Position numbers and translations under genes: made by a program. From Antedon mediterranea (lineage: Eukaryota; Echinodermata; Crinoidea; Comatulida; Antedonidae): a DNA stretch of 64,000 nucleotides. Location of the stretch: positions 11,661,001 to 11,725,000 of the forward strand of contig NC_092674.1 of the NCBI RefSeq assembly GCF_964355755.1, read 5' to 3'. The notes below the pieces were generated by a model, which did no database searches, was not told the origin of the DNA, and saw nothing but the letters and a program-made list of their open reading frames with translations. Positions within the stretch are counted from its first letter, which is position 1, and every line of letters begins with the position of its first letter. Of the stretch, positions 1-64,000 are shown piece by piece.

Positions 1-149
1 TCATCCAGTCCATGACAGGGGCTGATGTGGGTCATGGAAACCCTTACTTATACAGATACACTAGGCACTGCACCAGATGTGTACACTGGAAGTTCATATC
101 AAAGAAGACTTGTTTTACCAACAGAACTATGTTTTGAGGAGGACTTGAA

Positions 150-520
150 CCTGTGCCCATAATAATGATTTGGTTTACACAAGTGCTGCTGTCTAACCTA
201 AGCCATGCCTGTTCGTAATCTTTGTAGTAAACCCTTTCTTCATGTTAAATTTTCTCGTGTCAATGTTTGTAAAAATGGTATTTTCTGTAGACTCTCGTCT
301 TTGTACAATTCATGTCTTTTAAAAAATAATTCTTTAGATATCTTTAACTGTAATTTCTCTTAATTTAAATGTATTATTAATGAAATTATTTAAATAATCT
401 TATTTACATTTTTGTATATATTTATTTTGGCTTATATTTATAGTTTAGTTATTTTATTTTCAACCTGTTATTGGTGTTTTACACTGTTGGCTTGAAATAA
501 AGAATAAAGAATAAATAAAA
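150..520 (+). mobile_element. LINE 3' end remnant (tentative)
   Basis: A short open frame (204-363) ends in a pattern resembling the C-terminus of CR1/jockey-type LINE ORF2 proteins: a Phe-x-Arg, then Leu-Tyr-Asn, then Asp-Ile-Phe. It is followed by an AT-rich 3' tail ending in a repeated GAATAAA-like motif near 495-520. No RT motif is present. It lies just beyond the last visible MARS2 exon, presumably in the next intron. The match is pattern-level only. Confidence 0.35.
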
Positions 521-587
521 TAATAATAATGGAATTTACTAGTGAATGAAATATAAATATTACATTAACATAATTACACTCATGTAC

Positions 588-699
588 CTCTCTTATTATT
601 TTCAATCCATTCCAACAGCTTTGATTCAAACTGACTTAATCGAAACATGTAGTTGTGTTCTGTTGTCCAATGCACTGGATGGCCACTTTCTACAGACAA
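588..699 (-). CDS. MARS2: MARS2 exon 5 (partial gene continues off left edge)
   Basis: Fifth recognisable coding exon of mitochondrial methionyl-tRNA synthetase. The minus-strand acceptor (TTTAAG at 705-700) opens a frame reading Leu-Ser-Val-Glu-Ser-Gly-His-Pro-Val-His-Trp-Thr, then Tyr-Met-Phe-Arg-Leu-Ser. This segment is typical of MetRS just after the connective domain. The exon is 112 nt, phase 0 at its start, and ends one base into a codon at donor GGTACATG. The KMSKS loop and anticodon-binding domain must lie left of the window. Confidence 0.85.
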
Positions 700-1059
700 C
701 TTAAACAAAAAATAAAAACAAAATCAAAGACGCATGTCCCAAAAACATGAAGAAAAAAAATGTATAAAACTTTGATTAGGCAATTTTGTAGCTTTAATAA
801 AGTTAATATCGATTTCGTCTATGAAAAAGACAAAATAAACAGATCAAATTAAAACCAGACAATGGGCTTTTGGTTTACTATTAAAAAAAATGCAGCTTTA
901 TCAGGGTAAAAATAATTTGTTTCTACAATCCTATGTTTGGTTTTAAAAGCAAATAAATATTGTATTATAACACATGTTGACTGATTGTGTATGAAAATCA
1001 ACCTGTAGTTTGCCGTCTATAATTATTTACATAAAATCAAATGGTTTAGGCCTTGTTAA

Positions 1060-1215
1060 AAATATGTGCTTTATAAAACAAATAATGAAGGTTTTTTACT
1101 TGTAAAAAGAAACAAATCACTTGATTTGGTGAAAGATAAAATTTGATATTTTGAGTTCATGGAATTATTTGTAACATTGCACTCAAAAACATTCATTACT
1201 TGTATGAGAATGCCT
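1060..1215. repeat. degenerate MITE-like repeat in MARS2 intron 4
   Basis: The right half (ATTTGTAACATTGCACTC, then an ACATTCATTACTTGTAT-like run) resembles the right arm of the hairpin element at 42780-42960. The left half also contains an AATAATGAA-type run. This is probably a decayed copy of that family. Confidence 0.4.
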
Positions 1216-1281
1216 TTCTAGCAATGTTATATCTAAATTGTATTAAACTCCCTTGTAAATAATCTTAAATAAGAAATCTAC

Positions 1282-1395
1282 CTTTCCGTCTGGTGTGTCA
1301 ATAACTTGAGAAGGTGTCAAAAATGATTCATCTGAAGTGCTGTACCAGCCTTCATACTTGCCCTCATAAAGGTAGCCAGCTGAATATAACTTGTT
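1282..1395 (-). CDS. MARS2: MARS2 exon 4
   Basis: 114-nt exon between acceptor TTTTTGTAG and donor AAAG|GTAGAT, phase 0 at both ends. It reads Asn-Lys-Leu-Tyr-Ser-Ala-Gly-Tyr-Leu-Tyr-Glu-Gly-Lys-Tyr-Glu-Gly-Trp-Tyr-Ser, followed by Ser-Asp-Glu-Ser-Phe-Leu. This is the characteristic YxGxYEGWY...SDExFL segment of bacterial and mitochondrial MetRS (start of the connective-peptide region). It joins in frame to exons 3 and 5. Confidence 0.9.
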
Positions 1396-1925
1396 CTACA
1401 AAAAGATATGGATACAATTAACAATGTTAAGTATGGGTGTGTACAGTAAGCAGGCCTTAAAATCAGTCTTAACATAATCCTAAAATGCCTCTTAGAGGGT
1501 CCTATATACCAAACCTTACCAATTATAACCAAGCCCTACCATTATGAAGTGTAAATTATACAAAATAGGATATGTTTATAGAGTGTTACTGTTAATTGCA
1601 TTTTCATTTAACAAAATCAAACTTTTGAGGCAATTTTGGTGTTAAAAATGTTAAATAATTGATCAGCCTTGAGAATGTTCAATGCGTCAGAAATGCGTCA
1701 ACTAGTATGTTTGCGTCGACATATGACGGAAAATGTTGATGAGATTATTAACATTAATTTTCAACATTTTTTACAACAAAATCGCTCTAAAAATGTTAAC
1801 TTTATTGATGAAAATGCAATTAACACTCTAAATAGATACTATTTTTTATGATTTACATTGTCTGGTTGGTAGGGCTTGGTTTTAGGAGGACCCCTTCTGA
1901 GATGCTAGATAAATACAAACAGCAC

Positions 1926-2170
1926 ACATAGTACCCCAGGAGTGGAGTTGTGGGTTGGTGGTTATGATGCTTGGCTACCATTCCAAGGGTCCTGGGTTCA
2001 AGTCCCGTCACATATCAGGATTTTTTCTAAGGACCAAATTACAACTCCACTCCCAAAGACTTTGTTTATGTAGAGCATCTTGTGTATATATTTGTCTTGT
2101 GAACCTCTGAGGGTCCCTGATGATCAGCATTAGCTGGATGGATCACCCTCAATAAATATTTTTTGAAAAA
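1926..2170 (+). mobile_element. tRNA-derived SINE in MARS2 intron 3
   Basis: A tRNA-like head contains a box A-like GGTTGGTGGTTATGATGC and a box B GGTTCAAGTCCC (about 1990-2003). A non-tRNA body and an A/T-rich tail end near 2170 (AATAAATATTTTTTGAAAA). The internal Pol III promoter layout followed by an unrelated body is the usual SINE structure. I see no clear target-site duplication. Confidence 0.65.
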
Positions 2171-2659
2171 TGTGTAACACACCTCTGTGAAAGTACATAA
2201 TATAATAAGGAACAAATGAGGCCTTGTGTTTGAATATTGCAGGTGTGTTACAAATTGCACTTATCAACACTATCAAACTTAGCTAAATTTATTCATGAAA
2301 TTTTGTATTTGTTTTAGTTAGATGTTGCTTTTCGATATATCATTATGTATAAGACCAAATATTTATGTCTGGAAGTGATTAGTTTGTTTTGGTATTATAT
2401 TAAAAGAATGTTCTTTCATACCCTGAAAAAGGGTAGATAAAGAAATAAAGAATCATTATCATTGTCATGTACTGTGGGTGTGCTGTTTATAACTTGATGA
2501 AGTTTAAGTGTGAAGTAAATCACACTGGGTGGTTTGATCACATTTCCACACCTCAAAAGACAAGGCTTGCAAAAGAGGCCTACAACATAATTATTACTGA
2601 CTTATTTTGAAGCTTCACAGTGGTGAATTATTATTTTCTTACCTCACTGAGATACTAAC

Positions 2660-2746
2660 CCAAAAATGTTCAACTGCCTTTTGATGACGATGGTCAGTTG
2701 TCCGCACAAAATCAGTGTATGAAATCTCACAAAGGTCAAATATCCT
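2660..2746 (-). CDS. MARS2: MARS2 exon 3
   Basis: 87-nt exon with acceptor TTTTCTTAG and donor TGG|GTTAGT, phase 0 at both ends. The frame includes Ile-Ser-Tyr-Thr-Asp-Phe-Val-Arg-Thr-Thr-Asp, then His-Gln-Lys-Ala-Val-Glu-His-Phe-Trp. This matches the conserved MetRS block in which a serine/threonine-rich strand leads to an (A)V.HFW motif. It continues exon 2 without a break. Confidence 0.9.
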
Positions 2747-3886
2747 CTAAGAAAAAATTAGAAAACAAATGAAAAAAAAATGAAAATAAGGGCCAGTTTT
2801 GTTTTGATACCGAAACTAAAATAAACTAGATTTGAATTTATGGATGAGTTAGGTTCTGTCGTGCAAATGCCATGTTCACGTCATACGCACAGAAAAATAA
2901 TTATGCCATTGTGACCTAATGAAAATAAAATGTTGTTAGTTATATATACAGTATACACTATATACACTACATAGAGTGCAGCATAGTTGAAAATAACGGG
3001 ACTGCCTTTTATTCCAATTTTTAACATAATGACGTCATCAAAACTGGAAAATAGAAACTTTGTTGCGGATAACCAATGAATATTGATTAAATAACAAATT
3101 TTATTCCAGAAAGGTGAAGCTTTATCTACAAACACTAGAGTTAACTCTGTTCTATTCAGGCCTAAGCGGCAGTAAGTACTTGTTTGATGACTTAACTCTG
3201 TTATACATCTGTGTCATTGACACCAAACTCTGACAGGTTTTGATACCTGGACAAGAAAGTTAATTCTGAGAGGCTGCAATTTCATAAAGACATTAGTGTG
3301 CAAACATGTAGCTTTAAGGGTTGTCAAACTTAAATGTTTAATGTTATGTGAGTTATATCAAGTGGTTAAGACAGTGGAAGCGTTATCTATTGCCACAATA
3401 TTGAGGCTTACTCAATCCATGTTCTGGTGGTTAAACAATAAAGGATATTGATAAGGACTGTTTGTGTGCACTTTAAAGAAGCGAGTACATCTTTCGAGAC
3501 AAGTAGTTATCCTGTTGTGGTAGTTCACACGGGAGAGCGCCATAGTTGCATGCACTAATGAGACATGACCCTTAAGCGTGGTTCTCAGCGCAACAATGTA
3601 TCAACACAAAGTGCTGTATTGCTTAATCACAAGTGGGAACCGATGACGCAATTATAGTGCTGCAAACATCGCATGTTTGATTTCATGCAATTATTAGAAG
3701 GGCATTTGCTTACGTTACGTAGATTGCGTTACGTTGCGTCGCCAGTGGGAACCATGTTTTAGGGAAGAAGCATGTAATCAACAAGTGTAAAATCACATTC
3801 ATTATGCAAAGCGCATTTGAACCTGTTTATTCATGAAAAGAATATGGTATTTATTTTATTATACGAACAAATTTTAATTTAAGTAC

Positions 3887-4077
3887 TTTGAAATCTGATG
3901 ACACCTTGTCACAAAAGATCTTGGGTTGACAATTATGGGAATCTGCCGATTGCTGAACCTTCTGTCCATGCTCATCTGTTCCAGTTGAGAAGATTGCACC
4001 TGTGTCTCCACATATCACTTGCCATCTGTGAGTGACATCAGCAAGAAGAGCAGAATATAGATGACCAATGTGCGGTG
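3887..4077 (-). CDS. MARS2: MARS2 exon 2, carries the HIGH motif
   Basis: Mitochondrial methionyl-tRNA synthetase charges mitochondrial tRNA-Met with methionine (class I, ATP-dependent, matrix). This 191-nt exon carries the class I HIGH signature as Pro-His-Ile-Gly-His-Leu-Tyr-Ser-Ala-Leu-Leu-Ala-Asp. About 28 residues later comes Ser-Thr-Gly-Thr-Asp-Glu-His-Gly, the second conserved MetRS block. Its first two bases complete the serine codon begun by exon 1, and it ends in phase 0 at AAA|GTACTT. The lack of a zinc-knuckle insert and the close fit to MARS2/bacterial type-2 enzymes favour the mitochondrial over the cytosolic enzyme. Confidence 0.93.
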
Positions 4078-5002
4078 CTTTTTAAAAAAAGATGAATTAT
4101 TTATAATGTAACAATACAGTTAGATATACTAATAAATAAGCGGATTCTAATAATTTAAGCAGGCTGCTATAAATACCAGAATGCATAGAACATGGATTGA
4201 TATTTTTCTTTTGTATCTGTGATGCACCAAATTTTGATTGATTGTGAATGAAAACAAATAAAGCGAAAATATGGGGTCTTCTATAATTTGTATTAACAGA
4301 TTCTGCCAAAAAAAGAAAGACAATAATTAATTCAGCAATTAGACAATTTTAGGCTAGGTCTATAATAGCTGGTCTACAAAGTCCATACGTTACAGCTTTT
4401 TAAATGTCTTTAAGTTTTTAGTTTCAGCAAGGTAAATAATTGTTAATATCAATTTTAATTTATTTTATTCCTCAAGAAAAACTCTTATAACAATACAAAT
4501 AACCAACAAAATAGAAGTAGTGCTGAGGAGGGTCAAAAGGTCAAAAGGTCAAAAGCATAGAGACTACAATCACTGGAAAATTCAAATTCCAGAATATTGT
4601 AAAGGATTTGGTCCAGCGCCCTGAGAAAAATATCATGAGCGTTGAGCATGCTTTAACACTGTTGTCAAGTGAGGTCATTCATGCTCACTGTTGATTCGTC
4701 AAAAGAAACAAAATCTACCATTTCTGGAAACAAATGGATATTTTGATCCATCGCTCAAAAATTCGGAGTCCAAATCAGGTACGAAATCAAATCAACCATT
4801 TTCCACAATTTTTTTCTCAGAGAATTGGACCGAATCCAGGCATGATGTTAAAACAGCTGACGAGCAAAAATTAGTGAAATGGTCCCTGCATAAATATGTA
4901 TTATAAATTGTCATATTGAATCAGTGGCGTGACGCAGTGTAGGGCCAAAAGGGAATGATCTCTTGCATGCTGTGAATGAAACTAATGTACTCATGTACTT
5001 AC

Positions 5003-5168
5003 ATGCATTTACATAGAATATTGGAGTTGTTATGAAAGATGACTGGTGTTTGAATCGTGTTAGAATGCCAACAGCAACAATTTTGTCAACTTTTTTTAAA
5101 GCACCGGATTTTAAAACTGTTGACACACCAAGAAGATTTGACCAAAAATGCATGGTTTGCAATAACAT
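5003..5168 (-). CDS. MARS2: MARS2 exon 1, mitochondrial targeting region
   Basis: 166 nt from an ATG at 5168 to donor GCAT|GTAAGTAC. The N-terminal roughly 45 residues are basic and hydrophobic without acidic clusters (several Lys/Arg, Leu, Val, Ser), as expected for a mitochondrial presequence. The end reads Phe-Ile-Thr-Thr-Pro-Ile-Phe-Tyr-Val-Asn-Ala, the invariant start of the MetRS Rossmann fold. Splicing to exon 2 gives a continuous frame. The open frame extends ten codons upstream to a good acceptor-like site (TTAATTTTAG at about 5199), so a further 5' exon is possible. I chose the first ATG in the open part. Confidence 0.88.
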
Positions 5169-5198
5169 GCGAGTATCTAATGATGGTACAGTACACAC

Positions 5199-5671
5199 CT
5201 AAAATTAACAAAAATAAAATAACATTATGGTACTGAAAAAAAAGGTATACTAAATATTATTTATTTTGTTTAGTTTGCCTATATACCATTATTATTGTGA
5301 GCCTAACTAGACCTCTCTCTAGGTAAGGTAGGCTAATTATTGACTAAACTTTGGACAGACAGTAAAGGGGCGACATTGCTTTTGTTTTGGGCAACTTTCT
5401 TTGCTATTATAATGGGGCGACTTTGCGATGGGTCAACTGTTTTTTTTTGGCGACTTCACTGGATCCCAGTCCTGGTCCTTCTACTTGGCTATACTAGTGT
5501 ACTGTGTAGCCCTAGTTTAGTGGGTAGGGTAGGCTAGACCCTGCACCCCTAACTATAGCTAGGCCTAGCTAGCCCTCCCTATTATACTAGCTAGGCCTAC
5601 TTACTAAAAGGCCTAGCCTCTAGTCTAGAAGACCCTAAGCCAGGCCTATAGCCTACTACTATAGTACAGGT
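5199..5671. other. 5' flank of MARS2 with TAGGCC-rich stretch
   Basis: No coding exon seen. From about 5300 the sequence becomes rich in TAGGCCTA, CTAGCCTA and related words. It forms the left flank of the foldback element, whose right flank (13340-13480) has the same composition. The promoter of MARS2 is presumably here, but I see no defining motif. Confidence 0.4.
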
Positions 5672-6253
5672 CGGCGCTACTGCAGTTTCGCACCACACCA
5701 TTATATCTTTGATTTCTCACCAAAACTTTCCTTTTTCACACTCACAACATAATATTATGCAACATGTTTATACGATTCGACCACTTACGAAGTAATTTTT
5801 GTTAAATAACAATACTTTTCAAAACATTTTAAACCATACTGAACTCGCTGTCAACACACTGCGAAATGTTCGCCATCTTATCACTTAATTGCCAGAATGT
5901 ATGCATCATTTTCCCCCAAAAATGTAGAAACTATAGAAGGCAGTGTTATAAAATTCGATTACACATATTATAGGCCTATTTAGTTTTGAAAGGCAAGAAA
6001 TGTTTTCAGCTGGCGAAATAGAGGTTAAATTAATATTTCATTATTAGTATTATTATTCATATTAAAAGGTCCTATCAATGTTTTATGTACGGACTCATAT
6101 CGTCGCCGTTTTGATATGTACAGCTGGTTCGTGATAAAAACCACTCTTTGCAGTTTAAAAATAAAAACAGAAAATAAAACATTGATTTCTGCTCTTGCAA
6201 TTTTCTGATTCTAAAATGGCCACAGTGAGCTATATTTCCTATACCATCCTGGC

Positions 6254-6273
6254 TAGTTGAGAATTCTCAACTA
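6254..6273. promoter_or_regulatory. perfect 20-bp palindrome, left copy
   Basis: TAGTTGAGAATTCTCAACTA is a perfect palindrome just outside the left satellite array. The same 20 bp occurs at 13094-13113 outside the right array. Its half-site TTCTCAACTA recurs in every satellite unit, so it may be the ancestral hairpin core or a protein-binding site. No function is demonstrated. Confidence 0.55.
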
Positions 6274-6589
6274 TTTTATGTTTTTTTCTACCTTTCTGGA
6301 AAATGATATAATCCAAATTGTATTAATACTACCAGTAGTAAACATTTAGAAACACTTGCATACCTTCACTAATTTTAGTTGTTTGTAGTTTAAGACAATC
6401 TTAGTGATATTTAAATGAAAACAATACGATAAAAACTATTGTGTCTGTATTTTACAAGACTATGACTTCCGTATAACGTGCATTGTGGGTACTTCAATTT
6501 TTATAGAAAAGCTAGGGAATCCTAATTTAGTAGGCAGCATATGGGGGCGGGGCAACCAAACTTGCTTATCAAATCAAAGCACAGTAAAG

Positions 6590-9500
6590 CAAAGGATAAA
6601 ATTAATGTACGATCCCGTTTAACACTGTTCTCAACTATAGTCATTTTGGTATACTTGAACACAGTGATAAAGAATAGGATAAACTTAACAATATACAACA
6701 AAAAACATTAATGTACGATCCAGTTTAACACTGTTCTCAACTATAGTCATTTTGGTATACTTGAGAACAGTGATAAAGAATAGGATAAACTTAACATTAT
6801 ACAACAAATAACATTAATGTATGATCCCGTTTAACACTGTTCTCAACTATAGTCATTTTGGTATACTTGAGCACAGTGATAAAGAATAGGATAAACTTAA
6901 CAATATACAACAAATATCATTAATGTACGATGTAGTTTAACACTGTTCTCAACTATAGTCATTTTGGTATACTTGAGCACAGTGATAAAGAATAGGATAA
7001 ACTTAACAATATACAACATATAACATTAATGTACGATCCCGTTTAACACTGTTCTCAACTATAGTCATTTTGGTATACTTGAGCACAGTGATAAAGAATA
7101 GGATAAACTTAACAATATACAACAAAAAACATTAATGTACGATCCCGTTTAACACTGTTCTCAACTATAGTCATTTTGGTATACTTGAGAACAGTGATAA
7201 AGAATAGGATAAACTTAATAATATACAACAAATAGCATTAATGTATGATCCAGTTTAACACTGTTCTCAACTATAGTCATTTTGGTATACTTGAGCACAG
7301 TGATAAAGAATAGGATAAACTTAATAATATACAACAAATAACATTAATGTACGATCCAGTTTAACACTGTTTTCAACTATAGTCATTTTGGTATACTTAA
7401 GCACAGTGATAAAGAATAGGATAAACTTAATAATATACAACAAATAGCATTAAGGTATGATCCCGTTTAACACTGTTCTCGACTATAGTCATTTTGGTAT
7501 ACTTGAGCACAGTGATAAAGAATAGGATAAACTTAATAATATACAACAAATAGCATTAATGTACAATCCCGTTTAACACTGTTCTCGACTATAGTCATTT
7601 TGGTATACTTGAGCACAGTGATAAAGAATAGGATAAACTTAATAATATACAACAAATAACATTAATGTACGATCCAGTTTACACTGTTCTCAACTATAGT
7701 CATTTTGCTATAGTTAAGCACAGTGATAAAGAATAGGATAAACTTAACAATATACAACAAAAAACATTAATGTACGATCCCGTTTAACACTGTTCTCAAC
7801 TATAGTCATTTTGGTATACTTGAGAACAGTGATAAAGAATAGGATAAACTTAATAATATACAACAAATAGCAATAATGTACGATCCAGTTTAACACTGTT
7901 CTCAACCATAGTCATTTTGGTATACTTGAGCAAAGTGATAAAGAATAGGATAAACTTAATAATATACAACAAATAACATTAATGTACGATCCAGTTTAAC
8001 ACTGTTCTCAACTATAGTCATTTTGGTATACTTAAGCACAGTGATAAAGAATAGGATAAACTTAATAATATACAACAAATAGCATTAAGGTATGATTCCG
8101 TTTAACACTGTTCTCGACTATAGTCATTTTGGTATACTTGAGCACAGTGATAAAAAATAGGATAAACTTAATAATATACAACAAATAGCATTAATGTACG
8201 ATCCCGTTTAACACTGTTCTCGACTATAGTCATTTTGGTATACTTGAGCACAGTGATAAAGAATAGGATAAACTTAATAATATACAACAAATAACATTAA
8301 TATACGATCCAGTTTACACTGTTCTCAACTATAGTAATTTTGCTATAGTTAAGCACAGTGATAAAGAATAGGATAAACTTAATAATATACAACAAATAAC
8401 ATTAATGTATGATCCCATTTAACACTGTTCTCGACTATAGTCATTTTGGTATACTTGAGAACAGTGATAAAGAATAGGATAAACTTAACAATATACAACA
8501 AATAACATTAATGTACGATCCCGTTTAACACTGTTCTCAACTATAGTCATTTTGGTATACTTGAGCACAGTGATAAAGAATAGGATAAACTTAATAATAT
8601 ACAACAAATAACATTAATGTACGATCCAGTTTACCACTGTTCTCAACTATAGTCATTTTGGTATACTTGAGCACAGTGATAAAGAATAGGATAGGTCTAA
8701 ACTTAAAAATATACAACAAAAAACATTAATGTACGATCCAGTTTAACACTGTTCTCAACTATAGTCATTTTGGTATACTTGAGCACAGTGATAAAGAATA
8801 GGATAAACTTAAAAATATACAACAAAAAACATTAATGTACGATCCAGTTTACAACTGTTCTCAACTATAGTCATTTTGGTATACTTGAGAACAGTGATAA
8901 AGAATAGGATAAACTTAACAATATACAACAAAAAACATTAATGTACGATCCAGTTTAACACTGTTCTCAACTATAGTCATTTTGGTATACTTGAGAACAG
9001 TGATAAAGAATAGGATAAACTTAACAATATACAACAAAAAACGTACATTAATGTACGATCCAGTTTAACACTGTTCTCGACTATAGTCATTTTGGTATAC
9101 TTGAGCACAGTGATAAAGAATAGGATAAACTTAACAATATACAACAAAAAACATTAATGTAAGATCCCGTTTAACACTGTTCTCAACTATAGTCATTTTG
9201 GTATACTTGAGCACAGTGATAAAGAATAGGATAAACTTAAAAGTATACAACAAAAAACATTAATGTACGATCCAGTTTACAACTGTTCTCAACTATAGTC
9301 ATTTTGGTATACTTGAGAACAGTGATAAAGAATAGGATAAACTTAACAATATACAACAAAAAACATTAATGTACGATCCAGTTTAACACTGTTCTCAACT
9401 ATAGTCATTTTGGTATACTTGAGAACAGTGATAAAGAATAGGATAAACTTAACAATATACAACAAAAAACGTACATTAATGTACGATCCAGTTTAACACT

Positions 9501-9860
9501 GTTCTCGACTATAGTCATTTTGGTATACTTGAGCACAGTGATAAAGAATAGGATAAACTTAACAATATACAACAAAAAACATTAATGTACGATCCCGTTT
9601 AACACTGTTCTCAACTATAGTCATTTTGGTATACTTAAGCACAGTGATAAAGAATAGGATAAACTTAATAATATACAACAAATAGCATTAATGTACGATC
9701 CAGTTTAACACTGTTCTCAACTATAGTCATTTTGGTATATTTGAGCACAGTGATAAAGAATAGGATAAACTTCGAATAAACAGCAAATAACATTAATGTA
9801 AGATGCCGTTTAATACTGTTTTAAACTATAGTCATTTGAGTATAATTAATCACAGATAAA
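6590..9860 (+). repeat. left satellite array, about 31 units of 106 bp
   Basis: Tandem units with period 106 (GTACGATCC starts at 6607, then 6713, then 6819). Each unit contains an internal inverted repeat: CACTGTTCTCAA, a spacer with CTATAGTCATTTTGGTATAC, then TTGAGAACAGTG or TTGAGCACAGTG. It can therefore form a 12-bp hairpin. I counted 31 CTATAGTCATTTTGG-type cores, the last one degenerate near 9825. Long open frames across it are by-products of the repeat. Confidence 0.92.
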
Positions 9861-9974
9861 GAATAAGATCAACTTTAATACTATTTATTAAATAAAAAAA
9901 ACTAATTCTATATTAACACATATTATTTACATATACTTTCACTGCTGATTTCTAGTATAAACAGGCCATAGGCC

Positions 9975-10090
9975 TATACATGGCTGCAGTCGCGTGCTCA
10001 AATTTGAGTTGGTGTTTACCGACCGACCGATCGACATAGTGAGCTGTAGAGTCGCGTTTGCACGCTACTAAAAAGTTCACAAAAACCGTA
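9975..10090. repeat. dispersed repeat with GACC microsatellite core
   Basis: GGCTGCAGTCGCGTGCTCAA, then a GACCGACCGACC run, then a GTGAGCTGTAGAGTCGCG segment. Related copies lie at about 39925-40015 and 53060-53140, the last lacking the first block. This is a dispersed element of unknown class, sitting between the two satellite arms. Confidence 0.6.
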
Positions 10091-10239
10091 GGACGGGCAC
10101 AGGGAAGTTTGTTCGAAACTCCAACCCCTCCCCTGGCTATGCGTTTAGATTTTTCATGCCTCCTTTACAAACCAAGATTATTAGAATACTATTAGGAGGA
10201 TCAAACACAATTCTTGTTGCCAGATTTCATTGACATTAC

Positions 10240-10890
10240 AGGTATGAAGTCTATCAATATACAGTACCGCTTAATACAATACTTGTTGAGGCCATATCCA
10301 TCTATACATTTTAGTGTTATTCCACTTTAAAAAAGTCGATTTATATCAATACTCATCAACATACGATATAACGATAGAATTTATTGCAACTTGTCCATGT
10401 CGTATTCATCTACAAATAAAGTGTCTATTACCGTACTTTTAAAAATCTATTTATATCAATACCTATCAACGTATGTACGTGTGCATATTATATATACAAA
10501 ACTATATACATCAACATAAATGTCATATCATCTACAGTCATTAGTGTTATTTCACTTTTAATATTAGTAAATCCAAAGGCAAAATACTGAAATAATAACA
10601 ATGCTGTGGTCTCAATGGAGATACAAAAAAAAGAAGCGAAAAGCTAAATCAAAACGATAAAGTAAAACAGCCAGAAAAGTTAGCAGAGTTTTCGGGCAAC
10701 ACTAGCCCTTCATCAGTGCAAGTGAGGGTACTTGTACAAGATAGTGTTATTTAACGTTTAGTCGATTTATATCAATACACTCATCAACATATGTACGTGC
10801 AATTCACGTCTACAATCAATAGTGTTAATTCCTCTTTTAAAAGTCGATTTATATCAATATACTCATCAACATATGTACGTGTCCACGTCA
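10240..10890. repeat. diverged tandem repeat in foldback loop
   Basis: Between the arms, a diverged unit recurs four or five times. It includes TAGTGTTATTCCACTTTTAA-like, GTCGATTTATATCAATA and CATCAACATATGTACGTG-like segments (near 10310, 10430, 10540, 10745, 10810). Spacing is irregular, partly because the repeat at 10565-10740 interrupts it. Confidence 0.6.
10565..10740 (-). repeat. Penelope/retrozyme-like remnant with hammerhead-like core
   Basis: The segment AATCCAAAGGCAAAATACTG through AAAACAGCCAGAAAAG recurs at 58264-58395. On the minus strand it continues into CTGATGA (10716-10710), a GGGC/GCCC stem with a 7-nt loop, then GAAAA (near 10693). That is the order of hammerhead core elements. 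Stem I does not pair and the stem III closing pair is a mismatch, so this looks like a decayed motif. Confidence 0.4.
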
Positions 10891-10892
10891 TA

Positions 10893-12800
10893 TTCTTTAT
10901 CACTGTGCTCAAGTATACCAAAATGACTATAGTTGAGAACAGTGTTAAACGGGATCGTACATTAATGTTTTTTGTTGTATATTGTTAAGTTTATCCTATT
11001 CTTTATCACTGTGCTCAAGTATACCAAAATGACTATAGTTGAGAACAGAGTTAAACGGGATCGTACATTAATGTACGTTTTTTGTTGTATATTGTTAAGT
11101 TTATCCTATTCTTTATCACTGTTCTCAAGTATACCAAAATGACTATAGTTGAGAACAGAGTTAAACTGGATCGTACATTAATGTTTTTTGTTGTATATTG
11201 TTAAGTTTATCCTATCCTATTCTTTATCACTGTTCTCAAGTATACCAAAATGACTATAGTTGAGAACAGTGTTAAACTGGATCGTACATTAATGTTTTTT
11301 GTTGTATATTTTTAAGTTTATCCTATTCTTTATCACTGTGCTCAAGTATACCAAAACGACTATAGTTGAGAACAGTGGTAAACTGGATCGTACATTAATG
11401 TTATTTGTTGTATATTATTAAGTTTATCCTATTTTTTATCACTGTGCTCAAGTATACCAAAATGACTATAGTTGAGAACAGTGTTAAACGGGATCGTACA
11501 TTAATGTTTTTGTTGTATATTGTTAAGTTTATCCTATTCTTTATCACTGTTCTCAAGTATACCAAAATGACTATAGTCGAGAACAGTGTTAAACGGGATC
11601 GTACATTAATGTACGTTTTTTGTTGTATATTGTTAAGTTTATCCTATTCTTTATCACTGTTCTCAAGTATACCAAAATGACTATAGTTGAGAACAGAGTT
11701 AAACTGGATCGTACATTAATGTTTTTTGTTGTATATTGTTAAGTTTATCCTATTCTTTATCACTGTTCTCAAGTATACCAAAATAACTATAGTTGAGAAC
11801 AGTGTTAAACTGGATCGTACATTAATGTTTTTTGTTGTATATTGTTAAGTTTATCCTATTCTTTATCACTGTTCTCAAGTATACCAAAATGACTATAGTT
11901 GAGAACAGTGTTAAACTGGATCGTACATTAATTTTTTTTGTTGTATATTGTTAAGTTTATCCTATTCTTTATCACTGTTCTCAAGTATACCAAAATAACT
12001 ATAGTTGAGAACAGTGTTAAACTGGATCGTACATTAATGTTTTTTGTTGTATATTTTTAAGTTTATCCTATTCTTTATCACTGTGCTCAAGTATACCAAA
12101 ATGACTATAGTTGAGAACAGTGTTAAACTGGATCGTACATTAATGTTTTTTGTTGTATATTTTTAAGTTTATCCTATTCTTTATCACTGTGCTCAAGTAT
12201 ACCAAAATGACTATAGTTGAGAACAGTGTTAAACTGGATCGTACATTAATGTTTTTTGTTGTATATTGCTAAGTTTATCCTATTCTTTATCACTGTGCTC
12301 AAGTATACCAAAATGACTATAGTTGAGAACAGTGTTAATCGGGATCGTACATTAATGTTTTTTGTTGTATATTGTTAAGTTTATCCTATTCTTTATAACT
12401 GTTCTCAAGTATACCAAAATGACTATAGTTGAGAACAGTGTTAAACTGGATCGTACATTAATGTTTTTTGTTGTATATTGTTAAGTTTATCCTATTCTTT
12501 ATCACTGTGCTCAAGTATACCAAAATGACTATAGTTGAGAACAGTGTTAAACGGGATCGTACATTGTTGTTGTATATTGTTAAGTTTATCCTATTCTTTA
12601 TCACTGTGCTCAAGTATACCAAAATGACTATAGTTGAGAACAGTGTTAAACGGGATCGTACATTAATGTTATTTGTTGTATATTGTTAAGTTTATCCTAT
12701 TCTTTATCAATGTGCTCAAGTATACCAAAATGACTATAGTTGAGAACAGTGTTAAACTACATCGTACATTAATGTTATTTGTTGTATATTGTTAAGTGTA
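10893..12800 (-). repeat. right satellite array, about 18 inverted units
   Basis: Same 106-bp family as the left array, in opposite orientation (TATTCTTTATCACTG, then CAAGTATACCAAAATGACTA, then GAGAACAGTGTTAAAC). I counted 18 cores. Individual units vary by GTTCTC/GTGCTC and by AAACGGG/AAACTGG, as on the left. The reading frames here are repeat by-products. Confidence 0.92.
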
Positions 12801-13093
12801 TTCTTTATTCTTATTAATTGTACTAAATTATTAAAAGAAACAGTAGTAAGCATAACATTTCCCCACTCCTACATTAGCATGGTAGGACATTGTAATGGTC
12901 GCAGGTGGCTCAACTTTATTACTGCAATGGGATGGACATGGTCCTACTACCACCTTACCATCCAATAGGATTCCAGTAAATTTCCTTTACTACCAATCAT
13001 AATTCAGTAATTAAATTACCCCTTAAGTTAACAAGGAAATCAGCCTATCCCATTATACCGGTAGGCTTCGTCGTTACAGGCGTACTGCGGTAA

Positions 13094-13113
13094 TAGTTGA
13101 GAATTCTCAACTA
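13094..13113. promoter_or_regulatory. perfect 20-bp palindrome, right copy
   Basis: Identical to 6254-6273. In both places the palindrome is flanked on its outer side by GGC or GCC, so the symmetry of the foldback element extends past the palindrome itself. Confidence 0.55.
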
Positions 13114-13339
13114 GCCAATTTGGTATATTTTATATACCTGCCACAGTTCGATCAAAGTATTCGCGGAAAAGGAGCTGTTTTGAAAGGCATTTTTTATTGT
13201 GATAAAGGTAATATAACGGTGGCTAAATCATGGGAACATGTTACAGAATGGCCCAAAACTGTATGATGTGGGTGTGAGAAAAAAATTAAGCGAGAAGTCG
13301 AAGATATAACAGTGTGGTGCGAAACTGCAGTAGCGCCGT

Positions 13340-13480
13340 ATAGGTCTAGCTAGCCTAGGCCATGAAGGCCTTTATTCAATGTGTACTGTAACTAGGCCTA
13401 CTACTAATACACTAGGCCTAGCCTAGGCCTAGCCTAGGCCTCGGCTAGGCCTACTAGAGTAGAGGTAGCCTAGGCCTAGC
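13340..13480. repeat. TAGGCC-rich low-complexity stretch
   Basis: Repeated AGGCCTAGCCTAGGCCT words. Similar sequence lies at 5520-5660 on the other side of the foldback element and at 57470-57545. This is consistent with the foldback element having inserted into such a stretch. Confidence 0.6.
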
Positions 13481-14378
13481 TTACACTTTTTTTAGGGCAC
13501 AACAAAACCTTACTCTATTTATTGTTACAGTATAAAGGCCACAGCGCCTAGAGTGGATACCTCCATGTATGTCACTTTAATGTGGCACACATGTATGTGG
13601 AGTTTTGTTACGTTTTTGAACAAATGATAGAGCCAGGCATGTACGTACATGTAATGTATGCATTTAACCAAAGAATATATATATATATTCTTTGATTTAA
13701 CCATGGAGAGTAATTTATAGTACAGGCTATATGTGACATTTATCCTATGTAACCTTGAAAAAATTCTAATAAAAGGTCTTTTGGTATTTTCTTGTAGCTT
13801 TAGGTGTGAATAAATACCAAAAATTTTTTGCAGCCTTCTAGTTGCTGCGTTAGTGAGATATTGAGGGTCAAAGGTCAGTGACTTTTTTGTGGCATTTGAT
13901 GGCTCGTAACTCCTCAATTCCTGGGTTTAAAAAGACAACTGTGGTGTCTACATCTATGTTTTAGTGGTCAAACAACAAAATAAAGTTTTTGCAAATTTCG
14001 GGTTACTTGTGCCATTGGTCAAATAGTCGGGTCAAAGGTCATTGACCTTTATTCATTAATAACTACTACTAGTTTAGGACCTGGGTAAGATTTGTATGCA
14101 TTCAATTTAGGAGAGAATATCTCAACTGTTATAGGATAATTAGACCCCAAGGAACAACATGGGATATGTGCCAAATTCGTTAATGGGGGGGGGGGGGGGC
14201 GAACATGCCCAAATCGGGGTCAAAGGTTAGAAATGTGTGGTTCTTATATCTCGACAACCAAATCATACAGATTTGCTTTTGGTGTCAAATTGTTCAGAAA
14301 ATACATATTTATATTCAGTCTAACACAACGTTTACCCCAAAAAATGACCGGAAATGCTTTTACTGACCTTTGACCAAA

Positions 14379-16084
14379 CTTACTTACTTAATGTCATCCC
14401 ACTATTAAGTGGGTGCCATGATAATTTGTCTCCACACATCTCTATCAAGCATGCTCTTTCTCAGTTTACTCAGGTCTAGTTTGGTATCTTTCAACAGAAT
14501 GTCGAGCGAAGTCAGTTGAGGTCTTCCCACTTTCCTTTTCTCTTCTGGTTCCCAAAGGAGAACTCTTGAGGCAGGCTCAGAGCTTCTCATAACATGACCG
14601 GCAAGGCCCATGCGACGTCTTTGAATGATGGTCGTAAGACGGGGAAGGTTGGCATATAGTGTCTTGTTGGTGGCGTGTGAGGACCATGGGATGTTTTGGA
14701 CTTTCCTCAGCATGTGGGTGTATGCTCCATCCAATGATTTTGAGAGCGATGAAGTAAGACTCCATGTCTCACAGCCGTAAAGAAGAATGGCTTCAACTGT
14801 TGACTTAAAGAGGCGGATTTTTGTGGACTTGTTGATACGAGATGCCCATATTTTTGAAAGACTGTTCAGCGCACCCCATGCTTGACCAAGTCTTGCTTCG
14901 ACATCATGGTTAGTGGATGAACAGTAGCTTCCGAGGTACTTGAAATCCTCTACTTGTTCTATTGCTGATCCATCCAGTGTGAGAGTTATAGAAGGTGATG
15001 AGGGGTGTAAATGTATGAATTGGGTCTTCTTGATGTTTAAGTATAAACGTATAGCTTGTGTGGCTTGTTGAATTCTGTGCAGTAGATTTTCGGCAGCATG
15101 TATGGAATCTTCAAGAATGGCGATGTCATCGGCAAAGTCCAGGTCTGGTAGTACTTCAGCTGGATGTCTTCTACTACGGCGGAGGGTGAGACCGTCTGAT
15201 GATGTAGTTGCTGATCGCACTACATAGTCAAGGCAGACAATAAACAAGAATGGAGCAAAAGGGTCTCCTTGAACTACGCCAGAGTCGATGTTGAAGCAAT
15301 CAGTCTCACCATCTGGAGTCAGGACAACTGCTGATGTATTGATTACTCTGATGGCTTCTACAATTTTATGAGGGATGCCGTATGCTAAGAGGATCTTCAT
15401 CATGATGTTGCGATTGATGGAATCGAAGGATTTGCGAAAGTCAATCAAGATAATGACTGCCTCTTTGTGATGGTTCTTAACCTTTTCAACAATTCTCCTC
15501 AGTGCAAGAATGTGCGTAGTTGTTGATCGTGCCTGACAAAAGCCATTCTGGTTGGGGCGTAAAACTTCATTAATCACAGGACGTATCTTATTTAAAATCA
15601 GGCGATTGTAGATCTTTGCAGCCAATTGTGATAATGAAATACCCCTGTAGTTATCTGGTTTTGAAAGATCACCTTTTTTCGGGATATGAACGAAATTCCC
15701 CATTCTGATGGCCTGTTTCCATCAAGAATTTGATTGCAGAAAGAAGTGAGAGCTTTCTGGGTGCCAGGTAATTTCCATATTTTGATGGGAAGACCGTCAA
15801 GACCAGGTGCTTTGCCAGATTTCATCTGTTTGCAAGCAATTGACACCTCAGCCTCGGAGAACCTCTCGGAGCTTATCTGGTGGTTAAGTTGAAGATTTTG
15901 ACAATATCCATGTCATCTACCACTGAAGTCTCCACCGATAGTAGTTTGTGGAAGTGAGTTTTCCATGCTAGAAGACGATCCTCTCCCATGATGCAGGCAC
16001 TTTGAGATCTCTTCCCTGAGAGTTGTTTGACAAGTTGCCATGCAGATCTTAAGCTGTTGGCCGATGCTGGTTGATCGAAAAAAA
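14379..16084 (-). mobile_element. 5'-truncated RTE-like LINE with degenerate RT
   Basis: A minus-strand reverse transcriptase frame (15703-14405, 432 codons) has RT block Asp-Asn-Tyr-Arg-Gly-Ile-Ser-Leu, a Gln-Asn-Gly-Phe motif, Val-Gln-Gly-Asp-Pro, and the catalytic Phe-Ala-Asp-Asp. It is followed by the Tyr-Leu-Gly-Ser block and a C-terminal Gly-Arg-Pro-Gln segment typical of RTE/I-group LINEs. A frameshift near 15700 separates it from the upstream Lys-Ala-Pro-Gly-Leu-Asp-Gly-Leu-Pro part. The stop is only about 26 nt from the 3' end, whose minus-strand tail is TAAGTAAGTAAG, as in RTE-like elements. TGACCAAA flanks it (14371-14378, 16085-16092) as a target duplication, and the uninterrupted site is preserved in the other arm of the palindrome. 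Confidence 0.82.
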
Positions 16085-16249
16085 TGACCAAAAAAAACAC
16101 ATTTTCTGGTTAAATTATTCTTTAAAATGTCAATGGACACACTGTATGGTATAAAATGGAAGCATATACAATATGCTACCCATTGCTACCCAACTTGTAT
16201 TGAAATTTTTAATTAGAAATATAACTTTATGGAAAATGTGCATAATTGA

Positions 16250-17010
16250 CTTCAGTATTTAGAATTATTAATTATTTATCTTTATCAACTGGTACGACCT
16301 TTCCTGATGATTTGAAGTTGGGTCTAGTTACATTTATTTTAAAGAAACCTTCACTGGATCATACTTGCATGGCAAATTTTCGATCTATTTCTAATGTCGC
16401 TTTTTTATCTAATTGATCCTTGAGAAATGCATTGCTTTAGATCTCATACATTTTCTTGACGACAATCTGTTCGACCCTCTTCAATCAGCATATAGAAAGC
16501 ACCATAGTACAGAGTCAGCCATTCTCAATGTGCATAATGATATTATTTTAACTCTGAATAAAGGTAATTGTCTTTTTTTTGTGTACCTCGACCTGTCGGC
16601 AGCTTCTGATACCATGGACTATTCCATTCTTATTGCAAGACTCTCGTCTATTGGTATCTGTGGATCTGCTCTAAATTGGTTCAAGTCATATTTGTCTTCT
16701 AGGAAGCAGCAGGTCCGGATTGGTAATGTCAAATCCACCTCTATCGACCTGATATGCGGTGTTCCTCAAGGATCAATACTGGGTCCAGTATTGTTTTTAG
16801 TTTACATCTCGCCCATGAGTGATATCATTAAGAGACATTATGTCCAGACATATCAACAACATTAGTAACTGATACCTACCACCTTCGTAACATAAGATCA
16901 ATTCGCAAACACACTCCTCGCTTATTAAACTTGTCCATGCACTAATAACATCACGGTTAGACTACTGCAATGCCATTTTGTTTGGTCTACCAAATTAAGA
17001 ACTTAATAAA
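16250..17010 (+). mobile_element. CR1/L2-type LINE RT fragment in palindrome loop
   Basis: The frame at 16413-16865 reads Gln-Ser-Ala-Tyr-Arg-Lys-His-His-Ser-Thr-Glu, then Tyr-Leu-Asp-Leu-Ser-Ala-Ala-Ser-Asp-Thr, then Gly-Val-Pro-Gln-Gly-Ser-Ile-Leu-Gly-Pro. These are standard RT blocks of the CR1/L2 group. A later out-of-frame piece near 16920-17000 reads Leu-Asp-Tyr-Cys-Asn-Ala, also typical. The segment carrying the catalytic Tyr-Ala-Asp-Asp is missing and the frame is broken, so it is a dead fragment. Confidence 0.8.
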
Positions 17011-18085
17011 CTACAACTAAGTCTTTTCTTTTTTATACCAAATATTTCATTACAACGCTACAATTATTTCACCTAAAATAAACTTACATTAATTTATACT
17101 CATTTTTGTCTAAATTTAATAAAATATGCATATTTTCCAAAAATAACATCACATAATTAAATACAAGTTGGGTAGCAATGGGTAGCATATTGTATATGCT
17201 TTCATTTGATACCATACAGTGTGTCCATTGACATTTTAAATATTTAACCCGAAAATGTGTTTTTTGGTCAAAGGTCAGTAAAAGCATTTCCGGTCATTTT
17301 TTTGGGTAAAAGTTGTGTTAGACCGAATATAAATATGTATATTCTGAACAATTTGACACCAAAAGCAAATCTGTATGACAAGTGGTTGTCGAGATATAAG
17401 AACCACACATTTCTAACCCTTGACCCTGATTTTGGGCATTTTCGCCCCAGATAACGAATTTGACACATATCCCATATTGTTCCTTGGGGTCAAATTATCC
17501 TATAACAGTTGCGATATTCTCTCCTAAATTGAATGCATACAAATCTTACTCAGGTCCTACACTAGCAGTAGTTATTAATGAATAAAGGTCAATGACCTTT
17601 GACCCGACTATCTGACCAATGGCACAAGTAACCCAAAATTTGCAAAAACTTTATTTTGTTGTTTGACCACTAAAACATAGATGTAGAAACCACATTTGTC
17701 TTTTTAAACCCAGGAGTTGAGGAGTTATGAGCCATCAAATGCCACAAAAAGGTCACTGACCTTTGACCCTCAATATCTCACTAACGCAGCAACTAGAAGG
17801 CTGCAAAAATTTTTTGGTAATTATTGACACCTAAAGCTACAAGAAAATACCAAAAGACCTTTTATTAGAATTTTTTCAAGGTCAAACCATATATAGCCTC
17901 TACTATTAACCAAAGATTGTTTTGTATAGAGATTGTTAGAATGTAACTAAAGAGGGCAGTATATATGCTGCAACCAACAACTTGTTACATTTACACGCGG
18001 CTAATAAATCAAAAATACCGTAAAATTTTCATTTTTATTCTCATTTATTTGACCAACAAACGAACCATAATGTAAAATATGGGTG

Positions 18086-19176
18086 TCACGAAACCTAAGA
18101 CCACGAAAGCTAAGACCCCCTAAGACCTAAGATCACGAAAGCTAAGACCCAAGACCTAAGATTGCAAATTCTAAGATATACTACAGCTTAAAAACAATAC
18201 TTGTTTATCCATACATAATTTTAAACATAGTAGATTTCATTTATTACCATAAATATAATTAAATACTACCGCAAAACATAGATAAACTCACATTATTTTC
18301 GCCCGTTGAGTAAATGTATATTTTTCCTTTACAACAAACAAACTTGACTGGTTGTTTGTTGGTATATATTTACTCCATTGTGTTGGTTCAGAGGATGTTT
18401 TTCTTTCGCACCTGCCTTTCTTGTTCTATTTTGACTCCAAATTTGTTAACTGACTTTATTCTGAATATCACACTTTAAAATTAGGACTTATATAAGTACT
18501 TTCAGAAGGAGAAACACACAAAAACAAATAAATAAATCCTTTAAATTGATGTTTTTACAGACGTGTTTCTTTGTATACTTTACTCCATGGTATACTGTAA
18601 GAACTCCTCATGCTCAATGTTTTTGTTTCTATGAAGCGCCAAAAGAGCAACAATAATAGTACAAGTATAAAAACAGAAAGAAAACGAAACAAAAAAACTT
18701 ATTATCATGATTTTTAAATTAAAATTTATTTGCGAGTATTTATTTCTTCGTACTAGCATGATTATACTATTATTATTACAATTTTAATTTTACATTGTTC
18801 CATCCACACTGTAGATGGACTCTACAGAGTTTTCAGCCCTCTATATAATTTTTGCTCTATTGACGTTCCATAGAAACAAAAACATTGAACATGATGTAGG
18901 CCTAACTGTAGTGTAGGCTAGTCATGCGAAATTCGCAAACAGTATGTGTGCGAGAAAAACGTCTGTAAAATCATCAATTTGAAAATTTATTTGTTACTTT
19001 TTATGTGATTCTTTTTCATAAAGTGCTAATTCTAAGGTGTGGTATTCAGATGTTGGGAGTTAAAATACAAGGCAGGTGCGAAAGATAAATATTTGTAATC
19101 TTAGGTCTTGGGTCTTAGCTTTCGTAATCTTAGGTCTTAGGGGGTCTTAGCTTTCGTGGTCTTAGGTTTCGTGACA
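18086..19176. mobile_element. 1.1-kb snapback MITE
   Basis: The left end GGGTGTCACGAAACCTAAGA (18086 on) is matched by its reverse complement ending near 19176, with about 90 bp of terminal similarity. Inverted similarity continues inward: GCACCTGCCT near 18410 against AGGCAGGTGC near 19070, TTACAGACGT near 18555 against ACGTCTGTAA near 18960, and a CAATGTTTTTGTTTCTATG block near 18616 against about 18870. Almost the whole element can fold on itself. No coding frame seen. Confidence 0.75.
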
Positions 19177-19229
19177 CCCTGTAAAGGATACAGACTGAGA
19201 CGGACTGCTAAAGTAAATGAGATTACTAT

Positions 19230-19560
19230 AACTACAAGAGTTAATATAGTCGACGTTGTTTTGAGGATGGAGATCAACCTTGAATTACGGTCAGACTTTC
19301 AACATTGTATCAACGTTAAAAAATAGTGACGTCCTATCGACGATGGTAGATTGACCTTGAATTTTTAGACATCAACCTCGATTTCAACGTTGACTCAACG
19401 TTGAATAGTGCCGTTATACCAACAAAGGTGTATTGTCCACGTAGTAGTAGAAGTAAGTATCACGCTTCAAACTGAATTCAACGTTAACGTTAAAATAATG
19501 ACGTAGGGTAGACGTCCGACTTTGACCTAATTTCAACGTTGATTAAATAAAATAAATTTA
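19230..19560. repeat. degenerate CAACGTTGA-rich short repeat
   Basis: Many imperfect copies of TTTCAACGTTGA and GACGTCC/GACGATGG-type words at irregular 30-50-bp spacing. No open frame of interest. Confidence 0.5.
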
Positions 19561-20300
19561 TAATAAACAACTTAGAAGTACAGTAGATACAAAAAACAAT
19601 TATTATAATCATTCATTCAATCAATCGATCTTTGATTTACACCTTTTACAAAATTTAGGCCTATGGAAAATAATCACATTTTGTCCTTTTTTTGGTAAAA
19701 TTGTATTTTAATGAATAACAAATATTTTTGTAACATACCGTACTTGCACAACTTTTAAACCTGCCATAAATATTTTTATGGAAGTGGTTTAAAAAAAGAA
19801 ATTTTAAATTCGCCTTACAATTAGAGCTTTTATAGGCCTATGTAAAATACTGATTTTATTCATTTTTGGCTAAAAATCGCACAAAAAAATGTTATCTAGA
19901 ATGCTAATTCATACATTAAATGAAAGCAACTTAATGATAATGTTTATATTCATTGGAAGTAGTAATGGAAGTTGTTGTCATAAACCTATCATAAGTTAAT
20001 TATTATAAATTTAGAAAATAATTCGTGACTGTGCGTTCAGTAGTCAATATGGAACGTATAATGCTTTTTCAATTGTTTTTGTTTTCTACTTCAATTCTAC
20101 AAGACAGTATACGGTATCGGTTATGCTGGTCTGTCTGTCTGTCAATGTATGGTATGTCGGTCTGTCTGTCTGTCAATGTATGGACACTTTCAAATACAAT
20201 ATACAGTGTAATAATTTATTCAATGACGTGTGACTTTAAATATATAAATAAGGCGGCAAGTAAAGTGGATTGAACTCGTATGAATATAACGGCAGGTTTC
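19561..20300. other. AT-rich interval, no gene recognised
   Basis: Mostly AT-rich sequence. Around 20130-20185 a short GTCTGTCTGTCTGTCAATGT unit occurs twice. I see no exon or structured repeat otherwise. Confidence 0.5.
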
Positions 20301-21060
20301 ATTTTAGCTCGACAAATTATCGATTAATCTCATCACAAACATCGAAAAATCGTTACAACTATAGCACAATATTGACCCAATCTGTTGACAACACAAACCC
20401 ATGGTCCAGGCCTAAACACTATGCTCAATCTCGGATAGGTCAAATATTTGAAACATTAACAACTCCGATGAAATATCTTTTTTATCCCTGTATTGTTTCA
20501 GATCACAACAATAAGTATAAAGGAAAACAAAATTGCTACAAATTTCATTACGACGAACTGATATGACCACTCTCGCATCCAGACGAGAGACGTTGATTCA
20601 AAAATTTGGAGAAAGGCTCTTGAAATCGGAATTGTACAGAACTATTTTGCCCGACTACCGCATTATTACTAGAGAGCTTAGATCAACCACGGTAGATAAA
20701 CCCCTAATTAATATACCTATTTGCAGAACTAACCGTCTTAAGACTTCGCCTGCCCTTACTATAAGTAGAATCCTTAATTTAAACAGTACCTGATCACGCT
20801 GAAGATGGCTATGTTATAAATATTTACATATATAGGCCTATGCATTTGTATATAAATTTTGTAATCTTTTTAACATAACATAATTTTATTTTTTTAACTG
20901 ATTTTTTCAAATTTTTTAATGTTTTGTATAAATTTTTGTATTTTTTTAAATGTTTCTGTTTCCATATATTTATATATATATTTTTGTAAATCAACAATTT
21001 CAGCCTTCGGGCTGCATGTTTTTTATTGTATAAACCTGAATAAAAAAAAAAAAAATAAAT
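20300..21060 (+). mobile_element. LINE 3' end (ORF2 C-terminus and tail)
   Basis: The frame at 20533-20793 reads Thr-Leu-Ala-Ser-Arg-Arg-Glu-Thr-Leu-Ile-Gln-Lys-Phe, and ends with Arg-Leu-Lys-Thr-Ser-Pro then Ile-Leu-Asn. This is the familiar C-terminal pattern (TL..RR..L..KF...RLR.SP....LLN) of CR1-like non-LTR ORF2 proteins. The T-rich 3' UTR ends in an A-rich tail near 21035-21060. Upstream frame pieces (20270-20566) may belong to it but are not recognisable. Confidence 0.65.
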
Positions 21061-21336
21061 AAAATAAATATATCATTTTATACAAATAATCCATATAAAT
21101 TAAAATATATTTATCTTATGTCTACTACAAATACTGATCTCTACTAAGCTTGGAAAATATTATTATTTTTTTATTTAAACGTAGAAAAGAATTCTTAAAT
21201 GCACTCTAATGTTACTTACATAAGTGTTACATTATTTTATTTGGGTCAAAGGCCATAAATAAATGTTTTTTTCGGATCATTCCAAGAAAGAAAGTTAAAG
21301 AGTTGCTATATTAGTCAGATTTAAGCAATACAATGA

Positions 21337-21531
21337 AAGCCCCAGTGGTCTAGTGGTTAGAACATCTGCATATAAGTAGAAGGTTCCGGGTTTGAATCTC
21401 GGTTGGGCGAATTTTTCTCATTCTCACATATTTCCTTATCTTAATTGTTTCAAATTAATTAATTGATTAATTAAATTTCAGTATCTCACCGGGCGGTTTA
21501 GAATTTATTTTGTGCCTGTTTATATTTTTAT

Positions 21532-21560
<29 letters not shown>
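21337..21560 (+). mobile_element. tRNA-derived SINE
   Basis: The tRNA-like head has box A TGGTCTAGTGGTTAGAAC and box B GGTTTGAATCTC. The body CACCGGGCGGTTTAGAATTT is shared with the two SINEs at 57757-57933 and 58396-58575. It ends at a TA microsatellite (21533-21563). This is a diverged member of that family. Confidence 0.75.
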
Positions 21561-21567
<7 letters not shown>

Positions 21568-21660
21568 GGTTGAAATTTTCAGACCGTTTGGATAGAGTGC
21601 TCAATACCAAGGTAGAGCATAAATAAATAAAATAACAGCAGAAAACTTGGTTACTTCATT

Positions 21661-21731
21661 GTTTTAATCACTACAAATTTGTTTCGTACGACCAGCATGT
21701 AGCTGGCCGCACTCTTCAGGTGAAATATAAA
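21661..21731 (-). ncRNA. hammerhead ribozyme motif (type I), left arm
   Basis: Minus strand: CTGAAGA (21719-21713) matches the conserved CUGANGA box. An 11-bp stem II (GTGCGGCCAGC with GCTGGTCGTAC, two G-T pairs) carries a 5-nt loop. GAAAC (21685-21681) follows, then a very short stem III and GTA with predicted cleavage between 21672 and 21671. Stem I pairs TCAC with GTGA, and after an internal loop GTTTT with AAAAC. All core residues are present. Confidence 0.75.
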
Positions 21732-21956
21732 ACATAAGTGACACAGTTGTCTCATAGTGCTTAATAGAAGTGAGTCATCGGGAAGTCGTATACAATAGCC
21801 TATTGTTTTAGATAAACTGTTTGGATCTGCAATTTAGTAAGAATTTTTTCCTATGTCTACAATAGTACAAGTAGAGACTAACTCGTTCTTACGGTTCAGT
21901 GAGCATAGCTCTGGTTGACATATAATAACATACATACACAACTGTGTCACTTATGT

Positions 21957-22027
21957 TTTATATTTCACCTGAAGAGTGCAGCCAGCTACATGCTGGTCGT
22001 ACGAAACAAATTTGTAGTGATTGAAAC
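21957..22027 (+). ncRNA. hammerhead ribozyme motif (type I), right arm
   Basis: Plus strand: CTGAAGA (21969-21975), then stem II with one A-C mismatch relative to the left copy, then GAAAC (22003-22007), then GTA with predicted cleavage after 22016. Stem I has the inner TCAC/GTGA helix; the outer helix is shortened by an A-to-G change (GATTGAAAC). All core residues are intact. The short stem III suggests a dimer-type ribozyme, as in retrozymes and Penelope-like elements. Confidence 0.72.
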
Positions 22028-22123
22028 AATGAAGTAACCAAGTTTTCTGCTGTTATTTTATTTATTTATGCTCTACCTTGGTATTGAGCACTCTATCCAA
22101 ACGGTCTGAAAATTTCAACCTGA

Positions 22124-22125
<2 letters not shown>

Positions 22126-22194
<69 letters not shown>
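22126..22194. repeat. (TA)n microsatellite
   Basis: About 68 bp of alternating TA between the palindromic element and the stop codon of sialyltransferase A. It takes up the start of that gene's 3' UTR. Confidence 0.9.
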
Positions 22195-22197
<3 letters not shown>

Positions 22198-22510
22198 AAG
22201 ATGAATAAGCGTTTTCTTTACTTTTGATAGCTTACGACGTCTCCGTAAACGTTTAGTAATAAACCTTCTTCTCATGTTGTCCAAAAATGTTGTATGCAGA
22301 GTTCCGTTTTCGTTATCTTTTTCCTTCTTTTCTGGCCACGCGGGGTATTTAAAAGTTATGTTTTTCAAGGTTGACCACCGACGAAAAATAGCCTTTTCAG
22401 TGAAAAACAGATGACCACTCCGTGCCCTGTACTCACTCTTGTTATAATATGTACATTCTTGCGTATTATTCTCGTAATAGTGATATGGCACACTTGCGTT
22501 GGTGGTAGAA
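22195..22510 (-). CDS. ST6GALNAC-like: sialyltransferase A exon 4 (motifs III and VS, C-terminus)
   Basis: Last coding exon, acceptor TTTTCTACAG, first base completing an Asn codon. It contains motif III as Tyr-His-Tyr-Tyr-Glu (about residues 263-267). The motif VS His and Glu are in Ser-Gly-His-Leu-Phe-Phe-Thr-Glu-Lys (His about 287, Glu about 292), followed by Trp-Ser and Ile-Thr-Phe-x-Tyr-Pro. This is the ST6GalNAc III-VI pattern. Several N-x-S/T sites are present. The last roughly 35 residues are strongly basic (runs of Arg and Lys), an unusual tail also seen in copy B. The stop is at 22195. Confidence 0.9.
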
Positions 22511-22730
22511 CTGTAGAAAAGATTTGCAAGAGTTAATAATTGCATTAGAAGGTTCATTTTTCCTTAAATGCCCTTCAATCCAAACATTAAGACCAGCATA
22601 GGAAGTGTTAAATAAATATTGCTAGCTCATACACATGTTTTGGCCAATCCCTACCAGCAGTCAAATTTCACATTCTAGATCAAGCCTGAAACATGCATAG
22701 CCTTTTAGCATCCTGTCCTTCTCTTAAGCC

Positions 22731-22888
22731 TTGTCTACACTATCAAATTTTATGTGACAAAAAAATGTGATGTGCCCATATATAGACATGATGATGTCAT
22801 ATCACTACCATATTTAAACATAGCACTACCATATATGAGCACATCAAACCTTTTTGACACGTAAAGTTTGATAGTGTAGATAAAGCTT
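22731..22888. mobile_element. short MITE in sialyltransferase A intron 3
   Basis: The left end AAGCCTTGTCTACACTATCA is matched by the right end TTTGATAGTGTAGATAAAGC. A second member with the same ends lies at 38831-38927. Non-coding. Confidence 0.8.
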
Positions 22889-23123
22889 TAGATTGCTTCT
22901 ATCAAAGAGAAAAAAGAACCCCTTCCATTCCCAGCAAAAATCCTGTATTCATACAATGCAAAGTTTAACCATTTATATATTTTTGAAACTAAGATAGAGT
23001 AGAAAAGTACCGTACTTTACAAGTAGGGTCTACGTTATATGATATATCATAACGCCAAATATGATGATACCGGTGTCTACATAGTCAGAAATTGAGTTTT
23101 GAGCCGCAATTTGGGTGACTTAC

Positions 23124-23231
23124 TTGCAATAACTTTCATATGCCATACCGTATACAGTTATACTAGGGCATACTTCTATGGCAAACACCATTGTATACCA
23201 TCCTGTTGTCAACATTGTGCGAGCTTCTTTT
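23124..23231 (-). CDS. ST6GALNAC-like: sialyltransferase A exon 3 (motif S)
   Basis: 108-nt exon with acceptor GGTAACAG and donor GCAA|GTAAGT. It encodes sialyl motif S: Thr-Thr-Gly-Trp-Tyr-Thr-Met-Val-Phe-Ala, a Cys six residues after that alanine's Ile-Glu-Val, and Val-Tyr-Gly-Met. Motif S contributes to donor and acceptor binding and carries the cysteine that pairs with motif L. The copy B exon is the same length and phase. Confidence 0.93.
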
Positions 23232-23383
23232 CTGTTACCATTACATAATATAAACAATGATAATATACATTATTAGCATTGTATAAAATGTGCATAAATA
23301 TGTTAAATACTGTAACAATAATTCAAATATTGTATACTGTATACATTACGATATATGTTAGAAATAAAGATGTAAAGGTTGTA

Positions 23384-24793
23384 TCTATATATAAATTTAC
23401 GTAAGGGCAAAATTCGGTAAATCTCGGTTTATTTCTAGAATTTCTACTCGATGGTATATAAAGTTGGTTCATACTTTCGGTACTGATTTTAACCATCTGA
23501 TGTAACCCTGTTTACTAATTAAATTGAGTTAGGTAATTAGTTATTGACGATTAAAACGAATTTAGGTTCAACGATTTGCCCCAAATAGGGGTGTTTTCCG
23601 ATCGTGGTATACACTGTCTAATGGATGTCCATCTTGAAAAATACCCGCCACAAAAATACGAGGAGGCTTCGCATTTTCCTATCTCCTCCTACGATAATTG
23701 TTTTTAATAGCTGAAAACTGGTTGAACAGCTAGAGTACAGCATCATAATGTTGAAGACAGGCCGATTTTCTTTAAAAAATACTATTTTGATAGATTTAAT
23801 ATACGATTATACAAATGTATTGATTTGCGATGAATGGAACATTTCAATCTCTGTTTCACAAGTGTCTATTCCCTCAGGCGTCGTAAAGGCAAGTACAGTA
23901 CTGTATACTCGAAATTCGATCCATTTTTGTTTTCAATCTGTGCTGCAGAGGTTGGATATAATTTTTTTTTAAACGGATAATGAGCTAGCGTTTTCACTCG
24001 CCGTATATTATGTACAAATCTTTATTATTGCAGTTAAACCACCAACATCATCACCTTTCCCTCACTGGCATGAGTAGCGTTGTAAAACCAGTAGAGAATA
24101 GGCCTACGGTACATCACATGCCCTAAACGCAGAACAACTTTGGTGGGTAGGGTAGGAACCAACTTAAGTATGAATTGGCTCTAAGAAACAATTGAAAACC
24201 ATTAGGCCTACTAATTAAGTTGAGTTAGATAATTTAATATTTATTGACGATTAAATCGAATTTATGATTTTCCCCGAATAGAGGTGGTTTTCACAAATTG
24301 TTTTACATTATATTATAAACATATACACGTCGTAGTGATGTATCGTTACATGTGCTGTACTATTTCAATCGAGTAGGACGGTGATAGTTTCAACAAAGTA
24401 TTACATCGCAATGTTTTACTGTGTTTAGTGGTATATTATTTGTAAAACATGAAAGCAATTAATATTTCGTTACTAAATGGATAAAGAATATATTTTAACA
24501 TTGTTCCTCTTTGCACCCATCCTCTTCCCCATCCCTCAACCCTAATGTTACATACAAAACACAAATTAAGTTTGTTTAAATTTGACTTAAACAATTGGTC
24601 TTATTTTGTGACAAGTTTCTCTTTCGGAAGTAATAGGGTGCTAATTTTAGTTGAGTACATAAATCACAGTGTCTATTTATTCGTTCCTGTACACGACATG
24701 TATTATTGTCCTGCGGTACGTACATTTGAAATCGCCAGTTTTTTAACGCTGAAATTATTATGTATTCGAGAACCATCTGTGGGCACGACCTAG
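23384..24793 (+). mobile_element. non-autonomous Helitron, 3' hairpin lost
   Basis: Begins TCTATATATAAATTTACGTA after an A (23383) and ends GACCTAG before T (24794). The interior is closely related to the Helitron at 34475-36838. Unlike that copy, it stops at the first CTAG, before the terminal hairpin, as if the hairpin had been removed between two CTAG motifs. Located in intron 2 of sialyltransferase A. No Rep/helicase coding. Confidence 0.75.
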
Positions 24794-24870
24794 TAATATA
24801 AATTTACGTTAGGGTACAATTAAAAAACATTTACGTGTAAATAATAACCAGAGATCGTATACAGTCTCGG
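24794..24870 (+). mobile_element. second Helitron 5' end joined to the previous one
   Basis: TAATATAAATTTACGTTAGGG directly follows the CTAG at 24790-24793 and matches the family's 5' end (TCTATATATAAATTTACG) with small changes. I cannot find where this copy ends. Confidence 0.5.
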
Positions 24871-25364
24871 TTACTCACCCTAGCTATTTCGATAGGTAGA
24901 TTTGAAAACAGCTTATTCTGACTATACGATATTGCTCAATATTTATCTTGTAGAGCGACTTGAAATAGTTTCAATCAAAATCTTTCATATGTCGTGTCTA
25001 CGACGCGTTTAAAAATAAATTTCAAACGGTGAGTTACATTAAGCCTTTTTCCTATACTAGGCAAATTTAAAAAAAAAGCGTCGCAGGAAGGGATTTGAAA
25101 GATAGAAACATGAATCCACACGCATGAGCATAAGATGAAGCTTTCGATTCGCGCGAACAAATTCGCCTAGTGGTGGAAAAATGCCTTTTTAAAATCTTGT
25201 TGCACATTTCTTTATCTCGCGTTGTCTAACTAGATTGGTCACCGCAATTATTTCCGAAATTATGGTCAATAGAAAAAATTTTAAATAATCGCCAAAGAAA
25301 TGGACTATCAACAAAATTACTTATACCCTACGTCTCAATTAAATTATAACGACGATTGAATTAC

Positions 25365-25792
25365 CTTGTAAAACCTGTTTCTTGTTTAAAAAGGTCTTCA
25401 GCTAAAACCATTCTGTCTGGTAGAGATGAGTATATTGGAATATCTTGGTAAAGGTAGGCTAAAAGAAAGGCGTAGCGGTATTCTTCGTTTGTGAGCTTCG
25501 GGACTTCTTCAGTCATACTCATCCAACTAATGATAATCATCTGAGTTCGAGTTGTGTTGTTTACCAAGACCTCCAATAGTACATTCTTTTTGCCTAGCGA
25601 TTTCCTAAAGTTCCGATGGCCCACAACTCTGACGGTCGTGCGAGTGCCAACATCATGTTCAAAGCCAACCACAGAGGCTAGATTCATTCGTATGACACAG
25701 TGGTGTTGATCAATCTCTCTTCCAGCGTTTGATCCTAATAAATGACCAGAGCTTGTCACGACAGCACAGTTATTGCAAGTAAGACGAAGACT
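25365..25792 (-). CDS. ST6GALNAC-like: sialyltransferase A exon 2 (motif L)
   Basis: Golgi type II enzyme that transfers sialic acid from CMP-sialic acid in alpha-2,6 linkage to GalNAc- or GlcNAc-containing glycans (CAZy GT29). This 428-nt exon holds motif L: [16 protein letters not shown], then Ile-Asp and Arg-Met-Asn (about residues 84-112), followed by Asp-Val-Gly-x-Arg-Thr. The SSGHL variant of motif L is typical of ST6GalNAc III-VI. Acceptor CTGATTAG and donor CAAG|GTAATT put the exon in phase with exons 1 and 3. The four exons sum to 1077 nt (358 codons plus stop) with no stop inside. Subfamily within ST6GALNAC3-6 is not resolved. Confidence 0.93.
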
Positions 25793-26984
25793 CTAATCAG
25801 AATAATTAATATTAGTATTCTGCAATAATGATATGTTTAACTAGTTCGAATTTTGCAGTAAGTCATTAAATTATTTAATGATTGCTATTGATATTACCTC
25901 CGGCCGCCTATACCTATTTTTGTCTGAGATATTTGCGTGACATATTGTGTTCAAAAACGACTTCATTCAATTTTGGAGGCAATCCGGACCACTTTTTATT
26001 ATTTTACTAATTTTAGGCCAAAACTACAAGACTCGTTTTACTCCTGGTGAAAGTGGTTGCAACCTTCTGACTGCTCTTGTTAATATTGATTTTTAAATGT
26101 TAAAACAATTTTAAACAATTTTGTCTATTTGTTTTATTTTTAAAAAAAACATTTAATTTTTCTTTTATCGTTTTTTGTTGTAAAAAAATGTCTGTTACAT
26201 TTCACATGATTACACGACGATACAAACTAATTTTGATTGAGAACCAAAGCTGACCGTTAAATAAAATAATGAGTTTCATTTTGGTACCGCGCTCTGTAAT
26301 CTAGTGAACTGAAATATCTTGATTTTGAATTGCGAATGATTGCAATATGGAAATGAAGAAACCAGTTTGAATTCGGGAGGTTCAACCCTATACATTTGTA
26401 TAAATAAATATAGTCTAGATAGTGTTGTTTTATTTTGTAGGCCTACTGTATATCAATAAATTAATTAAGTTATTAATATGTCATAAAACATAGGATATAC
26501 TCTAGTAGCTAGATCAACTTTCGTATGCACTTTGAGGTCCAGAGAATTTGACTTCAGAAATTGGTTTAGGGTGGTTAAACAATAATTTTTGGCTTGGTTA
26601 CACATTTTGAAAATGTGGCTAAAGGTCAAAAGGTCAGGTGAAAGACCAAACACCAATATGCCCTTAAATCTCAACAACCACTGGTCACAGCGAAGTAATT
26701 TTGGTCTCAAATTGATCAGAAGGTATACATTTATATTCAGTCTAATGGGACATTTTAGTTAAAAATGACCGGAAATGCCATTTCTGACCTTTGACCCACA
26801 ACCCAGGGCATGTATGTATCTCCGTAACTACTGGTCGTAGACACTTGAATTTGGTCTTAAATTGTTCGAAATATATATTTTGTTATTTGTTACACATTTT
26901 GAAAAATGTTACAAAAGGTCAAAGGGTCAGGGTCAAGGGTTATATGAACAAATAAATAAAGGTACTTGTATCTCAAGTCAATTT
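25793..26984. other. intron 1 of sialyltransferase A, proximal part
   Basis: Non-coding. From about 26540 it contains pieces of the same repeat family as 26985-27200, in direct orientation (GACCGGAAATGCCATTTCTG near 26768 against a near copy at 27050). The rest is AT-rich without recognised elements. Confidence 0.55.
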
Positions 26985-27846
26985 TGGTCTCAAAATGTAC
27001 AGAAGGCATGCATTTATATTCAATCTAATTGGGCAATTTAGTAAAAAATGATTAGAAATGCCATTTCTGACCTTTGACCCACATACCAGGGCATCTTCAT
27101 ATCTCTGTAAGTACTGGTCATAGAAACTTAAATTTGGTATCAAATTGTTCAAAATATACATATTTACATTCATTGTAATAGAAAATGTGGTTAAAAGATG
27201 AACAGAAAAACATATCTCTACACAACTTATCCTTAGACAGTAATGTTATGCAATAACTGATACTTTTAATTGTTTCAATTTCAAGTACTATTTATTGCTG
27301 TCCATGAGAACATTTTGATAAACGTCAAGCTCAACAGTTCTTTTCAGAAATGTAGAAGTAACTTGCCATGTGTATCCGATTAAACGCCCCGGGCATTTGT
27401 TGTTCAAAAGGGTTTTTAGGGGGAGGGGAGGCATCTTTATTTGGGGTATAATATGGTAACATGTATAATCAAATAAATACCACCTAGATGTAAAAAAATA
27501 CAGTTAAAAAAATGATAAAATTATGTCAAAATGCTTGGTAAATTGTAGATTATGGTAGTTAATGAATTGTGTTGTGATACATTTATTTTGTAAATGCATG
27601 TGGCGGAGCGTTTATTCCACATGATGTTCATTGGAGGGAATGGTGGTGTTTATTTGAGGGAGGCTTTTAGTCAAAGCGGGTGTAAATTTGAATAAATACT
27701 CAAGCTCAACAGTTAAGAATGCTAGAAGTAACTTACCATAGTTACCCGAATAAAAGGCCCGGGCATTTATTTATTCAGGGAAGGCGTTTTTTTGGGGGGG
27801 GGGGGGGGGTGTAATAATGGTAACATGTATAATCAAATAAATAAAC
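26985..27846. repeat. left arm of the intron-1 inverted repeat
   Basis: Inverted counterpart of 34325-34474 plus 36839-37455. Shared blocks include GACAGTAATGTTATGCAATA against TATTGCATAACATTACTGTC, the CGGATACACATGG/CCATGTGTATCCG block, and the CGCCACCATTCCCTCC block. Within the arm, a CCCGGGCATTT module occurs twice (near 27390 and 27758). The uninterrupted Helitron target site is at 27552/27553. The last 25 bp (27822-27846) are the left target-site duplication of the L1. Confidence 0.75.
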
Positions 27847-28067
27847 GTTGTGATTTTACTTAACCAAGGTATAGTTTTTTACAGCTCCTGAAATATAGTT
27901 AAAATTTGACGTTTTCTAAATCTCGATTGATTTCTAAGTGAGTATAATACAGTGAATAAGTCAAGTTAAACCAAGTCTTTGTTAAGGTGGAAATTTTTAC
28001 CTGAAAGAAATACTAGGAAAAAACAATTTATATATCGTTCACGTCTAAGCCCGGTGAAAGCCAAACA

Positions 28068-29389
28068 ATGGCGTCAAAAACCCATAGAAACGGGACTAAC
28101 AAAGGAATGTACAGTGCTGCACAGGCTGACGGTGACGAAATCAGCAGGATGAACGGGCAAACAGTAAACAAAGAACGTAGTGTAGTGAAGCCAATCTTTT
28201 TGAAGGCTGATCAAATACCAACAGGAAAAAGCTTTTTCAAAGATGAAGACCTATGTATAGCCCTACTAAAAATAATTGCTGCAGAAAGTGTAATCGGTGT
28301 TCAAAAAATACGGAACCTATGGCGAATTTATCTAAATAATAGAAATGATAGAGTGAAACTAATTACGAATGGACTAAACATTAGGATTGTAATATTACAA
28401 TTCATGATAAAAATCCTTATTTGGCATACAACAACATGGAAACAACGAGAATAGTCATAAAGGATATACCATTATTGGTTGCTGACGTAGAGATTGCTAG
28501 CAAGTTGAAAGCGCTAGGATGCAAACCAATAGGAGATGTTACAAGGCTAAAAATAAGGGTTAATGGTCAATTAACCAGCTGGCTAAACGGTGACAGAGCT
28601 GTCGTTGTAGAAAAGCTAAAATCGCAAATACCAAGACAGATAATAATAAATGGTTTTAGAGCACGGGCTTTTCATGACGGTCAGGAAGTGAAATGCAACA
28701 AATGTACAAAGACTGGGCATTTAGCTTTTCAATGCAAAGCTGATATAATCTGTTTCAAGTGTCATTTACCAGGGCATACTAGGGACAGATGTAATGTTGA
28801 AGCGCATAATGTATCATCATCTGGTTCACCTGGTGCATACATTAATAAAGTTTGGGAATCGGTTTTTAACTTTGAAAACCCAAAAAATAATAATGCTAAC
28901 GATAACCACTACGGGAAAAGAGCTACGGTACAATCTGATACAGAAACACATGATGAAGTGTTTAGTATTGATGGAAGTAGTGAATCATCAGATGATGAAA
29001 ATGCGCAGAAAGAAACAAGTGTGATCACTATAGAACAACACACAAACCAAAATGAGCAGGAAGATGATGACAGAGAGGAGCAGAGAGAAGAGCAGGAAGT
29101 GGACGAAAGAGAGGAGGAGGAAGTTGAAGAAGGAGAGGAACAAGAAGTACCGGGAAGAAAGTACCAGAAATCTGAAGAAAGAGAGGAGCAGGAAGTTGGG
29201 GAAAGAGAGGAGCAACAGAAGAAGGTAACTGACTACTTTGAAAAAAGTATGCAAAAAAGTAAAAGTGTTAGCACAAACAAGAAAGCAGCGAGATATCTGA
29301 AGGAACAGTCCGGAAATGAAGGCAGGACAGAAGAAAAAACAAAGAGTATTGAAAAAAGAAGTTTAAGAAAGAGAAACAAAAACAAGTAA
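28068..29389 (+). pseudogene. L1 ORF1 protein, one frameshift
   Basis: RNA-binding protein of the retrotransposon RNP. The frame opens at ATG 28068 and runs to about 28380. A one-base loss near 28380-28392 moves the reading frame, which then runs to 29389. The middle part resembles an RNA-binding fold, followed by two zinc knuckles, Cys-x2-Cys-x4-His-x4-Cys (CNKCTKTGHLAFQC, then CFKCHLPGHTRDRC; 28693-28792). The C-terminal third is highly acidic and repetitive (Glu/Gln/Arg, 29040-29220) and ends in a Lys/Arg-rich stretch. The opposite-strand frames are shadows. Confidence 0.85.
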
Positions 29390-29454
29390 TTTAATCTTAA
29401 TAATATGTATTCTAAATATTGTAATTTCCCTAGGAAGCTCTTTACTCTAATCTT

Positions 29455-32400
29455 ATGAATTTACATTGTATAACACTAAACGTTAGAGGAGCTAGAAATA
29501 TAAATAAGCAACATAAGCTATTCCAATGGGTAACAGATCAAAAAGCGGATATATGTCTGCTTCAGGAAACCCATCTAACAAATGAGATTATTAATAAATC
29601 AAACTTTGTTTGGGAAGGTGAAGCGATCCATAGTATAGGTAATTCACATAGTAGAGGAGTGTCGATACTATTACGAAAAGGTCTTGAATGCAAAATTGTT
29701 AAAAAGTTAACTGATATTGATGGAAGATATATATTTCTTAATTTAATGATAAATGAAAAGGAATTGGACATTATAAATATTTATGCTCCTAATGAAAGCA
29801 AAAATAGAAGTGCATTCTTTAGGACTATACACAAATGTTACAATGACTTTGATGGAGGGAAGGGTAATTCTATCATTCTAGGTGGAGATCTGAAATGCAT
29901 CATGAATAGTGACATTGACCAAAAAGGTAGCGCAAATAGGTCTGATAAATCTGTTTTTACGATTAAAAACCTAATGAAAAATTTAAATTTAAATGATATT
30001 TGGAGATCCAAAAACATGAATAAGCGACAATTTACGTGGCGTAAGAGATTTAACAACATTTTCCGTAGGCTGGATTACTGGTTAATATCAGAAGATCTCT
30101 TTTCAAATGGAGATGTTTTAGCCTGTGACATTCGTCCAGCTATTCTCACAGATCACCAGGCGGTATCAATTAAAATAGATTTGCATGAAAAAAAAACGCG
30201 GTCCTGGTTTATGGATGTTCAACAATAGCTTTCTGAAAGATGAAACATTAAAAAAATTAGTAATTAAAATAATTGATGTTTCAATACTAAAAAATAATAG
30301 AGAACCTGTAAGTGCAAGTTTGTTATGGGAGCTTGTAAAAACAAAAATAAAAGAATTTTCAATTGCATACGGAAAACAAAAAAATAAAAACCAGAATAAA
30401 AAGAAAGAAAAATTACAAAAACAAATAAAAAACTTAAATGAAACAATTATGAATACACAAAATTGTGATATAACCATTGAAAATAAAATTGAAAACAAAA
30501 AAATAGAGCTTGAAAACATTTATAATGTAGAAGCAAAAAGCGCGCAAATTAGGTCCAGAGTAAAATGGATAGAGGAAGGCGAGCGGAATACAAAATACTT
30601 TCTTGGGTTAGAAAGATCCAAAAGTAAAATGAAACACATAAAAAGTTTAATTACTAAAGATGGGAGCTTAGCAACGAGCCCAATTGATATTTTAAAGGAA
30701 CAAATACAACATTTCGAAGGTTTATACGCAAAAAATGTTATAAACCCTGGAAAAATTAATAAATACCTTTGTAATTCTATTATAAACAAGCTTTCAGAAA
30801 TAGAAAAAGAAAATTGTGAAGGTTACGTCACTATTGATGAATGTAAAAAGGCCATTTCAATGATGGAAAAAAATAAAACACCTGGATCGGATGGTCTAAG
30901 TGTTGAATTTTATGTGTTCTTTTGGAATAATATTAAACATTTAATTTGCGATGCGTTAAATGAAAGTTATAATTCTCAAGAATTATCCTTTTCGCAAAAA
31001 CGAGGTGTAATCACCCTTTTGTTCAAGGATGGAGAAAGAGAAAATTTGAATAATTGGCGTCCCATTACCCTCTTAAACACCGATTACAAAATTCTTGCAC
31101 ATGTATTAAGTAACAGACTTAAAATGGTTATTAAATCAATAGTAAGTTCAGACCAAAATGGTTATATAAAAGGCCGTTTCGCTGGTGAAAACATTCGGTT
31201 AATAGAAGACCTGCTTTATTATACAGAGTGTAATGATATCGAAGGGGCAATAATTACCGTAGATTTTAAGAAGGCTTTTGACTCTATTAGTAGAGATTTT
31301 ATGTTCAATGTTCTAGAAAAGTTTAACTTTGGAATGTTCTTTTGTAACTGGGTAAAAGTATTATACAATAACGTTGAATGTGTCACAGTTAACAATGGTT
31401 GGGTTTCAAACAATTTTAAAATGGAAAGAGGTATTAGACAAGGTTGTCCTCTATCTGCTCTGTTATTCATTTTAGTGGTTGAAGTAATGGCATCTAGAAT
31501 AAGAAACAAAGATGACTATAAGGGTATTAAACTTCCAAATAATGAAAATAACATAGAAGCTAGAATAAGCCAATTAGCCGATGATACTGTTTTGTATGTT
31601 GGTAATGACAAAAGTATTAAGTCAGCAGTCAGTGTAATTGAACGTTTTTGTGAAGTATCTGGAATGACACTAAATAAAAAAAAAAACAATGCTTTTTGGA
31701 TTGGTAAATGGAAGAACAGAATAGATAGACCTTTAGAATTAAATTGGGTAAAACACCCGATCAAAATTTTAGGCATATATGTAGGGTATAATACAGAAGA
31801 ATGTACCAGAAAAAACTGGGATGTTAAATTAATAGAGCTAGAAAAGACTTTAAAACAATGGAATGCTAGAAATCGCTCAATTTTTGGTAGAATAATAATC
31901 CTGAAAAGTCTTGCACTATCTAAATTAACATATACTGCAAATATCACTGATGTTCCAAAATATGTATATACACAAGTTACAAATCTAATATATAATTTTA
32001 TTTTGAACAATAAAAGGGAAAAGATAAAAAGAAAAACTCTAATTGGTGATGTTGAGATGGGAGGCATTAAAATGCCCGATTTTACTCTTCATGTTAACGC
32101 ACTCATGTGTGGCTGGTTAAAAAGAATTATGAATGATGATGGTGCTAAATGGAAAAATATTCCAATGTATTATATTAAAAAAATATGTGATGTTAATGTT
32201 TTACTTAATATGTCATGTTATAACATTATTGATGTTAATTCTGATAAAATTCCACTGTTTTACAAAAATATGATAAAAGCCTACATAAATTATAACAGAA
32301 TCTCTAAAAAAAAACCTGAAACTTATAACGATATAATGAATGAGCAACTGTGGGGAAACCACTACGTTAAACTAAAAAAAAAAACGCTTTTCTACAAGCA

Positions 32401-33218
32401 TTGGATTGACAGTGGCATTATCAGTATTAAAGACATTGTTAATAAGAACACTTTTTTTAACATCAAACGAAATACTGGTAAAACTACAATGTAAAACAAA
32501 CTGGTTAAATGAGTATTTGTGCATTATTAAGGCAATACCAATTCAATGGAAACGTATTATTAAGGAGGTAGATATTTTCAATTGTGATGATAATGATGAA
32601 TTAGTTGGGACCAAGTATGAGATTAATACTACCAAACTAATATACTCATAATTTGTGAAAGAATATTTCATTATTCCAATGTCACAACTAAAATGGGAAG
32701 AGTACTTCAATGATAACAACATTGATTGGAAAACTTCTTGGTTACGGAAAGTATGTAAAATGAAAGATAAGAAACTAGCACAATTCAATTATAAGATGTT
32801 ACATAGAATACTGCCTACCAACAAACGGCTGTATCAGTGGAAAGTTAAGGAAACACAAACGTGTGACAAATGTGGAGAAATTGAAAATGAAAATCATTTG
32901 TTTTTTAGTTGTAGATTTATTCAGAAATATTGGAGGAAAATGCTTAGTATCTTTGTAAGTTTAAATCACAATAATATATCATTTAAACAATTAATACTAG
33001 GAACGGGAGATAAGCTAATAGATTATATTTACACTTTTGCAGCATTTACTATTTATAGAATATAAATGTTATCTGCACTAAATAAGCCAGTGGGTAAATC
33101 TTTATGGAATTCATTTAAAAGCAATATGTTATATAACATTGAATGTGAAACATATAACAATAAAGAAACAAGTATAGAAAAATGGGTAGCTTTAAGAAAT
33201 AAGATTATGATAATATAA
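29455..33218 (+). pseudogene. L1 ORF2 endonuclease-reverse transcriptase, broken
   Basis: AP-like endonuclease at 29455-30180 (Leu-Asn-Val-Arg-Gly-Ala, Leu-Leu-Gln-Glu-Thr-His, later Thr-Asp-His-Gln-Ala-Val). RT at about 30860-31650 (Gly-Ser-Asp-Gly-Leu-Ser; Asp-Gln-Asn-Gly-Tyr-Ile; Arg-Gln-Gly-Cys-Pro-Leu; catalytic Leu-Ala-Asp-Asp). C-terminal Cys-x2-Cys...His...Cys near 32862-32913. Lesions: a shift at the run of nine A (30188-30196), consistent with one extra A; a second frame change near 32450-32465; and in-frame stops at 32649-32651 and 33063-33065. The recognisable frame ends at 33218. Confidence 0.88.
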
Positions 33219-33606
33219 TTTCTAATTTGATACGATTAACCGAATTACAGTGATACGGGTTACTGGTGGTACTGAGCTATTATTGTTTTTTTTTATCATG
33301 TATATAAATATATTGTATAATCCGGGTTGTAAAATGAAAACAAACAAATGAAAATGTGTGAACTATTTTAAAACGGGATAGATGATAATGATGATCCTGT
33401 CAAGTGTATAACAAAATATAAGAAAATTAATGAAAAAAGGAGTAATACAGAATTCATATATGTAAAAATGTTACTTATGAACTGTAACGACATTTACAAG
33501 TTAAATAATATGATTTTATGTAATATGAGATAATATGAATGTGAATAAAAGTGGTGTTTGCGCCACAAAAGAGAAAAAAAAAACATGTATAATCAAATAA
33601 ATAAAC

Positions 33607-34324
33607 CCCAGATAAAAAAAAAATTAATTAATATAATAAGAATAATAACTGGATTCAATCTCATTCCCTGGTGCAAGTACAATCATGTAATAAAATGTAT
33701 CAGAGACAACTATAATAGACCAATTCATTGTCATTATTCCGTAACACTGTTGCATAATATTTTTGAATGTTACCGACAAAACTTATACATAATATGTATA
33801 AGTTTTGTCGGTGTATATTATACACGTCTGTTCCCAGTGTAGATAATAAAACAATATATGTTTCTGGAGATTTATTATCAATACCACTAGAAACTTTGAC
33901 ATGTTTTAGGTACTGAAATGCATTGACAATAAAAGCATCAGAAGTTATCATAATAAAATCATACTACAACACTGTACTACAGTACACAAGGGTGTTTTCA
34001 GGAAAGCTGCACATATTGTACAATAGTAATGAAACTATGTATTGGCATTTAAAAATATGCAAAAGATTGTTGTCAAATTGTATTCACAAACAAACAGATG
34101 ATAGAATGAAGATCCATTATGAGTGCAATCGTGTCAGGATAATGATATGTCATTGTTTTATATCATTATACTGGCACCTGGAGGAGAAGATCCATTTAAT
34201 GTTATCTATGACAGTGTCACTTTTATTCTAAAAGACAGACACATTTTGTTAAAAAGCATAAAGAAGAAAACGAATCATGTAAAGTACCTTTTATCAGTTG
34301 AGAAACGAATTAAAATTATTAAAA
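33607..34324. other. intron 1 segment with 41-bp palindrome
   Basis: No gene. The main structure is a 41-bp perfect palindrome with one central base at 33772-33812 (arm ACCGACAAAACTTATACATA). The remainder is AT-rich and is the centre of the large inverted repeat. Confidence 0.6.
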
Positions 34325-34474
34325 TTAGAGTATTTATTCGAATTAACACCCGCTTTGAATAAAAGCCTCCCTCAAATAAACGCCACCATTCCCTCCAATA
34401 GAACATCGTGTGGAATACGCCCGCCACATGCATTTACACAATAATTGTATCACAACACATTACATTAACTACCA
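34325..34474. repeat. right arm of intron-1 inverted repeat, inner part
   Basis: Reverse-complement match to about 27553-27700, including the CGCCACCATTCCCTCCAATA block and the ATTAACTACCA just before the Helitron. The match resumes at 36839. Confidence 0.75.
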
Positions 34475-36838
34475 TCTATATATAAATTTACGTAAGGGCA
34501 AAATTCGGTAAATCGCGCCTTACTTTTAGAATTTTTACTCGATGGTATATAAAGTTGGTTCGTACTTTCGGTACTGATTTTAACCGCCTGATGTAACCCT
34601 GTTTACTAATTAAATTAAGTTAGATAATTAGTTATTGACGATTAAAACGAATTTAGGTTCAACGATTTGCCCCAAATAGGGGTGTTTTCCGATCGTGGTA
34701 TACACTCTCTAATGGATGTCCATCTTGAAAAATACCCGTCACAAAAATGCGAGGAGGCTTCGCATTTTCCTATCTCCTCCTACGATAATTGTTTTTAATA
34801 GCTGAAAACCGGTTGAACAGCTCGAGTACAGTATCATAATGTTGAAGACAGGCCGCTTTTCTTAAAAAAATACTATTTTGATACATGTCATATACGTTTT
34901 TACAAATGTATTGATTTGTGATGAATGGAACATTCCAAATTATTTGGTTTAACCATACAGGTATAGATTTAGATTTATGGGCCCCCTTGGAGAATAAACA
35001 TAAATAGTATTGCAATGCTGTACAATACTGTTATGGTATTAACCACTTTTGATCGCAATTTGAATCGCAAATTTCTTACTGTGTGAGTGTTGGTACTGTT
35101 AGATATAATATAAACAAATATACAAATAAACTTTATTACTGTGAGTGTGGGTAGGCCCTACTGTTAGATTATAAACATATAATATACAAATAAACAAACG
35201 TTATTACTGACAGTTGCTTCTCAACGTTTGTATTAATTAATAATTTAAAAATATATAAACGTCGTAGTGGTGTATCGTTACATGTACTTTACTATTTCAA
35301 TCGACTATGACAGTGAGAGTTTTAACAAAGTATTAAATCGTAAATGTTTTACTGTATTTAGTGGTATATTATTTATAGGCCTATAAAACATTAAAAACAA
35401 TATTTCGTTACTGAGTGGATAAGAATATATTTTAAAATGTTTCCTCTTTGTACCTATCTTCTTCCCCCATCCCTCAACCCTTAGACCTAATGTTACATAC
35501 AAAACACAAATTGGGTTTGTTTAAATGAGTCCAAATAAAAAAATTTGACTCATTTTGTTTCTCTCTCGGAAGTAATTCCCAGGGTGCTAATTTTGGTTGA
35601 CTACATAAATCATTGTGTATATTTATTCGTTTCTGTAAACGACAATGTATTATAGTCCTGCAGTACGTACATTTGAAATCTCCATTTTTTTCTCGCTGGA
35701 AATACTGTTATTCGAGAACCATCTGTGGGCACGACCTAGATGGTACGCGAGCGAATCGTGGTATACACTCTCTAATGGATGTCCATCTTGAAAAATACCC
35801 GTCACAAAAATGCGAGGAGGCTTCGCATTTTCCTATCTCCTCCTACGATAATTGTTTTTAATAGCTGAAAACCGGTTGAACAGCTCGAGTATAGTATCAT
35901 AATGTTGAAGACAGGCCGATTTTCTTAAAAAAATACTATTTTGATACATGTCATATACGTTTTTACAAATGTATTGATTTGTGATGAATGGAACATTCCA
36001 AATTATTTGGTTTAACCACACAGGTATAGATTTAGATTTATGGGCCCCCTTGGAGAATAAACATAAATAGTATTGCAATGCTGTACAATACTGTTATGGT
36101 ATTAACCACTTTTGATCGCAATTTGAATCGCAAATTTCTTACTGTGTGAGTGTTGGTACTGTTAGATATAATATAAACAAATATACAAATAAACTTTATT
36201 ACTGTGAGTGTGGGTAGGCCCTACTGTTAGATTATAAACATATAATATACAAATAAATAAACGTTATTACTGACAGTTGCTTCTCAACGTTTGTATTAAT
36301 TAATAATTTAAAAATATATAAACGTCGTAGTGGTGTATCGTTACATGTACTTTACTATTTCAATCGACTATGACAGTGAGAGTTTTAACAAAGTATTAAA
36401 TCGTAAATGTTTTACTGTATTTAGTGGTATATTATTTATAGGCCTATAAAACATTAAAAACAATATTTCGTTACTGAGTGGATAAGAATATATTTTAAAA
36501 TGTTTCCTCTTTGTACCTATCTTCTTCCCCCATCCCTCAACCCTTAGACCTAATGTTACATACAAAACACAAATTGGGTTTGTTTAAATAAGTCCAAATA
36601 AAAAAATTTGACTCATTTTGTTTCTCTCTCGGAAGTAATTCCAAGGGTGCTAATTTTGGTTGACTACATAAATCATTGTGTATATTTATTCGTTTCTGTA
36701 AACGACAATGTATTATAGTCCTGCAGTACGTACATTTGAAATCTCCATTTTTTTCTCGCTGGAAATACTGTGTATATTCGAGAACCATCTGTGGGCACGA
36801 CCTAGATGGTACGCGAGCGAAGCGAGCGTGCCATCTAG
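34475..36838 (+). mobile_element. non-autonomous Helitron with internal duplication
   Basis: 5' TCTATATATAAATTTACGTA after A (34474). The 3' end is an inverted-repeat hairpin (GATGGTACGC then GCGTGCCATC around a GAGCGAAGCGAG loop) followed by CTAG (36835-36838) and host T. This is the TC...hairpin-CTRR structure with A/T target of Helitrons. Inside, 34692-35754 and 35755-36820 are a tandem duplication of 1063 bp, nearly identical. Open frames inside are duplicated and non-coding in appearance. The empty site in the opposite arm confirms both ends. Confidence 0.88.
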
Positions 36839-37455
36839 TAATCTACAATTTACCAAGCATTTTTTTCACTTTTTTATATTAATTGTGCTGTATTTTTTTT
36901 TTACATCTAGGTGGTATTTATGTGATTATACATATTACCATATTATACCCCAAATAAAGATGCCTCCCCTCCCCCTAAAAATCCTTCAGAACAATAAATG
37001 CCCGGGGCGTTTAATCGGATACACATGGCACTGCGTTACTTCTAGCATTCTGAAAAGAACTGTTGAGCTTGACGTTTCTATCAAAATGTTCTTGGGGACA
37101 GCAATAACTAGTACCTGAAATTGAAACAATTTAAAGTATCAGTTATTGCATAACATTACTGTCTAAGGATAAGTTATGTAGAGATATGTTTTTTGTTTGA
37201 AACATTAGTAATAGTATTTCTGTTCATCTTTTAACCACGTTTTCTATTACAATGAATGTAAATATGTATATTTCGAACAATTTGATACCAAATTTAAGTT
37301 TCTACGACCAGTACTTACAGAGATATGAAGATGCCATGATATGTGGGTCAAATGTCAGAAATGGCATTTCTGATAATTTTTGACTAAAATGCCCCATTAG
37401 AGTGAATATGAGAGCCTGCTGCCTTCTGAACATTTTGAGATTAAACAGAGGAGGG
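36839..37455. repeat. right arm of intron-1 inverted repeat, outer part
   Basis: Inverted match to about 26985-27552. It ends near a run of G (37451-37467) just inside the donor of exon 1 of sialyltransferase A. Confidence 0.75.
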
Positions 37456-37487
37456 GGGGGGGGGGGGCTCACATAATAAAGTAATAC

Positions 37488-37712
37488 CTTATTAGTAGCT
37501 AGACTGACATATCCAGGAAATTCCGGTTTTGATTCCAACGTTGGCTGTATTGATGCATTAAAATCTTTACGTAACATCGTTGTATTAATTGTAGTTATAC
37601 GTTTTCTGATGATAGATGTATCATGAAATAGAAAAAATACCGTCAACACACAGGAGTAGCTAATCAAAATCAGAAATACCGCTGGCTGGATTATTCTGGT
37701 AGAACTAATCAT
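37488..37712 (-). CDS. ST6GALNAC-like: sialyltransferase A exon 1 (signal anchor and stem)
   Basis: 225 nt from ATG 37712 to donor AATAAG|GTATTA, phase 0. A short N-terminal tail with one Arg precedes a hydrophobic span (about residues 11-29: Ala-Val-Phe-Leu-Ile-Leu-Ile through Val-Phe-Phe-Leu-Phe), followed by basic residues. This is a type II Golgi signal anchor. The stem contains two N-x-S/T sites and ends Pro-Gly-Tyr-Val-Ser-Leu-Ala-Thr-Asn-Lys, which leads into the Ser-Leu-Arg-Leu...Cys of exon 2. Its 11.7-kb separation from exon 2 is due to repeats. I see no upstream exon. Confidence 0.85.
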
Positions 37713-38830
37713 AGGCCTACATCAAATTAATGAGAAACGACATACGATTTTAAACCTTTTAATAGACAAATTCAACTCCATAATTGTTACTAAAGTTACT
37801 GTATTATCGTAATTGGCCTATAATGACAAATTGTTGAAAAAATGGACGAAGGCAGGATCCCAACAAGATGAAAATCTTGTGGCGGGATTGCCTTCACAAA
37901 TTAATAATTTATAATTGATAATATGAAAAAAAAAAAATAAATGAATTTATTAAAAATAATAAAATAAAAAAAATATATATCAGTAGATAATGTTGAAAAA
38001 ATAAAGTAAAAATTATGAACAGATATAAGAGTACAGCTGCAGAGGGTATAGTAACGAATACGATGATGAAATGAATACATTTATCTAGCACATTATATAA
38101 CACACCTGAGTGCATCCTATTTGTTATAGTTAATAGGCTTACATATCTATCACGTGTCATTCAAAATTATCTATGTGTGGTTTAAAAGTGATATTTAACT
38201 ATTATTTTACTATTGCACATCCGTCGTCAGCTTTTTGTGTACTCTGTGGTTCCAGATGCCAGACGCGTGACTGATTCGCGTTCGAAAAGCAACAAGCTGT
38301 GATTGTCGTCTTACCGAATCTGAGTATACTGCACCGCCTTTTGAAAACAGGTAATTGAATAAACATTGTTAGTGCATATGCGTATGTTATAAAACATTTT
38401 TGAATTTGTTGAATTCATTGAATTCGTTGCGAAAGATTGACTGTTAAGAACAATCAAAGTGATACTGTTTTACTAAACCTCGAAAAATTTAACCAGAGCG
38501 CTTCGCAGCTGCTCTGTGTCTTGATTTATCGAGTGCTAACAATGACGTTTGGAAACAGCAGAAATGCCATCCAAATCGATAGATTGCATTTGTAAACACT
38601 CTAATACATAATATTGACCTATGTTGAAATAGAGATCAGCAGTCACTTAGGCCTACATCAAGTTAATGTATATGGCCCAAAAATTTAATTTTTCATTGTT
38701 ATACGTTGACATTCCGGCACTCACGACATTCAGTGAAAACAAAGATAGGGGAACCGTACATTTATAGGTTCACATGGATTGTGCTGCAACTATGGACTTG
38801 TGAATTTACACACATACTTTTCAAGAGTTC

Positions 38831-38927
38831 TTAAAGTTCTGTCTACACTATCAAACTAAGTGTTCTGTGCCCATGAGCACAACACATTTTGTTGTCACTT
38901 AAAGTTTGATAGTGTAGACAAGGCTTC
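38831..38927. mobile_element. short MITE, second copy
   Basis: Inverted ends GTCTACACTATCAAACT and AGTTTGATAGTGTAGACAAG match the MITE at 22731-22888. This copy is about 60 bp shorter in its centre. Confidence 0.8.
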
Positions 38928-39924
38928 AGAGTTATCACAATTGTGTTTGTGTAAGAAAAAAAAATACGAAAGACACAACGAACACCACCAATTTAAGTGG
39001 TCGTAACATTAAAACGAAGAAAGTGATGTAAATTACAGATGTATATGATTTAGCAAGCAATTCCGGTGGTATAACAATACAAAGTGTATGCTGAGTACGT
39101 ACGTAAATGCATTAAATAAAAAACCTTTCGCAATTTAAAAAAAAAATAAATAAATAAAAAATAGTGGGAGGGGAGAGGGCACTCGAAATCCGCCTATGAC
39201 AGTATTTTGACAAAGCGTATTTTAAAAATGCAAAGTATAGCTTGTATATTTGAGGAAGTGTTGCATTTATAAGACAAGAAACTGGTGCTATTGTTATTTT
39301 ATCTAGACATAAGTACAGTGACACTTGCACAAACATAACACAAAGGTTTATTGTCCTAGATTGATTTCATTCTTCTCAGATAAAATAGATCACTCTGCTT
39401 GTTCAGTTGTGTCAACAATAGCAAGTATTACCCGACAAAATGAAATGAGAATGTCAACATCCGTGAAAAGTTAATTATGACATTAGAAAAAAGCCATAAA
39501 ATGCATCTAACTGAAAATAATTGTAAACAAAAAATATTTCTTACAAAAAACGCCGCTCGAAATTTTAAAATTAATCATTGTTCTTTTGATTAATTTATGA
39601 TTAATTATTAAAAAGATGTCCTTTAATCGTCAAGATACATACAAATCACAGATAGTTCTTTAATTATGAATCACATGTCCATTATGGCATTTTAAAATGG
39701 TCAATTTTGAACTTAAATGTGCTGTAGCGGCGCGAAAAAATTCCCAAAATAGTTGTAATAGTAATACTGTGGATTAGTTAAAATTGAAGAAAAATTACAC
39801 GCATCAAGCAGTGCTTTTATTAAGGGAATTCTTAAGCTAGTCTAGTGTGTTATTGGTGAATACGGCCACTGCTCGACTAGTTCAGATTGAGGCTACGCGC
39901 GTATCGAATACTAAAAAAACAAGG

Positions 39925-40015
39925 CCATGGCTGCAGTCGCGTGCTCAAGTTAGTGTTTACCGGCCAACCGACCAACCGACAGATCGACCAACCGACACAG
40001 TGAGCACACAACCGG
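39925..40015. repeat. dispersed repeat with GACC core
   Basis: GGCTGCAGTCGCGTGCTCAA then AGTGTTTACCGGCCAACCGA and an ACCGACC run, ending near GACACAGTGAGC. Same family as 9975-10090. Confidence 0.6.
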
Positions 40016-42779
40016 CACACAACCGCCGCGTGGAGCGTCGTGGAAACGTAAGATTGAGATGCGATTGTATTTGCAGTTGTGAAAGACACTTTAATCGTGA
40101 AATATCCAAGCGTAGGCCTACTTTACGGAAGTGGCAAAAGTCGTCTTTCAGTCCTATGATGTGTAAATCAGGTTGATAGAGACAATGTATGGCATTGTGA
40201 CTTTTAAAATTATTATACCAATAACGTTTTGAAACTAAACAAAGTCATTTTAGCTTTTCATCTATTCGATTTATTCCTATTTTTTTTCTTATTTTAATTT
40301 GGTTAAAAATAGAAACGGAATGTCACATTATACTTACAAACATTGCATCTTTTTATCATACGTCGTCGACTAATAAAACGTGTGCGTCAATTATTGCAAG
40401 CCTATAAAATAACATATAGGTAACACTGTAAATATGCCAACGAAGGAACCTTTAATGGCATATATATGCAGATAACGGTATAGAAGAATACTCTCAATCC
40501 TTGTTTTGCGATATGAATTAACCATACTGTTATGTAAATTTATCTCCCGAAAAATCATCTCTAACCTTAACTTGTAAATAAAGATTAGCAAGAATTTACG
40601 GCATCAAATAGGCCTATACATTATATAATAGTGATTCCTTTACATGTTAGGAAAATGTCTAGAAATAATAATAATAATATCAAATGTTACCTTAAATAAA
40701 AATCATCTCAGGCTAGCTGTGACGAATTCTGTAATCTTTAACCGAATTTGATAATTTTTCGAAAATGTCCCTGTACTATGCTTTACATCCCTCTATACGT
40801 GTAATAATGATCCGCTTCAGTAAACTCACAGCAATTCAATACACGTGATTGATTCCAATGTATTTAATGTGTACAATCTAAAAAGCATGTACTATTGACC
40901 AATACATTACTTAGTCTTTGAATCGTATTTATAATCAAAAAAATTATAGGTCACAATAATGCCATCGAAATGTTCATTTTCCTAGTAGGCCTACTTTGAA
41001 AATAATTAATCTAAATATTGTAAGTAGCAAGATTGTGCGTTTGTACTGTAAAATATTTGTAGATCTATGGGCTCGTGGGCCAAAGATAAATGAATTCAGG
41101 CAGCATTGCCTAAAATGAATGATATTAATTAATTAGATATTCAGGAAGTACTTTAATCGCCAAACGAAATGCCATGTAAAATAATGACCGAATATTGTCG
41201 GCTACATAAGCCTACAATGAGCAGACAATGCAGAGCGCGTTTTATTGTTTCACAGCACTACATTTTCATATTCAATTAGCTATTATGCAGTATTATTATC
41301 AGTATTTCTAAATTGACTTTCCTAAAGAGAGATAAAAGCGAGAGGAACCTTCTGCTTGATATGCAGATGTCCTAACAATTACATCACTGTCATAATAATA
41401 AATATAGTGTGGATACTGGGTGGAAATAATACCTTTTTCAATAAGCAGTTAGAAAGGATACACACTGTTTCCATGGATTCTGATTCCGCTTCGCTAACCC
41501 ATGGGAAACTCGATTTAGGTGGGGTGTAACAGGAAGAGAACATTCCTCTTCGGATTTTAGACATCATTCGAAAAACATACTATTTGTCTACTCTGATATA
41601 ATAATAGACTAATCCTACCACATACATATAAATATAGCTATCGAAATTTCGACATAGTATTTTTGTTTTATTATATATTTAGACCGGACGCTCAGAAAGT
41701 TTATTCATGTAAAAAGCCACAAATGGTTTGATGGGATGATTATGTAGATATATGAGATTCAATAATCAATATTGCTGCCGGGGGATATCCTGTAAATTTT
41801 TCCTGGAGACACCAAATAGGATAGGAGGGATAGAAAATCGACTCTTAATAATGTGAAAAGTCACTCGGATAAAAGTTGTTGGACATTGTCCCCATATGTG
41901 TATACAATGTTAAAACATGACAGCAACTTTATCCTGTAAGTTGCCCGAGACAGTAGCCCAAAGTGACCACTAAAAATGGTGTTAATCATGTCAAGAGCCA
42001 CAAGGCTAATTCCTTTTGTATTGTAACTGTCACACATTATGGGATGCCCAAAAATACCATTGACAGCTACTTTATCCTGTAAGTTGCTAGACACCTAAAC
42101 ACATTCCTGTCATTTGATTGGACGATTGTGGGTCACATGGCGTGCAATAGTACGCACTATTAAACGATCGTTTAATAGTACTTTTTAAAACGTTTTTGTG
42201 TACGAAAAAAAAACGTTTCGCGGATGAAAAAAAATCCCCTATACAAAAATTACTGTGAAATACAACAGCGCCACCTGTCGTCCTGCCTTTGTTGTAAACA
42301 CCACCGCGGGATATGCAACAGCAGCAGATTTTTGTGTACGATTTGGAGATATATATGTACTAATTTCATTAAAAAAGGCATTTAAATTAGCTTTAGATCG
42401 TTTTTAGGATTTTGATTAATTAATGGGGACATCCCTACAAGACGTGGAATTGTTGGAAAAACCTTAATTAGCCTAGATAAGTTCAAATTTTCTGTCGAAG
42501 TTTTGCTTTTCAGCCAAGCTAGTACAGTACTACTACTAGTAGTAACTACTAAGCGAGGCCTGTTAGGATTACGCGTTTTAGCCTTGCTAGGCCTAGGATT
42601 GTTTAGTCGTTTGTTGACATAATTAACACTAAAGTAGTTGTGTTTATAAAATCCATACATATATAACATTTAATATAATATTAAAAACCAAATGTTACTG
42701 TTTTAATCAATGTGAATGAAATTTAGGCCTCTCTACCTATATTTCATTCAAATGAGAGGAATCTATTTAGGCCTAGATG

Positions 42780-42960
42780 TTTTATAAAACAAATAATGAA
42801 TGTTTTATATTCGTGTAATGGTACAAATAATGGCATTTGGTGAATGATGAAAGGTTATATCAACTCGGCGTTGCCTCGTTGATATAACCTTTCATAATTC
42901 ACCTCATGCCATTATTTGTACCATTACACTCATAAACATTCATTATTTGTATAATATATA
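42780..42960. mobile_element. hairpin MITE
   Basis: Near-perfect inverted repeat centred on GAAAGGTTATATCAAC and its complement around a 13-nt loop (about 42849-42893). Pairing extends outward through AATGGTACAAATAATGGCAT-type sequence and ATGAATGTTT/AAACATTCAT. Total arm about 80 bp. A decayed relative lies in MARS2 intron 4. Confidence 0.75.
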
Positions 42961-43152
42961 GAGAATCAAAACATATCGTAAAATTATTATACAAAAACAA
43001 ACTGAGATTATTCTGAGCACACACGCCAGAATCGTAACTAAACATATCGTAGAATGAATATACATAAACAAATTGTGATATAATTATTCTGAGCATACGC
43101 CAGAATCGTAACTAAACATATCGTAGAATTAATATACATAAACAAATTGTGA

Positions 43153-43340
43153 CTAGATGCTATACTCGCTCGCTCGCGTACCATCTAGGTCGTGTCCACA
43201 GATGGTTCTCGAATACACAGAAATGTCAACGTGAAAAAACTGGCGATTTCAAATGTATGTACCGCAGGACTATACATTGTCGTTTTCAGAAACGAACAAA
43301 TAGACACGATGATTAATGTAGTCAACTAAAGCATGGATTA
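43153..43340 (-). mobile_element. Helitron 3' end
   Basis: On the minus strand the Helitron-family 3' region (AACCATCTGTGGACACGACC) leads to an imperfect hairpin (AGATGGTACGC ... AGCATCT) and CTAG (43156-43153). The similarity to the 34475 family continues to about 43340. Confidence 0.7.
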
Positions 43341-45317
43341 ACGAATAGAAGGATATGCATCGACGTGAGATCAAGGGTTCCTTGACTCTCGCCGACAGAC
43401 CGCGGACCGCCCACAATGGAATGATGATGGGACAAAGAAGAAAAAGAAATTTATTCATTATTCGACATATTAAATCATTTAGGCAACTATGTTTTTTAAT
43501 CATTTATCTTGAAGGAGGACGGCCAATTTTAGGGTTAATCTGTGACACAATGTATCCCGTAATGCCGTATGTTTTCCCATAATTACCATATATCTATGCT
43601 GTAATTATAATTTCGTATAGCTCAATGTGTAACAGGGCATTGCGGTCAATGGTATTTTCGTATATCCCAAAGTCATGGGTAATATTTACAATGCAAACGG
43701 AACTAGCCGTGTGACTCTTTGAGTTATTAAATCTTGTAGAGGGAGAATTAAGAAGTTGGGATACTGTCTGGGGCAACTTACATTGTAAAGTTGTTGTCAT
43801 GAGTGTTCTCGTATATATCCTAATGCGTAACAGCTCCAACAAAAAATGACTTGTTTAATATTTATTTTTAGTGATTCACAAATATTTATTCACAATTACA
43901 TTTACAATATTTAATAGAGTATACCAAAGGAACCGAGCGCTTGTCAGTTTGGTAACCATTTAATGCATTTAAATGTATGGTACATACATTTAAGTCGATT
44001 TAAGGACCCGACGTGGAAATAGGTATAAATTAAAGTTAAACTTGAGAAGAAATTCTTTTTCGTTTAGAGTTGTACTTTTGTGGAATGGTCTTTCTGACTA
44101 TGTTGTTTCAGCTAGTTCTTTAAATTTGTTTTAAAAAATCGACTAAATGAGGCTTGGGTAAACCATCCATTAAAATTCACACCGTTTGTACAATATGACA
44201 TGATAACCAGGATGGGCTTACAAGCAATATGCTTCGCCTCAATTTCCCTCTCTATTCATACGACTATGAGGGATTACAAGTAAACAAGTAATATAAACTC
44301 ACCTGGTGCTCCAGGTAATTTTTTATGCAAATTAGGCTTGCCTAGTATGCTGGCTTGGGCAGTAGACTGTTGTACACGACTAAAGCTTTTACGGAACACG
44401 CTCAATAATACTTTAGTAGAGGAAAATCAAGTAACAACCTAAAATGATCAGATATGTATGTTGTAGCCAACATTTTATCGCATGGAACGCCTTAGTCTGT
44501 GTCTGACTTTTCCACTAAATTCCAAGTTTCCTGGACTTTCTGCACTCACTCCTCAAAGCATATTGATCGAAACGTCAAGAAACACAACAGTTCTTTTTTT
44601 AGAGTAATATACGTGGTGTACCGAAAACTTTATAGCTACATTATTACTATTAGTGAATATAAGACTTGCTTGAAAAATTGGTAAGTAACTTTTGAATAAA
44701 GTGTTTATTATTGAGTTGTTAATCAATTTTTGATTTTCGGTTGGGGAGATTTTCATTCTCATTCACAGATTAATTTTTCTTATTAATAATGTATACATTA
44801 ATTTTATTTCCATCAGATTTGTCTCAGAACGTTGCAATGTATTCCTATACCAATTCATGCTGTAAGCGTAACATTTTGGTAAGTTAAAATACACTTTATA
44901 TACACTTTCTCTTTGGTAAAAAAACAAATTAAACAATTACAATTTAATACGTGTAAAGTTGTACGTTAAATTTTCATAAGATACATCATTGTGAAAATAA
45001 CATGAACGTTTTTTAAAAAAGTAGAATGCACTTATGCTGTAGAAACATAAATAAACTCTAAGTCTAGTTCCACCAGAAAAAAATAATTCAAAAATTATAT
45101 ATAATAAATGTTTTAAAAGTAGTCAATAAATAAAAAACTAAAATATGAATAAATTAATACGTTAGTAATAGCTATGCCATTTCAAAACTTCACAAAGAAG
45201 AAATATATGTCATTATTAAAGTAATATGTGTTACCAAGAGTTAACATTAATTTTAGGTTCTATAGATTAATACACAATAATTTCAGCGTAAAAAAAAAAT
45301 GTTTTTTTTTAATGCAC
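43341..45317. other. interval without recognised gene
   Basis: AT-rich, no exon I can support. It separates two segments of the same Helitron family and may be inserted sequence. The small plus-strand frame 44499-44684 ends at a donor-like ATTG|GTAAGT but matches nothing I know. Confidence 0.4.
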
Positions 45318-45880
45318 ATACCGCAGGACTACAGTATAATACATTGTCGTTTACAGAAACGAATAAATAGACACGATGATTTATTTAGTCAACTAAAATT
45401 AGCACCCTAGTGAAAATTACTTCCGAAACAGAAATTTAAACAAACCCAATTTATTTTAATTTTCTTTCATTTTTTAAAATGTTTCTGATATTTAAGTTAT
45501 TGAATATTAAATATGAAAAAAAAAACCTATTTGGACGGACGAGACATTTTTGTGCTTATATATCTAACAGTACCCAGAACAGAAAAAAAATAGACAGTAA
45601 ACAAGGAGAAAGTCTTTTTACCCGAGTCATTATCATTCTGAGAACCATCGTCTCGGCCTACACATCCAAGAGAGAGAGCGAATCGAGCTCACCTTCTAAT
45701 TAAAAACAATTATCGTAGAAGGAGATAGGTAAATGAGAATAACAGTAGGGCCTACCCACACTCACAGTAATAAAGTTTATTTGTGCTTAAATATCTAACA
45801 GTACCCACATTCACAGTAAGACATTTGCGATTCAAAAAAAAATAAAAAAAATCGGCCTGTCTTAGGGATATTTTTTTACA
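45318..45880 (-). mobile_element. Helitron internal fragment
   Basis: ACATTGTCGTTTACAGAAAC, AGTCAACTAAAATTAGCACC and the TAGGGCCTACCCACACTCAC block are reverse-complement matches to internal parts of the Helitron at 34475-36838. It likely belongs to the copy that ends at 43153. A 5'-end-like sequence (minus strand TCATATAAAAATTACGTTAG) sits at 47132. Confidence 0.55.
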
Positions 45881-46289
45881 TCTTCATTATACAAGTAGGC
45901 AGAGTCCATATTCATAATTGATTTATTACAACATTGTATCCAGTATATGAGCCATTATGGGAATATGCTTCCATACGTGTTTTATCCAAAAATGACTGGG
46001 GTAATAATATGTACAATAATGTAGTAATAATTATAAATTTAGGATAGTATTATTATTATTATTATTATTTTACATATGATCCATTTTCATGTTAACTTAT
46101 TACGCTCTTTGGAGTTTAACATTGAATGCAAGTTTAGGCAGTCATTTATCATTTTTGACGGTGATTAAGCAGAAAGGTTTAACAATACCCTACGGTACTA
46201 TTTCACAAAACTTTTACATTTGTTCAAGACAGACCACAATATAACAGGTTTTACCACAAAGTTGGAATGAAATTATAAATAGAAATAAA

Positions 46290-47010
46290 AAATAAATAAA
46301 GCCCCCGGATATGGTTGAGTTTAGTTTTACAAATGTTTTTGGGAGAGCTTAAATATTTAATCTGTGATGTATTTAAATAAAGGTTATTTAAGTAGCGACA
46401 TGAGCAATACAAAAAGAACTACACACAACTATTTATTTACTAACCACAGCTTATAAACTCTTAGTACACATATTCTTAGTAATAGAATTTGTTGTAAATG
46501 GGGATCCAAAATGGATATATCAAAGGCCATTTAGCTGAAGAAAACTTCAGACATTTGTGTAACTTGTTTTTAGAAAGGCAATCTGCCTGTTTTTTAATTT
46601 AATTTTGTAATTACATTACCCAATAATAAAGTGTTATTACAACACATGTGTCATTAAATGTATGGGTAACATTTAGAAATAAAATGTGGTATAAAACAAG
46701 AAAAATTATAAAATATAAAAGATAAAAGTGCAGAATTATACAGTAAATGAAAAAAAAAATCACAGAAAGAGGTCTATTCATTGTTTAAATAAGAACAAGG
46801 CAAATGCAATGGAGATTGGAAAAACATAGATAACAACAAAGATAAACCGTATATAAATTTAACTGGCTCTGTTCCAAAACGTATTTTAGGAATTATGCAA
46901 AAAATGAAACTGTGCTAAATGGTTAACCAGTCTTGAAAAGTTATTAAATACTTGGAAACCGTATACTTTTTTGGAAAAATCACATTTGTTTACAATGTAT
47001 CTATGTCTGC
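46290..47010 (+). mobile_element. decayed Tx1-like L1 fragment
   Basis: Out-of-frame pieces align by eye with the L1 at 27847-33581. These are a Pro-Gly-Tyr-Gly-Leu-Ser block near 46303, Gln-Asn-Gly-Tyr-Ile-Lys-Gly-His near 46507, and Arg-Ile-Leu-Gly-Ile followed by Leu-Glu-Lys-Leu-Leu-Asn-Thr-Trp-Lys near 46880-46960. Many stops and shifts show an old copy. Confidence 0.65.
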
Positions 47011-47132
47011 GAGTGGGGGATAAAACAAATCAAGATTATATAGGAATCTGCCACTGCAATTAATCCCAGTTTATCCCAACCGCTCCAGGTTCTGATTTTT
47101 CAGAAGTACGCCCTAACGTAATTTTTATATGA

Positions 47133-48184
47133 CACAGAGCACTGATTGTAGGCTTATGAATTGACGTCATTTCGACAAATCACGTTCACGTGTTTACATA
47201 GGCTATGTAATAATAAAAAAATATGCCTGTGTATCACTGGTACATTTAGTTTCAGATTTTATTTCACACAAAATATAACACAATACATACATATAAATGA
47301 TAAAAAATGTGTGTAGAGATTGCATTAAGCCAACTTGGCTTTAAGTCTGAACGTCCAAATGAAACAAATATATACATATTGTATAGTAATGACTGAAATA
47401 AGCAAGAAAAAAATATATATGTATGCACATTTGATTCAATAATACATAAAATAAATAAAGAACAGGAACAATTTCAGCTGAATTATTTGATTACAAAAGT
47501 ATGTGGTTATAGAAGGATAAAGCAAACTGATTTTTAAATGAATTTTTTTTTAGCCCTGATAACTGATGATCAAGAACAATCACTTCTAGAGTAAATCATC
47601 TATCCTTATAATTATCGAAACTAAATGACCAATTATCTTTCAGATAACATGTGTGTTTTGTATGTTGGTTGTATTTGTTATGTTGGTGTATATCAATGAA
47701 GTACCCAGTTATAAAAACAGTGATGGCAAATTCTACAACCGAATAAGGTGAATTTCGTTTTATTGAAATTGTTTTGATTAGAAAGTAAACATATATTTTG
47801 AAATGATGATGGAAAATAAATACTTAAAAAATGTAGGAAGGTAGGACTGTAAAATATTATTCTAGAAAAAAACACCTTAGTAGTTCTGTCCATAAATTAG
47901 CGTTAATAATATGCTTATGACGGCCTTCTCGTACAGAAAATAAAAGATCTAGGCTTGGCCTAAGCCGCACACATAGCCTGGCCTAAACCCGTGTACTACC
48001 ACCGGCCCAGCGATGGAATAGCTTCAGGAGCGCGCGCTGCTACATGTAGAGACTACAATGTCAGATCCCAATGTCATTACGTCGTACGTTCACTGTCAAC
48101 TACGACCCATGTGGGTATGAACTTCGTGCACGTTAACACAAGTTAGTGTAAAAGGAAAATGATAATTTATTATTTATATTACAG
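47133..48184. other. upstream region and intron of the sulfotransferase
   Basis: AT-rich, with a more GC-rich part at 47950-48130 that could hold a promoter or 5' exon. I do not see a membrane-anchor exon for the sulfotransferase here. Confidence 0.4.
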
Positions 48185-49337
48185 GAATAGACCATTAGGC
48201 GATTATCATGCAAATCTAGAAAGCCACAAAATTGATTTTTGGAGAACATTTGGCAATGTTTCAAGCTGTTTACCAAAAAAGAAAAATGTTTGTTACATAA
48301 AGACGCACAAGACTGGTAGTACGACCATCGGACACATCATGAATATATTTGGATTTCGCCACAACTTATCATTTGCGTTCAACAAAAATAAAACTACTAA
48401 TGGCCATATAGGTTCTTTTACGGTTTTAAACAAAGATACTCCTCGTCATAGTTTTCTCCCCCCATTAGGAGTTGAAGAAGGTGACTACGATAATTATAAG
48501 TATAACTTGACATCTGTTCACTTCCGCTATATCAGAACAGGACTCATTTCATTCATGAACCCTGATACAAAATACATAACAATAATTCGGGAACTAGCCG
48601 GGCAATTCGAGTCTGCGTTTGACCAATTCCAATTAAAGAGAGCATTGGTAAGAAATAAAACTGAATCAGACTATGAAAACATTAAAAGGTTTTTACAATA
48701 TCCTGACCATTATTGGGAAAACCTGAGGAAAGTCAAGTGGCGAGGGAATTCTGGAAGAGCTTGGTATTATGCAAGAAACAATCAACTGTTTGATCTCGGA
48801 TTAGATCATAAATATCACGGGGACACACAGCTAGTGGAAAGATATCTTGATCTGTTGAACAACGAGTTTGAAATGGTTATAATTTTAGAACACATTGGTG
48901 AATCGCTTGTTGTCCTAAGGAAAGAGCTGTGTTGGTCTTGGAATGATGTACTATATATAGCTAAAAATGGACGTGAAAACGTAACAGCATTACCTAACAA
49001 ATTACAGGAGAAGATACGAGCGTGGAATTTTGCAGATAGAATGCTTTACTCGTATTTTAATAAAACACTCTGGCAAAAAGTACAAAGATATGGCTCAACG
49101 TGTGAATCAGACTTAGCTCTTTTTAGAAAGTTGAGGCAACAGGTTAATGACGTTTGTGAGGTTAAAACACATATTAGAAATAATAAAGTTTTTCATAACC
49201 AAGCAAAAGGGGCGTCCTTAGAGTGTGAGCTTTTAGGTATGCGGAAAAATAGGATGTTCAAAAAAGTTTTTCTACGCCAAGGAGGAGACAAAGCGACAGA
49301 ACAAATTGACGAAAAAGATTTTGACCCTTTCTTTTAA
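48185..49337 (+). CDS. GAL3ST-like: galactose-3-O-sulfotransferase-like, main exon
   Basis: Golgi sulfotransferase that moves sulfate from PAPS to O-3 of galactose on glycolipids or glycoproteins. The exon begins after acceptor TTATATTACAG (48184). The in-frame ATG at 48159 lies in the intron side and is not the start. The 5'-phosphosulfate loop is Lys-Thr-His-Lys-Thr-Gly-Ser-Thr-Thr-Ile (about 48300). The 3'-phosphate region is Tyr-Ile-Thr-Ile-Ile-Arg-Glu-Leu-Ala-Gly-Gln-Phe-Glu-Ser-Ala-Phe (about 48575), with Leu where most relatives have Pro. The C-terminal block Arg-Ala-Trp-Asn-Phe-Ala-Asp...Leu-Tyr-x-Tyr-Phe-Asn fits the GAL3ST family (Pfam sulfotransfer_3-type Gal-3-O). 384 codons from the splice site; the signal-anchor exon upstream is not found. 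Could equally be a cerebroside-sulfotransferase paralog. Confidence 0.9.
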
Positions 49338-50184
49338 AATCCTTATTTCGAATCATGTCAAAATTAAAGCTAGTGCTAATTTATAAACCTACATGACATA
49401 AAATACAAGTTTGATAAAACAGTAACCCAATAACATTAATTTACAACTGGGATTTTACCAGATACGCTGAAGCCAGCATCTCATTTTTGCACACGGCGTG
49501 AACCTGTTTCATGGAAAGTTAGGTTAAGGGTTAGGTTAGCGCTTATGACGCTTACGTACATGAGTTTGATATGTGATAGTATCACGAAATTTGCCTATGA
49601 TAACGAACAAAGTAAAACAGGCATATCATATTTGACACATTCTCTACTATAACAGTGTGCATCTGGAGTAAAGTTCAGTTGTCCAGTAACACTTTTATGA
49701 CTGATACTAAACTAGGTATGTAAAATTGATTTTTGTAGTAGTAGTGAATAATGTCCGGTAGTTTCATTATTACATAAACTATACTTTTCATTAGCTCAAT
49801 AAACATATTTAGACTATCGCTCTCTGTAGATACACGTATATATGTAGTTGTGCACCAGTTTCAGTGCTACTCGAATAGGTATTGTTAATTATTTTTCAAG
49901 CGTGTATTTTTGATTGACCATTGCGAACCCATTATTAATCCTTATATTAGGGATTCTCCCAACTGTACTAATTAATCTGTTTCCTGGCTTCGTGTTTACG
50001 GTTCGGGTAAAGGATAAATCTATTGGTCACTGTTATGGGAGAGGTTTCCTAACTATTAAAGATTGTTTGACCAATCATAATATTGGAAAATCATGGAAGG
50101 ATAAAAAATATTGTAATTTGATTTAATTCTTTTTTTTGTCTTTTGTGGGGTCGTTCCACTTTTATTCATTAGAGTTGGTGAGTA
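49338..50184. other. 3' region of the sulfotransferase
   Basis: Probable 3' UTR and downstream spacer. An AATAAA lies at 49798-49803, about 460 nt after the stop, and is the best poly(A) signal candidate. The small frame 49914-50126 is not convincing. Confidence 0.45.
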
Positions 50185-51055
50185 CCCTGCCAAAATACGC
50201 AAATTGAGGGCGGTATGCTTTGCCAAAATACGCAAATAATGCCAAAATACGCAAATTGAGGGCGCTATGCTTTGCCAAAATACACAAATCATGCCAAAAT
50301 ACGCAAATGAGGGCGCTATGCTTTGCCAAAATACGCAAATCATGCCAAAATACGCAAATTGAGGGCGCTATGCTTTGCCAAAATACGCAAATCATGCCAA
50401 AATACGCAAATTGAGGGCGCTATGCTTTGCCAAAATACGCAAATCATGCAAAAATACGCAAATTGAGGGCGCTATGCTTTGCCAAAATACGCAAATCATG
50501 CCAAAATCTGCTTTGCCAAAATACACAAATCATGCCAAAATACGCAAATCTACCTGGCCAAAATACACAAATCATGCAAAAATACGCAAATTGAGGGCGC
50601 TATGCTTTGCCAAAATACGCAAATCATGCCAAAATCTGCTTTGCCAAAATACACAAATCATGCCAAAATACGCAAATCTGCCTGGCCAAAATACACAAAT
50701 CATGCCAAAACACGCAAATTGAGGGCGCTATGCTTTGCCAAAATACACAAATCATGCCAAAATACGCAAATCTGCTTTGCCAAAATACACAAATCATACC
50801 AAAATACGCAAATTGAGGGCGCTATGTTTTGCCAAAATACACAAATCAAGCCAAAATACGCAAATCTGCTTTGCAAAAATACATAAATCATGCCAAAAAA
50901 CTCACATTGAGGGCGCTATGCTTTGCCAAAATACGCAAATCATGCCAAAATACGCAAATCTGCTTTGCCAAAATACAAAAATCATGCCTAAACACGCAAA
51001 TCATGCAAAAATACGCAAATCTGCTTTGCCAAAATACACAAATCATGCCAAAATA
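50185..51055 (+). repeat. composite minisatellite
   Basis: About 870 bp built from CCAAAATACGCAAAT (or ACACAAAT) alternating with CATG and with a longer spacer TTGAGGGCGCTATGCTTTG or a short CTGCTTTG/CTACCTGG. Frames across it on both strands encode repetitive peptides that I regard as artefacts. Confidence 0.9.
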
Positions 51056-51399
51056 TCATGAATCATGAAAACTAGATAATAAGGATGATAGCATGTGCCA
51101 TGTCCATTGAATGGCATTGCATTCAAACAGCATGTGCTGTTCACTTTCTGATTTATACAATTGTCACATAAATATTTTTCTGCTAAATTCCATAGTTTTA
51201 ATTTTTTAACACGGTAATATTCGATGTTGGAGTTTAAAGTTGAATTGAGCAACTTTAACTATATGTTTCATCTTGTATACCTTATAATACCCTACTCCAA
51301 TCTATTTCTACGTTTTTAGCTCACATTCCCATTTTCTTTGTGAACCTAGTTCATTGGAACGTTTGTTTATAAAATATTTATAGTAGATAGATCATTTAA
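51056..51399. other. AT-rich spacer
   Basis: No feature recognised between the minisatellite and the L1 fragment. Confidence 0.5.
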
Positions 51400-52310
51400 T
51401 GTTCTTATGCAACAATGAATCAATATTACCTACATCTTGATTATTTGTATTGTCTTTTCTAATAATTTCTTTCCACACATTTGGTATGGCATTCATAAGC
51501 TGTAAGTATTCAATTAAACCATTATGTTTTTTATACAAAAAAAAAAAAAATTACATACCTATCATTTATAAATATATCACCAATTGTTTTATAATCAGAA
51601 TATAACCATGATTTGAAGTACAATGATTTATTGTTAGATACTATAAACTTGTTTTCACATAATTGTTGATTTTTTATTTCTATTAAAGTTGTTGGTTTTG
51701 GATACACAATATTATTAAATTATATTCAATTGGGTGAAAGAAATATTTTGGTATGCATTTCAATTTACCTGGATCTGGACTTAACAGTCGCTTGACCCAA
51801 TTTAGTTTCAGTGATTCAACCACAGTGCTAATATCTGGCATGTTTAAACTACCTTCTTTAATATTTTAAATTTAGGCTGTTCTCTTTATCTTTTCCCTTC
51901 TAGTTCCCCATAGAAATGTATATAGTAGTTTTTCTATTTGTTTAACTATATCTTTTGGAACAAAAATTATACTTGCGACAAACTTGGACAATGCAAGTGT
52001 TTTAACAATAATAATTTTACCAAAAAATGTAAGATTCCTTCTTTTCCATAAGTTTAATACATTTTCTAGATTGGTAATTTTTTTATCCCAGTTTCTCTTT
52101 TCACATAGATGTTTAATGTAGTCAACATGGATTCCTAAAACTGGTTTACTAGTCTACGTAATATCTAATTGTTTACACTAATCCACATACCATTTGTCTT
52201 TTTTCTATCTAATTTTAACCCTGAAACATTACAAAAAGACTCAATCTCATTAAAGAAATATTTTAAACAACAATTTGATTTAACTCTCATTTACTAATTT
52301 TTTCCAAATG
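51400..52310 (-). mobile_element. decayed Tx1-like L1 fragment
   Basis: Minus-strand pieces read Cys-Asn-Val-Ser-Gly-Leu-Lys-Leu (near 52230), Leu-Gly-Ile-His-Val-Asp-Tyr (near 52130), Phe-Phe-Gly-Lys-Ile-Ile-Ile-Val-Lys-Thr-Leu-Ala-Leu-Ser-Lys (near 52010), and Leu-Asn-Met-Pro-Asp-Ile (near 51840). They are collinear with the post-RT part of the L1 at 27847-33581 (compare 31650-32110). Several stops and shifts; inactive. Confidence 0.8.
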
Positions 52311-52320
52311 TCGGTATTGA

Positions 52321-52593
52321 TCAACTGATTGTAACGATAGCTTATTTATCGAATGTCAAAGAGCTGTTGACGCTTTAGTTGGTCTATCGCACGCTACTTT
52401 AGACAATAATTTATCTGACGATAATATCCCAGATGTTGGATTACTGGAAGATGGTGTGTTTGGCGATCTGGACTTTGATTTAAAAGTCAGTCAAAGTCTT
52501 TCTGAGACCGGTAGCCTTTCTCTTATGGATATTTGTGATATTAAGTGCCGTAGAGAGAATGAAATGCAAAATAAGTGTTCCCGAGCATTCTGA
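52321..52593 (+). CDS. unrecognised short open frame
   Basis: Open without stop from 52321 to TGA at 52591-52593 (about 90 codons), with no ATG near its 5' end, so only an exon or a fragment. The peptide is acidic (many Asp, Glu, Ser), with a Cys pair near the end (Ile-Cys-Asp-Ile-Lys-Cys). Codon use looks less random than its AT-rich surroundings. It abuts the L1 fragment and may be part of another element. No function assigned. Confidence 0.3.
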   Translation, partial: STDCNDSLFIECQRAVDALVGLSHATLDNNLSDDNIPDVGLLEDGVFGDLDFDLKVSQSLSETGSLSLMDICDIKCRRENEMQNKCSRAF

Positions 52594-53664
52594 CGATCAA
52601 TAATAATTTTAAAATTTAGCATAATTATTTTCACCATTTTGTTAACTTACACGTGCGTAGCCTGTCACATTTGACGTGCTCGTATAACGTAATTTCGAGT
52701 TGAAAAGTGAATCAAATATGATGATAATATTGAAGAAAGGTTGTAAAAATTCTGTGCACTCATGGCAATTTTTTAAATGCTTAAAATTGCCTGAAACGTA
52801 CTCTCGCGTACGCATGCGTTATATGCGCTACGCACGTAATTGTATTTCAATATGATGAAATATGACCTGAAATTTATGAGTACCAAATTGTATTTAATTG
52901 TGATTCATGCTTGTGAAGATATGATTTCAAACGTGATTTCGTTAAATCGTGCGTAGACCGCGTAATTTTTGATCACATCGATTCCTGGCCATAAGGAATA
53001 TACTCTGAAAAATTGACTTCGCTAGATGAAACTGATATCAAGACACGGCCATATAATATACAAGTTAGTGTTTACCAACCGACAGACTGACCGATCAACC
53101 GACCGCCCGTATAGTGAGCTGTAGAGTCGGTAACACACACGCACACACAAAATAAAATCAACCTTCTCCTAAAAACCCACCAAATTCAAATGAATGTTGA
53201 GTCTATTTAGATTCTGACACCAATTAAATTAGTTTTAATTTGAAGCCAATGTGTGTATTCAAGTATTAAAGTATCGATTCTATGTTCAGATAGAACAAAA
53301 ACTCAGTTAGCAGATGAATGTTTTGACATGTAACTCTTTCTTAACTCTTTCTTAAGTTTTAAACATTTCGTTTTGATTGAAATCGGCCTAAAAATGTGTA
53401 GTCTTTTATTCAATGATCAATAATATACAAATATAATAATGCGACATAGATATAACGCTATTTCGTAAATATCAGAGCGCTTTGAGTATTAGTTGCTTAT
53501 TAAAATTATCTAGACTCTCTACAGGAAATAGCCCAACCAAAGAAAACCCGTTAATGACAATAATAAATTATTTAATATTCTAACGAAATAAGAACATTGG
53601 ACCCCGCAGATATCTGGTTTAACATCAGAAATTCAATGCTATGTAATATATTTATTAGTATTGT
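52594..53664. other. 3' flank of sialyltransferase B
   Basis: No gene. It contains a copy of the GACC-core dispersed repeat at about 53060-53140 (AGTGTTTACCAACCGACAGA then GTGAGCTGTAGAGTCG). Confidence 0.5.
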
Positions 53665-54007
53665 TTACAATCTATGCTTTGTTACTGGTACCTTTCCTTG
53701 TCTTGTTCCTGTTATGTTCGATGTTCGATTAGTATCATGTTGTTTTCTGCGCCGCCGCTTAGATCCCCGACGACGTTGAATCATTTTATTCAAAAATTTT
53801 GTATTTACTGTTCCATTTTCTTTTATTTTTTCTGGCCATGTGGGGTATCTAAAAGTAATGTTTCTGGAGGTTGACCACCGACGGAAAATAGCCTTTTCGG
53901 TAATAAAGAGATGACCACTACGTGTTTTGTATTCACTCTTGTTATAATAGCTGCATTCTAGCTTACTATCCTCATAATAGTGATATGGCACACTAGTGTT
54001 TGTAGAA
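53665..54007 (-). CDS. ST6GALNAC-like: sialyltransferase B exon 4 (motifs III and VS)
   Basis: Acceptor TTCTAATTTAG and the same phase as copy A. Tyr-His-Tyr-Tyr-Glu (motif III) and Ser-Gly-His-Leu-Phe-Ile-Thr-Glu-Lys (motif VS) are intact, followed by Phe-Arg-Arg-Trp-Ser. It is 27 nt longer than the copy A exon. The C-terminal tail again has an Arg/Lys-rich run, then a neutral, Thr-rich end. Confidence 0.88.
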
Positions 54008-54254
54008 CTAAATTAGAAAATATGTATACGATTTTAGAATTTGTATGTTTTAACACAATTCAGTACAACAAACCACTTTAAAAGTTATCTGTAACACAAC
54101 TCATAAGAATGGGTATGTAAAATGTATTAAAGAAGAGAATAAAAATGAATGATGCTTATGATAGACACAATGTTATTTACGATTCTATTATTTATGTACT
54201 GATTGATATTTATGTATTATCTGTATGTATTATTATTATCTTTATTAGTGTTAT

Positions 54255-54375
54255 TATTTTTGTTATTGTTGTTGCTGCTGCTGCTGTTGCTGTTGCTGTT
54301 GTTATTGTTATTGCTATTGTTATTGCTATTGCTATTGTTATTGTCTATTGTTATTATTGCTGTTGTTGTTTAACA
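54255..54375. repeat. GTT/GCT/ATT trinucleotide-rich microsatellite
   Basis: Impure tract of GTT, GCT and ATT in intron 3 of sialyltransferase B. The open frame across it encodes Val/Ala/Ile runs and is not a gene. Confidence 0.85.
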
Positions 54376-54486
54376 TATAATTATTTCAGAGCTTCTGCTC
54401 TTTGCACATTACTAAGACGATAATACGATGGTATTAAATAATGAAAACGCACAGTTCCTAATGAAATAGTTGTTATATTGCGTTAC

Positions 54487-54594
54487 CTGCACAAATTCTC
54501 ATATGCCATCCCGTATACAGTCATACTAGGGCAGAATTCCATAGCAAACACCATTGTATACCATCCGGTTGTCAGCATAGTTTTAGTTTCTTCT
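54487..54594 (-). CDS. ST6GALNAC-like: sialyltransferase B exon 3 (motif S)
   Basis: 108 nt, identical in length and phase to copy A. It reads Met-Leu-Thr-Thr-Gly-Trp-Tyr-Thr-Met-Val-Phe-Ala-Met-Glu-Phe-Cys then Val-Tyr-Gly-Met-Ala-Tyr-Glu. Donor TGCAG|GTAACG and acceptor TTACAACAG are good. Confidence 0.92.
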
Positions 54595-54867
54595 CTGTTG
54601 TAACAATAATATTATTGATGATTAATAATATTGATGATTAATAAAATAATAATAAAATGATAAGGTAGAAAAATAACAAGAACTGGCTTTTGAAATCAAG
54701 AGAATAAACAGCGCAAAAGTTAGAGTGGTCTTGGAACAATTTTAAAAACTGCAAAAACATGGTATGCAAAGTTAAATGTACCGGAAATTGTAGGGAGAGC
54801 TCAAATGTCGGCCATCCTGGGAACAGCACATTTATTGAGGAAGGTGTTTTGTCTCTAAGCTGCGCGA

Positions 54868-54924
54868 AGCAGCAGCAACAACAACAACAACAGCAGCAGC
54901 AGCAGCAGCAACAACAACAACAAA
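54868..54924 (+). repeat. (CAG/CAA)n microsatellite
   Basis: About 19 glutamine-type triplets in intron 2 of sialyltransferase B. It is intronic, so the polyglutamine frame is not a protein feature. Confidence 0.9.
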
Positions 54925-55267
54925 ACACTAGGCATACACAAAATCAAATTAAAATGTCTAAAACAATAGTCATACAAACATACATAACATTCATTAATTG
55001 TTTTATAAATCTCTTATGCCTAATGTTCTAAAGTAAACTTGATTAATCCGTTGCTTCCATATTGAATCGATAACCATAATTATCAAAGTGCTTACCAAAA
55101 GCTGAACGTGTAATAGAACCATTTAATATAAAAATTAAACGTTTGTCATGCAGTAGAACTAATACTTCACTTACATGACACAAACTTAACCACATAGTAA
55201 GGACACATTATGTAGAAGTAATAGTAATAATAATTTTGCCATTTTTTGGCCAGTAATAATGTAGTAC

Positions 55268-55695
55268 CTTGTAAATCCCGTTTCTTGTTTAAAGAGGTCT
55301 TCAGCTAAAACCATTCTGTCGGGTAGAGCAGAGTATATTTGAACATTTTGGTAAAGGTTGGCTAGAAGAAAGGCGTAGCGGTATTCTTCGTTTGTGAGCT
55401 TCGGGACTTCTTCAGTCATACTCATCCAACTAATGATAATCATCTGAGTTCGAGTTGTGTTGTTTACTAAGATCTCTCGCAGTACGATCTCACTGCTCAG
55501 ACCCTTGTTAAAGTTACGGTGGCCCACAACTCTGATGGTCGTGCGAGTGCCCACATCATGTTCAAAGCCAACCACAGAGGCTATATTCATTCGAATGACA
55601 CAGTGGTGTTGATCAATCTCTCTTCCAGCGTTTGATCCTAATAAATGACCAGAGCTTGTCACAACAGCACAGTCATTGCAAATAAGGCGAAGACT
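55268..55695 (-). CDS. ST6GALNAC-like: sialyltransferase B exon 2 (motif L)
   Basis: Same 428-nt length and splice phases as copy A. Motif L [16 protein letters not shown] is intact, and the two copies differ mainly in a short block after Val-Gly-His-Arg-Asn-Phe. The intron to exon 3 is about 0.7 kb here, against about 2.1 kb in copy A. The gene arose by tandem duplication with copy A. The catalytic part looks functional. Confidence 0.92.
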
Positions 55696-55971
55696 CTAAG
55701 AATAATGATCAATAATTAATATTAAATTTAAATTATTATGTTTAATTATTTCGGGTTTTAATCTTCAAAACTTCAATTTCAATTGAATTTATTTCCACAA
55801 TTATAATAACATATATACAGGATAATAAATGCAATGAGGTAATGTTTAGAAATTTTTATATCCGGAAGTATGTTAATAATTTAGTTCTGAAAAGAACTGT
55901 TGAGTTTCTCAAATTTAATATATTTTCTTATAAGTAACCAGATAACATCATAAACAATTACCAATTAATAC

Positions 55972-56142
55972 CTTATTAGAAGCTAGACTGACATATCCAG
56001 GAAATTGATGCAACACTTCTGTTTCTAACGTTGGTTGTATTGATATTACAACGTTACGTAATGTCGTTTCTTTACTTATGAGTGTTTTTACTCCGAGGGT
56101 TAACGTACCATTAAAGAAAGTTAACGTTAATAATGCCGTCAT
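55972..56142 (-). CDS. ST6GALNAC-like: sialyltransferase B exon 1, N-terminus uncertain
   Basis: Homologous to exon 1 of copy A, ending Pro-Gly-Tyr-Val-Ser-Leu-Ala-Ser-Asn-Lys at donor AATAAG|GTATTA. The ATG at 56142 starts inside the region aligned with the copy A membrane span, leaving a short anchor (Met-Thr-Ala-Leu-Leu-Thr-Leu-Thr-Phe-Phe). Upstream sequence still aligns with copy A, but it is one base shorter near 56170 and lacks an ATG at the aligned start. Either the start has moved or the N-terminus is broken, or an assembly error is involved. Confidence 0.65.
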
Positions 56143-56360
56143 CACACATGAGTAACAGATTACAAGCAGAAATGGTATTGTTGAATGTTTCTAGTAGAAA
56201 TATAATAATAATAATAACACTAATAATAACACTAATAATAATAATAATAATCAGTTCTTCAAAAATGATGAGTAAATATAATAGATATCGAATATTTATA
56301 ACATTCTGTTTCTACTACTTCCATCTTCTTTCTACACAATAACATACTTATATATTATTA

Positions 56361-56460
56361 AATGGTATGCTCGCTTCGCTCGCGTACCATCTAGGGGTCT
56401 CCACAGATGGTTCTCGAATACAATAGAACCCACGGGGATATTATTGGGACACTAAACAAA
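56361..56460 (-). mobile_element. Helitron 3' end, decayed terminus
   Basis: Minus strand: GAACCATCTGTGGAGACCCC then the hairpin GATGGTACGCGAGCGAAGCG with GCATACCATT, then TTAA where other copies have CTAG. The terminus is mutated. The element's 5' end is not located; the interior to about 56560 is not like the other copies. Confidence 0.6.
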
Positions 56461-57014
56461 AACGGAAGTGTCCCCTTAATTGGGGTATTCGGAAATAAAG
56501 ACAAAATAACGACTACTGGATACCATAAAGAACAATTCATTTATGTGGACGAAACTTGGAGAAATTGAGGAGAAATGAAAATTTAACTACGGGGATTGGG
56601 CGGCACGGGGTGGTGGTGATAGAACCGTTGATTGTATTTATACAGTAATAAGAACCACACTAAATAAATACAGTAAGACATTCGAAGATCGAAACATGTT
56701 TATGTTATGTTGTGTTCCGTTATGTTTTCACCATTGACAGCCATTGGAGTGGAGCTGTATCATGGAGGTTGGTGTTTTCCTTCCAACCCCAAGATAACGT
56801 TTATTTTGTATTCTTGTTAGTGTAACCATGTACACATCAGTAGGCCTTATAATTCGCTGGTTGGATGGTGACCGAAAACGTGAGCTATATCCGCAAAAAA
56901 TCTCGACCACCAACTCTTGTAAGGGATCGCTTTTCATAATCGACCATCTCTCGTAAGCAACCACCGCTTTTAACGATCACACTTCTCGTAAGTGACCACC
57001 TTTTTTAAGGGACC

Positions 57015-57054
<40 letters not shown>

Positions 57055-57720
57055 GGGGCCACTATGGCACGCCAGGACGGACAAAACCATTTCAAATGCC
57101 AATCCCTAGCTGTTGAGTTTACAAATCCCTACTAGTCAACATCGACTAGACACATACCTATCGGTCGAGTTTACCACACAGCACTAGTTAATGACAAACT
57201 ATACACATCACTAATGGTCGAGATTTACACATCTTGCTACCGGTCGAGTTTTAAACACACATCGCTACCGGTCGAGTTGTTTTTATACACACATCGCTAG
57301 TTGTTGAGAATTATTTTAGTAGACATGCGCAGTAAGGGTTTGTAGTTCAGAAAAGTTAAATATACTTGTTGCGCCTAGACAAAAACCAGAGTAGGATCAT
57401 TTTTGGTGTTCGCAGCAAAATGACGGATCGTAATTTACGTGAAATATTTGACCAATGTAAACAAAAAAAATATTAGGCCTTTATATAGGCCAGGCCTAGC
57501 CTAGGCCAGGCCTAGCCTATGCCTAGTAAAAGTAGGCTAGAGGCCTCCTTTATGATATAGTTAAGCCTTTTTTTAGTTGCGCCTTAATTATGAATTAGAC
57601 AATGCCTCAACATAGTTAATACTCTAGGATAGCCATAATAATACATATATAGATAGATTGAGGTAAAACATTATCTTACCTAAACAACCTTTCAATTTCT
57701 TGTTCCCTTAAACTTTCGCG
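56461..57720. other. repeat-rich spacer
   Basis: Contains a (CT)n tract (about 57018-57051), a degraded tandem repeat of roughly 35 bp with CACATCGCTACCGGTCGAGT as its best unit (57110-57310), and a TAGGCC-rich stretch (57470-57545). The minus-strand frame 56728-56964 is not recognised. Confidence 0.55.
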
Positions 57721-57756
<36 letters not shown>

Positions 57757-57759
<3 letters not shown>

Positions 57760-57933
57760 ACATTAGGCAATGAACATTAATTCGAAACCGCCCGGTGATA
57801 TACTGAAATTTAATTAATTAATTTGAAACGATAAAGATGAGGAAATCTGTGAGAATGAGAAAAAGTCGCCCCAACCGAGACTCGAACTCGGACCGCCTGC
57901 TTGATATGCAGATGTCCTAACCATTAGACCATG
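57757..57933 (-). mobile_element. tRNA-derived SINE, minus orientation
   Basis: Minus strand: TGGTCTAATGGTTAGGACAT (box A), GAGTTCGAGTCTCGG (box B), then the CACCGGGCGGTTTCGAATTA body and TA-rich tail (57720-57757). The head resembles tRNA-Asp/Glu. It is a near-identical inverted partner of 58396-58575. Confidence 0.85.
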
Positions 57934-57981
57934 GTATTGTTCAAACTCGATTGGATAGCGACTCTTTAACATTCTCGGCGT

Positions 57982-58041
<60 letters not shown>
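57982..58041. repeat. (TA)n microsatellite
   Basis: About 58 bp of alternating AT between the two inverted SINEs. Confidence 0.9.
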
Positions 58042-58043
<2 letters not shown>

Positions 58044-58190
58044 CAATGATGTTGCGTAGCACTGTGTAAATTATATATAAATCATACTGCAAATTATAGA
58101 AACAGTGCTCATATTCGGAACATGATCTCATAATCGCGTCGAGCATAGCTCATTGGCGAAAGTTCCGTATTTTTTAGTTGTATGAAAAAA

Positions 58191-58253
58191 TGTCTCTGGC
58201 GGGATTCGAACCTGCAACCTCTCGCTTACAGGGCGAGTATCATACCACTAGAA
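58191..58253 (-). other. tRNA-like sequence (Pro/Thr-like), truncated
   Basis: Minus strand: TAGTGGTATGATACTCGC, anticodon arm CTCGC-CCTGTAA-GCGAG (anticodon TGT), then GGTTCGAATCCCGCC and GAGACA. The body resembles tRNA-Pro, but the anticodon would read Thr. The 5' acceptor strand is replaced by TA repeats, so no acceptor stem can form. Probably the head of another SINE, not a working tRNA gene. Confidence 0.6.
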
Positions 58254-58263
58254 TATATATATA

Positions 58264-58395
58264 TCGTATATCCAAAGGCAAATTACTGAAAAAAATGACA
58301 ATGCTGTGGGTATCAGTGGCTGGATCTCAATGGAGATACAACAAAAAAAGCGAAAAGCTAAATCAAAACGATAAAGTAAAACAGCCACATATATA
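58264..58395. repeat. repeat shared with foldback loop
   Basis: ATCCAAAGGCAAATTACTGA through AAAACAGCCACA is highly similar to 10565-10680. The adjoining hammerhead-like part found there is absent here. Confidence 0.7.
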
Positions 58396-58575
58396 GACCG
58401 AGTGGTCTAATGGTTAGGACATCTGCATATCAAGCAGGCGGTCCGAGTTCGAGTCTCGGTTGGGGCGACTTTTTCTCATTCTCACTGATTTCCTCATCTT
58501 TATCGTTTCAAATTAATTAAATTTCAGTATATCACCGGGCGGTTTCGAATTAATGTTCATTGCCTAATGTGTTTA
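58396..58575 (+). mobile_element. tRNA-derived SINE, plus orientation
   Basis: GACCGAGTGGTCTAATGGTT (box A), GAGTTCGAGTCTCGG (box B), the same CACCGGGCGGTTTCGAATTA body and a TA-rich end. Anticodon loop ATATCAA. It faces the SINE at 57757-57933 head to head. Confidence 0.85.
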
Positions 58576-58794
58576 TATATATATGAGATAAAATAATGTT
58601 GCAAACAACTAACTATACTAGATAAAACTATGAATTATTATATGAATATAATAGTAGAAGATAATGTTACATAAGAAGCAAAGCATTATTAAAGTAGAAA
58701 TATACATTCATAAAGAAAATTATATGTGTATATTAACAATTTATACTTAAATTCAATGTGTATAAAATATAATACCATAAGAAAATTATAATTA

Positions 58795-60077
58795 CTAGAG
58801 GGTGAGCTCGCTTCGCTCGCTCCCCCTCTAGGAAGTGTAGACGATGGTTCTCGGAATGATAAAACTGTTCTCCTTGTAAGTTTTCTGTCGGTTACCATTA
58901 TTAAAAATGCTTGACTTTCGTAAAACTAAACTACTCTGTTTCACAGTGTTTTAGATGATTAATAACATTTTAAAGTATAGTATTTATTGTTTTGTAGGGT
59001 CCTTTGGGGAGGCGGAATTCATTTGAGAGAGGTGCTTATTCGAGGGATATATGTTAATTTTTTTAGTTTTAATAATATGGTAACATTTCTAATCAAATGA
59101 AATCCTCTAATAGATATGAAAAGTAGTAAAAAAGAATTACAAATGCTTGGTAAATTGTAGATAACAGTGCGATGAATTCTACTACAAATAGTATAATGAT
59201 TATTATTCAAAGTGATGTTTTATTGGAGAGCCGTTTATTCAAATAAATACTATCCTAATAATTATTAATACATTATTTAATTTAAACATCTTTTGAAACT
59301 AACTGCCGTGACAGAGTGGCCCAAGAAAGAAGACATTACGGCTTGCAACATGGGCAGACATCTCGGTCCTAACGGGACACAGATAGCCTACAGTTATTCC
59401 TGTCAGCTAATACTCAATCAACTATCAGGATTTCACTCGATTTTAAACAAAATATCTTATCATCAAATCTCCCTATGTAATTTTATAATACTATTTCCCA
59501 CAATATATTCCGATTCTTTATGGCGTATATTTAATTTGATTTTTATTAATTTGCAGTATAATTTTTATATTTTAACTACTGTACCTTCACACACGCGCTG
59601 TCCGTTCCTAAAATAAACAAAAAACTGAAATGGCTATGCAATTTAAGTTAGAGTCCTACTATCGGTTTTTTTCTTCCTTCTTCCAAAGGGACACTGTATT
59701 GATTGATGGAAAGTACCAGTTACCTTTAGGGTCAAAACTATTATTTTAACTGCTCCCTTGTGTATAAAAGAGAGAAAATAGCTGAAACCAGGTTGTTGCA
59801 AGATGAACCCGGAAATTACTTTGATCCGGGAAGAATTGAAATTGAGTTGAAAATCTACTGTGGAAATCATAAATTGTGTTAAAAAACTCATTATAATATC
59901 TTCCTAAGGTAGCAATATGGAAAAATAGCGTCGATGTGAAAACCAATGTTATCAAATCTACGTTTCGCGGTACATCTGAGATAGATAAGGTAGGTATCCA
60001 AGGCGGAGATTTGTACCGAAGTTTTTGCATTGTGCTCGCCTATTATATGTCAGAATTAACCATAATTTATATATAGA
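58795..60077 (-). mobile_element. Helitron dimer, downstream unit
   Basis: Minus strand: starts TCTATATATAAATTATGG at 60077 and ends with a hairpin of AGAGGGG and CACCCTCT around GAGCGAAGCGAG, then CTAG at 58798-58795, followed by host T. It shares its first 14 bases and hairpin loop with the 34475 family, but the interior differs. It begins exactly where the preceding unit ends. Non-coding. Confidence 0.85.
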
Positions 60078-61455
60078 CTAGAGGGTGAGCTCGCTTCGCT
60101 CGCTACCCCTCTAGGAAGTGTAGACGATGGTTTTCGGGATGATAATGTTCTCCTTATACGTTTTCTGTCGGTTACCATTATTGAAAATGCTTGACATTCG
60201 TAAAACTAAACTACTTTGTTTCACAGTGCTTTAGATGATTAATAACATTTTAAAGTACAGTTTTTATTGTTTGGTAGGGCCCTTTGGGGAGGCGGAGGTC
60301 ATTTGAGGGAGGTGCTTATTCGAGGGATATGTTAAATTTTGTAGTTTTAATAATATGGTAACATTTATAATCAAATGAAATCCTCTAATAGATATGAAAA
60401 GTGCTAAAAAAGAATAACAAATGCTTGGTAAATTGTAGATAACAGTGCGGTGAATTCTACTACAAATAGTACCGTATAATTGTGTTGTTATAAATATGTG
60501 GATGGACGTTTATTAGATAGTTGGGTTGGGGGGGGGGGGGGGTTATTATTCAAAGTGATGTTTTATTGGAGAGGCGTTTATTCAAATGAATACCATCCTA
60601 ATAATTATTAATACATTATTTAATTTAATCATCTTTTGAAACTAACTGCCGTGACAGAGTGGGCCCAAGAAAGAAGATATTATGGTAGGGCTTGCAACAT
60701 GGGCAGACATCTCGGTCCTAACGGGACACAGGAAGATAGCCTACAGTTATTCCTGCAAGCTTACTCAATAAAACTCAGCTAGCTATCGGGATTTCACTCG
60801 ATCGAAAAATGTCTTATCATCAAATCTCCCTATGTAATTTTATAATACTATTCCCCACAATATATTCTGATTCTTTATGGCGTATATTTAATTTGATCTT
60901 TATTAATTTGCAGTATAATTCCTATTATTTAACTACTGTACCTTCACACACGCATGGTATGTTTTAAAATAAACAAAAAACTGAAATGGCTATGATTAAT
61001 GGCCAACTTAAGCTCCAGTCCTACTATATCTGATTTTTTTTTCGTCTTCCAAAGGAACACTGTATTGATTGATGGAAAGTGCCTGTTTCCAGTCACCTTT
61101 AGGGTCAAATCTATTATTTTAACTGCTCCCTTGTGTATAAAAGAGAGAAAATATTTGAAACCAGGTTGTTGCAAGGTGAACTTATCTTAAACCCGGAAAT
61201 TACTTTGACCGGGAAGAATTGAAATTGAGATGAAAATCTAATGTTGAAATCATAAATTGTGTTAAAAAACTCTTTATAATATCTTCCTAAGATAGAAATA
61301 TGGAACAATAGCGTCGCTGTGAACACTAATGTTATCAAATCTACGTTTCGCGGTACATCTGAGATAGATAAGGTAGGTATCCAAGGCGGAGATTTGTACC
61401 GAAGTTTTTGCATTGTGCTCGCCTATGTCAGAATTAACCATAATTTATATATAGA
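60078..61455 (-). mobile_element. Helitron dimer, upstream unit
   Basis: Minus strand: starts TCTATATATAAATTATGG at 61455 after host A (61456 complement) and ends CTAG at 60081-60078. About 90 percent similar to its partner by eye, with small indels and an extra G-rich tract (60530-60542). The two units are joined with no intervening base. Confidence 0.85.
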
Positions 61456-63307
61456 TGTTCGTGTAAAAAGAAGGTGTTAAAGAAACGCTATGAACATGTT
61501 TAAATTATAATTGTAATTAATAATTGGTATTAATTAAAATTATAATTGTTTTTTCATGGCTATCTGAGTAATAAATACTTGTAAATAGTTATGAAAATAT
61601 AATTTTGTTTTATAATTATTATTATTATAATTATTATATCTTAATGTCTGTATAAGTAAAAATTAAAAACATCTGTATTAATTGAGTAGAGTAAAGAAAC
61701 AAATATTAATGAAAATTTTGCATATAAAGATAAATATTATTTACAAAAATATGCATTTTTATAAAAAATAAAAGAGAGAAAAGAATTAAGATTATGGATG
61801 CCGTCTTGTTCCCCCATAAGTACGTTCACATTCTAATTAAATATTCATCATGCAACTGGTTTAATTCCTTAGGCTAAAAATTCATTTATGAATTGAAAAT
61901 GACGCACTGTTTTTGTTTGAACTACGACTAAACTTCGACGTAAGGTTAATTGTGCTATTGTTACATTATTAGTTTTCTTATATTCAAAGTATTTTCCATG
62001 ACTTGTATTTGGTAAAATACAACAATAGAGCATTTCCAACAAATAGTAGGCTTACTAAACAAACAGGCGATGAGAGAAAGCCACTACGAATAATACTGTG
62101 TCTTAAAGTAGAGTTGATCACGCCATAACGTTGATGTTATTGCTGTTCGATTTATAAAGCGCTTAGCCTATACAATCGAAAGATTGTCACAAAGCGCTGA
62201 GAGAAAAAACAGAAAGAAATTACAGAGAAAAAAGATAGATTTTTAAGAGTGTTTTGAAAACTATGATAGAGGATGCATTTTTAATAGTTTTTTATAATAA
62301 TAAAATAATTAATAATAATAATCAAATTTTCTTTTCCCAAAGTCATTGGCAACAGGCCATACCATATTACTATTTAAAATGGATAACTGACATGATAAAT
62401 ATTTGGCAAACCCAACATTTATTTGAGCGAGCAGCTCCTGAAATTGAAAAGCAAAACTGGGACAAAATTATAAAAAAAAATTGTAATGGATTTTCATTTA
62501 CATCCACATGCACATGTTATAGGCCAGACTCTTAACCATACGTATGCCCTAGAGTATAGTTATCGTAGAACTGTGAAATATCGTCTGATTTCAGTGTATT
62601 TCGTTTATTCTCAAAATACGAAAATCCTAATATATTCTAATTTTCGAAGGAAATGTTCTTTGAGTCAATTTTATTACTTTACTAGTGGTATAGATTTGTT
62701 TTCCTTCAGAGACAACATAATCTACAAAATAGTAATAATATCCTTGCGCTGTACACAAACACGATTAATGATACATTAGTCGCATACTATACTTTGTTCT
62801 ACAGATTGGTATTACGATTTCTAACACGAAGTTAATTCATACATTCATATTCCAGGCAATGCTGCCTGCCTTTAATTATAATTATATTTAGGCCACGGGC
62901 ACGTAGATTCACAAATATATTACAGTACATACCGGTATGTGGATTCTCTTATTTAACGATACAAATAAATGCTTTGACAGATAAACGTAAGCACAATAAT
63001 TTGTTAGTAACTTAAATAACTTTGAAAAAGAAGGATTGCGCTAATATAGGGACTCAGTAAGGTTTCCCATTCTGTCTTATAAGCCAGACATACAAGACAA
63101 GCGTGATGTGCCTACTCGTCATTCAATGACTCATCATTAATGTTTACATTACAATACAATACTCACATAGATATATTGAATTCTTCTACAATACACCGGC
63201 GCCATTACAAATTTACGTAGAGACTGTAGAAATAAACAATGGATATTTACAAAAATAGTGACAACTCATCAACAAAATAAACGAATATAGGCCCCTATAC
63301 GTTACCT
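61456..63307. other. AT-rich interval with unassigned open frames
   Basis: No recognised gene. A plus-strand frame at 62254-62535 (93 codons) contains a Trp/Tyr-rich segment (Trp-Gln-Gln-Ala-Ile-Pro-Tyr-Tyr-Tyr) and an overlapping one runs 62486-62779. I cannot tie either to a family and they may be chance. The 62150-62210 stretch (AAGCGCTTAGCC ... CAAAGCGCT) looks like a dispersed repeat. Confidence 0.4.
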
Positions 63308-63806
63308 AGATAAGATAAGATAAGATAACTTTTATTGATCCTCAAAAAGGAAATTCATTGCTCGTCATAATAACAAAGAAAACACTATAAAATCAAATAT
63401 AGCATAAAACCATTCATATAAAAACATCTAAAAAAATTACAATATAAAATTATCTTCTTGACTTCCTGCTGTACTGGATGATACCGGAGGGAATAAAAGA
63501 TTTAGCAAATCGATTTGTTTTCACACTGAGGAGCCTCAATCTACCACTTGGATTAAGTTGGTCTATGATCACTTTGTGGAGAGGATGAGAGGCATCCGAC
63601 TCAATGCGTTCGAAATCTTTCTCGAGGTGTTCTAGGTGCACATCGGTAAAGGAAGGCAGTTCCAGACCAATCATTTTACCAGCCCGACGGATGACAGTTT
63701 CAAGGCGTCCTTTATTCCCTCCGGTAACATTACCAGCCCAACAGGAGAGGCAATACGTCCAAACACTACATATAACGGATCTATAGAACGAAAGTAACAT
63801 CAAATC
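63308..63806 (-). mobile_element. Rex1/CR1-type LINE 3' end
   Basis: The minus-strand frame (63803-63450) reads Leu-Ser-Phe-Tyr-Arg-Ser-Val-Ile, Cys-Trp-Ala-Gly-Asn-Val-Thr, Arg-Arg-Ala-Gly, Ser-His-Pro-Leu, Gly-Arg-Leu-Arg and Asn-Arg-Phe-Ala-Lys-Ser-Phe-Ile-Pro. This is the standard C-terminal order of Rex1/Babar-like ORF2. The 3' UTR contains AATTTCCTTTTTGAGGATCA and AATAAAAG, and ends in (TTATC)n (63308-63330 on the plus strand as GATAAGATAAG). Confidence 0.85.
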
Positions 63807-64000
63807 ACAGGAGTTAAATTTATATAAAGTTCTCTATTTTGTATCATAGTATTATATCAAATTAACAATAAACTGTTACCTCTAAAACCGAAAATACAGT
63901 GGACTCATTACCTTTACCTATCTTGATCTTGGTGTGTGTTAACTATACGTCATAAGACGTTTCGTCAGTCGGAAAATTATTCACTTTGTTCGGAAGCTTA

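What the first reader, a model, noticed from the sequence alone, without database searches (positions are those of the whole stretch)
21564..22125. Inverted pair of type I hammerhead ribozymes in one palindromic repeat
Both arms carry every hammerhead core residue: CTGAAGA, an 11-bp stem II, GAAAC, then GTA at the cleavage site with TCAC/GTGA closing stem I. They point outward on opposite strands. Hammerheads of this short-stem-III type are known from Penelope-like elements and retrozymes. Here they sit in a palindrome without coding capacity, directly after a host gene's stop codon and TA repeat. A read-through transcript of sialyltransferase A (minus strand) would contain the left ribozyme and could be cut in its 3' UTR.
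Basis: partly seen in the sequence, partly recalled or inferred. Interest (0 to 1): 0.82.

Follow-up and report, generated by a model that had tools for sequence, protein, structure and literature searches.

The report
Palindromic Penelope-like retroelement carrying hammerhead ribozymes
The palindrome looks like two truncated copies of a jumping gene of the Penelope-like kind, joined head to head and each carrying a self-cutting RNA motif, and its relatives in the same genome suggest that such insertions start copying at a different RNA site on each strand of the target DNA.

Summary
In detail: 186-bp arms, 184/186 identical, each with a full type I hammerhead core. No Rfam hammerhead model reaches threshold (best 11.3 of 34 bits), but three divergent families of the same genome keep the core after their ORF while stems I and II change pairwise. 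The locus is two 5'-truncated copies of a Penelope-like element (PLE), head to head in (TA)n; the 'spacer' encodes residues 612-649 of the element's ORF. Copies end with or without a ~54-nt tail. Pattern searches of the genome give 35 head-to-head pairs: 34 tailed/untailed, one tailed/tailed (this window), no untailed/untailed; two further families give 9 of 9 and 7 of 7. PLE hammerheads, inverted pLTRs and a tail on one pLTR are in print (PMC6155905, PMC3846280, PMC11167929); I did not see the 50-of-51 rule there. It favours two-ended target priming from two RNA start sites. PLE identity rests on anatomy and recalled motifs: Pfam and PDB gave no support. Self-cleavage is untested.

The parts
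21535..21564 (.). (TA)n target flank, left
   Evidence: sequence; TA- or A+T-rich flanks also at the other 13 head-to-head copies
21565..21933 (-). left PLE copy, 5'-truncated, 3' end (tailed) at 21565
   Evidence: L001 1128-1496, which is window 21565-21933, aligns to ref 2426-2786 of copy L034 at 97.6%
21565..21750 (-). left arm = pLTR with tail
21666..21725 (-). type I hammerhead motif, left; predicted cut 21672/21671
21565..21618 (-). about 54-nt tail between the two alternative 3' ends, left
21599..21618 (-). tail hairpin GCTC...GAGC, left
   Evidence: present in four families
21811..21932 (-). remnant of the ORF 3' end, residues 612-649, with a 5-nt frameshift
   Evidence: tblastn: 22/22 and 17/17 residues identical
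21934..21937 (.). head-to-head junction: 4 nt between the two aligned copies
21938..22123 (+). right PLE copy = right arm/pLTR with tail
21963..22022 (+). type I hammerhead motif, right; predicted cut 22016/22017; one stem II mismatch
22070..22089 (+). tail hairpin, right
   Evidence: folded, but 33 of 200 shuffles of the 65-nt stretch fold as well
22125..22195 (.). (TA)n target flank, right
   Evidence: sequence
22195..22563 (-). likely last exon of a sialyltransferase (host gene, not part of the element)
   Evidence: GT29 exon upstream at 23120-23269

Best explanation
This is an insertion of a Penelope-like retroelement: two 5'-truncated cDNA copies joined head to head, both 3' ends outward in a (TA)n target. 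Each copy ends in a pLTR with a type I hammerhead. The two-copy structure arises when the element's endonuclease opens both strands of an A+T-rich site and each DNA end primes reverse transcription of element RNA. In the usual event one cDNA starts at the downstream site (end with the ~54-nt tail) and the other about 54 nt upstream (end without it). The two short cDNAs are then joined at their 5' ends, often with microhomology. The window locus is the one exception seen: both ends start at the tail site. The hammerhead probably cuts multimeric or read-through element RNA. Shown: ends, orientation, pairing statistics, core conservation with covariation. Inferred: two-strand cleavage, which end primes where, and any ribozyme role.
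For: Copies in the genome: 44 matches to the arm at 94-100% identity, from 40 scored of 235 candidates. In L034 the arm follows a 649-aa frame with YRDD and GIY-YIG-like motifs (motif names recalled). The window spacer matches the end of that ORF. Ends: 68 tailed and 75 untailed sites, reversed-pattern controls 0. Head-to-head neighbours within 6 kb: 34 of 35 tailed/untailed; label permutation mean 17.7, 0 of 100000 reach 34. Replicates: 9 of 9 (1038 of 100000 permutations as high) and 7 of 7 (3783 of 100000). The centres of 14 pairs differ: -7 to +6 nt at the join in 11; 26, 79 and 80 nt between the aligned parts in three. Arms of the three longest pairs share source variants: L036 0/1286, L023 1/702, L025 7/1305 differences, against 1.27, 0.82 and 1.51% between loci. 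Hammerhead across four families: 91.0% of cells paired against 73.6% in shuffles and at most 47.3% when slid. In print: PAc PLE cleaves and extends both strands, has two RT starts and prefers AT-rich DNA (PMC11167929); inverted pLTRs, tail on one, head-to-head most frequent (PMC3846280).
Against: No significant Pfam or PDB sequence match for the ORF. Pfam GIY-YIG lists 150 places in the genome (150 scored of 355 candidates), and by eye none overlaps a place of this family. No Rfam hammerhead at threshold. The window locus itself breaks the end rule. PMC11167929 saw no difference in RT start between strands in vitro, found insertion independent of the hammerhead core, and no reads ending at its cut site. 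Shared variants within a pair also fit self-copying. The window arms differ at 2 of 129 compared sites (1.6%, against 1.1% between loci), so they give no sign of one common source. Minimum-energy folds of single divergent copies are not decisive: z -1.7 (L059), -1.4 (L062) and +0.7 (L066), stem III not as drawn.
Confidence: 0.75

Rival explanations
1. Self-priming (fold-back): the first cDNA or an antisense template folds back and copies itself, giving a head-to-head inverted repeat (proposed for rotifer Penelope in PMC3846280).
For: Arms of the three longest pairs come from one source; the window is tailed/tailed and its palindrome runs into the TA flanks, as fold-back copying would give.
Against: A copy made from the first arm should carry the tail too, yet 50 of 51 pairs have exactly one tailed end; the untailed end also sits in TA repeats, as a separate start would.
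Confidence: 0.17
2. A DNA transposon or MITE with long terminal inverted repeats and TA target that happens to contain hammerheads.
For: Inverted termini, TA flanks, window copy symmetrical.
Against: Centres differ at the 14 pairs compared, ends alternate between two forms, the centre is the 3' part of an RT-like ORF, and 32 tailed and 41 untailed ends have no partner in the lists.
Confidence: 0.02
3. A non-autonomous metazoan retrozyme (type I hammerhead repeats moved as circular RNA).
For: Type I hammerhead with short stem III and low GC, like those in PMC7229834.
Against: No direct tandem of hammerhead units at the window; longer copies are contiguous with an ORF; 4 same-direction against 35 head-to-head neighbours.
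Confidence: 0.04
4. A domesticated ribozyme that controls the sialyltransferase mRNA 3' end.
For: Sits right after the stop codon and TA repeat.
Against: One of many dispersed, nearly identical copies; predicted to be sequestered in the long hairpin in that transcript.
Confidence: 0.02

Closest known systems
Penelope-like elements with inverted pLTRs (Adineta vaga Pen2a, Pen5, Pen6; PMC3846280, passages seen)
   Same: Head-to-head inverted pLTRs, optional tail on one of them, 5' truncation, a microhomology 5' junction, preference for simple A+T-rich targets
   Different: There 8-10 bp TSDs in several cases and none in others, a 31-bp tail, and the word ribozyme does not occur in the main text; here a tail of about 54 nt, (TA)n targets, a hammerhead in each arm and 51 pairs counted
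Poseidon of Anolis (PAc), PMC11167929 (parts 1 and 2 of 4)
   Same: Hammerhead in the pLTR, two RT start sites that define the tail, AT-rich target, both strands cleaved and extended
   Different: The PAc hammerhead overlaps the ORF start and cleaves only with protein added; here a fuller hammerhead, seen after the ORF; no exclusive start site per strand reported in the parts read
PLE minimal hammerheads (review PMC6155905, passages)
   Same: Hammerhead motif in the element's LTRs
   Different: Those usually lack helix III and the tertiary contacts; this one has a 3-4 bp helix III and an 11-bp helix II (tertiary contacts not tested)
Metazoan retrozymes (PMC7229834, parts 1-3 of 6)
   Same: Type I hammerhead with short helix III; the U-U mismatch at the base of helix II in one axolotl type resembles the 66% family here
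   Different: Non-autonomous direct tandems and circRNAs; not seen here

Membership tests
Penelope-like element | ORF with telomerase-like RT | tested here: inconclusive
   649-aa frame with YRDD (motif recalled); no significant Pfam or PDB match
Penelope-like element | C-terminal GIY-YIG endonuclease | tested here: inconclusive
   GVVY...YVG...R...E order read by eye (recalled motif); no Pfam hit for the piece and no overlap seen with the 150 GIY-YIG places listed
Penelope-like element | pLTRs in tandem or inverted arrangement | tested here: met
   35 head-to-head, 4 same-direction, 4 tail-to-tail neighbours within 6 kb
Penelope-like element | optional tail at the 3' end | tested here: met
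   tail hairpin in four families
Penelope-like element | hammerhead motif in the pLTR | tested here: met
Penelope-like element | A+T-rich insertion sites | tested here: met
   outer flanks of the 14 pairs; note that the end patterns demand TA by construction
Hammerhead ribozyme type I | core CUGANGA/GAA/UH with three stems, opened by stem I | tested here: met
Hammerhead ribozyme type I | match to Rfam's type I model at its cut-off (a detection test, not a defining trait) | tested here: not met
   11.3 bits at best, cut-off 34
Hammerhead ribozyme type I | compensatory changes in stems | tested here: met
   7 of 12 pairs with double changes; stem III does not vary; 7 distinct rows from 4 families; one row (L069) has a broken stem I
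Hammerhead ribozyme type I | self-cleavage | not testable with these tools
   needs in vitro transcription
Metazoan retrozyme | direct tandem repeats of a 170-400 nt unit | tested here: not met
Metazoan retrozyme | circular RNA | not testable with these tools
   no RNA data

The most novel reading that the evidence does not exclude
PLE integration is obligately asymmetric and two-ended: each insertion complex assigns the two target strands to two different start sites on element RNA, flanking a conserved tail hairpin, so that a complete two-ended insertion carries one tailed and one untailed end. The window copy is a rare failure of that assignment.
Probability: 0.55. Interest if true: 0.75.

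Novelty: new member of a known kind. Interest (0 to 1): 0.55.

Why it matters
How PLEs integrate is open: PMC11167929 leaves the steps after first priming to be validated, and PMC3846280 reads its inverted structures as self-priming. A count in which 50 of 51 head-to-head insertions, over three families, have exactly one tailed end gives a sharp prediction for the reconstituted enzyme and argues against simple fold-back copying. The hammerheads are fuller than those usual in PLEs and covary between families, which makes them good test molecules.

Tried and rejected
Rfam scans of the whole window and of sub-stretches: no hammerhead above threshold; kept as evidence against. Viral contig patterns: no match. 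Protein scans of viral and prokaryote contigs: 2 and 20 stretches matched a peptide pattern, none confirmed. Pfam and PDB for the ORF: nothing significant. Pfam GIY-YIG over the genome: this family not seen among the places listed. Host identity: one paper search on a guess settled nothing; the host is left unnamed. MITE, retrozyme and mRNA-control readings set aside for the reasons given under rivals. Dropped rows: the 14 pairs and the pair list leave out L033, L047 and L049, whose inverted pieces are partial (L027 is only); the pair list holds none of the loci; the 18 loci are not in the core count; L065 (60% family) has the core start but breaks off into another repeat before the GAA part, gave no core and was not put into; L067 and L039 gave no match to the pattern. 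Structure prediction was not used: its stated rule does not cover loci of the genome search.

Full report
Check of the observation. The two arms (21565-21750 minus, 21938-22123 plus) are 184/186 identical, and the palindrome runs on into the TA repeats (216 nt per arm, 99%). Each arm has a full type I hammerhead core with stem I TCAC/GTGA, stem II of 11 positions per side, GAA, a 3-4 bp stem III and a GUA cleavage site. The right arm has one A.C mismatch in stem II. A descriptor finds these two sites and no others in the window; 300 shuffles gave 4 hits in all, none with stem II of 8 bp or more. Folding gives the hammerhead shape for both (z -3.75 left, -2.12 right).

What it is. The window lies in an unnamed 354-Mb genome of 18 contigs, by its genes probably an animal (inferred). 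The arm has 44 matches there at 94-100%, from 40 scored of 235 candidates. I read 39 distinct places: the window and 18 others at about 3 kb (L001 and L009 are both the window), those 18 and two more at 9.9 kb, and 18 further at 1.2-3.2 kb. The arm is the 3' end of a longer element. In L034 it follows a 649-aa open frame with YRDD and GIY-YIG-like motifs (motif naming is recalled). The 'spacer' of the window is the 3' end of that ORF plus the stretch behind it: residues 612-649 are encoded at 21932-21811 minus, across a 5-nt frameshift. The window feature is therefore two 5'-truncated copies head to head, the left one longer, both 3' ends outward in (TA)n. Pfam and PDB did not recognise the ORF, and the 150 GIY-YIG places listed for the genome (150 scored of 355 candidates) do not, by eye, include this family. 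I file it as a Penelope-like element on its anatomy, not on a domain hit.

Core conservation. 27 of 30 arms scanned (21 loci, the window included) match the pattern of core plus CAC/GTG of stem I; L039 has a core change, L035 and L040 stem I changes. The 18 loci were not in that count. Related elements of the same genome, found with the C-terminal piece (150 scored of 335 candidates), include groups near 66, 60 and 42% identity. I fetched 13 short 3' stretches of these groups. Of the 12 put into, 11 match the full core pattern (L069 with stem I broken) and one, L067, does not; L065 was left out because it breaks off inside the motif. In an alignment of 8 rows (7 distinct, four families), 91.0% of cells pair against 73.6% in shuffles and at most 47.3% when partners are slid; 7 of 12 pairs show changes on both sides; the covariation score is 0.468 against 0.222 (0 of 500). 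Stem III does not vary, and further pair types were not in excess (369 of 500 shuffles at least as high). Related rows can exceed shuffles without structure, as the tool warns. Single-sequence folds of L059, L062 and L066 are not decisive (z -1.7, -1.4, +0.7). A hairpin GCTC...GAGC in the tail is present in all four families, but 33 of 200 shuffles of the window's tail stretch fold at least as well.

The two ends. Copies end either at arm position 182-186 (tailed) or about 128-132 (untailed). Patterns for the two junctions with TA found 68 tailed and 75 untailed ends, with 0 matches to the reversed patterns. Neighbouring ends within 6 kb form 35 head-to-head, 4 tail-to-tail and 4 same-direction pairs. 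Of the 35, 34 are tailed/untailed, none untailed/untailed and one tailed/tailed, which is the window locus. Shuffled labels give 17.7 on average and none of 100000 reached 34. Among the 34 the tail is on the lower end in 14 and on the upper in 20. 32 tailed and 41 untailed ends have no head-to-head partner in these lists. The 66% family (27 tailed, 20 untailed) gives 9 of 9 (1038 of 100000 permutations as high), and the 60% family (47 and 30) gives 7 of 7 (3783 of 100000). The tailed pattern does not ask for a full TA repeat; the others do, so ends in other DNA are missed. The pattern also misses the untailed end in L063, whose partner L062 is tailed; that pair is not counted.

How it arises. 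The centres of the 14 head-to-head pairs compared all differ. Eleven are joined with up to 7 bp of overlap or up to 6 extra bases; L022, L025 and L052 have 26, 79 and 80 nt between the aligned parts, which in L025 is more of the element (same letters as L030) and in L052 looks like a piece of the tRNA-like repeat. Arms of the three longest pairs share source variants: differences L036 0/1286, L023 1/702, L025 7/1305, against between-locus means of 1.27, 0.82 and 1.51%. The short pairs say little: L001 (window) 2/129, L022 2/176, L024 1/133, L028 2/113, L037 0/130, L026 12/222 of which 11 are one gap, and the L027 pieces 1/85. This fits one source per insertion and either two-ended priming or self-copying. 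The one-tailed rule favours two-ended priming from two start sites, since fold-back should copy the tail. PMC11167929 (parts 1 and 2 read) reports in vitro cleavage and extension of both strands, two RT start sites that define the tail and an A+T-rich target, but no strand difference in start site, insertion independent of the hammerhead core, and no reads ending at its cut site. PMC3846280 (passages) reports head-to-head inverted pLTRs with the tail on one of them and favours self-priming. The window locus, tailed at both ends, could be a fold-back or a mis-assigned event.

The gene beside it. The sialyltransferase claim is right in position. In a minus-strand RNA spanning the palindrome, the minimum-energy fold pairs 70 of 71 nt of the left hammerhead stretch into the long hairpin, which argues against efficient cutting there, although folding during transcription may differ.

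Novelty. Searches of the paper library found PLE hammerheads, inverted pLTRs and tails already described, and no statement of the one-tailed/one-untailed rule in the listings, passages and parts I saw; most subscription papers are not in that library. I rate the element a new member of a known kind, and the end rule as its interesting part.

Noticed in passing
window 10560-10744 (-), core 10716-10690: Fragment of another repeat family with a minimal hammerhead-like motif CTGATGA-A-GGGC..GCCC-GAAA without a clear stem III, next to (TA)n in some loci (L014, L020, L067, L069); 83% identical to a piece of L067. No Rfam match.
   Followed up: partly
window 58257-58387: A further 77% match to the same minimal-hammerhead repeat, near tRNA-like sequences.
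   Followed up: no
window 21339-21409 (+), also 57874-57932, 58191-58262, 58396-58467: tRNA-like repeats; the one at 21339 runs up to the TA tract into which the element inserted, as similar sequence does beside L010 and L018.
   Followed up: partly
L052 613-692: About 80 nt between the two head-to-head copies look like a captured piece of the tRNA-like repeat, judged by eye.
   Followed up: no
window 14405-15721 (-), 16413-16865 (+), 29434-30228 and 30179-32494 (+): Pieces of other retroelements with RVT_1 and, at 29434, an Exo_endo_phos domain.
   Followed up: no
window 22195-25792 and 53665-55695 (-): Two copies of a GT29 sialyltransferase gene region; a Gal-3-O-sulfotransferase at 48147-49337 (+).
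   Followed up: partly
window 22722-22783 and 22831-22892: 62-nt inverted repeat, 84% complementary, 47 nt apart, MITE-like.
   Followed up: no
G000 C3:6919744-6919801: Two tailed ends of the 66% family abut directly tail to tail.
   Followed up: no
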